Positions 1 through 64,000 of a stretch of DNA of 64,000 nucleotides are shown here, piece by piece. This stretch comes from Brasenia schreberi (Eukaryota; Streptophyta; Magnoliopsida; Nymphaeales; Cabombaceae). Numbering within the stretch: the stretch's first letter is position 1; every line of letters starts with the position of its first letter. Where the stretch lies: contig JAYKKT010000037.1 in NCBI GenBank assembly GCA_036023115.1, forward strand, positions 2,975,501 to 3,039,500, in the 5' to 3' direction. The translations under genes and the position numbers were made by a program. The notes below the pieces were generated by a model that was not told where the DNA came from, did no database searches, and saw only the letters and a list, made by a program, of their open reading frames with translations.

Positions 1-1400
1 TTTTAAGCAAAGGAACCCAAAGTAAAGATCATGGAGCCAATAGATAAAAGGTATTGCTAAAACTTGTATTCTTCACTTGAAATAAACCAAGTTATGATAT
101 ATCTTACTTTATACCTTCATTTTGCTGTAAATATAATAAACTTTTGAAACCTTTTATAATTCCTTTGACCAGCAGATGGACTATTACAATATGTAGCATC
201 TGCTAACTTAATATTTGGTGCGAGTGAGTTATCTTTTTCCTGGAAGCAAGTTTCACAATCACGTACAACAAGCGTTTGAGTTTCCTGGATCAGGAACTGA
301 GGAAGCTACAGATGCCGGGAAGCAGAAAAGGTTTGAGTTCTATCTATCAGTGAAAATGATATATTCTGCAAGATACTTTGCTTTCATGTTCATTATTTGA
401 AATTGTGGTTTTCCCGAACAATTTGAAATTCCTCAAGGAAGGAGAAGCAACCAACAAGCTTCCCTGCTATTATTGCTCATCTAGGGGATCGGTGTTGAAC
501 TGTGTTGACTTGAGATGAATTCCTTGGATTTGCAGAATTCTAAGAAAATATGTGATTGCGGCCTTGTGGCCATCGAGTGTTGTAAATTGGAGAGATTCAA
601 GTGTCTGAGCAAATGTTCTCCAAATGTATCACATACAATTGAATATTGTTCTTCTATGAGATTTGATCTGTACAGCTGCAGGTCTATTATTCTGAAAAAG
701 TCAACGTTTTTCAACCACTTTCTTTGTCCGGATGATGTGGAAAGGGAATGGATTTTTTCATGCAATTGGTTTTTTACACAATTATTGCAGGTTCATTAGA
801 TTACGAAGCACTATTGTGCTTCTAGACTTTGCATTCAACTTATAGGCTTTGTGATGAGTTTGAGTGCGAAATGAAAACTTTGTGAAGCTTATCTGATTCT
901 TGTGCACTGACCTGCTTCTTATGGAGTCGTAGCTGGGCTTTATTAAACATATAAGGATCTTAAGTTGGTGGCTTTCATATTTCAAATTTCCGATGAAATT
1001 GTGGGGATATTGAGAATTAATTTCATAATCTGTTTACTAACATCCTGGTTAGCCACTGTCCTACTTCATCTCTCACCTTTCTGAAGATGCATCTACTAGA
1101 TGACAGCGCAATCCGTTTTGTGCATTTTCACTTTCTTTCTTAAGAATTACCTGTTTCATTTACTCTCATGTGTACTGCATATTGTCCTGCCATTAAGAAT
1201 TGGATTCTCTCATGTACCTGTGAGAGACGAATTCTCATGTATATGTATGTCTTGTTAGAGGAATCGAGCTTTTCATTCTCTTTTCTTCTTGTTCTTTTTC
1301 TCATAAAATTGCAGCAAACACTGTAAACCTGCCAAAATTCTGTTTCGATGGCTTCCAGGCTGATCAGCATGAAACTTAGGACGCAGTCTTCATCAACATT
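1..1400. other. Unassigned AT-rich sequence
   Basis: I see no gene I can name. Short open frames at 215-400 and 515-799 read like random sequence; neither has a family motif. The stretch near 235-330 has somewhat coding-like composition and is followed by a GT at about 330, so a terminal exon of a gene lying to the left is possible but unsupported. Confidence 0.3.
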
Positions 1401-2000
1401 CCGTGCATAATACAGCTCAATACATGAGCTAACCGCAAGTTCAGTACACTGAGGCTTAAACCAGCCTTGAATCTAATAGGAACAATTTCGTAATCAGCAG
1501 GATGAAGAAAAATGTCATCTTATCATGTGAGACCTCTCAAGAGAGATATTACAATGGGTGTCACCCTTATTTATACAATACTGTACATAGGTACAAAAAT
1601 GTCCTGTTATTCAACTAGCTGTGACTGTGAACGCTCAATGGTTAGTCACCCTTGCCGTTGTTACTCGTGTCTGACTTGACCAATGTCCATACGAGGTTTC
1701 ACGTACTGTTTTCACAGGTCATGTCACGGTGCGTTTTCATATGTTTGGTTTTGCCTCTTACTGTGTCTGCATTATCATGCGGGTGGATTGGTTTTGCATT
1801 CGTCTTGTTTTTTTGTTCAGATCCAGATCTAGTTTTGAGGAGTATTGGATCGGATTTGGAACCTATTGTCTGAATCTAAGGTGAGCAACAGTGGATTTAA
1901 ACCTCTTGTTTGAATCGAGAAAGTTGTTATGGGGACCCGGGTGTGACAGGCCATGAAGGGATTGCTTGTAATGGCTCAGCTCTTCCTACAAACCCCTTCA
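1400..2000 (-). repeat. Possible LTR-like repeat, minus strand
   Basis: Read on the minus strand, this stretch has a TATA-like box (TATAAATAAG, around 1570-1580) followed by about 150 bases of leader-like sequence. That layout is common in plant LTR promoters. I found no partner LTR, primer-binding site or target duplication in the window, so this is a weak call; it could also be ordinary intergenic DNA. Confidence 0.2.
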
Positions 2001-2137
2001 AGGAGGAGCCAGTATTCACTCAATGGGAGCAGTAACATGGAACCATGGAATCTGCTTGAGGATTACCCCATTGATCTCTGGGAATAATTCCAATTTCTCT
2101 TCCTTTTTCAACAATGGACAGGCTGAAGCCAAATGCA

Positions 2138-2282
2138 CAACCTGGGTATTGAACTTAACAATTGTGAGCTGACCCCTAGCCCGGTGAGCTATCATTGTGC
2201 ACAACCTGGGGTATCAAACTTACGGCCTTAAACAATTGTGAGCTGAATCCCTAGCCAGGTGAGCTATCGCTCGTCGTGCAAT
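2138..2282 (-). repeat. tRNA-like SINE remnant, two half copies in tandem
   Basis: On the minus strand two similar blocks follow each other. Each has a perfect pol III A-box-like core (TAGCTCACCnGG) and further along a B-box-like stretch (GTTTGATACCC or GTTCAATACCC). They share the block AGCTCACAATTGTT. A related copy lies on the same strand at 62675-62757. The internal promoter spacing points to a tRNA-derived SINE. No poly-A tail or target duplication is clear. Confidence 0.5.
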
Positions 2283-2633
2283 TCCGATTCCTCATGGTTG
2301 GTCGAGTAATTGACGGGTGATTATGTTGCTCCCCCAAGTACAGTGGCTGATTGCCTTCCCGGGCACTAGCTAAACCTCCCTAGCACCAAAATCATCTCCC
2401 ACACATGCCCCATAGTCTTAGTTCTCTCAACTTGTTTACAGTTGTCCCTAGGTTGAATGGGACCTCCCCCATTGTGTATAGGGACTGAATTCCACCGTGT
2501 TGTCTTGGGATGATTGCACTCTGGCTGAACTACTCTTCAGGTCGTCTCTCGCAAGGAGGTTTTTGTTGTCTTGCAGAAACGTATGTCGCATTGGCCCATC
2601 ACTGGGTCATTGCTGTCCTTAACCCCCATGTGT

Positions 2634-3400
2634 CTATGGGAGAGATTCCTGCGGCTCCCGTCCAGCAAGTCCTATCATCTCTTGCAGTCCGCTGCACTTG
2701 GAGTAGTAATGGTGAAAATGTGTTGGCCTCCATGAGCACCAATATATAGTTAAATGTGCATCACCTGCACCAATCTGCCTAAATGGAGAGTCACCAGTCT
2801 TGGATGCATGGAAGAAGTCGCAACCAAGTAATAACTGAAACCCCATTAGGTAAGCCACAATGAGGTTTAAGAACCCCGTCCATTGTCAACCTATAAGCAC
2901 GGGCTATACCTACAACCGTGTGTGGCCACCTGCTACAAGTTTCAACTATCGGTCGGATGGCTCTACCTACAGGTCCAGTTCCCATGTTGTGGCTGTTGAG
3001 ACGATGGACCCGTTTGCCATGGCAGGCACTCGATGCTGACCGAATTGTGCTTCCACCAAGATCAACTGTCAAATCGGGTCCTTGTATGCCTCCATCATGT
3101 TCAACATTTGTATAGGCACCGCATGCACCATTTCCTCAGTCTCCAAAACTGGACTAAGGATTGTCTTCCTCAATCACAATCGCAACAACACTTGCCCATT
3201 CTGGGCAGTCATGTTTCCAATGGGGGGTCGTTGCAGACATAGCATGGCCCTGACCCCCGTTGCTTCTATGACCGACCTCTTGTTGTCGTCTATGTACCCA
3301 GTTGTTGAGTGTCGAGAAGATCGTGTCATGGCCTGGTCCCACAACTACCAGCATGTCCACTATGATTGGATGATCCACCATGGTCCCGTCCTCCTTTATG
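2634..3400 (-). pseudogene. Ty3/Gypsy gag zinc knuckle and aspartic protease, decayed
   Basis: The minus-strand frame at 3381-3154 reads PHWKHDCPEW, and a neighbouring frame gives CYVCNDP just before it. Together they resemble the C-x2-C-x4-H-x4-C knuckle of plant Gypsy gag proteins (for example CFICNGPHRARDCP). Downstream, the frame at 2858-2634 reads MGFQLLLGCDFFHASK, which resembles the protease C-terminal motif seen as DDFxVVLGMDFL in chromoviruses. The two parts are in different frames, so the coding region is broken. The usual D-T/S-G active site is not visible in one clean frame. Confidence 0.5.
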
Positions 3401-5440
3401 CCGTTGTTCCTGGATGGAACGTCTCCGTTTTACCCCTTATTCTCATGTAGCTCTACCGACCTTTCGGTCACCATCATGGCCTCGTACATGTCAATTGGAT
3501 TGTGGTGCCTATCTCAGCTTGAGCCCATGTCTGGATCTTGTGCACAAAGAAGAAGAGCTAATCTTTTGAACTCATATCATCGATCTAAAGGAGGGCGGAA
3601 GAAACCTTTGTACGTATTCCCACAAGCTCCTAGTGCGTTTTGCCATCAAGACCGTCTCTTGAGCTTTCCAATCCTTATAAGACGGCAAAACATGAGGTCA
3701 AATATCTTCTTTAAGCCAGTCCCAGGCAGTGATCATTTTGTTTCACCTAGTTTTGTATCACCGTCTAGGTACAACATGGCTTGGAGTAACTGATCTTTCT
3801 CCAGCATGTGAGTTGCTTTGAAAGGTCTCCACATTATAGATCTGATTCTCCATCTCTATGAAATCTCAAATACAAAGAACTCGTCTGGTTTGGGCACTTT
3901 AAGTTGTCGGTGTGCTGGTGTTGCACCACCAGTATCTGTCGGGTTCAACAAAATCTGTAGGACATTGATAGACATCACTACCTACAGTAATAGTATAGGA
4001 ACATTGGTCGATGTATGGCTGGCTCAGGCTTCATTCAAATCCACTTGCAGTTGTTGTATCTGCTTCTCAAGCATGGCTTCCTTGCTCAACAATAGTCATG
4101 GATGCAGGGACTTGTTCTCATATTGAAGATTGTGACCTAGTGTTAATCATTATGCATGTGATACTATTGTTAGACGAATAATGTTAATCTTGGCAGAACA
4201 TTATCATTTATGTGTGTCGTTAGCGATGGATGTAAGGCACTCGGTGAGTGCATGAACCTGGTCTGTAGGGCACCTCTCTATCATTATGGTCTTCAATAAG
4301 AGAGGTCCAAGCACGATCCCACAACAGTTTTTCTTACTAATTCACCTCCCATGAACAACCTACACACGACCACCAAATGTCACAGGGCATACGTGAACAA
4401 ATCTGTATTAAAGTGACATACCGTGTAACGAATAAATCTAAAAAGTATGACACTAATAAAGTAAAATAAAATAGGATCAAATGAAATTCCTTTTGACAGA
4501 TCCAAATCCCTAAAATCTCTCCAAATGGACCTATCAAATTAAAAGTGAGTCCCACACAACCAAATGTGGCCCTTAGACGCAACAATTGTGAGCTAATGCA
4601 TCACCAAGTGAACTTGAACAAGAACCCGAAGTGAAACCACCTGACACACTGCCACTTGGGCCACTAAATGTAGCCATCACCACCACCAAATGTTGAGCCA
4701 ATACCACCAAAGGCTGCTATAGGTATGCACGAAACTAGGCTCTTGTTTCGTCCAAAAAGCCCACTTCAATGCCAACAATTATGATGGAGTTCTACATTGC
4801 TACCACCGTGTCTCAACTCGCAAACCGCCCTGATTCCGCCTGTTTTCTGCAAGGTAAGGCCATGGATGATCCTATCCACATTTGTGGTCTTCCACCAGCA
4901 AAGGGGAGCCAAAATATGACCATTTTCGGTTGAAATTCTGTAGAAAATGACCAGGTAGCGCAAAAATGCAAATCAAGCTGAGAAAACAGCCAACAACTAT
5001 ATTTATTTTCAGCGAAAAAAATGCCCAAATTTTGTGGGATTTCTGCTGCAAATCAAAGGTATAATCCTCTGCAAAATCAATTCTTTTCATCAACAAAACA
5101 TTCCATGCAAAAGCAGCAACCAATCACTGAAGAAATGGACCAAATCAGAATCTATTATTCTCCCAAACCACATCACTACGGCCTAATTCTGGTCCAGTCC
5201 TGATTTTGCCACAAACGATGGCTCTCCACTATAATCCGCAGGTGGTCCTACCTTCCCACAGACCTAGAAACATCCACAGACCACCCACAATGATTGGATC
5301 TCCTTAGTGATGCTGGAATCGCTCGAAACAACTCTATCTCTCAACCAGTAAACTTGAAATTATGTTGGCTGCTCCTCGGTTGCCTTCCATCGGTTTTCAC
5401 AACCAAGAACCACCTCAAAGGCCATCAATCGTGGCCTTTA

Positions 5441-5455
5441 GGCTCTAATACTACC
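5441..5455 (-). other. Primer-binding site, initiator tRNA-Met type
   Basis: The minus strand reads GGTAGTATTAGAGCC, a degenerate form of TGGTATCAGAGC, the standard plant tRNA-iMet primer-binding site. It marks the inner edge of the LTR-like region to its right and fixes the orientation of the Gypsy remnant. Confidence 0.55.
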
Positions 5456-5456
5456 T

Positions 5457-6360
5457 TTATCACCATACGAGTTTGGGTGATTGGTGTTAGCATCTCACGC
5501 TAACCAATACTTCAAATTACTAACGAACGAATACTATACAAAGATAGGATTTTCAATAGTAAGTGGAAGCATAAACTCACGTATTTCATTAAGCATGAAT
5601 TTAATGAACACAAGAGATATCAAACCTCAAAGTTCTTTTATTGATCTATCGTTGACCAAATATAAGTCTTGAAGAGGAGTCCACGCAATACAATAATGAC
5701 ACTACTCGACAGCCTAATCCACTTGGTATCTAACTCTACCCTCAAAGGCATAGAGGAGAAAGACAACTAGTAGGAGTCCTTACTTTCTCTTTTCTTTCTA
5801 AACCTCTCTCTCAAGCACTCTCAATGCACAAGGGCCCAACCCCTATGATATAGCTGCTTGATTCCCTTTTATAGACGAGAGAGGAGTCCATGCCATAACA
5901 CAATAAAATCACTTGGTGACCTAATCCACTTGGTATCTTGATGTACCACCCTCAAGGCATAAACAAGAAAGAGAACCAATAAAGGAGTTTCAGACTCTCT
6001 CCTCTACAAACCTCTCTTTCCCAAGGATTCGCAATGCACAAGAGCCTAACCCCTAACCTAGAACTACCTGGTTCCCTTTTATAGACCAAGGGACCGATTA
6101 CATGGATCCTCATGTAGGATGAGATATGAATCATGCTCCTATACTATACTCATCCTATATTAGAATCAAGATTAACACATACAAACAAACTCAACAACCT
6201 TCGATAGCCCAAATTTTGTTAACACGTCGGGTGCACCCTCTCTTGCAAAAAAACTCCTTGGAGCCTATTAGAAAACCTCTAGAGGTTGAACCCAATTTGC
6301 CTTCATACACCTCTTGGGCAGCAACAGTACCATGTGGGTCAGACTCATCATTTTAAGAAC
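5457..6360 (-). repeat. LTR-like region of the Gypsy remnant
   Basis: This lies just upstream (minus strand) of the primer-binding site and would be the 5' LTR. The outer boundary is not visible and no second copy is present, so the right end is approximate. It contains the tandem duplication at 5673-6090. Confidence 0.35.
5673..6090. repeat. Imperfect tandem duplication, unit about 209 bp
   Basis: Units 5673-5880 and 5881-6090 share the blocks GAGGAGTCCA, CCTAATCCACTTGGTATCT, AATGCACAAG, CCTAACCCCTA or CCCAACCCCTA, and CCCTTTTATAGAC in the same order, with many substitutions between them. This looks like an old tandem duplication inside the LTR-like region. Confidence 0.75.
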
Positions 6361-7190
6361 TACAGTACCAAATCCACAACGCAAGTCAAATGATAGGCCC
6401 ATGGAACTATAGCTTGATGAGCCTATTTCAACTTAAAATATGTGGCCTATGTCAAAGGGTGGGCCGACAAAGTTGGTACTTAACTTCTGCCTTCTCGTTG
6501 ACCTTCAATCGATGGTGAGAGTGAGGAAGCAGATCACTAGAGAAGTTCTATTGCCCCATTGTCAACATCGATTGCCTCTGGTCCCTTATCTCATCAAAGG
6601 TTCAAGAGAAGGTGTTGTTGGAGAATGCCTCACTAAAAGAAAAGCTTGCCTCCATCTTAGCCTATCATCCTCAAGGCAAAGCTCGTCTTGAAATTAGTTG
6701 GGAACAAGATTAAGGATGTCGTGTTTCTGTTGTCCTCAATTGCGTGAGGCTAAGTCATTTCATTTCTCTTTTTCTACGATACTCATTTAGTATGAAAGAT
6801 TGTTATTCGGGGGTTTTCTTTTGCTTCTCTTTTGCATTAATGAGTTTATTGCATATTTTGAATGCTTTACTAAATATGGAGATTGGGAATCATTTTGGTG
6901 ACTCATTATGTATCCTCTAAATGGAAGGTTTTCTTTATGTTCTTGATTGGTTATGCACTTTGGGTTTCACTGATTCTTTATTGAAAATGTGTGTTCACTT
7001 ATTTTCTGAAAAATTTTGGGATCTTATTTAAATGGATGATCTTATAGTGAATGTGATCAATGGGAGTATGGGTTATGGGGAGCATTGTAATATTCTTGGT
7101 TGGGTGATGACTTCGATATTGGTGAGTTGGTACAATATTCTTGAGAGGAAATAGTATTTAGCTAGGTAGTCATGTTTAGGATTTTCTTAG
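6361..7190. other. Unassigned sequence
   Basis: No gene, known repeat or RNA could be recognised. The open frame at 6440-6691 has no family motif. Confidence 0.3.
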
Positions 7191-7463
7191 TGTTAAAAAA
7201 TATGAATTTATTTGTTGTTTTTAGTGTTAGGTTTGTAATTTTTTATGTTTGGGTATTATTGTAATTGCCTGTAGTACTAAGGGTATTTTGATCATTTTAT
7301 ATTTAACAACCCATTATATAAGAGCTTGAGTACTAAGGGTATTTTGATCATTTTATATTCAACAACCCATTATATAAGAGCTTGATGTTTTGTATTAGGG
7401 TTAAGAGTCTAAGATTAAGAAAGAGAGAGAGAGGGGGGTAGCCTCCATTAGAGGGGTTGTTCA
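7191..7463 (+). repeat. E2 5' LTR, left part
   Basis: It begins TGTTAAAAAATATGAATTTA and matches the start of the 3' LTR at 17374 (TGTTGAAGAATATGAATTTA). It carries an extra internal tandem copy of about 62 bases (two units beginning GAGTACTAAGGGTATTTTG or TAGTACTAAGGG, about 7272-7384). It is cut at 7463 by the insertion of E1. Confidence 0.75.
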
Positions 7464-7781
7464 TGTTGAAGAATATGAGTTTAGACTCAGTTTTAGTAAA
7501 TTTGATGTTTTAGGTATTATTGTAATTGTCTGAAGTCATAAGGGCATTTTGGTAATTTTTTGTACTAAGGGTATTTTGGTTATTTTATATTTTATAACTC
7601 CTTATATAAGGGCTGATAGGTTGTATTAGGGTTAAGAGTCTGAGATTAAAAAAGAGAGAGATAGAGGGGCGGTCTCCATTGGAGGTCCGCCCCCTCCTTT
7701 AAATCTCCATTGTTTACTCTTTATCTTTTATTAATATTGTTCATATTTGATTATCCGCTGCATCTACCACAAATTCCAACA
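7464..7781 (+). repeat. E1 5' LTR
   Basis: It is 318 bp, begins TGTTGAAG and ends CCAACA (TG..CA termini). A TATA box (TTATATAAG) lies near 7602-7610, so it could still drive transcription. A purine-rich GAGAGAGATAGAGGGG stretch follows. Confidence 0.9.
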
Positions 7782-7793
7782 TGATATCAGAGC
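7782..7793 (+). other. E1 primer-binding site
   Basis: TGATATCAGAGC directly abuts the 5' LTR and differs by one base from the tRNA-iMet consensus TGGTATCAGAGC used by most plant Ty1/copia elements. Confidence 0.85.
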
Positions 7794-8269
7794 TTATTTT
7801 GAGCATTAGGAGCAGTAGAAGGTGGCGGCAGATTTGAGAGAATGTGTGGAAGTATGGTGATTGTTACATTTTAAAAGTTGGAAGTTTGCTTTGGAATCAG
7901 ATACTCTGAGAATCGATTAGGAGGAAGATTTGATTGTAAAAGTGTGTCATTGCTGTTGTGCTTAAGTATTGCATCAAGAGATCATAAGATCAAGTCATCA
8001 TCAGGATCTTTGCAGTGTCCTCAAGCCATGGGCGATCTCCATTTGCTATGTGATGCTGCTACTATGTCTACTTATATTGACGATGAACAATCACGAAATC
8101 TTTCTGGAGATATACCATACTGATGGTTTAGCATGGCAAGGCACTCCACCATTAACTTATAAAGCAATTCAGATCAAGAGGTGAACGTGCAAATCAGGAG
8201 ATTATAATCCAACTGACCGTTGTAAATGAGACTAGTTGCTCTATTCAGGCAATTATTATCAAAAAAGTT

Positions 8270-8515
8270 TCAATGATTCCACGCAGTGAGGATGCTGTCT
8301 AAGTGACTTAGAATGTTGCGAACTTCTTTGTCAGCAAGGCTCGAAAGTCCTTGAATAGGCCGCCTCCGAGAAAGGTTTGGGACAATCTCATTTACAACTA
8401 CAACCCCACATTCTGCGGGAAGGTAGGCAAGGGGTTTGACGAGGTTTACATCTTCTCTGCCTAAAAGGCTGAATGATCTTTGTAGATGATGATCTGCAAA
8501 TCTGTTGATCGACAA
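8270..8515 (-). other. Antisense open frame inside E1, function unknown
   Basis: An 81-codon minus-strand frame has protein-like composition (for example LAYLPAECGVVVVNEIVPN, then RRPIQGLSSLADKEVRNIL). I do not recognise the family. It may be a further captured gene fragment in antisense, or chance. It has no start context or regulatory signal. Confidence 0.25.
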
Positions 8516-8963
8516 TGTTGATGAACTTATGATTGAGACTGCTCTATGGGAACTATCATGAAAAGCTCATGGATGCCATCAGGAAGAAGAAGAAGATGAT
8601 GAAAAAGGAAGGTGTTGGCTGCCAAAAGCAATAATGATGGTGACCCATTCTTTCCACATTTTTTTAAGGGAGGTTACACAAAATCCTGAAAGAAGAAGAT
8701 TTGAATCTTTTTAGAAAAAGGAAAAGGTAAGTTTATTTCTTTTTGAATTTCAAATGCTGGAAATGACAGTTACAGATTATATTTCCTGATTTTGTGGAAA
8801 GTAAACCAGAAAGATAGTTATGGAAACTTAATTTCCTGATTTGGTGGAAAGGATAAGATAAAAAGAGAAGGATTATCCCACGTTTTTTAGGAAAGAAAAT
8901 GGTAACTGAAGTCCATCATCTACATAAAGAAAGTTACTGCAGAGAAAGAAAGGTGGTGGACTC

Positions 8964-9170
8964 ATGGTGCCGACTTTTGACAAGGAAAGCCGATCATGGA
9001 CTTTGGTATTTAAGTATTGGGAGAGCAATAAGGGATATGTTCTTAATGATAAGGACTGGTTTCGTATAGTGAAAGCGAATGGGTTCACCAAAGAGCAAAT
9101 CGTGGAGGTGCAGAGTTTCAGAGAATCGTCAACGAATAGGTTGTGCTTCTTAATTGGCAGAGTTGTCTGA
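8964..9170 (+). pseudogene. B3 DNA-binding domain fragment carried in E1
   Basis: The 68-codon frame reads SWTLVFKYWESNKGYVLND, then DWFRIVKANGF and LCFLIG. The family pattern of plant B3 domains is W-x-L/M-x-F-x-YW-x-S-x-x-YVL-x-x-GW-x-x-FVK, followed by a hydrophobic final strand. The match covers the central and C-terminal half of the domain; the N-terminal strands are missing. B3 proteins are plant transcription factors that contact DNA in the nucleus. The typical GD before the last strands is replaced here by a KEQIVEV stretch. The fragment begins almost exactly where E1 stops matching E2, so it is part of the element's cargo. It is too short to be functional alone. Call by motif, not alignment. 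Confidence 0.6.
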
Positions 9171-9589
9171 GGCCAAAAACCGATAAATGAACAAGGAGAT
9201 CCACATTTGGAGAATTGTTAAAGTTTTTTGTTATTATGTGTGCGTTGAGTTTTCTTGTTGATCAAACAGCCAACAAACAATCTTGCAACTTAGTTTCAAA
9301 AGATGGTCAGTTACCTAGTGGGCCCCACCTTCCCACAGTTTGGAAAGTCCTATTGAAGCAGAGCATCGTGGTAAACCTGGGCCAGATGTTTATTTCTCTA
9401 CTGAGTCAACCATACAGATCTTTTCATAAAAACAAGAGAATTTGGAGGAAGCAAATGGCCATGGATTTTTGAGCTTTGGGATCAGCACCACTACTTCATC
9501 TGTAAAGCACATAGTTAAAGCAAAAAGAACTATGGAAGTCCTTGTTAAAGTTGAGGATGATGCTGATCAAAATGCCAACCTAAATGTAG

Positions 9590-10534
9590 CATTCGTTGTG
9601 CCTTCTTTGGAGCCTCAACTATGATTGCGCCAATCTCATTGTCAATGTTTCTGTTGACTATGATGGACCTGTAGCTCATAAAAAAGATGCTATAAACTCA
9701 CCAGGTTCTACACAGCCTGTTAATAAAAAAATGAAGTCGTACCAAAAGAGGTTCTATTGCACTTGTGGCCGTGCATATCCTGATCCAGATGCTAAGGACT
9801 AGGTGGAGATGATTCAATGCTGCATCTGTGAGGATTGGTTCCATGAAAACCAACTTGGTCTTGGACCTTATGAAGAGATTCCTAGGGATGATAAGAGACC
9901 CGGTAGTAGGGATGTTGCAATTGAAAATGGATCTTCATCTTCTGTCATGCTTGAAAAAGATATTGCTACTCCTGAAAATCCAAATTTAGGTTGTATTACA
10001 AATGATTTTGATGTTGTTCCTAGATCGAGTGAGAATGATACACAAGCCGGTTCAGGGGAAATTACTGTAGCAGACCAAGAAATTAAGTTGCAAGACCCTC
10101 CTAACAATCTGGTTTGCATCCTTGGTCTTGACCTACCTAAGACATTACTTGTTTTAGAGAAGAAACCGATGTTTCTTTCAAAGGCTTGGAGAGATTGTCT
10201 GTGCAGGTGCAGTACTTGCAAGGAATTTTATACTAAGAAAGGTATTATCTTTATGGTTGACAAGGAGGACTCAATGGAAGAATATGAGAAGGTGGTAAAG
10301 CAAAAGAGGGCAGAGAATTTGCAGCAGAAAGAGGGTGTGGAACTTGATTTTCTTAACAAACTTAATCATGTTCAGAAGATAGATATTCTTAATGGCATTG
10401 CGAACATGAAAAATGAATGTCACTCATTTAAGAGTCCTTATCTTCCTTGCTTTCATCAGAATTTGCAAGGCTCAAAGGAGTGTGAAGTCATCGATACAGC
10501 CAGGCAAGAACTAGTTGATATGACGATAGAATAG
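9590..10534 (+). pseudogene. UBR7: UBR7-like PHD-finger E3 ligase fragment carried in E1
   Basis: UBR7 proteins carry an N-terminal UBR box, a PHD finger and a conserved C-terminal block; the human protein ubiquitinates histone H2B. The reading here starts in weakly recognisable sequence near 9590. It then gives SYQKRFYCTCGRAYPDPDAK, an in-frame TAG at 9800-9802, and VEMIQCCICEDWFHENQLGL, the first half of the PHD finger. The second half, with the last zinc-binding cysteine pair, is missing. A divergent linker follows, then FLSKAWRDCLCRCSTCKEFY and FLNKLNHVQKIDILNGIA, closely matching the family C-terminal block. The frame ends at a TAG at 10532. The UBR box is absent. No introns interrupt the approximately 800 bases that align, which suggests capture through RNA. 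After the single stop, 243 codons remain open, so decay is recent or constrained. Confidence 0.85.
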
Positions 10535-10734
10535 TGAAATATAGTAACATATGATGTGCGCATCAGTTGATGCTATGAGTTTTCTGGAGAGAGATGTTCA
10601 GAAAACAGTATGAAAAAGCAAGGAAGATAAGGCAATCGTGTAGGGGCGTTAATGCCCAATATGCCAATTCTTGAAAGTTTACAGAAAATAGATAAATGCT
10701 GAAGATTGTAGTCATGAGGACTGCCAAAATGGTT

Positions 10735-10990
10735 TTATTTGCAGTCATTGAAGTTGCAAAAATTTGCAGCTATGAAAGTTGTTGAAAGAAAAGACTGCCA
10801 TGAAGGCCGATAAAAGTGTGTTGCAACCATGAAGGCTGATGAAAGTTAATTTGCAGCAATGAAAACTGCTGAAGAAAATAGTGCAGCCATGCAATTGTGA
10901 TGAATAGCTAAGAAGGCTAAGTTGAAGAAGATTACAACAATAAAGGTTACTGAAACATGTTGCAGCAAAGAAGATTGCTTGGAAAATAGA
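10735..10990 (+). repeat. Degenerate short repeats in E1 3' internal region
   Basis: A motif of the form TGCAGCCATGAAGGCTGATGAAAG recurs about six times with a spacing of roughly 30-45 bases and much variation. A decayed version of the same array lies in E2 at about 16530-16640. The array is therefore an old property of the family and may be part of its packaging or RNA structure, but no role is shown. Confidence 0.55.
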
Positions 10991-11694
10991 CAGCCAAGGG
11001 GCTGAAAAATTCATAAAAATACAGAAAAAAATATGAAGTCTTACTTCTTATTTGGTCAAACAACAGAATTGGAAATAGAAGAGAAATATAGAATGCAGGA
11101 AAATCAGTCTTTTTCACTACATATGCATGACAAATCAAATCATAGAAGAGGCTAGAGAAATTGATTGGTATGGAATGTAGCAGTGTCACTAAGAATCATG
11201 AAAGTTAAGACCTTGGGTTGCTGAAGTAAACAGCCAAGAGTGCTGGAAAAGTGGCTACAGTCACCATGTGAAGGGGCGAAGACCGACTAGTATGAGCAGA
11301 TGTTTGTATTATGCTATTTGAGTGATAGAGAGAGGGCACCCAACCAACATACCGGCTGCAACCACCATGTAAAGGGGCGTAGGGAAAGTCGTGTGAAGTG
11401 TGTATGGTGGCGTAATACCTCCTATCACAAAAGATCAGCTTTCTCAAGAGTAGAAAAGAAGGGTCGTATGCTACCCATGTGTTCTTCACCAATGTGAGAG
11501 AAAACCGAATCACTTTATGGAGAAGAAGGAAGAGAGAGGGAGCAACCGACACCCATAGAAGGGTCTTGTGCTACCCATGTGTTCTTGAGTGTTTAAGTTG
11601 TTCTATAGAAGCCTCAAAGAGATCGCTCGTGCACGTGTGGTGAAGAAAAAACTAATTTTTTGGCAAGTTTGGAGTTCGAAGTATCTCACTCCTA

Positions 11695-11706
11695 ACTTGA
11701 GGGGGG
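11695..11706 (+). other. E1 polypurine tract
   Basis: CTTGAGGGGGG immediately precedes the 3' LTR. This is the plus-strand primer site expected in an LTR retrotransposon. The matching site in E2 (AACTTGGGGGGG) precedes 17374. Confidence 0.8.
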
Positions 11707-12027
11707 TGTTGAAGAATATGAGTTTAGAGTCAGTTTTAGTAAATTTAATGTTTTTAGGTATTATTGTAATTGTCTAAAGTCATAAGGGCATTTTGGTAAT
11801 TTTATGTACTAAGGGTATTTTGGTCATTTTATATTTTACAGCTCCTTATATAAGGGCTGATAGGTTGTATTAGGGTTAAGAGTCTGAAATTAAGAAAGAG
11901 AGAGATAGGGGGGGGGGGCTCCATTGGAGGTCCACCCCCTCCTTCAAATCTCCATTGTTTACTCTTAATCTTTTTATTAATATTGTTCATATTTGATTAT
12001 CCGCTGCATCTACCGTAAATTCCAACA
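11707..12027 (+). repeat. E1 3' LTR
   Basis: It is 321 bp, begins TGTTGAAGAATATGAG and ends TTCCAACA. It is nearly the same as 7464-7781, including the TATA box (CTTATATAAGG near 11845-11855). It has a longer G run near 11910. Confidence 0.9.
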
Positions 12028-12117
12028 ATTCTATCCTCCTATCTCTATTTTTATTCTTATCTTTTTTTATTGTTTCTCATTATCGATTATCCATTGCATT
12101 TACCACAAATTCCAATA
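12028..12117 (+). repeat. E2 5' LTR, right part
   Basis: It resumes the outer LTR after E1. The end reads CATTTACCACAAATTCCAATA, aligning with the E1 LTR end, and is followed at 12118 by the primer-binding site TAGTATCAAAGCT and a leader resembling that of E1 (GAGAGCAGTGGGTAGTGGC against AGGAGCAGTAGAAGGTGGC). Confidence 0.75.
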
Positions 12118-12212
12118 TAGTATCAAAGCTATTTGATTGATGAGAGCAGTGGGTAGTGGCTGCAGACGTGAGGCAAAGTGGAAAAAAATGTTGAGGTTTA
12201 AGGAGATGTTGT

Positions 12213-12490
12213 TGTCATGATTTCACACTCAAACACAAATAAAATCAACAAAAATTTCAAAAGATGGAATATTGGGGCAGTCGGCTAGGTATACTGCAGT
12301 TGACTGCACCCTCTCTTTCTTCTCTTTATTTCCAACAATCTAATTGTTTGCTGGTAGGGTTTCCCCTTAAATACCAGCATTACAATACTAATCATACTTA
12401 CAACAATCATTAATGAGCCTAATTTAAAGCTACCTTTAAAACTAAAGAAACAATAAACTAAGTATTGTTCTAATTGTAGCCTTCTTAATA
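12213..12490 (-). repeat. E3 3' LTR (left copy)
   Basis: It is 278 bp, reading TGTCATGATTTCACACTC to GTAGCCTTCTTAATA on the plus strand. It matches 14725-15001 throughout with scattered substitutions. Confidence 0.9.
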
Positions 12491-12683
12491 CTCTCCCTCA
12501 AGTTGGGTGAAAGATAAACGTTATACCCAACTTGTTACATAGTCTTTGCAACAGATTTCTGTTAAGAGCTTTGGTTAACATATCTGCACACTAATTATCT
12601 GTCTTCACATGTTCGAGTTCAAATTCTTTGGAGCACACACTGTCTCATATAAAGTGATAGTCAATTTTAATATGTTTAGTTCT

Positions 12684-13203
12684 CTAATGATACACAGGAT
12701 TTGATGCAATTTGAATGATTGCTTTGCTGTCACAATAGAGAGGGATGAGACCCTCTATGGATATTCCGATTTCCATTAGTAGAGAATGAATCCACTTCCC
12801 TTCACATATCCCAAATGCAATAGCCCTATACTCTGCTTCTGTTGTTGATCTAGTTACAACTAATTGTTTCTTACTTTTCCAAGATACGATATTGCCTCCA
12901 GCTAATGTCACATAACCAAAAGTCGACTTCTTCTGCAGAACCTGCCCAATCAATGTCTATATATACTTCGATTTTATTCTTACCATTAGTGCTATACAAC
13001 ACCCCATGTCCAGGAGTACCATTCCTCAGTTCACCACGACCAAAGGTTTTTTCCGTCCTTAGATCTTGAAAAATAGAACCAAAAGAGGAAAAAGTGACTG
13101 AACAATTCATGTCTTTAATCAAAGAGCTAACTAATAATAGATTAACTAAAAATTTAGGAATGTAAATGACTAAATTTAGTCTAAACCGTTTAACTTGTAT
13201 CAC
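12684..13203 (-). pseudogene. copia pol remnant: GAG-pre-integrase joined to RNase H
   Basis: The minus-strand frame from 13203 reads LVNLLLVSSLIKDMNCSVTF and GRGELRNG. This is the GAG-pre-integrase segment that precedes the copia integrase. Within the same frame it passes to VYIDIDWAGS, the start of the copia RNase H. An overlapping frame (12953-12684) continues with GYVTLAGGNIVSWKSKKQ, RSTTEAEYRAIA and LYCDSKAIIQIASNPVYH, the RNase H core. A deletion of about 2.5 kb relative to a full element must have fused the two ends. It cannot encode integrase or RT. Confidence 0.85.
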
Positions 13204-13399
13204 TCCCTATCCTTCCATTTGAATTAGGGATCCATCAACAACTTTCATATATTGTGGTAGAGAAGTATTTTTATATTCAATCAACCTTGACTTGTCTCCT
13301 ATCATGTGATCAGTAGCACCGTAATCTATAACCTAGAATTTAGGACATGAGTAATTAAAATACAAGTTACCATTGATACTATAGGATGCATGAGTGTTT

Positions 13400-14711
13400 G
13401 TTTCATTCTTAGGAGCAGATGTGGAAGGTTGCACTTACAGCCGTGACTCAATTTCAACTAATTTCCTTCTCAGTTTGATCATTTCATCCATAGAACTTGG
13501 TTTAGTCTTCCTCTCTGAAGTGGCTGCTATATGACTCCCATATCCCTTATAGTCAGTCGGTCAACCAATAATTTTCCATCACTTATCGCGTGTATGACTT
13601 CTCTTTCCATAATGTGAACACTAATTTATTTGTCTTCATAATGTTGACATCTACCAGTTCCACCTCTACCTCATTGAAAATTGGTTTGACCTCTTCCAGC
13701 GAATGATGACTTCTCAACCTGATTTTGTTCTCCCATTTTCAAATTTATTCGATTCTCTTCTCTCAGTAAAAGAGAATATATTGTACCCATCGAGGGTAGA
13801 TCCTCTTTGCTTAGGATATTTATTTTAATGAACTCATACTCTGGTGATATTCCCCATAAGAGATCAAATACTTTTCGTATCTCATTGTCTCTAGTACGTT
13901 CTTTAATGCAATGACTACATTTATTCTCGATAATGTACCTTTGTTCATTCTATAAACCATGCAATTCCTCATAGTATTCACTTATTGACCTGTCTCCTTG
14001 GTGACACTTTCTTATTTTTTCAAGAATCTCATACTCCTTCGCTCTATTGCGTTGTCTGGAGTAAACTTCTTCTACTGTTGTCCAAATTTCTATAACAGAT
14101 TCCATATACATAAATATCTTGCTAATTTTGGGATTAATGGATTGGAGAAGTGAAGAACTAACTAATGTATCATCCTTTGACCACTATTCAAATTCTACAC
14201 TATCTTCATCAGGCCGATTATGATTTCTATTGATATAAATGGATTTACCTCTAGACTTTAAGACAAACTCAATTGATCTAGCCCATTCCTTGTAGTTTCG
14301 ACCTTAAAGTCGAATATTAGTAATCTGGAACGACTCTATTTTCTGTTCATTACTATACCTGATTACTTAAGATTCTTCCTTGGGATGTCCTTCTATACTT
14401 ACTTTATGTTTTTCTTGGCAGATTTTTCACAAACATATGGTGGACAGACGCACACCTTTTTCATATTTTTGGTGGACAGGTGATTTCTACGAATAGATGG
14501 TGGGCAGGTGGATAGTTTTCCAAACTTGTTTTATTCTTTTATATATATTTTTTCTTTCTCAGAAATTTGTACGGACAGATGGTGAACATTGGACAAATTT
14601 ATTAAAATTTGTTTTCTTTCTTTCTATAGAATTTCTCAGATTGATCTTCTACCTTTCCATATCGCTACTATTTCTTGATTTGTATTGTTCACGAGCACAT
14701 ATAGCCTTAAA
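13400..14711 (-). pseudogene. E3 gag-like region, decayed
   Basis: This region lies between the primer-binding site and the pol remnant on the minus strand, where gag belongs. Many stops are present and no long frame survives. A cysteine/histidine-rich patch near 13600-13690 could be the zinc knuckle. The call rests mainly on position. Confidence 0.4.
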
Positions 14712-14724
14712 GGCTATGATATCA

Positions 14725-15001
14725 TGTCACGATTTCACACTCAAGCACAAATAAATTCAACAGGAATTTCAAAAGATTGAATATTGGGGCAGTCAGCTAG
14801 GTATACTGCAACCGATTGCACCCTCTCTTTATTCTCTTTATTTCCAGCAATCTAATTGTTTGCTGGTAGGGTTTTCTCTTAAATACTGGCATTATAATAT
14901 TATTCACAATTACAATAATGCCATTAATGAGCCTAATTTAAAGCTACCTTTAAAAACAAATAAACAATAAATTAAATACTGTAATCGTAGCCTTCTTAAT
15001 A
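14725..15001 (-). repeat. E3 5' LTR (right copy)
   Basis: It is 277 bp and pairs with 12213-12490. It is followed on the plus strand by the target duplication GTTGT at 15002-15006. Confidence 0.9.
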
Positions 15002-17373
15002 GTTGTTGCCGCTATGGAGATCGATGGAGATGGAAGATGAGGCATGGAGCAGACTTTTGCAAGTGTGCAGACTGGAATATTCAATTTGGGAATCTTCACA
15101 TGAATCTGGATTGGCTTGATAATCTTGACGAGAAGCCAGTAGGCATTGCCTTCACATAAGCTAAAGAACATCACTAACTTCTAGAAACCAATGGGGCAGA
15201 ATGGACGACCAAGCTGCCTTGAGATGAAATATCATTTTTTGGTGCAGGTTTAATTGGCCATGGTTTGTCTGTCAGGTGGACTGAGAAGGCTTGTCGCTTG
15301 ACCTTTTTTTTTATTATCAAAGCAATTTCTCCAATCAGATGTCCACAAGGAAACATGAAAAAAAAAACTCCCAGCATTGTGCCAAGAGGCCTAGGTAATG
15401 GAGATGATGTGGGCATTGCCTGATGGATGCTTTGTTGTTGTGGTCTCCCTCTTTGGGAGAGCAAATGCGAAAGGTGGAAGAAGACAAAAAAGGAAGGTGT
15501 TGGTTGCCAAAAGTGACAATGGTGGTTGACCCATTCTTTCCAAATTTTTCCAAAAAAGGTTACACAAAAATCTAAAAAGAAAGATTTTTTTTTTGAAAAA
15601 GGTAATTTCATTTTTGAATATTAAATACTGGAAAAGTAAGTTACAAATTACATTCCTAATTTTATGGGAAAGCAAACCAGAAAAGTAGTTATGGAAGACC
15701 ATTTTCCTAATTTGGTGGAAATAATAAAATAAAAAGAGAAAGATTATCTCCATGATCTTAGAGAAAAAAATTGTTAATTGTTGCCCATCATCCACATAAA
15801 AAAAGTGGTTGTTGAGAAAAGGTGGTGGTTAGTTGCCTAGTCATACCATCCATTCCAGATCTTGTGTAATGTACTGAAAAATGAAGGTGCAAAAGAGATG
15901 GCAGGAACATGAGTTATAGAAAGACTGCTGACAAACTTTAGATGGATGAGAGGTATGATGAGGTCGATCAACAGATGAACCAACAACAAAACCAACAATA
16001 TCAATGATATTTTTTATTGTAAGTACCAGTATGCATATACATATGCATATCGATTTTCGTGCCAAAGGGGGATATTGGGAACAAATGGCTAGTTCCTCTT
16101 GAAGAATTGATCATGATCCACTTGATATCATGACTGAAGCTAAAATCTTGTATAATTGCATTTGTGAGTCCATGCAACAGCTTGCAAAGGTGAACATATG
16201 AGGCAACTAAATCCGCTGTCGAAGAGCTTCCTAGATGAGAAGGAACAATTTGGAATACATTAATGTTATGTTATGGCCTTGAACTAAAACAGTTTGTTGA
16301 TACTGAAGTCAAGGACTTTGGAGGATGCATTGCTAATGTGTTTTTGAAGTGCAGTAGAAACTGAAAAGGTCATGTGTATAGTTGGTGTTGCTTTGAGTTT
16401 GAAGACTGTAGGATAAGTGTTGATTTTGGGGATAACCAACAAAGAAAAAGTCGTGATTGATGCAATGCAGATGCTGAAGATTGGAGTCACGAGGACTCCA
16501 TAAATGTTTTTATTTGCAACCAGTAACATTGGAGGAATTTGCAGCTATGAAAACTAGTGAAAAGAACAACCATGAAGTTTGTTGTAGTCATGAAGTTGAA
16601 GAAGATGAACAACCATGAAGGTTGAGTTGAAGTTATTGTAGTGCTGGAAAAGTGTTGCAACCAAGAAAGTTATTGCAAAATAAACAACTAAGAGAGCTAA
16701 AAAATTTAGAAAAAGATTAAGATAGTATTATATAGTTGTTGGTGAATGTTTTTCATTTGGTCAAATAGTAAAATGCACATAGAAGAAAAAATAGAGTGCA
16801 AAAAATCAATTTTTTTGTCATCACATATGCTTAAAAATAAAATCATAGAAGCCACAGATGTATTGCTTCTTATGAAATATGACAATGTCACTAAGAAAAA
16901 TGAAAATTAAGACCTTTAGTTGCTGAAGTGGACAACTAAGAGGGTTGAAAAAGCAATTGTAGTCACCATATGAAGGGGCGCAGAACCGACTAGTATGAGT
17001 AGATGTGTGTATTATGTTATTTGAGTAGTAGAGAGAGGATACCCAACCAACACACTGGCAACAACCACCATGTGAAGGGGCATAGAAAAGGTAATTTAAA
17101 GTGTGTATATTAGAGATAGTACCTCTTATCGTAAAAAAACAGCTTTCTTAAAGAAAAAAACATGACTTTTGAAGTGCAGTCACTTCATGGAGAAGAAGGA
17201 AGAGGGAGAGCAGCCGACACCCATAGAAGGATCGTGTGCTACTCATGTATTCTTAATTGTTTAAGTTAATTTAAAGAAACCTCACAGAGATCATTGTTGC
17301 AAGTGCAGTAAAGAAAAAACTAGTTTTTTGGCAAGTTTGGAGTTTGAAGTATCTCACACCCAACTTGGGGGGG
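15002..17373 (+). other. E2 internal region without gag or pol
   Basis: From about 15480 to 15829 it runs parallel to E1 8605-8959 (shared blocks include AAGGAAGGTGTTGG, TGACCCATTCTTTCCA and AAGAAAGATT). From 16471 to 17373 it parallels E1 10695-11706. Between these, 15830-16470 is unique to E2. That middle part has short frames such as QFVDTEVKDFGGCIANVFLK (about 16285-16345) that look protein-like, but I cannot assign them. It may be a different, more decayed captured fragment. Confidence 0.6.
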
Positions 17374-17545
17374 TGTTGAAGAATATGAATTTATCTACTG
17401 TTTTTAGTGTTAGGTTTGTAATTTTTAAGTTTGGGTATTGTTATAATTATTCATAATACTAAGGGCAGTTTGATCATTTTATGTTTAACAACCAATTATA
17501 TAAGGATTGGATGTTTTATATTAGAGTTAAGAGTCTAAGAATGCG
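17374..17545 (+). repeat. E2 3' LTR, truncated
   Basis: It begins TGTTGAAGAATATGAATTTA right after a G-rich polypurine tract and follows the E2 5' LTR to about GAGTTAAGAGTCTAAGA. Similarity then stops. The rest of the LTR and the right target duplication are missing. Confidence 0.75.
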
Positions 17546-17684
17546 AGGGGTAAGGAAGCTAGTCCTAGATAATAAGATCATAGACGGGTCTTTAAATCTT
17601 GCACACACGGAATACAAGAGATTGAGGTAATCTTTTTCTCTGTGTGTGTTATGTGAAGGGTTGCATGCACACCCTTGTTTGTAT

Positions 17685-18180
17685 CAATGTTATAAAAGTT
17701 GTATTGTATCGTATGATACAATATGCGATATGGGTGTATCGGTACATGAACTTATACGATTCATGTACCTGTGTCAAAAAATACATTTATCGCAATCATA
17801 TCACAGCGTATCATACGATACACTATGATATGGATACCATATCGTACGATATGGTGCAATATTTTAAATTTCAATTTAAAAAAAACACATTTGAGGTATA
17901 TTTCGACACTTCTAAATCAGCTTCTTTGGATGTTCTTGCATGTCTATTCTTTCTTCTTCTCTTCAAGACCAACTCCTTTCTTTCTAAAAATCTGATATAT
18001 ATTCAAGTTCAACATTCATTAATTTATCCTAAGTTTAAAAGTGAGCCTCGAGAGAGATATATGCATGTTATTTAGTTTTTTTTTATGTTGAATCTGTTGT
18101 CTCTTGATATGGTACATCTTATGATACAAGTGTATCGGTACCCCATACGATTAGGGTTTGATAAGATATTTATGACATTG
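17685..18180. mobile_element. hAT-like MITE rich in palindromic GTATCGTATGATAC motifs
   Basis: The ends form a diverged inverted repeat: CAATGTTATAAAA on the left, and CAATGTCATAAAT when the right end is read on the other strand. The flanking 8-mers GTTTGTAT (17677-17684) and GTTAGCAT (18181-18188) match at six of eight positions, as expected for an old hAT target duplication. The inside is full of short palindromes built on ATCGTATGATAC and GGTATC. The open frames across it are by-products. No transposase is encoded. Confidence 0.6.
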
Positions 18181-18654
18181 GTTAGCATGAACTAGCCATC
18201 AAGTGTTAAGTTGCACCGTACATATGTGTTTTACATAGTTTATTTGTTATGTTTATGTTCTATTAACTGCTTCCCTTTTGTTTTTATTTTGGTAAACCTA
18301 TTAACTGATGTCTGGATCACTTATATACTGTCATTACTGAAAAGTAAACAAAAGTCTATAAATTTGAAGTGTTTTCCAGATTCCATTCATAAAATTTTTA
18401 CAGTGGCATCACGGAGTACCTTAGCTTTATTACCATACCATGATAACTGTATAATATTTTCTATACCATGAAAATATAATATAATACAATATAACATAAT
18501 ATAATGTAATGTAATGAGCTTGTGCATTAAAAATGAAAATCTATTTCTATGCATAAAGAAGAGATGCCAGGCTTTCCTGATTCATATATAATTGCATTTT
18601 CTGTGTAGATTTTACTTCATTTTGTTCGTTGTTCCTTTGTCTCTGACTTATGAT

Positions 18655-19260
18655 CTGAGGATGATATTGAGGCTGAGATTTCAGATTTCAAAAAGGATCT
18701 GTTACACTTTCCATCAAAGGTCATTCACATGCTTTCGTCGAATGTCTATCCTGAAATTGATGGGCATAACAAAAGTTGAATCAGCGTCTCTTGGACGTCA
18801 TGTTGGACACTCATCCCAAAATTTAGGTGCGTTTTACAAAGTTCTTGAACAAGAATGCAAACGAGTGTCCATTATCAATGGCCTTCAAAAATATTGCGGG
18901 TTTGGCTGGTTTGAACTTTGGGCAGTTATGCTGAAGTATTTTGTCACCTTAATGAATCTAGTGTGGAAGATTTGGCACAGATGGTTGATGCTCTTGGTGG
19001 CTATTCAGGTGATTCATTACTTCTAACAAGGATGTGTATAAACATCTTGTTGTGTGCTTAATGGAGGATCTAGAAAATGGAATAGAAGTTAATGGTAGAA
19101 TCAGTTCTGATGATTTTAGAGTTTTTATTTTTGAACTTGAAACAAATTACGAAAGATGCAGCAAATATATGAGGGAGATTTTAGAGAGGGATGTTGTGGA
19201 CTTGTATATGAGATACTTTGCACGGGGTCTACCCTCTTCACCTTGTTGGGGTAGTCGCTG
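18655..19260 (+). pseudogene. MIP2: MIP2 / NBAS-like Sec39-domain gene fragment
   Basis: MIP2 is the plant relative of NBAS and works with MAG2 in ER-Golgi tethering. Pieces of its C-terminal half appear in order but in different frames: EISDFKKDLLHFPSKVIHML and SSNVYPEIDGHN (about 18670-18770), LGAFYKVLEQECKRVSIING (18822-18881), HLNESSVEDLAQMVDALGGY (about 18945-19005), then VYKHLVVCLMEDLENG and FELETNYERCSKYMREIL (19034-19200). At least two frameshifts, one early stop and a deletion after DGHN break it. The frame ends at 19261, before the domain end. A TTTTCTGTGTAG just upstream at about 18597-18608 resembles a splice acceptor, so it may be a genomic rather than RNA-derived copy. Identified from remembered family motifs. 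Confidence 0.65.
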
Positions 19261-19381
19261 AGTTTGTCAGAGCCGTTTGAGATGTTGGGCTCTGGTTATA
19301 GTTTGCAGAAGCCAACTATCCGATCTTTGATTATGCTTTTCGGTTTCTCCTTTGATTTGTATTTCCTTTACTTTTGTAATC

Positions 19382-19754
19382 TGTAGTTATTGCAAGTCTT
19401 CTATATTTTCTGTAAATAGGATGAGAGAAAAGAAAGTAGAGGAAAGAGATGTGTTCTAGGTTACTCGCATAGGGTTTTTCTCATAAGATTGTATTGCGTA
19501 TATTACTTTTCTGTATGATTCTTTTATATTTATACATGACTTTTTTCATCTTCCGAGTTTTCCTCTCTAGGTTTTCTTTTTAAGAGCCATTTCATTTTAT
19601 CTGGGAAATGCATGTGACTTTTTTCAAAACAAAACAATTTACTACCATTTATATTTTCAAAAATACAACTCATGAAATCTAGGAAGAGGGCCCTTCTTCC
19701 TACATTTCATGGTTGTTGTTAGTAATGGGCCGATAATGGCCGCACACTACTTAC
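19382..19754 (-). repeat. Probable 3' LTR of copia remnant E4
   Basis: On the minus strand a polypurine-like GGCCAAGTGGGAGA precedes TGTAAGTAGTGTGCGG, and the stretch can end at AATAACTACA (TG..CA). No second LTR was found, so the boundaries are tentative. It sits downstream of the minus-strand pol remnant, as expected. Confidence 0.4.
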
Positions 19755-19959
19755 ATCTCCCACTTGGCCACTAGAGCTAACCTTTGATATACTGTTTTTT
19801 CGTCGTATCATTTTTTCTTGTTGCAACTAAATTGTAATTTTTATTCGTTATGCGGTTTTTCCTCAAGCAATGTATTTTTCCTGTATAACCCACAATAAAA
19901 TATATATTTTTACACTTATACACTAGGCATATCTCAACCCATATGAGTTACATGTTTAG

Positions 19960-21403
19960 TAAATAATGAATATAGTTATTTCATTTCTTTTGAGCATATC
20001 ATGAATATAGTGATATTTAACCATTATATGTTTGCTTCTTGAGCTATCAGCTCCACTCTTAATAAGAATAATTGCTGCATTGTTGTCAAATTAAATAACA
20101 ACCAGCTCATTAGTTATGTCTAGCTTTATATAATGTATGAAGCGACTTATTTAAACGGTACTAGTAGCAGCCATACTGCAAGCAACATACTCAGTCTCTT
20201 GTGTATGTAGCACTACACAATCTTGTTTCTTGCATGCCCAAGAAACTGTACTACCTCCAAATAAAAATATGTCTTGAGGTTGATTTGTTGTCATCTTTGC
20301 TCCCACCAAATTAGCATATGAGTATCCTATCACTTTCAACTCATCTACTTGAAAAAAAGTTTAAGTCTTTTATTCCTTTGAGATATCTTAGAATCATTTT
20401 CACAACTATCTAATGTTGCCAACTAGGATTACTTGATATTTACTCACAAGATCAACAACAAAGCTGGTATAAGGTCATGTACACAATATAACATACATCA
20501 AGCTACCCACAGCTTGTGCATAAGGAACATTAGCTTATTGTCTCCTTCACCAGGACAACCAACCTTACTCAATTTAAACCCTTTCACAACAGGTGTAGAT
20601 GCAACTTACATTTACCCATTTTAAACCTCTTGAGAATATAATCAATCTCTCTCTCCTGACTTAGGCATAGAAGTTTAGATTCTCTATATCAAGAAATCTT
20701 TATTCTCATGATATAGGATCTTCTCCATATCCTTCAATTTAAACCTTGAGTTTAACCATGACTTGGTTTTGACAATCATTTCGTTGTCATTTTCAGTCAA
20801 TAATGTCATATACATATAATGATAAGATGATAAAGTGGCTCCCACTATTCTAGACATATACACAACGATCAAGCTCATTAACCACAAACTCAATTTCAAT
20901 AATGACATTTTGAAAAGTCAAATACCATTGGTGAGGTGACTGTTTGAGGTAATATAGGGATTTTTTCAACCTATATACCTTTTCTTAGCCTTAAACTATG
21001 TATCCTTATATATATGATTTAATCTAAATCTCCATTTAGAAAAGCAATTTTTAATTAGATGTAAATTCAAATAATAATATGCCAATATTACCATAATTAT
21101 TCTTATGGATACAAATTTGGCAATAGGAGAATATGTCTCAACAAAATCTATCCTCTCCTTTTGTGAAAAATACTTTGCAACCTACCTTGCTTTAAACTTT
21201 TCGATTGTTCCATCGATTTTATATTTCTTTTTGAGAACCCATTTACAACCTATGACTTTCCTTTCTCTTTGTATGAGACAATGATACCATGATTTATTGG
21301 TATCTTTATAAATGCTTAACTGAATGTTATTAAAGAGAAAAATTATGAGTATCGAATCATTAATACACTTTTTGAATAGGGGGATTGATAGCATGAAGCT
21401 CAA
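19960..21403 (-). pseudogene. E4: Ty1/copia reverse transcriptase-RNase H, decayed
   Basis: Read on the minus strand, in order: RERKVIGCKWVLKKKYKIDG (start of the RT, about 21300-21200), LIVVYMSRIVG near the YVDD region with the catalytic aspartates lost (about 20850), DNEMIVKTKSWLNSRFKLKD (about 20790-20730), and finally VIGYSYANLVG and WACKKQDCVVLHTQETEYVA of RNase H (20339-20151). Stops and frameshifts separate the pieces. No gag or integrase is visible to the right, where an AT microsatellite begins. Confidence 0.75.
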
Positions 21404-21435
21404 AAAAAGTGCTTAAAGAAAGTGAAACGTAGGTA

Positions 21436-21437
<2 letters not shown>

Positions 21438-21491
<54 letters not shown>
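21438..21491. repeat. (TA)n microsatellite
   Basis: About 27 uninterrupted TA units, at the 5' (minus-strand) edge of the copia remnant. Confidence 0.95.
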
Positions 21492-21492
<1 letters not shown>

Positions 21493-21499
21493 TTTTATG

Positions 21500-22400
21500 G
21501 AGGATGGTGGTGTTGATTATGCTATTTGTGTCCTAGTGACTATTGGATGTTTATGCTAGATATGGGTTTGGTCATTCGTACCCAATGAAATATAGCATTA
21601 ATACTAGTCTTTTTAATAGGGTTGACAATATATGTGTACTATTATCATCATGTTGTGCGGTATTTTTAGCAGTAGTCACAATATTTTTAAATGTGATTAT
21701 ATTATTTATGCATTTAGTTTATCCAATTTGCGATTTATCCTTTCTTGTGCTCTTATTTTTTTGCAGATGCACATGGTCGATAACTCTTTGATGACTCCTA
21801 TTTTTTCAACTTTGCAACGATACCAACATGAAAGCATCGAGAATTTAAATTTATGATTAGATATTATTTATATTTTATAAATATAATTATTTTTCTAATT
21901 TAAATAAAAATATTATTTCAAACAATTGTATATATTGACGACATAGAGTGACGAACCAAAATGTTATTTATTACAAATATCATTTGTATCTATATATAAT
22001 GAATAATACAAAAGAATATCTCACATATAAAATATAAACCCAATGTACAATATATCGTCCTAACACATAGATCATCTGCAACACCGATATCAAGCATCCT
22101 CACTATCATCCTCATATATAGTTAATCAATGTACTTGTTGGTAATATTATTCGTATATCTCTAACAACTCAAGCAACAAAAAGTCACTCAACAATAATCA
22201 TGACACATGCTTTGAATATACCAAAGTTTGTATTAGTATGTCATGTACTATGATAATATACTAGTATCAGAAAGTAATTAAAAAATAGTATTATAACCAA
22301 ATTTTAAAAAAGTTAAAAAGCATGCTAATATAGCTAATTATTTATTTTCTTGCATTAAGAATGATGTATCATATTCATAACTGGAGGAGGATGAGTCAGA
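21500..22400. other. Unassigned AT-rich sequence
   Basis: No gene or repeat family recognised. Open frames at 21543-21791 and 21632-21856 are low-complexity and hydrophobic, typical of AT-rich noise. Confidence 0.3.
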
Positions 22401-22409
22401 AATAAGTGA

Positions 22410-22700
22410 CTGGTAGAATCTCTAAAGATACATTTGTGTCCGACCAATATACCACTCCATGTATAACTTATTGCACTCATGGTGATATATTGTTGGGATG
22501 ACAAAGTGCTTAAACTCAAAATAGCACGAGTATTGTGTCTCTAAAGTAGTGTCATGTGGATCATATTATACAATATATGCATAGAGTTATGTATGTCTAT
22601 TGATAATGGATGGCTTTATCGGTACAACTGGGATATCTTGATGGCAGCCAAATTGTTGAACTACACAATATGATATATATGGTACCACAATATCCAAACA
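22410..22700 (-). pseudogene. Plant mobile domain (PMD) remnant
   Basis: Minus-strand frames read VVQQFGCHQDIPVVP (about 22670-22625), then HECNKLYMEWYIGRTQMYL (about 22475-22420). These resemble the PMD motif V-x-RQFG-x-x-Q-x-IP, followed by a W/Y-rich segment seen as MxWYxxxTRxxI. PMD is found in transposon-encoded proteins and in the host MAIL genes. The surrounding sequence has stops, so this is a relic. Confidence 0.5.
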
Positions 22701-23370
22701 TTAAATACATATGTGGTATCTCAATAACTTATATGCATTACACTCTAAGTATTTTATAGAATTATATGACTGTTAGTCAATCTATATTAAATAAAATAAA
22801 AGATAAGAATGTATAACATCATATATTGTGTTTAATATAATAATAAAAAATATAGTTGTACTTTCATAAATTACCTATTATATAGTCACCAAATCTAATT
22901 GCTTATAGTACTTAGTAAAACAATCGATAGGAGATTGTTTGTGACAAATATTTTCATCCATCTACCTTTTTCGTCGAATCTTATAAGTAATATGACCTTT
23001 ACTAGGGAGTAATTTCAGCATATCAGGAAATCCCTTATCCTCACTTTCTATAATATTAACCTAAGTATCTTAGGTCAATATATTATTCCCATAATGTGAA
23101 GGTATGGCCTTAACAACATTTGTATCTACCAAACTATGATTGTATTCTTATTGTAGTCATCTATGAGATCGTTCTTTGTATGATATGACATTATGTTTCC
23201 TAAATGAAGCAATGATATTATGCCCTTTTATATGTACCTTATAAGTCATATTTATATATTAAAAAAGAAAAATCAATTTATCAAATAGGAGATAGCCTCA
23301 AACAGAAGAGACATGTCTCCTATCAAGTGAGGGATATACTTAAGCTACATCTTCCACCAAAAGAGACTCA
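22700..23370. other. Unassigned AT-rich sequence
   Basis: Nothing recognisable beyond the nearby plant-mobile-domain relic. It may be the rest of the same decayed element. Confidence 0.25.
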
Positions 23371-23373
23371 TGG

Positions 23374-24297
23374 TTGGGTCACATCTCTCATAAGAGAGAC
23401 ATACTAAGCGCATATCCAACTTTGAAAACAAGCTCATGTGTTGTGTTTTGAAGTAAAAACTCAATGGGTTTTTCGGATAGAAAAAAGAAGAAGATAAAAA
23501 CTAAACCAAATCAATGACGTTCCTCAAAAAATTACCGAATCTCTCTTAAAATTGGCCTCCTATTTCTATCTTTCTTGTTTTCTCTCTCTCCTCTTCTTTC
23601 TTCCTATTTCTTCTTTTTCCTTTTTTAACAGATTTTGATGAGTTTTTTTGTTGTAAATGAATGTAGATCAAGCAATAGGTGGCTGAGATAGGCAAAAGAA
23701 CAAATATTAGACAAAAAGGGGTGACAAATGGTGGTTAGCATACAAGGAGAGAGAAGAGGTTCATAGAACTTTGGAGGCATCATGGTAATTACTTAATATA
23801 AGTGAGGGTATTTTTAAGGTCACGAGAAAATTGGAGTCTCGAAAGGCATCCCCTATCTTATAGGAGACATGCTTGGGTAGCGTCTCTCACCAAGAGAGTT
23901 GCATGCATCAAGCATGTCCCTTGCATAGGAGAGGCGCTTGTGCTACATCTCCAAGCATAAACTCGATGGGTTTTTGGCAAGAATCTAACAAAAGAAACAA
24001 TGGACAAAAACAAATCCATGTTCAAATCGGCCTCCTATTTGCCTTCTTTTTCTTTCTTTTTCTCTTTGTCTTCTATTTTCTTTTTATATCTTTTTCTTCC
24101 TTGTTTGATGAGTTTCTTTGTTACAAATGGACTTAGATTGAGCAATGGGTCGATGGAGTAGATCGAAAAGCAAAGATCGGAAGAAGAAAGGGTTGGCAAA
24201 TGGTGGTTAGGAACAAGAGGGTTCAAAATACTTTGTGACATCGTGATAATTACCTAATATAAATGGGAGTATTTTTATATTCACGAGAAAATTTGGG
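23374..24297. repeat. Two diverged tandem units, period about 480-500 bp
   Basis: Units of about 23374-23837 and 23870-24297 share, in order, TTGGGT..CTCTC, AAACTCRATGGGTTTTT, GGCCTCCTATTT, a long pyrimidine run, TTTGATGAGTTT, GACAAATGGTGGTTAG and the ending CACGAGAAAATT. A third, weaker match may start at about 24780. Both units carry small palindromes around GTCTCTC and GAGAGAC. Confidence 0.7.
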
Positions 24298-24520
24298 CAT
24301 GCAAACATGAATTCAATTCAGAATTGATACATGCACACCCTTTTTACTATCGTACCATTTTTATAGTGACTGTGATTTTGTCTTTGTTAAAATTTAAAAT
24401 TACACTGATACCCTTGTCCGTCTAAACACTCTCTATGGGTTCCCACTTCACTGTCGATCCTTTCACACCATTTCTCTAGCGACCCGTAATTTAAAACTCG
24501 ATCTATCACATAATATTGAA

Positions 24521-24716
24521 TCATTCACCGTATTATAGTGCTTCAAATATGGTCAAAAAGAAAAGAAAAAGAGACCAATTTAAAGAGGATTTGAGTGATT
24601 TTAAAAGTATATCGATAATCATTCACTGTATTATAGTGCTTCAAATATGGTCAAAAAGAAAAGAAAAAGAGACCAATTTAAAGAGGATTTGAGTGATTTT
24701 AAAAGTATATCCATGA
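24521..24716. repeat. Near-perfect 98-bp tandem duplication
   Basis: Units 24521-24618 and 24619-24716 both begin TCATTCAC[C/T]GTATTATAGTG and run to AAAAGTATATC with essentially one substitution before the last few bases. The low divergence implies a recent slippage or duplication. Confidence 0.92.
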
Positions 24717-25285
24717 TTTGATGTATTTATTTCGTTTTCAATAAGAATTAAAACAAAATCAATACATTTTGTTCTTAGATGCGCCTCAACCACGTCTCTT
24801 TACTCGTCAAAAACGTGAGTAAGTGGCAGGTCTCTTACTTGGGAGATGCAATTGAGCTATTTTTTTCATTTTTGTTTCATTATTCTTTTTCTTTTTCTTT
24901 CATAAGATTTAAGAGTATGCAAAATCTTATTGCGAAGACAGTAACAATCGCTAAAAAAAAATGAAACGGTGGTTGTAGAGACCCTGACTGAAAGGGGGTG
25001 GAAGATGAAAGAGAAAGTGATGGAGATAATTTGAGTATTTTTGAAAAAGAAATGCGAATAATAGAAGGGGTGTGGAAACATTAATCCTCAATTCAATTTG
25101 GGTGTGCACCTATCTCCGTGAGAAGGTTGCGTTGGTTTGATTTTCGTATTTCGAGTGTTTCCAGACAGGCTGTCAGTGCGGTCGTTGTTTCTCGGCCGCG
25201 GTTGTCAACCGTTCATTCGTTCCTCTCTCTCTCATTCATATGTTCGTATGAGACAGAGCGAGGGAGTCTCTCTGATTCATTTGTT

Positions 25286-25290
<5 letters not shown>
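24717..25290. promoter_or_regulatory. Upstream region of the LPP-delta gene
   Basis: This is the non-coding stretch before the phosphatase gene. Pyrimidine-rich CTCTCTCTCATTC tracts lie near 25220-25240. No convincing TATA box is placed at a sensible distance, so the promoter may be of the TATA-less, pyrimidine-patch type. Confidence 0.35.

Positions 25291-25331
<41 letters not shown>
25291..25331. repeat. (GA)n microsatellite in the 5' leader
   Basis: About 20 GA units, some 30 bases before the chosen start codon. Reading through it from an upstream in-frame ATG at 25118 would give an (ER)n tract. Length changes here would therefore alter only the leader or an optional N-terminal extension. 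Confidence 0.95.
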
Positions 25332-25337
<6 letters not shown>

Positions 25338-25360
25338 TAGGTTGTTTGAGGGAGAAGAGC

Positions 25361-25539
25361 ATGTTGGCGGTGGAGGATTTGCCGTCTCGGCATTTTCTGG
25401 TATTACCCGCCATCATTTTCTGGCTCTTCATCTCCAAGTCTCTCTCTCTAACACCAAAGATCAGATCCATCACGCAACCCTGGGTCACCCGCAGAGTTAA
25501 CGCCGACATTCCTTCTATCCTCATAATCCAGGCAACCCA

Positions 25540-25614
<75 letters not shown>

Positions 25615-28600
25615 CCCCCTCTCTCTTAATGGTGATTGTGTTGCAGAGGCACCAGCACGGTTTTCTTGACGCCTTCTTCATTGGGCTATCATGTATTGTG
25701 TCCGTTCCCTTCTACACTGCTTTCCTTCCTTTGATTTTCTGGGTATGTTTATGCTCATCACCTCTTGTACCCGCCTTCTTTCTGATTACGAATTATGGGG
25801 AATAACGATCTGTACGCTTTGTGTTGTGCCAGAGTGGGTATGGCAAATTGGGCAGGCAGATGACCCTTCTCATGGCTTTCTGTGACTATATTGGTAATTC
25901 CTTAAAGGTAACTCCTATCCTCTTTTTGGTTCAAAAATAAATGATGGGTTTTTCAGGAGAGGGATTGTTTGATTAGAATCATAAGAGAATCATGGTTTTC
26001 AGGATTTGGTGTGTGCTCCTAGGCCTAATTCTTCGGCTGTCAGAAGAGTCACTGTTACGAAGGAAGAAAAAGAGAGCGCCTTGGAGTATGGATTACCTTC
26101 ATCTCATGCTCTCAATACTGTCTGCCTTTCTGGGTATGACAGAATTTCATAGCTTTGTTTCCTGGCGACGTGTGGTTGTTTTTCTCTGTTAAATTTCTGC
26201 ATTGCGTGAGAAAATGGCTGCGCAAGGCCCGCGAGGAATGATTCTGAGTGTTGCTGCAGTTATTTGGCGCATTTCGTGCTCTTGGAGAACCCTGAAGCTG
26301 ATTTATCCTTCAAACTGCTAGTTGTCGTTAGCGTGTTTGTTTTGGTTGCATTGATCGGATATGGTGAGTTGGTAAGAGAGAATGTGGGTTTTTAAGAAAT
26401 ATTTGATTCTTCATGGTTGCGTCATCTTGTTTCTTTGTTGAAAATTATTGGAGCGAGGTATTTTCTTTCGCAGGGAGAATTTACCTTGGTATGCACAGCC
26501 TCATTGATGTTGTTGGAGGAATTGCTGTTGGCGTTGTAATTCTTGCCTTCTGGATTTCGATCTACGAGTCTCTTGATGCGTTGATTGTATCGAAACAGCA
26601 TGGTTCTCTCTCTCTCCAGCTAGTTATCTTGTTTGATCGGTTAATCTGATTTGGCCCTTCCCATTTGTGTTGCAGCCACATCCTTTTGGGCATGTCTGGC
26701 ATTTTTGCTACTCTTCGCCTATCCAAAGCCTGAGTTTCCAACACCAAGCTTTGAGTTTCACACAGCTTTTAATGGAGTTGCATTGGGAATTGTAAGAATC
26801 TCTCTCTCTCTCTCTCGTGTGCGAACTTTGTCTGACATGTCCAGATTTGGCAACGGGATATCTGACTGTTTGCACTTCTCATAACAACAGAATAGGAACT
26901 GGACTATTGTGGTTTTGGTTTCGAATTTTTAAGGCATCTTTGGATCTGTTCAAAGGAAATTGTCACCGTCCCTTAATGGGATAGATCAGGAGATTGATAT
27001 ATAGGATGATTGTAGTTTTGGCCACTTGTTTCCTTAAACAGGATCTGGACAAAGGGGATCAAAGCCTTGTCAATCAGCTCATCCAGTGTTGGCTGAATTA
27101 GTAGAAGATTAACGCCACTCCATGAGCTATTTTGAGTTTTTCCATCACATAAAAGAGCCTAGATTTCTACTTAGAGCATCAAACGTATTAAAGTGAACTG
27201 TGCAGACATTGTGTAGCTGGTTGTGTACGTTGGAGACACAGATGCCAAATGTGATCTACGGTGAAGTAAAGGATCATGCTTTATGAAGTTGGAAACAATC
27301 ACTGCGAATGAAGAAGTGCCATCAAACTTTTTTCTTTCTATCTTTTTTTTTTCAAAGCACCTCTCACTGCTTGAATCCCTTGTAGCTAAGGGAGATTGAG
27401 CAGCCTTTCCTTTCTCCCACTAGCAATTAAATGAATACCAATTGTAATGTCTATGCACACTTGCTTTATTTCCAAACACTGCACTAATCATATGCAAGCA
27501 CAAGACCTGCAGACCTGCACACTCAAAAGCAGTGTTGGGAAAGCATATTGGGATCCTATATATTTACAGGACGTCAATATGCCTCCTACCGTATCATAGT
27601 CTTTCTCTGTTTTCTTAATGAAGAATAATTCAATCTAAAAGTCTGAAAATGAAAGAATTTGAAAATTCAGGAAAATGAAATAATGTTAGAAACATACAAA
27701 TAATATCTAAGCATCAAATATAACATAAAAACACTATAGTTTTCAGGTAAACATATACAATCATTATAATAACAAGGGAAAAAGGAAATAAATATTAATC
27801 TAAGAAGAAGAATACTCTTTATCAAGATAAATATTAATCTAAGAGGAAAAGGAGATAAAAAAACAACTGTTTACTTAATAGTCTTCTAAGAGTTTTTCAA
27901 AAGTTTTATCTATGTTTACGTATCCATGTAATGTGCATGTGTGTGTGCTCATGTACATGTGCGCCTTCTTTTTTAGGGAACACCTTAATTTGAAATATAA
28001 TGAAAACTAGACAAAAAGAATGACAAAGCAGGTTTTGGGTTTCAAGATTAAGTCACAGTTCAAAACGACTTTTCTTAGCCTTAGAGATCCATCCAGAAAA
28101 GATTAGAATACCTTTTTTTCAGTTTGTAAATATAAAGTTAAAAGGGTACCACTACTTTAACATGAAAATTGAAAACACATTCCTCTTCACACCACTGAAT
28201 AGGCTTTTACAACCGACCGTAGAAAGCAACACATTGCTTCTTCGTATGATTTTTGCAAAACTGTTAGAAGTGTTCAGGGTTCAGAAACATCCATTGTTTG
28301 TTGTGACAGTGTACACTTGCCAATTCTCTCATCCACAACAGTTGCCACGTAGGGTTCTATCAATGGTCCCCTCAAAGTATTACACTGACAGTCATTATCT
28401 ATATGTACTCCTAAGGTGTTAAGCCTGTATGTGTATTTGTTATACCTTCACTAACTTTATGCAAGGTCAAGGATGCGATCCAACAATTCAAAAATCATGG
28501 GTAAAGAACATTTGGATTTGTGAAAGAGATTTCCTATATATGTATCTCCAGTTGGTGTTCAGTAAAGCTTGTGTATTTTTATGGTTTTGGTAAAGGAGCC

Positions 28601-31600
28601 ATTTGGAGGTGTTAAAGAAGAAGGGGAGATTTTCCCCATTGAAGTTGCTGCAGAATGCTATTGGAGAAGATCAGAGTTTTTATGATGCAGGGAATAGGGA
28701 GAAGCTTTGTTGAAATCACCAAGAATTTGGTGCAAAAATGTCAATGTGATCCATGGTGATTGACAGTATGTCAAATAAGACAGAAAACCACCAATCATAA
28801 CCAAGAAGAAATATACCAAGTTAGTGAAGGAGAATCTTTATTTAATGAATCAACCATTCCAAGTCTTCGAAAAGAGTGATAATGAATCTTTATATATATT
28901 GGGGAAGAAGAGAAAGAGGAATGACAAAGGGTGGCATAGCCATCCCCAGTGGCGAGTTATTTTAGTCATTATCCACCACTGATGTTGATCAATCACATTT
29001 AAAGATTTTTCTTTTATGGCATATATAAGTATTTCTAGTGCTTGTAATGTTCTTGTGATAGACAAAGGCTTCAGGATACTGCTAGGAGTTGCTAAAGGGT
29101 TCTTTCAGGCACTAATTGTTTCATCATATGATAGCGGTGCCAAGTTTCAACTAGTAGGTAAAATAATTCACCTGATTGGAAAAATCATGAATTTCAATTG
29201 GCGATATTGTTCTGCTGGTGACAAAAGAGTTGAAATTGTCCATCAAGTTCATCATATTTAAAAATACAGATGACTATCGACCCTCTCATCGCAAACGATA
29301 ACACAAGATAATGGATTATATATGATGTATAAAGAAGTCTGATGACTGTGCTCAGTCCTTGTTCATTAATACACCGTTCTTTATGCAGCAAAGGTGATCT
29401 TGAGGGCATGGATACTCTGCAATGTATTGATTTCTGATGAGGGCTTTAGGGTATAGTATCTTTACAACCATTGTAGGTGGAGAGATGAATGCGAGGAGAG
29501 CTTCATCATGCCCTGGAAGCTTCTATGGAAGTCCAGGATCCTACCTCTGGTCTCCTTTTTGTGTGGAAAGTGGCTTGGGGCAGGATCCTTTACTTTGATA
29601 ATCTTTAAGGGCTTCCCCACGCATAAAAAGGAGTTAAGAGTTGGTGGATCACTTATGGTTCTGTGAGTGGGTTAACTATTTCTTGAGGGTTGCTTGGAAG
29701 ATGCTCAAGTTGCAATGGATGCTACTTTTAAGCATGATGATACTTTTGAAAATAACGCAAAAGGAATCATGTAGTTATTTTGAATGCCTTCCATGGTTTT
29801 TTTTGGTTAATTCAGAGGGACAAGAATAAAGCGGTCTTTGAGGGGTAGAGAAACCTCTAAGTGTTCTCCAGGAAGTGGTTTGTTCTTTCTGTTTTTTGGG
29901 TAAAGGGGCACTAATTTTGGGGATATTATGGATGTAGTGTGGTTTATAGATTCTTGTGGTCTTTTTTTTGTTATGTAACTTTTCTACTTTCTAGGTGATT
30001 TGCAATAAGATTTCATTTATTGGAAAAGAAAGAAGTTTGACGACCTCCGTTTTCAGAAAAGTCTCATTTCTAGCAGATGCCAGGTTATGATCTTCTATAA
30101 ATATGTTAACAGGATTTGCTCAAAGTGCTACCATCAGCTTTACATGATATCAGACTCGAAAGTGATACACTTTTTCTGTTGTAGTTTGACCCTTAGAAAG
30201 TACATAGCCTATAATTTGAGGCTAAAATCTTCGTTGAACTTTTCTTTTATAGGTTAGGAATCTATGGCATGTTTGATTTGTGCTTTTCAACTTTTGAGAA
30301 TCAAAATCAAATTTAGAAGTATAGCAGCTGAAACTTGCATAGAAAAAGGATCTATTTTGGTCATGTCAGCCTCAGAAGCATTTATAGAGCTAATTCTCTC
30401 AACTTGAGAAAATTGTTTTCTCCTCTCAAGAGGCGTGGAAAGGATTGGTTTAACAGTTAGGTCTCTCTTATGTCCAACAGCTCTTGAGAGGAGAACTAAA
30501 TTCTGTCAAGTTGGGAGAATTTTGTTCAGGGCACACCGAGCATTGCCCGAAGGAAATTCTGCATCATGATGCTTTAGTCTTCTGGTTCTTTTGTACTACT
30601 TTGTCTAAAACTAGTAGTGCAACTAATGAAACCTAGTTAGACATACAAAGACATCTTGCAAATGCTGCTTTGGATAGTCTGGGATTTCCGATTGCTGTTG
30701 GAGTCGGTGAAGATGTTAGGGAAGTCCCAAATGAGGAATTAGTATAATAGTCATCTGCCATTTGTCATACACCATCTTGGTTATTGTATTGAATGTTAGG
30801 GCAATGAAATAGAAGTTTTTGTGGCTGTCATGGTTTATAGGCTTGGCTATGCTGCTAACTGAAGAGATATGTTCTTGAGCTCACTGCTTTATCAAATATG
30901 TTTGGGAACCATGTTTTGTGATTCATCTCTGTATATTCATGAAATTGGTAACTTTTGGCATGAAAGCAATGCAGAAAAGAATATTTGGAACAAGAGTAAG
31001 CATAGAAACTCAATTGCAACCGATAATCAATTTTTTTGGTGGGATGTTGCATTATATAATTTAAAGGAAATGAAGGCCTACAAATAGGTAAATTGAGTTA
31101 TTGTCATTTATTAAGTCAGTATTCAGTAACTACCTTGTAGTGCCAGAACAGTAATAATCATATTGATTACAATGAAGAGGTACATTGTATGTTCTGTGTA
31201 ACGAGTAGATATCACATAAAATTGTAAAGCAAACATTATAAAGTAGCAGTTAGATCTTCAATAACATCAGACTTAATTACTCCCATTAAATCTGCTCTAC
31301 GGGGAAGAAGTTACTGGAGATTAATTACAGATAGTGTCATGTTCATAGTCCTTTTGTTTTTTTCAGATTGTGAAAGCTAGATATAGATCCAATTTTATAG
31401 CCATATACTTGGCAAAATTAGCTAAATTGGGAGTCAGGATTTGTAGGAACATCACTGGTATGGGTTTGCCTAACACCATTGCCTTTCAAAAAGAAGAAGC
31501 AGCAGCATTGAACTGTCATTCGTCAACATGTCTAGAACAACAACTAAGCCTTCTCCCATACTACATGGGGTCGGCTATCAACATGTCTAGAAGATGTCTG

Positions 31601-32930
31601 AAAATATTAAAGTGGATTGTGACGATGTAAGGAAGGAATAGAACTATAGGTTTGCTTGGTACAACTACAAGATATAGTTACAGGGTTAAATTAAGTTTGT
31701 TGTAACGTCTGGAGAGATGACAGATGGATTTGTCATGAAGTTGGATTATGAAATACTACAAAAGTGTCTCAAGGGGCTTGAAGAGTTTTAGGTGCTAATC
31801 GAACATGATTTTGCTCTTCTTGGATTAAATGCATTTAGAACTCAACATTAGTTGCAAGGACAACTAGGAATTATGTGGCCAGCTACACGTCAGACATGCA
31901 TGGTTCGGTACTTATTTGTCCCTGATAGCTCTATGATTGGAACTGATATGTGATTGGGGCAGACCTTTTTTCTAGATTTAATTTTTCCACGAGGGCATTT
32001 TCATTTATTAAAACTTTTCAAAAATGCCCAATTTGTGAATGATATTTTTGGTATATCTGATAGGCTACTCTCATGATAGACAAGCTGAATAACCTCCATG
32101 GAGTCATCTTGCTTCCAATACTGATAAGCTAGTTCCAGATTAATATTTCAGGGACAGAATGGGTTGTTGAATTTGAAAAGGTTAGCTTTGAGATTCAGAG
32201 CTCATTCATAGTCTTGGATATTTCCATTTCATTTCTCCTATTGTCTGCTGTCCATTTTAGATTTTTCTCTTCCTGTTGTGTCGTTATTAGGCCCCTTTAT
32301 GGATCTTGTTTACGTAAACTGGTGGAGCTTATGTTTTAGAAAAGATCTGCTTCTACTGGATCTCTTCCCTATTTGCTACACCTATTTCCCCCCTCTCAGT
32401 GTTTACTAGGATTTGTCGCTAGCAGTTTTACAAACTAACTTTGTTGTGAATAGCAGATGTTGAGCTTTACTTTTGTTGGAATTTGCGATATTAATGTTCC
32501 AAGGTAATCGTGTGCTGCTCAGGTATGTGGCGTGCAACAAACCTACGATGAGTTTCATCATGAAGCTGTCCCTCGCATCTTCAGCCAGCAACTGAGTGTT
32601 AAAATATTCGTGGCAAGAATATTGGTTGGCTTCCCTATAATACTAATTGTGAAGTTCTGCAGCAAAGCTTTAGCGAAATGGTTACTACCTATATTATGCA
32701 ATACATTGGGCATCCCAATCAAATCATCTTGCTACATTCCAACACTCAATGTGAACAGTAAAGAAAAATCTGATAGTGAGAATATCCGTTCATGCGGTGG
32801 ATATCTTGAGAAACTCTTTTCCTACTTCGGGCCACAACATGGACATTTCGATGTTGATACTGGGATACGGTTTCTCCAGTATTCTGGCCTGGCATGGTCG
32901 GTGGTGGATTTGGTTCCCTCACTCTTCTAA
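25361..32930 (+). CDS. LPPD: Lipid phosphate phosphatase delta (long-chain-base-phosphate phosphatase)
   Basis: This predicts a 409-residue PAP2-family membrane phosphatase. Its relative, Arabidopsis LPP-delta/SPP1 (about 416 residues), removes phosphate from sphingoid long-chain-base phosphates in the ER. Exons: 25361-25531, 25647-25742, 25833-25907, 26003-26133, 26260-26363, 26474-26602, 26676-26791, 32523-32930; all join in frame. The three PAP2 motifs are intact: K114-x6-R121-P122, P146-S-S-H149, and R194-x5-H200-x3-D204. Hydrophobic segments flank them (for example FKLLVVVSVFVLVALIGY). The C-terminus YSGLAWSVVDLVPSLF matches the family. I chose the ATG at 25361 because it gives the family's usual N-terminal length; an in-frame ATG at 25118 would add 81 low-complexity residues. 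Intron 1 has a GC donor. The final intron is 5731 bp. The gene looks functional. Confidence 0.9.
25532..25646 (+). other. LPP-delta intron 1: GC-AG intron with (CT)n tract
   Basis: The coding match requires ATCCAG then AGGCACCAG. The only junction that fits is CAG|GCAACC...TTGCAG|AGG, a GC donor. No GT donor lies close enough to keep the family sequence. The interior is largely a 69-base CT repeat (25542-25610), which would act as an oversized polypyrimidine tract. Confidence 0.8.
25542..25610. repeat. (CT)n microsatellite inside intron 1
   Basis: About 34 uninterrupted CT units, starting about 10 bases after the GC donor site. Confidence 0.95.
26792..32522 (+). other. LPP-delta last intron, 5.7 kb
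   Basis: The donor is GGAATT|GTAAGA and the acceptor is TGCTCAG|GTATGT. All other introns of the gene are about 70-125 bases. The expansion contains an L1-type LINE fragment (29476-29910) and mostly unassigned AT-rich DNA. At about 31549-31575 it carries a CATGGGGTCGGCTA motif that recurs in plant repeats and is echoed at the right end of the window (about 63970-63990). Splicing across it is inferred from the conserved protein. Confidence 0.75.
29476..29910 (+). pseudogene. L1-type LINE fragment (RT zinc-binding region)
   Basis: Frames read PWKLLWKSRILPLVSFLCGKW, with the pattern W-K-x-x-x-P-x-x-x-x-FFVWxxxxG of the zinc-binding region after the L1 reverse transcriptase. They continue with GGSLMV/EWVNYFLRVAWKML and RGTRIKRSL, the usual WxxRNRRxFEG ending. 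All catalytic parts are missing. It lies in sense orientation in the intron. Confidence 0.55.
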
Positions 32931-33330
32931 CGTCTCAATTTGTAATTACGTCTCAATTTGTAACATAGCATTGTTTTCTGGTTCAAGAGAATCTCTTACG
33001 AGCTACCATTTGCTGGGCTGGTGTTCCTGTAGTAAGCTTGGACTGTCACTAGCAGTGCCAAGTCTCGGTGTACCGTAGTTAGTTGCAGGAGCTACCACAT
33101 CATAGCAAGATTTAATTGATCCACTGCAGCAGAAAGTTTGAGTAGCCTTCCTTATGTAATTACTAATTAATGATAACCGTTCTGTCCTTACGTTGTGTCT
33201 AATATTAAATTTGGATTGCTCCTCCGCGTAATATGGTGCAGATTCATATTTATGATTGTATTTGAGATTCGTGTACATTCTTATACTTGATGGTAAAAGT
33301 ATTGGCAAACCATTTGTATGAATGCAAGAA
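32931..33330 (+). other. Probable 3' untranslated region of LPP-delta
   Basis: The sequence after the TAA at 32928-32930 is AT-rich, with a tandem TCTCAATTTGTAA..TCTCAATTTGTAAC pair at 32933-32962. No canonical AATAAA is clear; the transcript end is inferred only. Confidence 0.35.
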
Positions 33331-35489
33331 TCATAAAACTTTTAATGGCATATTGTTAGGGATAAAATGTGGATGTGACAAAGTCTGAGCATTTCGATCT
33401 CAGCAGGGGAATATGTTCGATGTCGGAGCTTGTCGAGCCACTTTCATTATGTGAAGGAACTTTCCCATGTTATTTGGGCGATGAAGACATTAGAGTGATT
33501 ATCTTCCAGCTAAACGAATATGTGAACAGCTGGATGCAGAGCACAAGCAATCGCAAACATAAAAGATTTTGCTCACATCAGTGAAACGCAGGACGCCTCC
33601 TGACACAGGAGAGGCACCAAGCAACCCCAAAGTAGATCGCGAAGTTCATGCATCTCCATGACAGGTACATGAGGTCTAACGCTATAAGATGAATCCTTGC
33701 ACCATTTGAACCACCAGTTACAACACAGCCTCAAAGAGGCCATGGCAATCCACGGTCCACGGCACTTTGTCAGGTCGCAAGTACCTGGATGTTGTATCCC
33801 GATAGTTAAGAGTTATGGATTCAGATTAGGAATTAGAATTTTGGTGTACTGTTGATGATGAATCGAGTATGCCATTGACACAATGCAAGTAGAACGCCTG
33901 GCAGCGCTGGGGGTACAGGAACTAATCCTCAAAGCGTGATATTTTCACAAAATTTTGAATCTACAATCGATTACTGTTGCATGTTTCACACAGAAGCCGA
34001 CCCAGCAGCCCACCCAATCTAGGGTACAATACACAAATGCAGGTGCTGAAGAGGATGGCAAATGAATTGGACTGGCCGGGAGTCCGAAGCCTTGTACTTG
34101 TTGAACTCCCACGATGATAACTTCCAAAGCACATTTTAGACGGCCAAGATCAATGGCAGTTCATTCAAACTCTCAGTGAAAAACGGGCAGGTTACTATTG
34201 TTGAGCGGACCATCCATATGCTGAATCAAGCTCTCGCAATAATGATGCTATAATCAATCAAGCTCTCGCAATAGGCAAATCTTATTTTCCGATAAATAAC
34301 TGGAAACATGTTAATCATCTATAATCAATAGGTGAATCTTGTATAATCAACAATTAGAACCTGATTGAATTCAAAGAAAATGGAAGAGCAAACAAGGTAA
34401 CGCTAACTATCCTGATTTCTAAACATTAAGCAAGCTATCTTAGAACACCGCCACGATTTTCTTTTCCAAAATCATTTAATTAAGAAAACTCCTATTCCTC
34501 CATGAAGAAAAAAAACTGCAGTCAAATAATGCACAGAAAAAGAAGAATCGTGAGACCTCAGGTAAAGAGATGCAACGATTGGATATAGCAATCCATTTTA
34601 GCCTTTATCTTTAGATATCAGAAGGTAAAGGCAAGACTGACATTCCAAATCCAGGTCGGGAAATGCAGGGATAGACATGTCTCTGTGGCGTCATTTCCCT
34701 CCCTCCCAAGACTTCCTTTTGGGCTAATGACTCCCTCCCATACTTCAAATTTTAATGGAAATAACTACACTCACAATAAAGATCAAATAGTGAATGTTTA
34801 TTGATATCAAGAAAACAAATCACTCACCAATCGATATTTTAAATCTGCTTTGGAAAATCAATAGATCGTGCGGATCATCTTCTATCCACAATGGCACAGT
34901 CATAGGCACTGATCTCTTTTGAAGTATTCAAGCGGTAAAAATAGACATGGAGATGTCAGTAAACGAACATCACTAGATATTTGAAACGAGCAATCAGAAA
35001 TAACCGTAGCAAAATCTTTTGACTAGTTTCCACCTTTGTAACTAATGAAGTCAGGCCTATATCACCTTCAAGATCGTGTATAGGCCTGCATTATAGGATC
35101 TTTTCCAAGTTGCTTCTCTAGCACCAGACAAATCTAACTTCCACAAATAAAATCGCAGAATAGGATCATCAGAAACTATCACCATCTGTTTATTTGCCAA
35201 TATAACTTTTAGAAAACAATCATAAAAATTTAATTAATTATAAAAGTGACTTGTCACAAACATAAATTAATTATACAAGGTAATTTTACGACAAAGCCTA
35301 TCTACCCAATATCAACTTTTAGCTATGAATTTGCATGTAAGAATATGAACAAAGAGGCAAAAGGTACATACAACTACTCGGGTCTAAATGGCAGAACCTA
35401 AAAAATGAGAAAGAAGATGTAATTACAAAAAAAGTTCTTGCTTGAAATTATGTAGGTACAACTTAGAACATACCGAATAATATAACTAT
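33331..35489. other. Unassigned intergenic sequence
   Basis: The frame at 33369-33584 (71 codons) reads with mixed, protein-like composition but matches no family I know. A direct repeat of TCAATCAAGCTCTCGCAATA occurs at about 34221-34245 and 34253-34273. The rest is AT-rich with no recognisable features. Confidence 0.3.
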
Positions 35490-37060
35490 GCATATTATGA
35501 AAGTAGCAAAAAATGTGTTTGGTAAATCTAAGAAACGTATGCCGGCATAAAAAAAGTTCGGTGGTGGAGCGAAATGGTATAAGATAAAATTATGGCAAAG
35601 ATGGCATGCTACAAATTGCATTATGCTAACAAGACTAATGAAACTTATGAGGCTTACAAAAAGACAAAGAAAAAGTGAAAAAGGCTATTAATGAAGCAAA
35701 ATCCAAAACATCATAGAATGTATATAAAAAGCTCAATTTAAAAGGCAAAAGAGATCCTTTAGGATAGTTATGATTAGACATAAGAAAACTAAGGATCCTT
35801 CCTTTGTCAAATACATCAAAGATAAAAAAATAAGAAGATTCTGGTGACAAGTGATGATATCAAAAATAGATATTAATTTCATAAGCTTTTCAATAAAAAT
35901 ATAGATACCAATATTAGCTTGAGAGAACTAACCTCAAAAAGTATATCAACCATAATTTTTACCAACATATTCAAAGAAATGAAGTAAAGGGGCTTTTAAG
36001 TAATAGAAGTATGAAAAATCATAAGAGAGACATGTATCACTTAGCTTACAAAATTATTTGATGAAATATGACGAAACCAAAAGATCTTGAAGAACGAAGA
36101 AAGAGTACAATTGTACCCATATACAAAAATAAAAATGATAACTAGAATTGTGTGAATTATTGGGATATCAAGTTGATTAACCATATATGAAGTTATGAAA
36201 AAGAATTATAGAACATAACTAAAACGGTATGAATACAATAAAGAACCAATTTAGTTTCATGCAAAAGAGATCTCATATTGAAGCTATCCACATATTGAGA
36301 TGTCTTATGCAATATTTTATAATACAAAAGAAGAACTTTCACATGGCATTTATTGATTTAGGAAAAGCTCACAATAGAGTATGAAGAGATATTCTTTGGA
36401 GAGCCTTAGAGAAAAAAACATATCTTTAACATATATATGAGATATGTATGATGTCACACAAACATTTGTGGCAAATTTCTATGAAATTGACATCGAATTC
36501 TATCGCATATTTATTTATCTTGGTTGGTAATACGTTAACAAAGCATATTCAAGATGAATTAAGATGAATCCTTTAATAAGCAAAATTTTATGTACCTAAG
36601 GTCAATTTCCAGTGATAGGAAAATTGATAGAGATATTATTATACGTAAAACTAATGCAGGTTGATTAAAATAGAGAGGTGCATAGGGTATTTTATGTGAC
36701 AAGATACCATTAAAGTTGAAAGGTAAATATCAAAGACTAGCAATTAGACCCACTATGTTATATGGTTATGAGTATTGACTAGTTAACCATCAAATATATA
36801 AAAGATGTTTGTGGCATAAATGAAGATATTGAGATAGATGTGTGGTTATATAAAGTAGTATTGTATCCATAATGACGTGAAAAACAAATTAGGAGTGTCA
36901 CTAATAGATGATAAAATAAGAGAAAGTCATTTAAGATGGTTTGAACTTGTAGAAAGGTGAATAAAGAAAGCTCCTGTAAGAAGTGAAAGACTGAATGGTG
37001 AAAACAATAAAAAAGAAAGAGGAAGACCACAAAAGTGTTGGAAGGTAATAATAAAGAATG
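35490..37060 (+). pseudogene. RTE-type LINE, heavily decayed
   Basis: Spread over three frames, the order is that of a plant RTE LINE ORF: MAKVAK-like leader and MPA/WW region (35500-35580), EAYKKTKKKVKKAINEAKSK (35650-35710), AFIDLGKAHNR-like RT motif (about 36350-36380, aspartate region), then LCYMVMSIDLVNHQIYKRCL (about 36755-36810). The last matches the family's YGSECWxVKKQHxxKM block. A C-terminal RLRWFGHVxRR-like stretch (about 36930-36960) and RGRPQKCWK (37020-37045) follow. The many stops show it is long dead. Confidence 0.7.
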
Positions 37061-37083
37061 ATCTAGTTTATATTTTGTTAAAA

Positions 37084-37132
37084 TATATATATATATATTT
37101 ATTTATTTATTTATTTATTTATTATATTTTCT
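37084..37132. repeat. AT and TTTA microsatellite at LINE 3' end
   Basis: (AT)n passes into about nine TTTA/ATTT units right after the LINE reading ends. RTE LINEs commonly end in short tandem repeats, so this is probably the element's tail. Confidence 0.7.
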
Positions 37133-37159
37133 ATTTGTAAAAGTACATACTTTTGTAAC

Positions 37160-40100
37160 TAGGCACATTCGGCACCAGGGCTTCTAGGCACTAGGGATAC
37201 CAACACCAGGGCCACCAATGGCTAGGCCCTTCCAACAACTCTTTTTACTAGTTGTTTTTCATGTTCAGTCTCTTCTCTATAGATAGATACCTCAATGTAT
37301 TCAATAATGATTAAGCCTTCTTGGCTAATTTATATATACATTCTTTTCAGTGTATTTGCTATTATTCTAGCCTTTTTATAGTCATCTTTTGGTGTTTCAT
37401 ATTGTCGTATATGTGTATCGGATATCCGCTACTCTATTCAACACGTTGAAGTATCATCTTCATTACATAGTATCAAAGACGATATGCTCTTAATGATTAT
37501 CAAGTCACTGCCTGAGGAAGCATGCTAAAGACAAAAAGTCTTTTTTCAAGAAACTTGGAAATTTATGGTATTTTTTCAAGCATTTATCAAAGTGCACTCC
37601 TTTGAAACTTGTACTCTTTAAAGATGAAAGAAAAGGGTTTCAGCTTTCGATTAACAACTTCCAACAATAAATCATAGGCTCAATCAATGAAAAACTATTT
37701 AAATTTCAAAAAATTATAGGGCTATGTGAATAGATCAAAGGTATAACCCTCTATAAATATCACTTTTGAACAAAATTATAAATTTGAAGGAGGCTATAGG
37801 ATGATCTTATGGGTTCTTACAGATAATGTAAATGATCACATTAGAGACATCTTGGTCGACTTTACCAGTACCAAAGAAGCATGAAAATAGAAATATCATG
37901 TCCAAAGTGATGTGGCACATAAGATGACATTACGTGATAAAATATCGTTATTAATACAAGGAGATAAAGGGGTGAATGAGTTCTATAGTGAGTATTCCAA
38001 TATTTGGAATCAATTAAATGAATATAAAAAGAAGTATAGACAATGTCTTAATGAAAAACAATGTTAAGTAAATGAATACTTAGTATATCAATTTTCTAGA
38101 AGTCTTAGAAATTCGAAAAGGTAAGATCCTATATTATACATCGTAACCCCTTCCCTACTAAAGAAGATATTCTTCCCAACCTTCAAATGATAAAAACAAG
38201 AGTTACTGAAGATAGACTTCAAAAAGATTTTGCCTTAACCATATAAAAGGCCTAGAACACATTAATACATATTGACCTCCATATTTCAAGATCTAATGAT
38301 CAAGTGAGACAAAAGGAGAAATTATTTACCACTTTTGTAAGGAAAACAGACATATTAGTCCGAATTGACCAAGATTAAAGAAAAAGGTAGCCTTGGTAGA
38401 TAAACCAACTCTTCTTCCTCAATTATTCTCTCCATGAAAAAGTAAAGCTTCTTGAAGCACAATTGCAGGAGAGGGCAATCATTAGTACAATATGCTCTAC
38501 TTTCATGCATGACACTAAAGGTATGACTCCTTGTTTACTTTTCATGTGCTTCATTTCATATGACTTTCAATGAAAAACTTTTGAATTCATTCTTAAGAAA
38601 ACCTTTATTATGTATTTTTACCTCCGTTGGAACCAAACTAAAGGTCGGCAAAATGCGGGACTTTCAAAACAAAGACTTTTCAATTTCTAAAATTAGTATG
38701 GTAGCAAAATTAAATTTAAGTTTACTTTTTGCATTTCAAATATCGGATAATGGTTGTGTTATAACCTTCTTATCTAAAAGATGATTGTAAATGATCACCT
38801 CTAAAAAAGATGATTGGATGTGACCATAGAGAAGGAGGACTATGTAATGGATTATATGCATAATATTGGACATTCAAATATTTTGTCAAATGATTTACAA
38901 TTATAACACAAAAGACTTACCATTTAAATGTTCAAAAATTGTATCAATGTCCTATTGAAATAAAAAATATATTGAAAATTTCTCTTGCAAAGTCTTTGAT
39001 CTTTACAAAATGCAACATCTTTCATTTCTAAACAAAATATATGTTACAAGCAAATCTTTTAAAATTATACAATCAATGTTTGGCATGCCACGCCCATTAT
39101 GTCAAAAAGAGTGTCTCATATTATGTCATTTTTATTGATAACTTTACTAGATATACATGAGTATATCTATTAAAGGCAAAATCTGATATTTTAAAAAAAA
39201 ATGTCAAATTCCATAACCTTATTAAGAATCAAAATCAAAGTATTTACGCCAGACTCACGAGTAGAATTTGTAAAAAATGGGTTTGAAATGTATCTTGAAA
39301 ACAATGGGATCCTCAGACAAACCTCTTATACCAAAACTCCTCAACAAAATGGTATTTTCGAATGAAAATATAGGCACATTGTAAAAACCACTAGAACCTT
39401 GTTAGTATCTAGTGAGGTTTCAAAAAATCTTGGTTATAAGCTATTATGGTATCTGTCTATCTAATAAATTGCAGCCTTAATGTTTCTACTATTGAAAACT
39501 TGCTTAAACTTATACCTAACTACTCTACATTAAGAGTATTTGGGTGTAAAAATTGTGTTTACAAACAAAGATGATAAATCATCTCCACATGCATTCGAAT
39601 GTGTGTTCTTAGGGTATGGAACAAACAAAAAAACTTATAGATATTATGATCCCAAGAACGATAAGCTATACGTGTCAAGAGATATTAAATTATTGAAAAA
39701 TGAATTTGTATTTCAAAAACAAGTTGTTAATTGCATATTCCTTTATGAGTGATATTTTATGTAATTAAAACATAGATCATCAACCTGACGAATCAATGTC
39801 TTCAAGTCGCATTGTGACTCATTTTGAAAGACATTATACTAGGAGAAACCTAGGAGTTATTGAACCTATTCTAAGAAAATATATTAGAGATACTAGACCT
39901 CTCAAGAGATTCATCTCTTATGAAACTTTTCTCCAAAGACAACGCTTTATTAACTACTATTCTAGCCATAAAAGAATCTAGGGCGTTTAAGAAAGCTCAA
40001 ATATCTTAGGATTGGATTTAAGCCATTATTGAGGAACTAGATGTTCTATATAAAGCACAGACATTATAACACATCTTAAAATAAATAAATAAATAAAATC

Positions 40101-41280
40101 AATAGGGTGCCTATGGTTATACAAAATCAAGAGCAATAGTGATGGTACCCTAAAAGGATAGAAAGCTAGGCTAGTGACCAAAAGATACTCTCAAGAGTAT
40201 GATATTGACTACGAGAAAACCTTTACCCTAATCGATAGAATGACAACTATTAGGACTCTTATTGTTCTTAGTACAATTAAAAGCTAAAATATTTTTTAAA
40301 TGTATGTCAAGAATGTCTTTTGAAATTGATGGCTAAAGGAAGAGATATATGGAACCTCATCCAGGCCTTAACATCTCAAAAAACCAAGTTCTTTTTCTTA
40401 AAATATCTTTGTATGGACTTAAGCAAACTCCTAAGACTTGGTTTGATAAAATAAGTTAATGACATGCAATGACTTTACTACCTGCTACACTGACACTACT
40501 TTATTTATAAAGCAACACACTACAGGTATTATAATTTTCTTTCTATATATAGATGATATGATCATCACAGGGTGTGATGTAATTGGGACCTAAAATGTCA
40601 AACAGGATCTTGATAGGGCATTTAAAATAAAGGATTTTCGACATCGACATCTATGATACTTTTTGGGCATTGAGGTAACAATAAATTATAGAGGTTTCTT
40701 TTTATCTTAAACTAAATTTGCTAATGATATTGTTGTTAAATCTGAATTAATAGATGACAAGGCAGTTGAGACACCTAAAATGGTTAACTAAAAGATGAGA
40801 CTTACAGATGGTGAACCACTTTAATGACCCCGCTCCTTACAAACAGATGGTCGGATCTGTGACATACCTTACTATCACTCACCCTGACGTCACTTATGAA
40901 AAGAGAGTATTCTTGTCCTCTTACTCCTTACCTCAGTTAATTGTCTATACGGATGTCGATTGGGACAGTGATTCTAATGATAATCACTTAACAACAGGCT
41001 ACTATATCTTTTTTTAGACTCCCTTATTTCATGTAAATGCAAGAAACAACAAAAGGTGTTAGTCTCATCTCTTGATATCTCTTGAAGCAATCTCGATTTT
41101 GTATTTTAACAACAAAAGTGTTATGTATATAGCCAACAATAATATATTTCATAAACGCATCAAATACATTAAGATGGACTGCATTACATATGTGAAGAAC
41201 ACCTATAAGGGAGCTTGATTCTACACTTTGTGACATTAAAGTATCTATTTTCAGATGTCTTTGTTAAATGTGATGTAATA
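37160..41280 (+). mobile_element. E5: Ty1/copia retrotransposon, decayed
   Basis: The primer-binding site is near 37468 (ATAGTATCAAAGAC), and the stretch before it would be the 5' LTR. Domains follow in canonical order: gag around 37700-38130 (GDKGVNEFYSEYSNIWNQLN), integrase near 39300-39400 (YTKTPQQNGIFE, then HIVKTTRTLL), a post-integrase segment at 39540-39752, RT from about 40090 (KARLVTKRYSQEYDIDYEKT; the FLYIDDM active-site box near 40540), and RNase H (YTDVDWDSDSNDNHLTTGYY, 40945-41010). Frameshifts and stops are scattered throughout. The 3' LTR is not clear. Confidence 0.75.
39540..39752 (+). pseudogene. copia integrase C-terminal segment
   Basis: The 70-codon frame contains SPHAFECVFLGYGTNKKTYR, YYDPKNDKLYVSRDIKL and NEFVF. 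These match the copia motif of the form KxxxCVFLGYxxxxKGYRCYxPxxxxxxVSRDVxFxE. It is the longest clean frame in E5. Confidence 0.75.
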
Positions 41281-41329
41281 CGATCACGAGCCACTATAAC
41301 TCATGCCTCTTTGCAGGAACAACACAAGC

Positions 41330-41520
41330 CATCATGGCTTATTGTTGGACAGTCGTTGGAGGCTCCTAATATTATATTGTATCATACAATACGAAGCGAT
41401 ACATATCATATCATGGTACGCTATGATACTATACAATAGTTTTATCGTATTACAGAGTGTATCGTGCTGTATCATAAGATATAGTACCGTATCGTATGGG
41501 TCCCTCGCCAAAAAGAAATC
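41330..41520. repeat. Palindrome-rich sequence related to the 17.7-kb MITE
   Basis: Blocks such as TTGTATCATACAATACGAAGCG, GGTACGCTATGATAC and ACCGTATCGTATGGG repeat the same ATCGTATGATAC vocabulary as the element at 17685-18180. Terminal repeats and target duplications could not be fixed. It lies near a hAT transposase relic and may be a subterminal region of such an element. Confidence 0.45.
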
Positions 41521-41524
41521 CATA

Positions 41525-41871
41525 TTTTTGCAGGTTTTTGACTTCTGTTTACGGCTCCCTAGTGCTCCTCCAGTGGCTCTCCCCCTCTTTGGTATTCAAG
41601 GCTAAAAAAAAGTACTCTACGATGTCTATTTAAGACTTCCAACTCAGATTGTGGTATAATTTTTTTATTGTATTTGTTTTTGTTATTATTTGTATTTTTC
41701 TTTCTTTAAATAACAAAATATGAAGTTGTGAAGTGTGTTGATATGATTTTTATTGCATTCGTGAAGTGGGAGACACTCTAATTGAGTGTTACGTTTGCTT
41801 TAAAGATATCAACCTTAAATATCAAACACTGAAGATCTCTAATAAGATTTTAGTATGAATGGTTACACACA

Positions 41872-41913
<42 letters not shown>

Positions 41914-42555
41914 TGGGACATCTTATCCTCGTTCACAAACCAAAAGTAGATAGTGATGAGGCATTCTTCCCTGGCCTATTTAGGTTGGGTCGATCACGGT
42001 TACACTGGTCAGTCAAGATTGTCATCCCTACATGTATATAAAGTTTAAACTTCTAATATAACGAGTGTGCTTGCACTAAGACATTTGATTTTCAATATCT
42101 AACAGAGTATGTTTCTTTTCTATTGAGCTAATTACAATCACAAACTTTTTCTTGTTAAATCTTTCTATCTGCATTTTCATACTTGTAAGTACATCTATGA
42201 CATATAGCACAAGGAGTTGAGGTTCTCCAATGTCTCTATATGGTCATCGAGCCAAAGGAGATCATGAGTCTAATACCGAAGTCATGCTTCTCTTGGGGTC
42301 TGTCTATGCCTAGCTTGTAGATAAAGAGAAAGAAAATCCAAGAATTAACAAATTTGACTCGGTATTGCTCACAAAATTTAAGTTCTTGTATCATGCATGT
42401 TAAGCATTATAATGAGACGGAAGCTAACTTTAGTTGAATAAGTTGCATATCATCCTTTCATCTTTTGGACAAACAAACTCTTCCAAAAATGCAAGTGTTG
42501 TGCCATTGGTGGGGATTTATGAAGTATTTTTATTTTCATATTTTTAATTGAATTG
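41525..42555. other. Unassigned sequence with a CT/TA microsatellite
   Basis: A (CT)n tract at 41872-41893 runs into (TA)n to 41913. The rest shows no gene. Confidence 0.4.
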
Positions 42556-42559
42556 AAGT

Positions 42560-43770
42560 ACTCAATTGAGATGACAAGAAGGGGTGTTACAAACTCTCAA
42601 TCTCAATCTGATGATCCGGCACAACAGTAGGTACATCAGTTGAGGGAAATAAGATTAAAGAACAAATGTTTGTTTCGTGAGAAGATAGTTAGTGATGAAA
42701 TTTCATTGTTGAAACATCACCTACCAAGGACTAGAAAAGAAGTTGCTCCTTCCAAGAGTAGAGTTAGAAATTTGTCAAAAGCCATTAAATGATAATGTCT
42801 GTAGATGATTGATAACATACATTAGAGAAGACAACAGAAGGATGATTTAGAGATGTTTGAGGAAGATGATAATGATGTTATTGGATTGGGTGATAATATT
42901 CCTTGTGATGGTAAAACAAAAGTTGATAGTAATAATTCTCGACCATCAACTAGGAAAAAGAGGGTTATTGAAGATTTTTCAAGTAAAAGTGGTAGAAGTG
43001 GAAGGAGTAAAGAAAGAACTTGTAGCATACAATAATTCCTTCATCGTAGCACAACATATTGTACTTAATCTAGAATTTGGGTTGTTATGATTTTAGAACA
43101 ACTGCATGAGCAGACAAACCTTATAGTGAGCAGATGGTTTTATAATACATGTATTCCTTTCAATGCAGCAAACAATTTTTATTTTCAAGCAATGACAGAT
43201 TCAATTACTAATATTGGTCTATAATACAAGATGCTCTCTTATCAAAAGTTGAGAGGAAAGTTATTTGGTAAGATTGTCATTGAAATACAAGAATATTGTT
43301 CGATTTTTAGTCATGAAAGGAGACAGGATGCACTATCATGACATACGGATGAACAAATAGGAGAAGAAAGTCCTTGTTAATCTTTTTCTCTATTGTCCTA
43401 AATAACTTATGTTTTTGAGATCTCTAGACATATCAGAGGAGAGATATACTACAAAGATTCTAAGGTAAGAGTTTGATAAGGTGATATGCGAGGTTAGGCT
43501 AGACAATATAGTCCAGTTCATTACATTACAGATAATGCAACTAACTATAAAGCAACTAGGAAATAGTTAGCAAGTACTTATAAGACTTTCCAACTCCCTA
43601 CATATAATTGATAGATGCTCACCTATCTCACTATCACCATACATGATATCTCTCATATACTGCATAAAACTAGTCAATTTCGGCAAGCAACTACTATAAT
43701 TCATATTAGTGTTGTTATAAGAATTATTCAATATGTAAGGAGTTCTACAAATAAGGGTGCACTCTTAACT
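42560..43770 (+). pseudogene. hAT transposase relic with BED zinc-finger region
   Basis: Frames read CLFREKIVSDEISLLKHHLP (about 42668-42720), resembling the BED finger motif C-x2-C-x-GxxRxKxHL with its first cysteines degraded. After an acidic linker (42840-42900) they read WFYNTCIPFNAANNFYFQAM (about 43132-43195), the strongly conserved FxxxGIPFNxxxSPxFxxM block, and YKMLSYQKLRGKLF (43226-43265). Then come decayed pieces around TDEQIGEE and TDNATNYKATRK (about 43530-43560), the conserved VTDNAxNxxAAG. It is broken by many stops. Confidence 0.75.
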
Positions 43771-43872
43771 TCTTCTTCGCCATTTAATTTATCTATACTT
43801 GTTGATTTGATACTTGATAATACATGATCGGGCTGTTTCCAACCCAACCCCATGATTCGAGTTCCTAGTTAG

Positions 43873-44640
43873 TGTTATTGGACCCAAAATACAAAAAAAG
43901 GGATTCAAATTTTATGTCATTCAACAATGTGTTAAGTAAGCCTTAGAAAGGGCATAAGTGTCTTCTAAGTTAGAAAGCAGTATATAAGTATAATCATATA
44001 TTGGGTTTAGAGTAAGAGAAGAAATAAAAGAAAGGGAGAGCTATCACTGAAGAAGGGGGTTGTGCGTCACCTATGCACATTCTCTCTTGATCTCAATATT
44101 GGGTGTCATCTTTAACCTATTACATTTATAGTTTTATACAATATGGTATCAGAACAGGCAGGCTGAAAATAAGAGGAATCAGATTGTGGTTCTGCACCGA
44201 AGAGTAAGGAGAGGGCATAGGTCGACCGAGAAAAATTCTTCTCCAACATTTCCTGCAAGCATATCAATATTTAGGTTTGATTCAAGAATTCTATTGAGAC
44301 ATCGACTAAATCACGACAAATGGGTTAGGGCAAATCGATAGAAGTGAGTCATTTTTTATCACAAACATTAAATTAGATGGAAAAAATTATCTAGAATGGT
44401 TTAGATCAATTTTACTTAGAGTAAGAGCGAAGGGGATGAGTGAATATTTGACTGATAGCTGCATTAGACCATAATTGGGAAGCCCGACTACCCATAATGG
44501 GAGAGGGAAAATGCTCTAGTCATAATCTTGTTGGTAAATTCCATGATGCCCAATGTAGGGCGATCCTTCTTATATCTTGAAACAATCCACTAAATCTTGG
44601 AAGCTATGAGAGAAGCATATTCTCAAAAAAATATTGCAAA
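43873..44640 (+). mobile_element. E6: Ty1/copia 5' LTR and gag fragment
   Basis: The LTR-like part begins TGTTATTGGACCC and runs to the primer-binding site TGGTATCAGAACAGG (about 44149-44163). The frame at about 44365-44460 reads ITNIKLDGKNYLEWFRSILL and RAKGMSEYLTDSCI, the copia gag signature LDGKNYxxWxxxxxxxLxxKGxxxYL. Frameshifted text then gives LLVNSMMPNVG. It stops near 44640 without pol. Confidence 0.65.
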
Positions 44641-45139
44641 GAATTAGTATTAGCAAAAATCTTGAGTTCAAATACAATCAAAATTGACTCAAACTCGTTG
44701 AAAAAATGCTTTGCATGATCTAGAACGAGCTTTGATCTTTAAGCCGAAGCTTTAGCATGAGTTATGCCGAACAACTAGTGCTTGCCTTATAAAGCTTGTT
44801 TAAACTCCATGTAATCAAGATTAACTTGATTAAGTTAAACTGCATATCAAGCTTAGTGAGTCAGAATCAGACCGAGATATACTTGAGCTAATAAATTAGC
44901 TCAGATGTGGTCAAGCCAAATACATAAAGTTTTGAAACCATCAATAAAGAATGTTTGGTTGAAAAGCAACGATCGAAGTCATATCAAGCTTACAAACACC
45001 TCTCTTCGAAGTCCTTTCACTAAAGAATGTTTGATTTGGTTGAAAAGCAGCGATCACATATTGGGGAATGTTTGTGAATATTTTACTATTATAAGTCACT
45101 ATTATGAGGAAATCCGCAAGGCCTTTTGTTGGTGTCAAC
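44641..45139. other. Unassigned sequence with a short direct repeat
   Basis: AAAGAATGTTTG..GGTTGAAAAGCARCGATC occurs twice (about 44946-44975 and 45023-45055). Nothing else is recognised. Confidence 0.4.
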
Positions 45140-45621
45140 TAGGGGTGAGCACAACTCAATTTTAACCAAAAAACTAAACCAACTCGATTCTAGTTTGGCT
45201 CAAATTTGTATAGTATAGGTTTGGGTTTAGTTTAATTTTTAAAAATACTTTTTTTCAGTTTGGTTTCAGATTCATAACTGAATCCACGTAAAAACTGAAT
45301 TGGATTCCACTACTCTTAAGACTACCCTCAATAATACAAGAGAGTGTTAAATTGATAGACTACCATCAGTGATACAAGAGTGCTAAATTGATGGACACCG
45401 TTCGTGCAAAGATATGAAATTGGGAAGGGAGCTTGAAAGGGTCCTTCCATTTGGGATTCCTTGGGTTTTTGGGATTAGGGATTTTGGGGATGATGCCGAG
45501 GACAAGATGAGAGTAGCATTAATGAGCAATGAGAGGACGGTCATGATGGAGCGCACTATCTGGTTGACCTGTTGTGACGTTGTGCTGAGGAGGTTGATGG
45601 CATTGGTGTTGAAGCGATTAG

Positions 45622-46459
45622 TGTTGGAAAAAACTATAGACATACATATATAATAAAATAATATGCAATAAGTATAAACATATCTCAATCATAAATAACA
45701 TCTGCGTATCCAAAATAAGCATCAAGATGTATAAAGATAAAAGTAGATGTAAAATCAGAAACTTACCTGTGAAAGTTGTCCTTGCAGACTTATCTTAAAG
45801 AAATAACCACCTTGCTATGAGTACGTACGAGTATCTACACCTTCCTCCTAAGACAAAACGTACAAACAACTTAAAGAGAACGCACCTTGCTTTGAATTAA
45901 CTTCGACCAACACCTCAATCGCCTATGATTAGAGAAATGTCACATACAGAGGGAACGCAAAGAACCAGAAGAGGAGAGAGAGTACATAAAGCAAGTATAC
46001 AAGATTAAGAGCCCTAATATCCTATTTATAGTATGTGTGATGGATCCCGGATCTTGGATGTGGTCCAACCATCATGACTATTTAGGTCTATAACCATTTC
46101 CACGTGAACTCTTGATCATTAGATCAAAGGAATTTCATACAAAAAGATAGACCGAAGACAATTCCCAAATCCAAGCCCAACCTCAAGCTTAAGCCCATCT
46201 TGGCACGCATGTACGTATGTGTGGTCTTGTATGTCCTCGCAAAGCTGTTTGAACTAAGGTTCATGAACTACCAACTATATAAAAAGACATATGAGTTTGT
46301 CACATTTTTTTATAAGAGGCTAAACTTTGTTTTCTTGTGGTCATCACATGCACAAATCCCTTATATGTGACTTATACTTTAGGACTTTTACATATATCAT
46401 TTAAATATTTAGGGATACAAACATGAATTAAATGTCATTAATGCACATTAAATCCAACA
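45622..46459 (-). repeat. E7 3' LTR (left copy)
   Basis: Shares with 50121-51106 the blocks AATATGCAATAA, AAAATCAGAAACTTA, TATCTACACCTTCCTC, CCCTATTTATAGTA and GTCATTAATGCACAT, in order. A TATA-like motif (CTATAAATAGG, minus strand) lies near 46022-46032. Confidence 0.8.
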
Positions 46460-47641
46460 ATCCCCACAAAGTCTTTAAGTATAAAAATATCATCTTAATT
46501 CAACCATCATATTATGCTTTCAGTAATGGTATCTTCAGGTTTGAGTCGTTACTTGAGTTATTCAATATTACTCTCTGAGACTTTAGTTTGACTTAAATGT
46601 GTCTTCATTGCTTTTAACTGCACTTAGAACTATTGGTCTTAGCAATTATAGTCATGATATCATAGTATATTGAAATTGCACAAAACAACTTTTTTACCAT
46701 AGGTAAATTATACATAAGTCTCTTAAGCCATTTAGTTTTCAATCCAGTCTCATCCAAAACACATAGTTTTGCATCAAAGATAGAACGAGCAAAAATAATC
46801 TATTTCTTTTATTTTCAAGTGACAATATCACCACCCACAAGAAATACATATTTAGTGACCCTATTACTCTCAAAATTCTTTGTTATCTAACTAGTATAAC
46901 TAAATCATTTAAAAATCGAACGATGTTTACCGTAATGTAGTATAAGAAAAATTGTTTTCTTCATATAGTGAAGCACTTTGTCTAGAGCTTCGTAATGGAT
47001 TATATCGAGATTACTATTGTATCTACTAAACTTATATGCATAAAATTCAATATCTAGTCATGTAAAATTGGTTAGATACATGAAACTATCGATAATCTCA
47101 GAATATCATAGTTGAGACATAGGAATACCACTTTCATTCTTATATAAAGCCTAAGATGAATTACATGGCGTCTTAACATGTCTACAACTTGTATATCCAA
47201 ATCTCTTTAAAACTTTCTCAACATAGCGAGACTGAGAGAATACTATATCATCAATAGACCTTATAATTTTAAGCCCTAAAATTATATTAGCCACACCCAT
47301 CTCCTTCGTTTCAAACTTATTACATAAAATGACTTAGTCTTATTTACTATTCTCATATTGGAACCAAACAACAATATATTATCTATGTATAGATAAAAAA
47401 TGATGAAAGCATTATTGACAGACTAGACACACTTATTATAATCATTAGAAATAAAGACAAAAGATGATATTACATAATGAAACTTTTGTGCTATTATTTA
47501 AGGGTTTTTTCAAACCATATAATGATTTAACAAGCTTATACACCTTAAACTCATTTCTAGAAGCCACAAGCCCTCTTACTAGTTCATATAAAATTTTTCA
47601 TAGAGGTCATCATGCAGAAAAACAATCTTCACATTTAAAGA

Positions 47642-47851
47642 TTAGTGAATGGTTTTGATAATGAAAATTGTGGTCATTTGGGAAACTATGGAATAGGTAT
47701 CATAGTAATCTATTCCTTCCTTTTGTGTATATCCTTTAACAACTAACCTAGCCTTGTACTTATTGATTGTTCCGTCTACATTAAATTTCTTCTTAAAGAT
47801 CCAATTCCAACCTAAACTAGAATAACTAGGAGGTAAATCCAAAATTCCCAA
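47642..47851 (-). pseudogene. E7 copia reverse transcriptase start
   Basis: The 69-codon frame reads [20 protein letters not shown] and [20 protein letters not shown]. This is the signature opening of the copia RT domain (W-x-F-K-x-K-x-x-x-DGxxxKYKARLVAKGYxQxxGxDYxxT). Confidence 0.85.
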
Positions 47852-48072
47852 GTATCATTGGAAAGAATTAACTATATTTTATCGTTAATGATTTTCTTTC
47901 AAAACTTAACCTCAAGTGAGGTCATAGTCTACTTAAAGGTGATAGTATCATCATCGATATTGAAAGTAACAAAGTCACCTCCAAAATTCTTTGATATCTT
48001 AGGTGATTTGCTTATCTTTGGTTCAGTTATTTCTTTAGAGTCATTTGATATAGAAAATATGGTAAGTCGTAT

Positions 48073-48264
48073 TCAAAGCTTTTCCAACATATAGGTAAGT
48101 AACCCAAAACTTTGAAGTAAAATATTAACCATATCACATAGGGTTATATTCTTCTGTTCATATATTCCATTAGACTGATGAGAGTACATAACAGTAACCT
48201 CATGAACAATGTCATTATTTTGACAGTATACTTGAAAAGGATTTGAGGTATGTTCTCCTCCCAT
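48073..48264 (-). pseudogene. E7 copia integrase segment
   Basis: The frame reads GGEHTSNPFQVYCQNNDIVH, SHQSNGIYEQKNITLCDMVN. It matches the integrase pattern GGEFxSxxFxxYCxxxGI, then PQQNGxxERxNRTLxDMxR. Confidence 0.7.
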
Positions 48265-49319
48265 ATCAAACCTTAATCATTTATATACCTTACCTGTTTG
48301 AGTTTGTTTTTCATTTCTAAATATTTGAAACTTTTCTAAAGATTCATCTTTACTTTTAAGTAAATAAATATAATAGTATCTACTGCAATTATCAATAAAT
48401 GTAATAAAATATTTTTTGTTATCTCTTGTAATCATTCTATTGAATTAATGTATACCAAATCCAAAATCTTAGATTTTCTTTCAACTGTATAAAAAGGTTT
48501 CCTAAGTTGTTTCGCTTGTACACACATACCATATTTGTGTTTTGTATCTATTAAAGTTTTAGGATAAGGTTTAAATTTATCATTTTTTTTTTGAATTAAG
48601 ATTTACATAACTCAACCTAGTATGTCATACATCAGATGATTCAACATTGTACACGAAAGAAGAAGAAGAAGAAACAGAAGTAGAAGTTTTATTATTATTA
48701 AAACTTATACAATAATCAACAATTGGTTCTACATAAATTTTAAACAGATCTTCTAATCAAATAAATAACTCTTCCCAAAGAAACACCCAATACTAAGTTA
48801 TATAGTAATGACTTTATTATATTTATAATCTAACCTTAATCTCTCCCTAACTAAAGTAGGATCACTGAAGATATTACGATAAATCATCGAAATGTATCCA
48901 ACTCTCTCAAGAGTTAGAGCTTTTCGTGAAGGAAGCTTCAAGTCTACAGGCCATTCGCCCTTAACTTAAGTAGTCAAATGATCCTCTAAGATTACTATTC
49001 TCCCAGAGATGGTCTGGTAAGACACAAACAGAGACAAATCAACACATACGTGCAAATTAACCCCAATGTCTACTATCCAGTACTATGACTCATAAATATA
49101 AAAGAGATGAAGTTTAAGGGATATATACCCGTCACTAGCATGTTGACCATAGCTCCTTCACTAGCCACATGTTTCTTGTCTTTCTTTGAGGGATAATCTT
49201 TCGCACAATATCTAATCTAACTACAAGGTTAATACGGTTTGTTCTTGGGTTTCTTTTGGATCTTGACCTTTGGTTTATGATTTATCTTTTTTCTCTTAAA
49301 ATAACTAGGTTGTTTTCTT

Positions 49320-49575
49320 TCAACTCACAGGTTAACCCTAGATGTGTTGTCTACAAGCATAAACTTCTATGCATTTAATCTATTTCTATGTCTATCATTA
49401 CATCATTAAGAGTTATTTTACCCTTCTTATACTTGAGATTTAGGCTGAAACTCTCTTAAGACTTAGGATTGTCTTCAAGCATAAACTTTTATGGTTTTCT
49501 TCTATTTCTATGTCTATCATTAGATCATCAAGGGTTATTTTACTCTTCTTATACTTGAGATGTAAGTTGCAACTC
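49320..49575 (-). repeat. Tandem duplication, unit about 118 bp, inside E7
   Basis: Two units share, in order, AAGCATAAACTT[C/T]TATG, CTATTTCTATGTCTATCATTA, ATCAT[T/C]AAG, GTTATTTTAC and TTCTTATACTTGAGAT. They fall in the gag zinc-knuckle region on the minus strand. Confidence 0.75.
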
Positions 49576-49577
49576 TC

Positions 49578-49994
49578 TCAAAACTTTAGAAATTTCTCTA
49601 TAACAGACATAACAGTAAACTTATCAGGAAGCTCCTTTTTAACTTCCTTCAAATAATGGCATAAAAACTTAAACACATGAGCCTTTTTGTTCACAAATTT
49701 CTCCTCTACCATTTGATATTTAAGGAACTTGGTCATGAAATACTTTTCAAGACTGAGGTCTTCAGTATTGTATTTCTGATCCAAGGTAGCCCATAGATCT
49801 TTTGTTATCGTGGAAGGAGAAGAACTATATACATCAAATAAAATATTTGATAATATCGATAAAATACAACAACATAGAGTGTCCTCCTTCCACTTGCCGA
49901 TTCTATTTAATCTTCTATGGTCAATATCATCGGATAAGAGACAATTCGACTTGATATACAGATGCAGTCTTAGGATGATTAACCAAATTTTCAT
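49578..49994 (-). pseudogene. E7 copia gag
   Basis: A 138-codon minus-strand frame contains KDLWATLDQKYNTEDLSLEK, KYFMTKFLKYQMVEEKFVNK and LPDKFTVMSVIEKF. These are conserved gag (UBN2-like) segments, as in W-x-x-L-x-x-x-Y then MLxxxLPxxFxxxxxIxxLP. The frame ends at a stop just before the zinc knuckle. Confidence 0.75.
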
Positions 49995-50120
49995 ATGCTG
50001 CTCTCAGTATTTAAAATATGGACCAACAAACTTTCCCAATATCAAGGTTAAGTTGACCTTAGGTCGGAGGGTAGCAAATACAAACATGTTCACTACGGTA
50101 AAAAATGATTTATCTAAGAT

Positions 50121-51106
50121 TATTAGAAAAACTGTAGACATAGTTACATAATAAATAATATGCAATAAATGTAAACATACCTCAATTATAAATAACAGTT
50201 ACAAATCCAAAATAAGTCATAATTAAGTCATACAAAAAATAAAGACAAAAACAAAATCAGAAACTTATCTATGCGAGTCGCCCTTACAAACTTGGCTTAG
50301 ATAAATCAACTCCGCGTTATGAATACGTAGGGTATCTACACCTTCCTCATAGGATAAAACGCACACACAACTCTAACAGTATGAACCTGACTTCAAGTTG
50401 ACCTCGACCTAAATGCCTCAGTTGCCTATTGTTGGAGAATGAGGGTTATGGAAAATGTCACGTGCTTACAGAACGCAGGAAACTAGGAGAGGAGAGAGTG
50501 CAGAAAGCAAGTGTACGGGATTAGGACCCCTAATCCCCTATTTATAGTACGCGTGATGGATCATGAATCTTGGGTCCAATCAACTGTCATGATTATTAAG
50601 GTCCGTAATCATTCTCGCTCGGTAATTGTTCCTTCATGCACTCTTGATCGTTAGATAAAAAAAATTCATGCAAAAGGATAGACAATTCCCAAACTGAGGC
50701 CCAAGCCCAACCTGATGCACGTCTATAGTCTACCATGTTCAACAGTCACAACTGTTCAGGTTCGTAACTGTTCCCTCTTCGTAATCATTTTTGTGTGCAC
50801 TCTTTATCGTTAGATCAAAAGGATTTCATGCAAAAAGATAGACCGAAGATAATTCTCAAACCTAAGCACAGGGCCTAGCCCAATTCAACCCGACTCGCGT
50901 GTATGGTTTAGCATATCCTCCCCAAGCTCTTTTAACTAAGGTTCATGAACTATCAACTATATAAAATGATACATGGGTTTGTCACTCTTTTTTATATAGA
51001 ACTAAACTTTATCTTCTCTTAGTCATGCACTAGCCCCTCACATGTACAATCTTTCACACATATCATTTAAATCATTAAATGTCATTAATGCACATCAAAT
51101 CCAACA
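50121..51106 (-). repeat. E7 5' LTR (right copy)
   Basis: It pairs with 45622-46459 but is about 150 bases longer, through a repeated segment around 50580-50860 (two copies of CATGATTATTAAGGTCCGTAA or CAACTGTTCAGGTTCGTAAC with CACTCTTGATCGTTAGAT). The last terminal base pair TA replaces TG. Confidence 0.75.
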
Positions 51107-51663
51107 GTTCGTTGGCTTGTAGTTGCGCTGAGGTAACCCTTCTCTTGCTTCTTAACTAGTTTTGTGTGCATGTTTAATATTTACGGGAGAGTTCTCTCAA
51201 AGGTTTTGTTGGGCGTTTTTCTTTAGATATTTCAACGGATGGCAAATGGTGTTAGTTGGCGTTTTGGGTGGTTCTTCACCCGTTTGGACGGCGCATAAGA
51301 TGGAGCAATCTGAAGAAGCGCCTCCTCTTTGTATTCCCCTGGTGTTCCTCATTGGCAGCTTTGTATATTCGACAAGAAATTCCAGTGAAACCGTTGGAAG
51401 TTTACATGTTTGAAACTGTGTTCCTTAGATCGGAGGGGTCTTCTGCGTAAAAAATTTGAGCTGATTTTTCATCTTATTTATTGTTTATTGGGGTTTTGTT
51501 TTAGCTTTTAGTTGCTGTGTTGTTTTGTTCAAGAGCAAATGTGATTGAACTTTTGCGTGAACCCCAATAACCGAACCAAACTAATTCGGTTCGGTTTTTG
51601 TCAACTAAACATGTATGTAGAATTCGGTTTTCAGGTAATTCAGGTCGGTTATGCACACTCCTA

Positions 51664-54600
51664 GTACCAGCACATTCTAATCAAGTTCTTTTTTTTTAAT
51701 TATTATTTAGTTTCGTTGTCACAAGGGAGAACATTTTTTAAGGAGAAATTGTTGCTTCAGTACATCAGCATGCTGATGATCAGATGACCCATTTTAGACG
51801 AAATCATAAAAACATCGGAAAGTCTGAAAGCTAGTGACGGGAATTTATTTTAAACAGTTGGTGCTTTCTTTCCTTATTTGCCATATGAAGTAAATCGTAA
51901 AAATTTATCATGCTCACATATTAATAATTAGATTTAGATATTATTATATACTCCAAGCATTGCTTGTTTGGATGTCAAACAGTATGTATCACAATGAAAT
52001 CGATGTACAACCGACTCGATTAGATTTAGATCTTTTAATTGAATCATGCATGTATAAATAACACTTTGTTCAACCTGTTGGCATGAGAAAATGTAAACCA
52101 CCATGGACAGTCGACATCAACTGACTCGGCGTGCCCGACCCTTAGGGCCACAAAGCTGATCGGATCGGTTCGGTCTAGTTGGGTTGGGTTGGGTCTGTGT
52201 TGACCCCTGGTCTAAATCCATATCTGCATCAGCTGTGTCCCGCACTCCATGTTCATCTGATTAGACTGTAACTAGTTTAAACAAGATAATGATGTCTTTA
52301 GAGCGAGCTATTTGGATTAGGATAAGTGACTCGTTTATGGTACCTTGATTGTTTTGGGGCGGTCTAGTGTCCAATTCGAGCTCAGGTTCGAAGCCACAAA
52401 CTCGCAATTGAATACTCTTTGACATGAGTAAAGTTTTATTGCCGTCTAACGATTTATGTTGTAGAGAGTTTGATGGATAGAATTGGATATAGGCCCTTTG
52501 GTAGGATCTAATTAGGGTATTTTGATTATTTTAGTGTTGTTTGAATTTCGATTAGCATAGTTTGAGCCATTGGTCTCATTATTAGATAAGCTACATTCTA
52601 ATACTTATTTGCATAATAAAACGAGATGATTTTGAGGCTTTCTATATGGATTTTGACTTCAACTTGAGATGGATCTTGATATTAGTTTAGGTAGGGGTTA
52701 TATTTTTTTTCTCAATAGGAGAATGCTAGAGTGTTGTTTTGCATGGTTTGAAACATGCATGTATTACGTGATTTATAAATGCTTTCTTAAATTGCTACTT
52801 GGTTTATTTGCATTATTTTTTAGAATTGCTTTAAATGTGCATGCTTGATATATGTCCTGCTTTTTTCTGTGTGCTATTAGTTGCATGGGTGATTGGATGA
52901 GAAAGATTAATATGTTTTGCTATGAGAACATTGACGATGATATACTTTATATTAGTATTGAGATTTGTGAAGGAGTTATGTACTCAATTGATATGAATAA
53001 TAAAGAGATTTGAAAACTTAAATGTGTAAATATGTTGGTCATACTATGTATGTTTCTATGTGATGTCTAGAGATTCGGTTGTAATAATGGTAATGCATGG
53101 ACATTCCAAACAAGAGAGTAAAGAGTGAGCTCTCTAGTACCCATAAACGTGTTTGTGTAGATGATGAGTACCCTAGGATCATTGGCACGGCTCAGACGAT
53201 TTAGTCAGCATTGGTTTTGGTATTGGATGAGCTATAGTTATCAAAACTAAACAAGCTGTGCATGTATTAAGTACATGGATTCTGTGGATGTGGATGGGGA
53301 ACGTTCATGTAAGCTTTTACTTTTTTATCACAATTTTTTAAAATTCATAGAGCTGCTCGTTGGTTTTCTAAAATTTGGGTACGACTGACACCGCACTCCA
53401 CGATACGCTGTTGGTGATTATGTGTTGTGATCTTAAATATGTATGTTTTTAGCATGTAACCATATTTAGAAGAATATAATTTTTCTACTAGACATTCTTT
53501 ACATGTTCGAATCGTCGAAAAAAAGAGCCCATATTGCATGTGAGGACAAATGCACCACCAAGTAGGTAACTTTTGTGAATGTTGGTAAATGAACCAAGTC
53601 ACTAGTAGCTTGATTTGATTCGACCAATACAAGTTGACCCACTAAGTTAAACAAGCTGAATTTGGATAATTCATGTTTGTCTTGCTTCATATTATCTCGT
53701 TATCTGAGTTTGTAAAAACCAAACACAAGAAGACTGTTTTTGTGTTACTTTGGGTGTACACAAATATGGGCATTTTGGGTCGTGTCCATCTTTCCTCTCT
53801 ACATTGCGAGCAATCATGTGTTTTGGGTTGTCATCATGTCATATAATTTCATGTTCGTCCCATAAATAGGTAAAACCGAGCATGAACGATTTTTTTCATG
53901 TTAAGAGAGAACTATGTGAATAAATAAAGCACTCAAGGCACTATTTTCCCATTTGAGGAAACAATGATTTTGTCTTCAACGCTTTCAACGTTGTAGACAG
54001 GGACATCAATAAATCAGAGTCAGTTCATATATAGACATGTGTCCGGTTAGTTTCGGAACTGTCAGTTTTGGGGTGGTTCTAATTTGAGTCCAAAAACTGA
54101 TATGTTTAATTAAGAATTGGAAATCATAAGAGTAATTTTAAAAAATACTGGAACCAGCCATTTTGATTTTATAAGAAGTGAATCTGGAACTGAACCGGGT
54201 GGTCTTCGATTCCAGGTTGGTTCCTGTTCTGATTCGGTTTTGGTTGGAACCGTCAAGACGATTAGGAACAGACCATGCCAATATCTTTAGAAAACCAAAT
54301 AAAATTATTGGATGTTAAATCACCATATCAAATGTCGGATGTAAAAACATGTAAGATATAGGATCTGAATATCTGATATGCATTGGATATATCCAGAAAA
54401 CCGGTCCGATTCTGAATAGTAACAGATATGGTTTGGTGTTAATCAAATTCATTTGGATTCGGTGTTGCTTGAACATAAATACTTTGACCCTCTGAACTAC
54501 ACAAAGACGTTATGCTAAGTAAACCAGGAGCTAAAGCCCACAATCCATGGTCTGGATCCAGCATATCATTCAAGAGCTGCATCTAAATCCAGCGGACCCG

Positions 54601-56930
54601 CATTGATTCCAGAACTGCCTGAATTTTACACGCTGGCGTTGTGGGTTTGAACCAAACCAAATCCCCATGATGCAGGGGTGATCCAGTTCCAAGGTGGTAT
54701 AGATCCATCAAGAAATTGATTCTCGGAAATATTTTTCAACATTTGGTTCTTCTCAGCTAAGGCAGTGAATCGGGCTTCCTCGGGTGAGATAATTTTAGAT
54801 CAGGGTTCGTGCTTGTGAGCGTATGCATGACTAACTGATCAAACTCCAATTTGGTGTTTTTTTTTTTACTTTGATGCTCGAAAATACATATTTCAAATCT
54901 GGGAAATGCCATTTTCACGAAATCCCCAAACAAAGTGAAGATAATGGCATTTCTCAAACAATAATGAAATTGGCATCATAAATTTGAAGTTGGTTTATTA
55001 ATAATATTTTGCTCGATGATTGCCAAAGGTCAGAAAAGTAAGGATGGCAATGAGGCGGTTGAGCACAACTTCTAGTTTTTTCCCTCAAAGGGTAACAGGG
55101 ATTAAGATTTAAAACTAAGGTGAAAAATATATTTACTTTTTGCACGATACTTAATTGTCTTTTAACTAATTTTTGCCTTTTGTTTTTTATTTTCATGATT
55201 GGCTCCTTGAGATTGGTATGTATAGAGTTTGCATATATATACATATGTGCCAGGTATCGGTCGGGGCACTTTATCCCGTTACCCAAACTCAAACCTAATA
55301 GATCAGGTTGGGTAGATCCGGTCAATACTGCTGTCCCTATGAAAAGTATTTACGGTTGTTAACTAGTGAAAGACCGTCTTAATTGCGAGGAAATTCCATT
55401 TTTGGGAAAAAATCCAGTTGCCTTGTAGCAGATTACATGGTTTAAAGTTAAACCAGGACTTTTCCCTCTTATGTTATCTAATTTAAATCGGTTCACTTCC
55501 CAAACACACTTGTTTAGTTGCCTGCCCACTTGCTTCTAAAGCGATGCACACAATAGGTTTCGCTGTCTCTAGTTTTATATTGACATGTAACGAATTTTTG
55601 TATTGTCACATGCATTCAGTTGGATTCTACACCCGCAGGGTCAACGTATTCCTATTTCTTTTCCCTTTCTCTTTTCGATTCTTCTTTTAACCTCACACTC
55701 TTTCTTGGCTTTGAACAAGTCTTGTCCTACACCATGTGAGGATTGAATCTTATAATATATTATCATACAAAGTACACGCTGCGAGTTGCACTCAGAACGT
55801 TCTAGTGTCGTTGGTTTGGTTTCAGCGATTTTGAACATTTTGTGGTGCTTGTAAACCATGGTAAGAAAAACTTGTAACCGTGATAAACTTTAATTTGGTC
55901 TCTTTCTCTCTCTCTCTCTAGCTGTCTTATGATAAAGATGGTCGTTTCAGAGATCCGATTACTTAAACATGATCATATCATCTACGACCTTTAGTTGGGT
56001 TGGGGTATGTGTAGGCGACACCTTCTCACTTAAAAATCCACACAAAATTACCGCAGGCGCAGCAATTTACTACATCAAAACCAACAATGGATCATTTTTT
56101 TACCGGGTCAACTCTTCTTCTTGCGTCAGTCTCACAGCGTTTTGCGCACATTCTGTGCAGAGATGTTCGAATTCTCTTTCATCTCGCCCATAAACAGTCT
56201 CTCCTTTTCCCTTTTCTTGCTGAATTCAGTCTCTTAGGGAAACGTCAAGTAGGGAACCATTTTCAATACAGGAAAAGGTTGACCCACTTGATAACAGAAG
56301 GGGGTCTCTCATGCATCCAAAAAGCACAAAAGGGAAGGTCCTCTCAGATGTGACGCGAGGTGAGGACATTTTCCCATTCAGTGTCTCCATCATCCGATCC
56401 TCCCACTTGCGGTATCTGTTAGTTAAAAATATATACAGGGGAGGAGAAATCTAGTGTGCGGTAGTCGCTTGGATTCATTCGTCGTCGGCCGCGGTTTACT
56501 TGGTCGAAGAAGGGGTGGCCTTCTGGAAGGGCAGATTCAATTGGAAAGCCTGCCCATGGTTTTGCTGCTTTTATTCGAGGACGGTTTCTGCTGCGGACGT
56601 CGACAAAGATATACACGATAATCAACACGTCACCGTATTAGTAATTACTGTGCCATCTAAATTTGGGTTTTATTGCACTGAGCCCCTGGAGACAACAGTT
56701 ATTTGCAGCAGCTTGGTGTGATCTTTTCGATATTCTGTTGCACACTCTGATTGAAGGGTGTGTTTGAAAGCAGGTTGACCCGAGTGTAAAAACAACGAGC
56801 CTTTTCTCATATTAGACGGGTCAGTTATATGAATTTATTATTTCTATACAGCCTATCATATGCCATGTTAATAGTTAATTCAACATAAGTTACATCATTT
56901 TTTATTATTTATTTCAACACTTTTATGATC
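51664..56930. other. Long unassigned intergenic stretch
   Basis: No gene is supportable. Short patches rich in GGTTCGGTT-type words (about 52150-52200 and 54035-54250) resemble the low-complexity interiors of hAT-type MITEs. Open frames at 53345-53690, 54954-55362, 56087-56353 and 56500-56721 have no family motif. A CT run lies at 55907-55920. Confidence 0.35.
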
Positions 56931-56934
56931 GTCC

Positions 56935-57600
56935 TTCATGTCTTTTAATACTTTTAAAATTTAGTTTTTCATACCTTCTAATATGCGTTTATTTTGATCT
57001 TATTTCTATATATTCAAACCACCTTAAATTATATTCTCTCATTTTATCCTCTATTGGTGTCACTCTTAATTTATTTCTAATAACCTCATTATGTATGGTA
57101 TTTTCTTTTATAATTACTCATTCATCTCAACATCTTCATTTCTGCCACATACATCTTAGGTAGATGTTGATGATTAACTACCCAACACTCAGAACTGTAA
57201 GAAACAATAAATCAACTTGATGCTCTATAATATTTACCTTTTAAATTTAATATTATCTTCTTGTTACAAAGAATACCTAATGCACCTATTTATTGTAACC
57301 AACCTGTATTAATTCTATGTGTAACATCTCTATCAATTCTTCCATCACTCTAAAAGATTGATCCTATGTATTTAAAACTTTTCTTTTGTAAATGTAATGT
57401 GTGCTAATTTAATTTAAATGATCAAACTTATATTCAATATATTATGTCTTTGTTCTACAAAGTTGGAAACTTTTACTTTCTAATGTTTCTCTCCATAGTT
57501 CTAATTTTCTATTTTTTCTTAAACTCCTCTACTAACACAATGTCATATACAAATAACATACATCAAAGTACTTCATATATGGTATTTGGCGGGAGGTTAA
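56935..57600 (-). pseudogene. RTE-type LINE 3' fragment, decayed
   Basis: The minus strand carries, in order, words corresponding to DDxVLV, then the cysteine-poor YGSECWAVxxxHxxxMxxAEMRMLR block (ATGTGTGGCAGAAATGAAGATG-like text near 57155-57125), and GVxPIEDKMRExxLxWFxH (about 57065-57010). No frame is open. It is the same region and family as the plus-strand LINE at 36.7-37.0 kb. Confidence 0.55.
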
Positions 57601-58680
57601 TAAAGACCTTATGAGTTGTGTTGGTGTTTGAAACAAGGTCAATCCATATTTATAGGGTGTGTCTAAAGTCATGTTCGTGCTCATTTTGGGTTTGAAACTA
57701 TGTCATGACATTGCCAACCGAAACATGATCCATTTCACATGTAAAATATCCACTCCAAGTTAGGTAAACTCGGGAATGCTTTTGGGTGAGGTGTACTTGT
57801 ATTTTAGGTGTTCATACATTTCATCTTAAAGTACTTATATTTTTTATATAAAATGACAAACTCAATATGATATATTAATAGTTACATTACATATCACATC
57901 AAATTATATTGATTATGTAAGATGCTATGTTATCTCTCACGTAAACATCATTTATCATATCATATATGTCACATAAATATCATATGTCGGGCTAATATTT
58001 ATTATTGTACTTAAATATTAATTAATTTTAAGTATTATATAATAACTTTAATAATAGTAAAGTTATATTTTTATTTTAATATTTAATAATATGTAAACAT
58101 TAATATATATTAAATTTTGTTTTATATGACTACTTATTGTATCTTAATTTTAGTGTTGAAAATGTATATTAAATTTAATTAATATGTAATTTATTCAATG
58201 ACGAGCAACCACATCACTCCCGGCATGCTAAATCGTCTTCTGTGACACTGTTACCACTAAGATACCGAATTGATAACTATGGCAAACAAAAAGAAAACTT
58301 GTCGTAGTTTTCAAATCATAAAGACCAAATTAAAAAAGTCGAAAATCTTAAGAGTATTTTTTGTGAAGTTTTTCTTACTCTTTTTCTCACGGATCGTGGA
58401 GACTGAATCTCCTCATACTACGTCGTTGTAGAATTTTCTCATTTTTAACTTAACTAATTATTGAAATATCCAAAACGTAGCTAATTAAATTTCAAAAAAA
58501 ATACTTAAGTAGTTACTTTTTATTATTTTTTCTTCTTTTTGCCTTACATTCGAAGCCAGGAGAGCCGTCATATCTCCATGTTCATAAAAGAGGACGGTTT
58601 CAAACGCAAAGGAAGAACCAAACATGCTTAACAGTATTTTGGAAAATACGATTCGGCTATCAGTAAATATTGCCCTCTCA
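57600..58680. other. Unassigned, very AT-rich sequence
   Basis: Runs such as ATATTAATTAATTTTAAGTATTATATAA dominate from 57830 to 58180. No coding or repeat family is visible. The part next to 58680 may contribute to the F-box gene promoter. Confidence 0.35.
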
Positions 58681-58683
58681 TCT

Positions 58684-58945
58684 CTCTCTCTCTCTGGATA
58701 TTCTCTGCAATAATGGAGCCCATGTTTGAGGAGGCAAGGTGGGGCTCTTAATTGCCTCCATCCTTATCTTTCCTCTCTGAACCTTATCTGAGATCTCATT
58801 ATCCATCCACGCGGGCTCGGTAAAGACTTGCCGTCCACCCCTCCCCCTTTTTGCGTTCCTCTTCTTCTAGAACCGCTGCTTTTAAAGCAACCGTTTCTGC
58901 CACTCATTATAAAATATCTGCTTACTAATAAATCCTTTTGCTATA
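58684..58945 (+). promoter_or_regulatory. Putative core promoter of the F-box/kelch gene
   Basis: A pyrimidine patch (CTCTCTCTCTCTCTCT, about 58680-58695) is followed by a TATA-like box TATAAAATA at 58908-58916. Transcription would then begin near 58940-58950, giving a 5' leader of about 200 bases before the ATG at 59147. The positions are inferred from motifs only. Confidence 0.5.
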
Positions 58946-59146
58946 CATAACCGAAGTCGCTCCATCAATTCCATCCATAAAAGCCCCATTCAGGCTCTTT
59001 CCTTGCCAGTGTTCCAATCTCGAAAGCCCATTTTGCACTTCTTGATTTGCAAATCGTTTCAATCCCGAGTTTAGAGAAAACACAACAAAGGTCTTTCATT
59101 AATTTGTTTTGTTTAGTCGTTTTGAGATCGAAGATCGGAAAATTAG

Positions 59147-60220
59147 ATGCAAGAGGTGGAGATAGAGTGGTCGCCGGTAGTCCCGGATCTACCGGACGAC
59201 GTAGCCATGGACTGTTTAATTCGGGTTCCCCATAATTACCTAGCGTCTATGGGAGGGGTGAGCAAAAGATGGAGGGATTTAATCAACAGTGAAGGTTTTT
59301 ATCAGGAGAGGAAGCTCAGGGCCACCGCAGAGGGTTTCGCGTGTTTGATCCAGCAGCGACTTCCCGTCCAGGGCAACTCGTCCTCGATGAGGGAGAAGAG
59401 CGGGACAAGGACTCCGCCGGAGTACGCGTTGACGGTCTTCGACCCGAAGAGGAGAACTTGGGAGAGGCTGCCGCACGCAGACGACCTTCGCGGCGGCCTC
59501 CCACTCTTCTGCCAATGCGTTTCCGTCGAGGGAAAACTCGTCCTTCTGGGTGGTTGGGACAATTTGTCCTGGGAGGCGACCCGGTGCGTCTGGGTGTTTG
59601 ATTTCCGGACCCAGCAGTGGACGAGGGGGAAGGACATGCCGTCCCCCGCTCGGTCGTTCTTCGCGGCCGGGGGCAGCGGAGGGAAGGTCTTCGTCGCCGG
59701 CGGGCACGACGAGGGGAAGAACGCCCTGAAGATGAGTGCGGTATACGACGTGGGGAGAGATGAGTGGGAGGAGATGGGAGAAATGCATGAGGAGCGGGAC
59801 GAGTGCGAAGGGATGGTTGTAGGCAAAGAGTTCTGGGTTATCAGTGGGTACGGGACAGAGAGTCAGGGACGGTTTGTGGGGAGCGCGGACGTCCTGGACA
59901 CAGAGTCCGGGACTTGGAGGTGTGTGGAGGACGTTTGGGAGGCTGGGAAGTGTCCGAAACCGGCCGGAATTCGAGTCTCCAAGGACGCAACGAAGGTAAT
60001 TTGCCTGGCCGGAGAGGGGGAAAACGGCGCGGCTAAGGTGGGAAGGTGCGTTGTGCTGATGGGAGAAGGCGTGGCAATGGTGACGGGATCGGCGTACGAG
60101 GCTGGACCAGTCGGCTGTTATTTGGTGGAGTCCGGCAAGCAGGGCGATGTTTGGACGAAGATCGAAATGCCGAATGAGTTCGGCGGGTTCGTGCAGTCCG
60201 GGTGCTATGTGGAGATCTAA
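59147..60220 (+). CDS. F-box/kelch-repeat protein (KFB/SKIP20-like)
   Basis: This is a single-exon, 357-residue protein. The F-box spans about residues 11-56 (LPDDVAMDCLIRVPHNYL, then VSKRWRDLINSEGFYQERK) and would bind SKP1 in an SCF ubiquitin ligase. Kelch repeats follow, with the glycine doublets at 135-136 (LLGGW) and 185-186 (VAGGH), a variant SGYG at 233-236, and blade tryptophans at 105, 158, 207 and 257 (TW/QW/EW). The AMDCLxRVP and SFYQER-type wording and the length place it near Arabidopsis KFB39/KFB50 (SKIP20). Those relatives target phenylalanine ammonia-lyase and type-B response regulators for degradation. Which substrate applies here is unknown. The gene is strikingly GC-rich against an AT-rich background. 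The start ATG is the first in the transcript. It looks intact. Confidence 0.9.
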   Translation: MQEVEIEWSPVVPDLPDDVAMDCLIRVPHNYLASMGGVSKRWRDLINSEGFYQERKLRATAEGFACLIQQRLPVQGNSSSMREKSGTRTPPEYALTVFDPKRRTWERLPHADDLRGGLPLFCQCVSVEGKLVLLGGWDNLSWEATRCVWVFDFRTQQWTRGKDMPSPARSFFAAGGSGGKVFVAGGHDEGKNALKMSAVYDVGRDEWEEMGEMHEERDECEGMVVGKEFWVISGYGTESQGRFVGSADVLDTESGTWRCVEDVWEAGKCPKPAGIRVSKDATKVICLAGEGENGAAKVGRCVVLMGEGVAMVTGSAYEAGPVGCYLVESGKQGDVWTKIEMPNEFGGFVQSGCYVEI

Positions 60221-60410
60221 AAATGGAGGCCGCAGAGGTCTCTTTCAAGATTTTCCATTGTTTTTGTTCGTGATGGTGAGGTTATCGGGAATTTCTACGT
60301 ATGCTTTTGGTACCTTTTCCATCCTATAGTCGAGCTTGAGTAATGTATAGATTTGTAAATATGCATGGGCTGTGTTTGAGAAACCTAATCCGAGTTGGGG
60401 AATTGCTGAA

Positions 60411-60518
60411 TCCTGATTTGAGCCTATGGAGTTGACTTGCATTTCGTCAAATGTCTGGCACGCTTCCTGATGTGAGCCTATGGAGTTGACTTGCATTTTG
60501 TCAAATGTCTGGCACGCT
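60411..60518. repeat. 54-bp tandem duplication downstream of the F-box gene
   Basis: Units 60411-60464 and 60465-60518 both read TCCTGAT[T/G]TGAGCCTATGG to GTCTGGCACGCTT, with only about two differences. They probably lie in or just past the 3' untranslated region. Confidence 0.92.
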
Positions 60519-61027
60519 TAATGTTAATTCAATCATGCAAAAGTGCTCCCAAAGTCGATGAGTCTTCGCTTCTTTTTTCTATGAAAAGTACTCCCACGAG
60601 ACACTCGAATTATTCTGGGCATTCAATGAGGTGGATTCGAATGCGCTTGCGCTTAGTTATGAAAAGTTTGCCCGCCAAAGCGAATTACTTCGCTCAAGTA
60701 AAACATTGGAAAAACCAGTTTTAGGTTTGGAGAGGGTATGAACACCGGAGGAGATCGACTGTTCTTAACCTTTGCACTACCCGACGCAATTTTTAAGGAA
60801 GCGTGGTAGAGCAATCTCCTTGATTTTTTATTATGCTTTTTCGCAAGTGACTTGTGTGATCGCCTTGTTCTGAAATGTGTGACACCGAATTTCGGGAACG
60901 AAATTTAAGGAGGATAGATTATAATACATCCAGTTGGGTTTGTGACTTTGGATGTGAGAAGTGGATAGAACCAAATGAAACAAGAAAAAAGGGTAAAAAA
61001 TTGAAGTAAAAAAGGATTGTTCCAGAG

Positions 61028-61147
61028 TGTTAGCTCAAGGTATGGGGCTCTAGCACTGTTGTTGCTGGTGGGGAGTTCGATTGCCAGCCGTAGAGCTTCG
61101 GTCTCCTCTTGTAACCAATAAAGGTAGAACTGGAACCCCAAAAAAAA
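61028..61147 (+). mobile_element. tRNA-derived SINE, plus strand
   Basis: It has an A-box-like TTAGCTCAAGGTA (61029-61041), a B-box-like GGGGAGTTCGATTGCCA (about 61070-61086), the family tail CTCCTCTTGTAACCAATAAAGG and an A-run at 61140-61147. The B-box and tail match the minus-strand copy at 63093-63230. The left flank AAAAAGGATTG and the right flank AAAAAGGAGGG could be a poor target duplication. Confidence 0.7.
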
Positions 61148-61488
61148 GGAGGGGAGGGGTCATGGTTTGGTTCCAATTCGATTAGCCGGTTCCATTTGGT
61201 ACTGCATGCCCGGCTCCAAGGTCAGTGCAGGGTGGGCTCATAGGCTAATGCAAGGCTACTTGTTGAAAAGGAAGGTCTCTTAATGACCCTCCTCTGAAGA
61301 GACAGTCAAGGGATTCAAGGGATCTAAGTAAAGCTGAGGTTGGGTGTTGGCCCCATTTATGTATACCCGCAGGTGGGCAATGCCTACTCGCCCTACTATT
61401 GCATGGATTGGGTTTTTAGGGTTGAAAACTATCCTGCTAGGGCAGGATTAGGTTTAGGGATGACCTGCCCCACTCCACCCTATAGTAA

Positions 61489-62674
<1,186 letters not shown>

Positions 62675-62757
62675 CACGCATTAGTTATCAAACTCATGAC
62701 CTTCGATTTATGAGTTGACCGTCTAGCCTGGTGAGCTATTGCTCGTTGTGCTGAAAA
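62675..62757 (-). repeat. tRNA-like SINE fragment, minus strand
   Basis: The minus strand reads GAGCAATAGCTCACCAGGCTA (A-box), then a CTCATAA anticodon-loop-like stretch as in tRNA-Met, and ATGAGTTTGATAAC (B-box-like). It resembles the pair at 2138-2282 and would be the same SINE family. No tail is visible. Confidence 0.55.
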
Positions 62758-63092
62758 ATGAAGCGATGTTTAACGAAATTCCATAGATCGAAACACAAAT
62801 ATACAACTCTATCTAGATTCAACATTTTCACAGGCGCAACTTGGCCAACTTTTGCAATCCAGTTGAGAGATGCTGGTAGAGAAATGGACATAGGAACATG
62901 TCGATCTCATTCATATGTGATGGTCAACAAGTTGGCAATCTAAGTGGATAAGAAGGATGGGAGTTTCTAAGAATAGCAATCTTTAAAATGTTCATTTAAT
63001 TTCTTCTGTCTTGCTTGATGTGGAGCTGGTGGGACATGCAGCCACTTAAGTGAACTTATCCAGGCCCAGACATACGTGTGATGAATTGTCTT

Positions 63093-63230
63093 CTTTTTTT
63101 TTCGTTACAAGAGGAGGCTGAAGCGTAAAATACCCACCATACCCATATATGCACTCTGTGGGAGTCGAACTCCCCACAAGCAGAAACCCTGTTAGAGCGT
63201 CCTGTCGTAGAGCCAACACTCGGTGCGCTA
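63093..63230 (-). mobile_element. tRNA-derived SINE with target-site duplication
   Basis: On the minus strand it reads TAGCGCACCGAG (A-box), GGGGAGTTCGACTCCCAC (B-box), and a tail ending CCTCCTCTTGTAACGAAAAAAAAAG. The flanks ATGAATTGTCTT (63081-63092) and ATGAATTGGCTT (63231-63242) are a 12-bp target duplication with one mismatch. It is the same family as the plus-strand copy at 61028-61147. The first bases of the tRNA-like head are missing. Confidence 0.85.
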
Positions 63231-63242
63231 ATGAATTGGCTT

Positions 63243-64000
63243 TTAGATATGACTTCCGCAACATTCTTTCGCAACACGAACTTGGAAATCAATTTACCGG
63301 ATCAGAATCTTTCTCCATCCAACTCCCAATACAAAACATCTAATTCTTGTTGTCGACAAGATTTATGGCAGACATTAAAAAAACTTAACAAAGTTGGCAC
63401 CTTGATGCAAACATAAAAAGCTACTTTTATACTCCTTTATTTTCTAAAATACCCTTATCTGCACCTTCTCTCTTCTCCTTCCTTATCCCCCATCTCACAT
63501 CAACTGTCACCTTCTCTGCTCCCTCAAACGATCTCTTTCCATCTCACTCTCTGTCTCAATCTTTAGACATCTTTTTGCTTTTTTATAATCAATTTTTTAT
63601 GGAGTAGAACTATGAAGTCAATGACAAGATAAGGAAAAGGAAATCAATTGAGAAAGAGGACTCGAGCATCAGAACACGGATCCAGATATGCATAAGTTTT
63701 ATCTCATTCATATTTTTAAATAGGATTAATGTAAGGCACATGTCATCCTACTTTTCTTGTTTGAAGAAAAATAGAATATTGTGTTGTCACTTTTCCTTTA
63801 TTAGGAAATAAAGGACGTAAGAGAACAATTTCTTTGTCTTTACTATTCTTTTTACTAATAAGGCAAGCTAACATTAGATATGCTTAACTTTTCGATTGTA
63901 AGTTCTTTTGGGTGGACTCCTTGCAATAACTCATGTATTATCTTATAATAACTTTTTTTTTTTTCATACTAAATAGGATCGGCTACATGATTTTTTTGTT
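63243..64000. other. Unassigned right end of the window
   Basis: The pyrimidine-rich stretch at 63460-63560 could be an upstream region of a gene beyond the window. Near 63951-63990 a T-run is followed by ATAGGATCGGCTACATGAT, a word common in dispersed plant repeats. No gene is seen. Confidence 0.35.

Follow-up and report, generated by a model that had tools for sequence, protein, structure and literature searches.

The window, a 64,000-nucleotide stretch of the Brasenia schreberi genome, contains an LTR retrotransposon, E1, whose interior carries pieces of several host genes (Table 1). The E1 LTRs each begin with TG and end with CA, align at 93.8% identity across 321 columns by BLAST, and differ at 17 of 318 aligned positions (K2P 0.056), behaving as the pair of a single insertion. 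Together with a primer-binding site, TGATATCAGAGC, and a polypurine tract, GAGGGGGG, they identify E1 as an LTR retrotransposon, bearing out the original prediction, which had been made from the sequence alone. The pattern from which the primer-binding site departs by one base, TGGTATCAGAGC, occurs 3275 times forward and 3230 times in reverse in the genome, compared to 9 and 11 times for the same pattern read backwards. No intact target-site duplication was found, the flanks (GTTCA and ATTCT) matching at three of five bases, and we counted this against the template-switching explanation developed below. The predicted absence of gag and pol was upheld, as Pfam gave no gag or pol match in 17 of the 21 stop-to-stop frames of at least 60 amino acids overlapping 7000-12500, and over these scanned frames E1 is non-autonomous. 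The scan left out four frames (8733-8915(-), 9698-9934(-), 11589-11777(+) and 12285-12497(-), the last outside E1), and remnants shorter than 60 amino acids lie beyond its size limit. Rfam had no match within 7000-18000.

Table 1. Features in and around E1, in window positions
Feature	Position	Strand	Remarks
E2 5' LTR, left part	7232-7463	+	79-87% to E1 LTR; 85-88% to E2 3' end
E1, LTR retrotransposon	7464-12027	+	
E1 5' LTR	7464-7781	+	93.8% to 11707-12027
E1 primer-binding site	7782-7793	+	directly 3' of 5' LTR
E1 leader, common to relative L047	7782-7885	+	7709-7852 and 7846-7885 at 85%
B3 mRNA, piece 1	7945-8085	+	5'UTR exon spliced onto coding-exon start
V, unnamed transcript, three blocks	8085-8273	+	from C70:906262-917924, minus strand; one intron missing
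Gamma-glutamyl hydrolase mRNA, four 3' blocks	8268-8587	+	from C70:920481-927970, plus strand; three introns missing
Element-common segment	8581-8953	+	70-88% to L047, L018, L017, L031, E2 and others
B3 mRNA, piece 2	8947-9309	+	L038 4706-5065, 96.1%
Element-common segment	9300-9378	+	in L031 adjoins the 8953 end directly, without B3
Older cargo common to L043	9360-9762	+	L043 89%; gene X = 9554-9762
UBR7 mRNA	9745-10428	+	two exons joined without intron; L028 96.2% and 93.7%
Gene X, short second piece	10420-10451	+	L044 87.5% over 32 columns
Element-common 3' region	10454-11706	+	ends in polypurine tract
E1 polypurine tract	11699-11706	+	directly 5' of 3' LTR
E1 3' LTR	11707-12027	+	pairs with 7464-7781
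E2 remainder (5' LTR end, PBS region, body, 3' LTR start)	12028-17540	+	

E1 is flanked on both sides by parts of a second element, E2. BLAST aligned 12041-12134 to 7703-7799 at 80% and 17414-17540 to 7231-7414 at 85-88%, and when the E1 flanks were joined in silico the first part aligned to the E2 3' LTR. Judging from these alignments, E1 is inserted into the LTR of E2, an older relative.

RNA of one B3 gene is used twice in E1, with the two pieces in donor order and foreign sequence between them. Piece 1 matches L038 at 3524-3584 (88.5%) and 4256-4339 (84/84), and the GT..AG intron separating these blocks is gone in E1; piece 2 starts a third of the way into the B3 domain and continues through the stop and the 3'UTR. 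The B3-domain frame originally predicted at 8964-9170 is present, with a Pfam B3 match (E 2e-4, profile positions 30-95 of 101) that at 21.7 bits falls below the 30.1 cut-off. The 215 aa donor protein likewise fails Pfam B3 proper (22.2 bits vs 30.1) and passes the At2g31720-like B3 family (30.1 bits vs 24.4). Querying the genome with B3 gave seven candidates, all scored, comprising E1 and six loci, and L038 fits both pieces better than other B3 genes. No LTR or element-common part of E1 was found at the six other loci, of which five were read over 10 kb and one over 3.2 kb. L031 is free of B3 at the point where E1 gained it, the equivalents of 8953 and 9300 adjoining (L031 4461/4464).

The V and gamma-glutamyl hydrolase pieces derive from opposite strands of the same C70 locus, and among 11 candidates from a genome query, all scored, matches occurred only in E1, C70 and C81. 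The hydrolase is named from its match to solved-structure sequences (E 5e-7 and 2e-7), and the Peptidase_C26 profile had no match in the C70 hydrolase exons, perhaps because the exons are short. A reading by eye of 8330-8480 as a single gene was dropped when the genome search gave split exons, as was the idea of a single protein spanning V and the hydrolase, since the structure match is confined to the hydrolase side and V comes from the opposite strand.

Gene X is a long-exon gene for which searches gave no name, and it aligns to LTR-free loci L044 (86.0%) and L046 (82.8%). UBR7 had been predicted as a frame at 9590-10534; a protein search confirmed its identity, but the frame was drawn too long, as homology is confined to the interval in Table 1, with a stop at 9800 and an 87-base deletion that takes the end of the PHD finger. 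Pfam and solved structures matched neither the E1 UBR7 frames nor the donor fragment. UBR7 pieces differ in extent between L031/L032 and L033-L037. Against the letters of three donor genes, E1 agrees with both L031 and L032 at UBR7 exon position 96, with L032 only at position 57, and with L031 at positions 261 and 271, where L032 is gapped. This pattern points to a common element ancestor of E1, L031 and L032 for that part, and weakens the notion that E1 gained UBR7 wholly independently of them.

Six introns present at the donor loci are missing in E1 (B3, V and UBR7 one each, hydrolase three), indicating capture through spliced RNA; five are GT..AG in the donor and the last hydrolase intron has GG at its 5' side in C70. 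The original prediction had taken the absence of introns in the UBR7 part as fitting RNA capture and placed both of its cargo pieces in the element's sense orientation. Both points held: the E1 pieces are sense, and the B3 and UBR7 donors located in the same genome, on C77 and C92, contain introns and are without E1-like LTRs. Nor did genome searches with both pieces find an LTR-free locus with B3 and UBR7 together, the arrangement named beforehand as evidence to the contrary; the nearest such genes are ~8.2 Mb apart on C77, ~7.9 Mb on C79 and ~7.5 Mb on C92.

Altogether at least four host loci and five transcripts (B3, UBR7, hydrolase, V and X) are represented in E1. Of these, the earlier reading had noticed UBR7 and one of the two B3 pieces but neither V, X nor the hydrolase. 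A private layer, found in no other element copy, consists of the V, hydrolase and B3 pieces, and X and UBR7 form an older layer also present in relatives. Neighbouring BLAST blocks share 1-10 bases at seven junctions and 18-19 at two, as raw values without a chance control. Of the eight non-splice junctions, two allow an exact overlap to be read (1 base and 2 bases), and mismatches blur the other six. The B3/V junction breaks at G/GTAAGG and TGCAG/A and, from these letters, looks like B3-V splicing rather than a plain template switch.

On our reading, with a probability of roughly 0.85, E1 is a non-autonomous LTR retrotransposon, and template switching has pieced its interior together from element RNA and host mRNAs that had already been spliced. 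Donor loci, intron loss, sense orientation and piece order can be read directly in the genome sequence, and the remaining steps we infer. E1 RNA would have been copied and integrated by proteins of another element, in a virus-like particle that co-packaged host mRNAs, and the growing cDNA would have changed templates between element RNA and host mRNA, in both directions, at short regions of sequence match. Repeated switching among co-packaged RNAs is the likeliest mechanism; the younger layer (B3 twice, V and hydrolase) may reflect one or a few copying rounds, and E1 would have landed in E2 after gaining its cargo. The origin of V and hydrolase from opposite strands of one locus would seldom be expected from random RNA packaging and counts against template switching. 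Comparable template switching is set out in PMC5408686 and in PMC13317346 section 4. More tentatively, and at slightly less than even odds, host-mRNA patchworks may be the usual interior of the E1 family, collected copy by copy as a retro counterpart of Pack-MULEs, with the B3-V-hydrolase layer arising from several switches in one reverse-transcription round that visited one host RNA twice and set sense beside antisense transcript of one locus.

It is unlikely that the pieces were instead added at the DNA level, as separate retrocopies into resident elements or by inter-element recombination, and then carried by later copying. The differing UBR7 extents make swapping among family members plausible and the shared UBR7 letters imply a common element ancestor there, but by eye we noticed neither a poly(A) tail nor a target-site duplication at the inner junctions read, the pieces are mRNA-middle fragments, all sense, and B3 recurs in donor order around foreign sequence. 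We consider it very unlikely that the cargo acts as RNA, with E1 transcripts giving rise to small RNAs that target the B3 or UBR7 genes: cargo-donor identity is high, but nothing in the sequence demands this and, with all pieces sense, an opposite second transcript would be required.

The captured pieces are broken and E1 probably makes no working protein; we regard its cargo as most likely a passenger rather than a gene. UBR7 in E1 differs from its donor by 23 nonsynonymous and 9 synonymous changes over 222 codons (dN 0.044, dS 0.071, a ratio that includes the donor's own constraint) and B3 by 3 and 1 in 68 codons, which speaks against selection on a new chimeric gene. That E1 is such a gene, with an LTR-driven RNA encoding a protein that derives from B3 or UBR7 and is under selection, is scarcely credible: the B3 frame (68 codons, with ATG) and 243 codons of the UBR7 frame are open and the UBR7 deletions relative to L028 (87, 6 and 3 bases) each have a length divisible by three, but the B3 domain is without its N-terminal part, the PHD finger has lost 29 codons and holds a stop, and the two frames differ and are closed in between. 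No single frame joins B3 and UBR7 in the fused manner of Bs1. A useful chimeric DNA-binding and chromatin-reader product, from the chimeric transcript suggested earlier, is unsupported, given two truncated domains, the UBR7 stop and 87-base deletion, and the differing frames.

Gene capture by LTR elements is already known, and the number of jumps per capture is rarely visible. In this case a single genome displays the donors, related elements that lack the latest additions and roughly twelve junctions, so that it becomes possible to test how many template switches took place and in which order, and E1 serves as a natural record of a reverse transcriptase hopping between templates. If the family habitually collects host mRNAs, it would supply the host plant steadily with chimeric retrocopies. 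Pack-MULEs and Helitrons are DNA elements that as a rule carry introns, whereas the pieces in E1 have been spliced and are enclosed by LTRs. Like E1, they are mobile elements that collect host gene fragments, as outlined in PMC13317346 section 4. The survey in PMC3726574 counts 672 LTR-captured genes in rice and 1,343 in sorghum, many decayed, as in E1. The model of LTR-mediated retroposition described in PMC5408686 invokes an element RNA and an mRNA that resemble each other over short stretches, incomplete copies of the parental mRNA and possibly several switches; E1 fits all three, and in it several switches are visible within a single element whose donors lie elsewhere in its genome. E1 is thus a rich case of a known type of transduction, exemplified by maize Bs1, an LTR element with spliced fragments of three host genes whose chimeric gene is reported as transcribed and translated (PMC13317346 section 4 and PMC5408686), whereas E1 is known here from sequence alone. 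Spliced pieces of several host genes lie between the LTRs of E1 as in Bs1; E1 draws on more loci, uses one donor RNA twice and has relatives with other cargo in its genome.

Searches of the assembly containing the window, which lies at C37:2975501-3039500 (92 contigs, 1,055,133,615 bases in all), traced the cargo of E1, the LTR retrotransposon at 7464..12027, to several genes. The B3 region (8940-9200) gave seven candidates, all scored, representing E1 and six other loci, and the best match outside E1 (97%) lies on contig C77, home of the donor gene L038. In this gene an intron separates a 5'UTR exon ending CATCAG|GTATGT from a coding exon that starts after ATGCAG and is open over 215 codons; in E1 the two exons are directly joined and the intron is absent, supporting capture via RNA. 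The B3 sequence in E1 falls into two pieces separated by 861 bases of other sequence, with donor bases 4340-4705 absent. In L031, a relative of E1, the counterparts of E1 8953 and 9300 are contiguous in element sequence.

A search with the UBR7 region (9560-10540) returned 37 candidates, all scored, and 38 matches. Three loci without E1-like LTRs (L028, L029, L030) carry two UBR7-matching blocks 0.9-1.7 kb apart. In the donor gene L028 the intron spans 1,548 bases (3465-5012); it is absent from E1, where the exons are joined at GAAGAG|ATTCCT, in line with the original suggestion that the lack of introns in the UBR7 part fits capture through RNA. With a 304-residue L028 fragment, a protein search found 393 homologues at E <= 0.001 among 766 candidates; many of the best 120 of these carry the name UBR7, and the gene's best relatives, at 68% identity, come from Nymphaea thermarum and Victoria cruziana. 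Five LTR-bearing copies (L033-L037) hold another UBR7 capture, with different bounds; matching LTRs number two in the stretches read of L033, L034 and L037, and one in L035 and L036.

Captured B3 and UBR7 pieces in E1 and its relatives
Feature	Position in E1	Donor extent
B3 piece 1	7945-8085	L038 3524-4339 minus intron
B3 piece 2	8947-9309	L038 4706-5065
UBR7 in relatives L031, L032		donor base 5031 to 5562
UBR7 in relatives L033-L036		two exons joined, ending at donor base 5053
UBR7 in relative L037		broken form of the L033-L036 type

E1 also contains pieces of an unnamed gene, X (9554-9762 and 10420-10451), matching two loci without E1-like LTRs (L044 and L046) that have long open exons of 518 and 535 codons; a middle part of X is replaced in E1 by UBR7. 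X pieces adjoin element-common sequence in L043, L045, L047, L017, L018 and L020 as well. L047, a relative of E1, bears a guanylate kinase piece (3931-4371, minus strand, E 8e-18), whose DNA gave 18 candidates, all scored, and 22 matches; it recurs at five further loci bearing X, and on C62 and C85 it is split by ~87 bases, as in an intron-containing gene. In L034 an additional piece is TPR-like (best E 4e-7). The stretches read spanned 10 kb for ten copies and 3.2 kb for three; every copy was selected by its match to E1's cargo, so they say little about the average copy.

Searching with 8080-8590 gave 11 candidates, all scored, with 14 matches confined to E1, C70 and C81. The C70 matches form seven blocks, 38-103 bases long and 94-100% identical to E1. 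The four plus-strand blocks code for the last ~60 residues of a gamma-glutamyl hydrolase (E 2e-7) and its stop codon, followed by untranslated sequence; three on the minus strand, 2.6-14.2 kb ahead of the first plus block, correspond to unnamed transcript pieces, V. On C81, six of these blocks are arranged in the same way. C70:906180-928140, read with gaps, forms one locus, its plus strand bearing the hydrolase exons and its minus strand those of V. Near C70:918170 the plus strand has a frame reading YPVFGFQWHPEV; on our own reading we take it to be an earlier hydrolase exon, in which case V would face the hydrolase gene on the other strand. GT..AG borders are present in C70 at the V2/V3 join and two of three hydrolase joins, the third having GG instead of GT as its 5' splice site. 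The V1/V2 and V/hydrolase joins in E1 are not splice sites, and the latter shares TTTCAA.

The pieces in E1 are spliced and in the element's sense orientation, that of V resting on one GT..AG pair. The simplest account of this patchwork is template switching inside one particle that contained both element RNA and mRNAs, as described in passages of PMC5408686 and of PMC13317346 (section 4). Several switches are possible in theory, according to a passage of PMC5408686, and E1 looks like such a case. Raw BLAST block overlaps at seven junctions are 1, 3, 6, 7, 7, 10 and 9 bases, with larger raw values of 19 at 9360-9378 and 18 at 9745-9762; of the eight non-splice junctions, two allow the exact overlap to be measured, at 1 and 2 bases, and mismatches blur the other six. 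Two features do not fit template switching smoothly. One is the opposite-strand neighbourhood of V and the hydrolase. The other is the B3/V break at 8085, at a consensus GT and after AG: B3 ends just ahead of GTAAGG and V begins right after TGCAG. This pattern resembles the splicing of a precursor RNA containing both B3 and V, although their donors are on separate contigs (C77 and C70).

Bs1 provides the precedent for several genes inside one plant LTR element. Our literature searches found no paper on E1 and none combining UBR7 with an LTR retrotransposon; the search for B3 domain, LTR retrotransposon and gene capture matched a pine study only.

The chimeric B3/UBR7 product envisaged earlier is not supported. 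Of the 101 positions in the B3 profile, 30-95 remain, and the PHD finger is truncated, with 87 bases (29 codons) missing at its end relative to L028. B3 and UBR7 lie in different reading frames, and no frame stays open from one to the other. In UBR7, position 9800 lies in a TAG stop where L028 has CAG. Changes relative to the donors are three nonsynonymous and one synonymous in 68 codons of B3, and 23 and nine in 222 codons of UBR7. These sequences give us no grounds for proposing a functional chimeric factor.

The E1 LTRs (318 and 321 bases) carry 17 differences over 318 aligned positions, of which 12 are transitions and 5 are transversions (K2P 0.056); at assumed rates of 4e-9 to 1.3e-8 substitutions per site and year, this places the insertion about 7 to 2 million years ago. 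E1 lies within the 5' LTR of E2, an older, related element; their bodies share blocks at 77-86% identity. Inside E2 is a direct repeat (12213-12490 / 14725-15001; 280 columns, 87.5% identity). Elsewhere in the window are a Copia-type gag remnant at 49581-50003 on the minus strand (PF14223, E 2e-5, 24.3 bits, below the cut-off of 27) and an intact F-box/kelch gene at 59147-60220 on the plus strand, a single frame of 357 codons.
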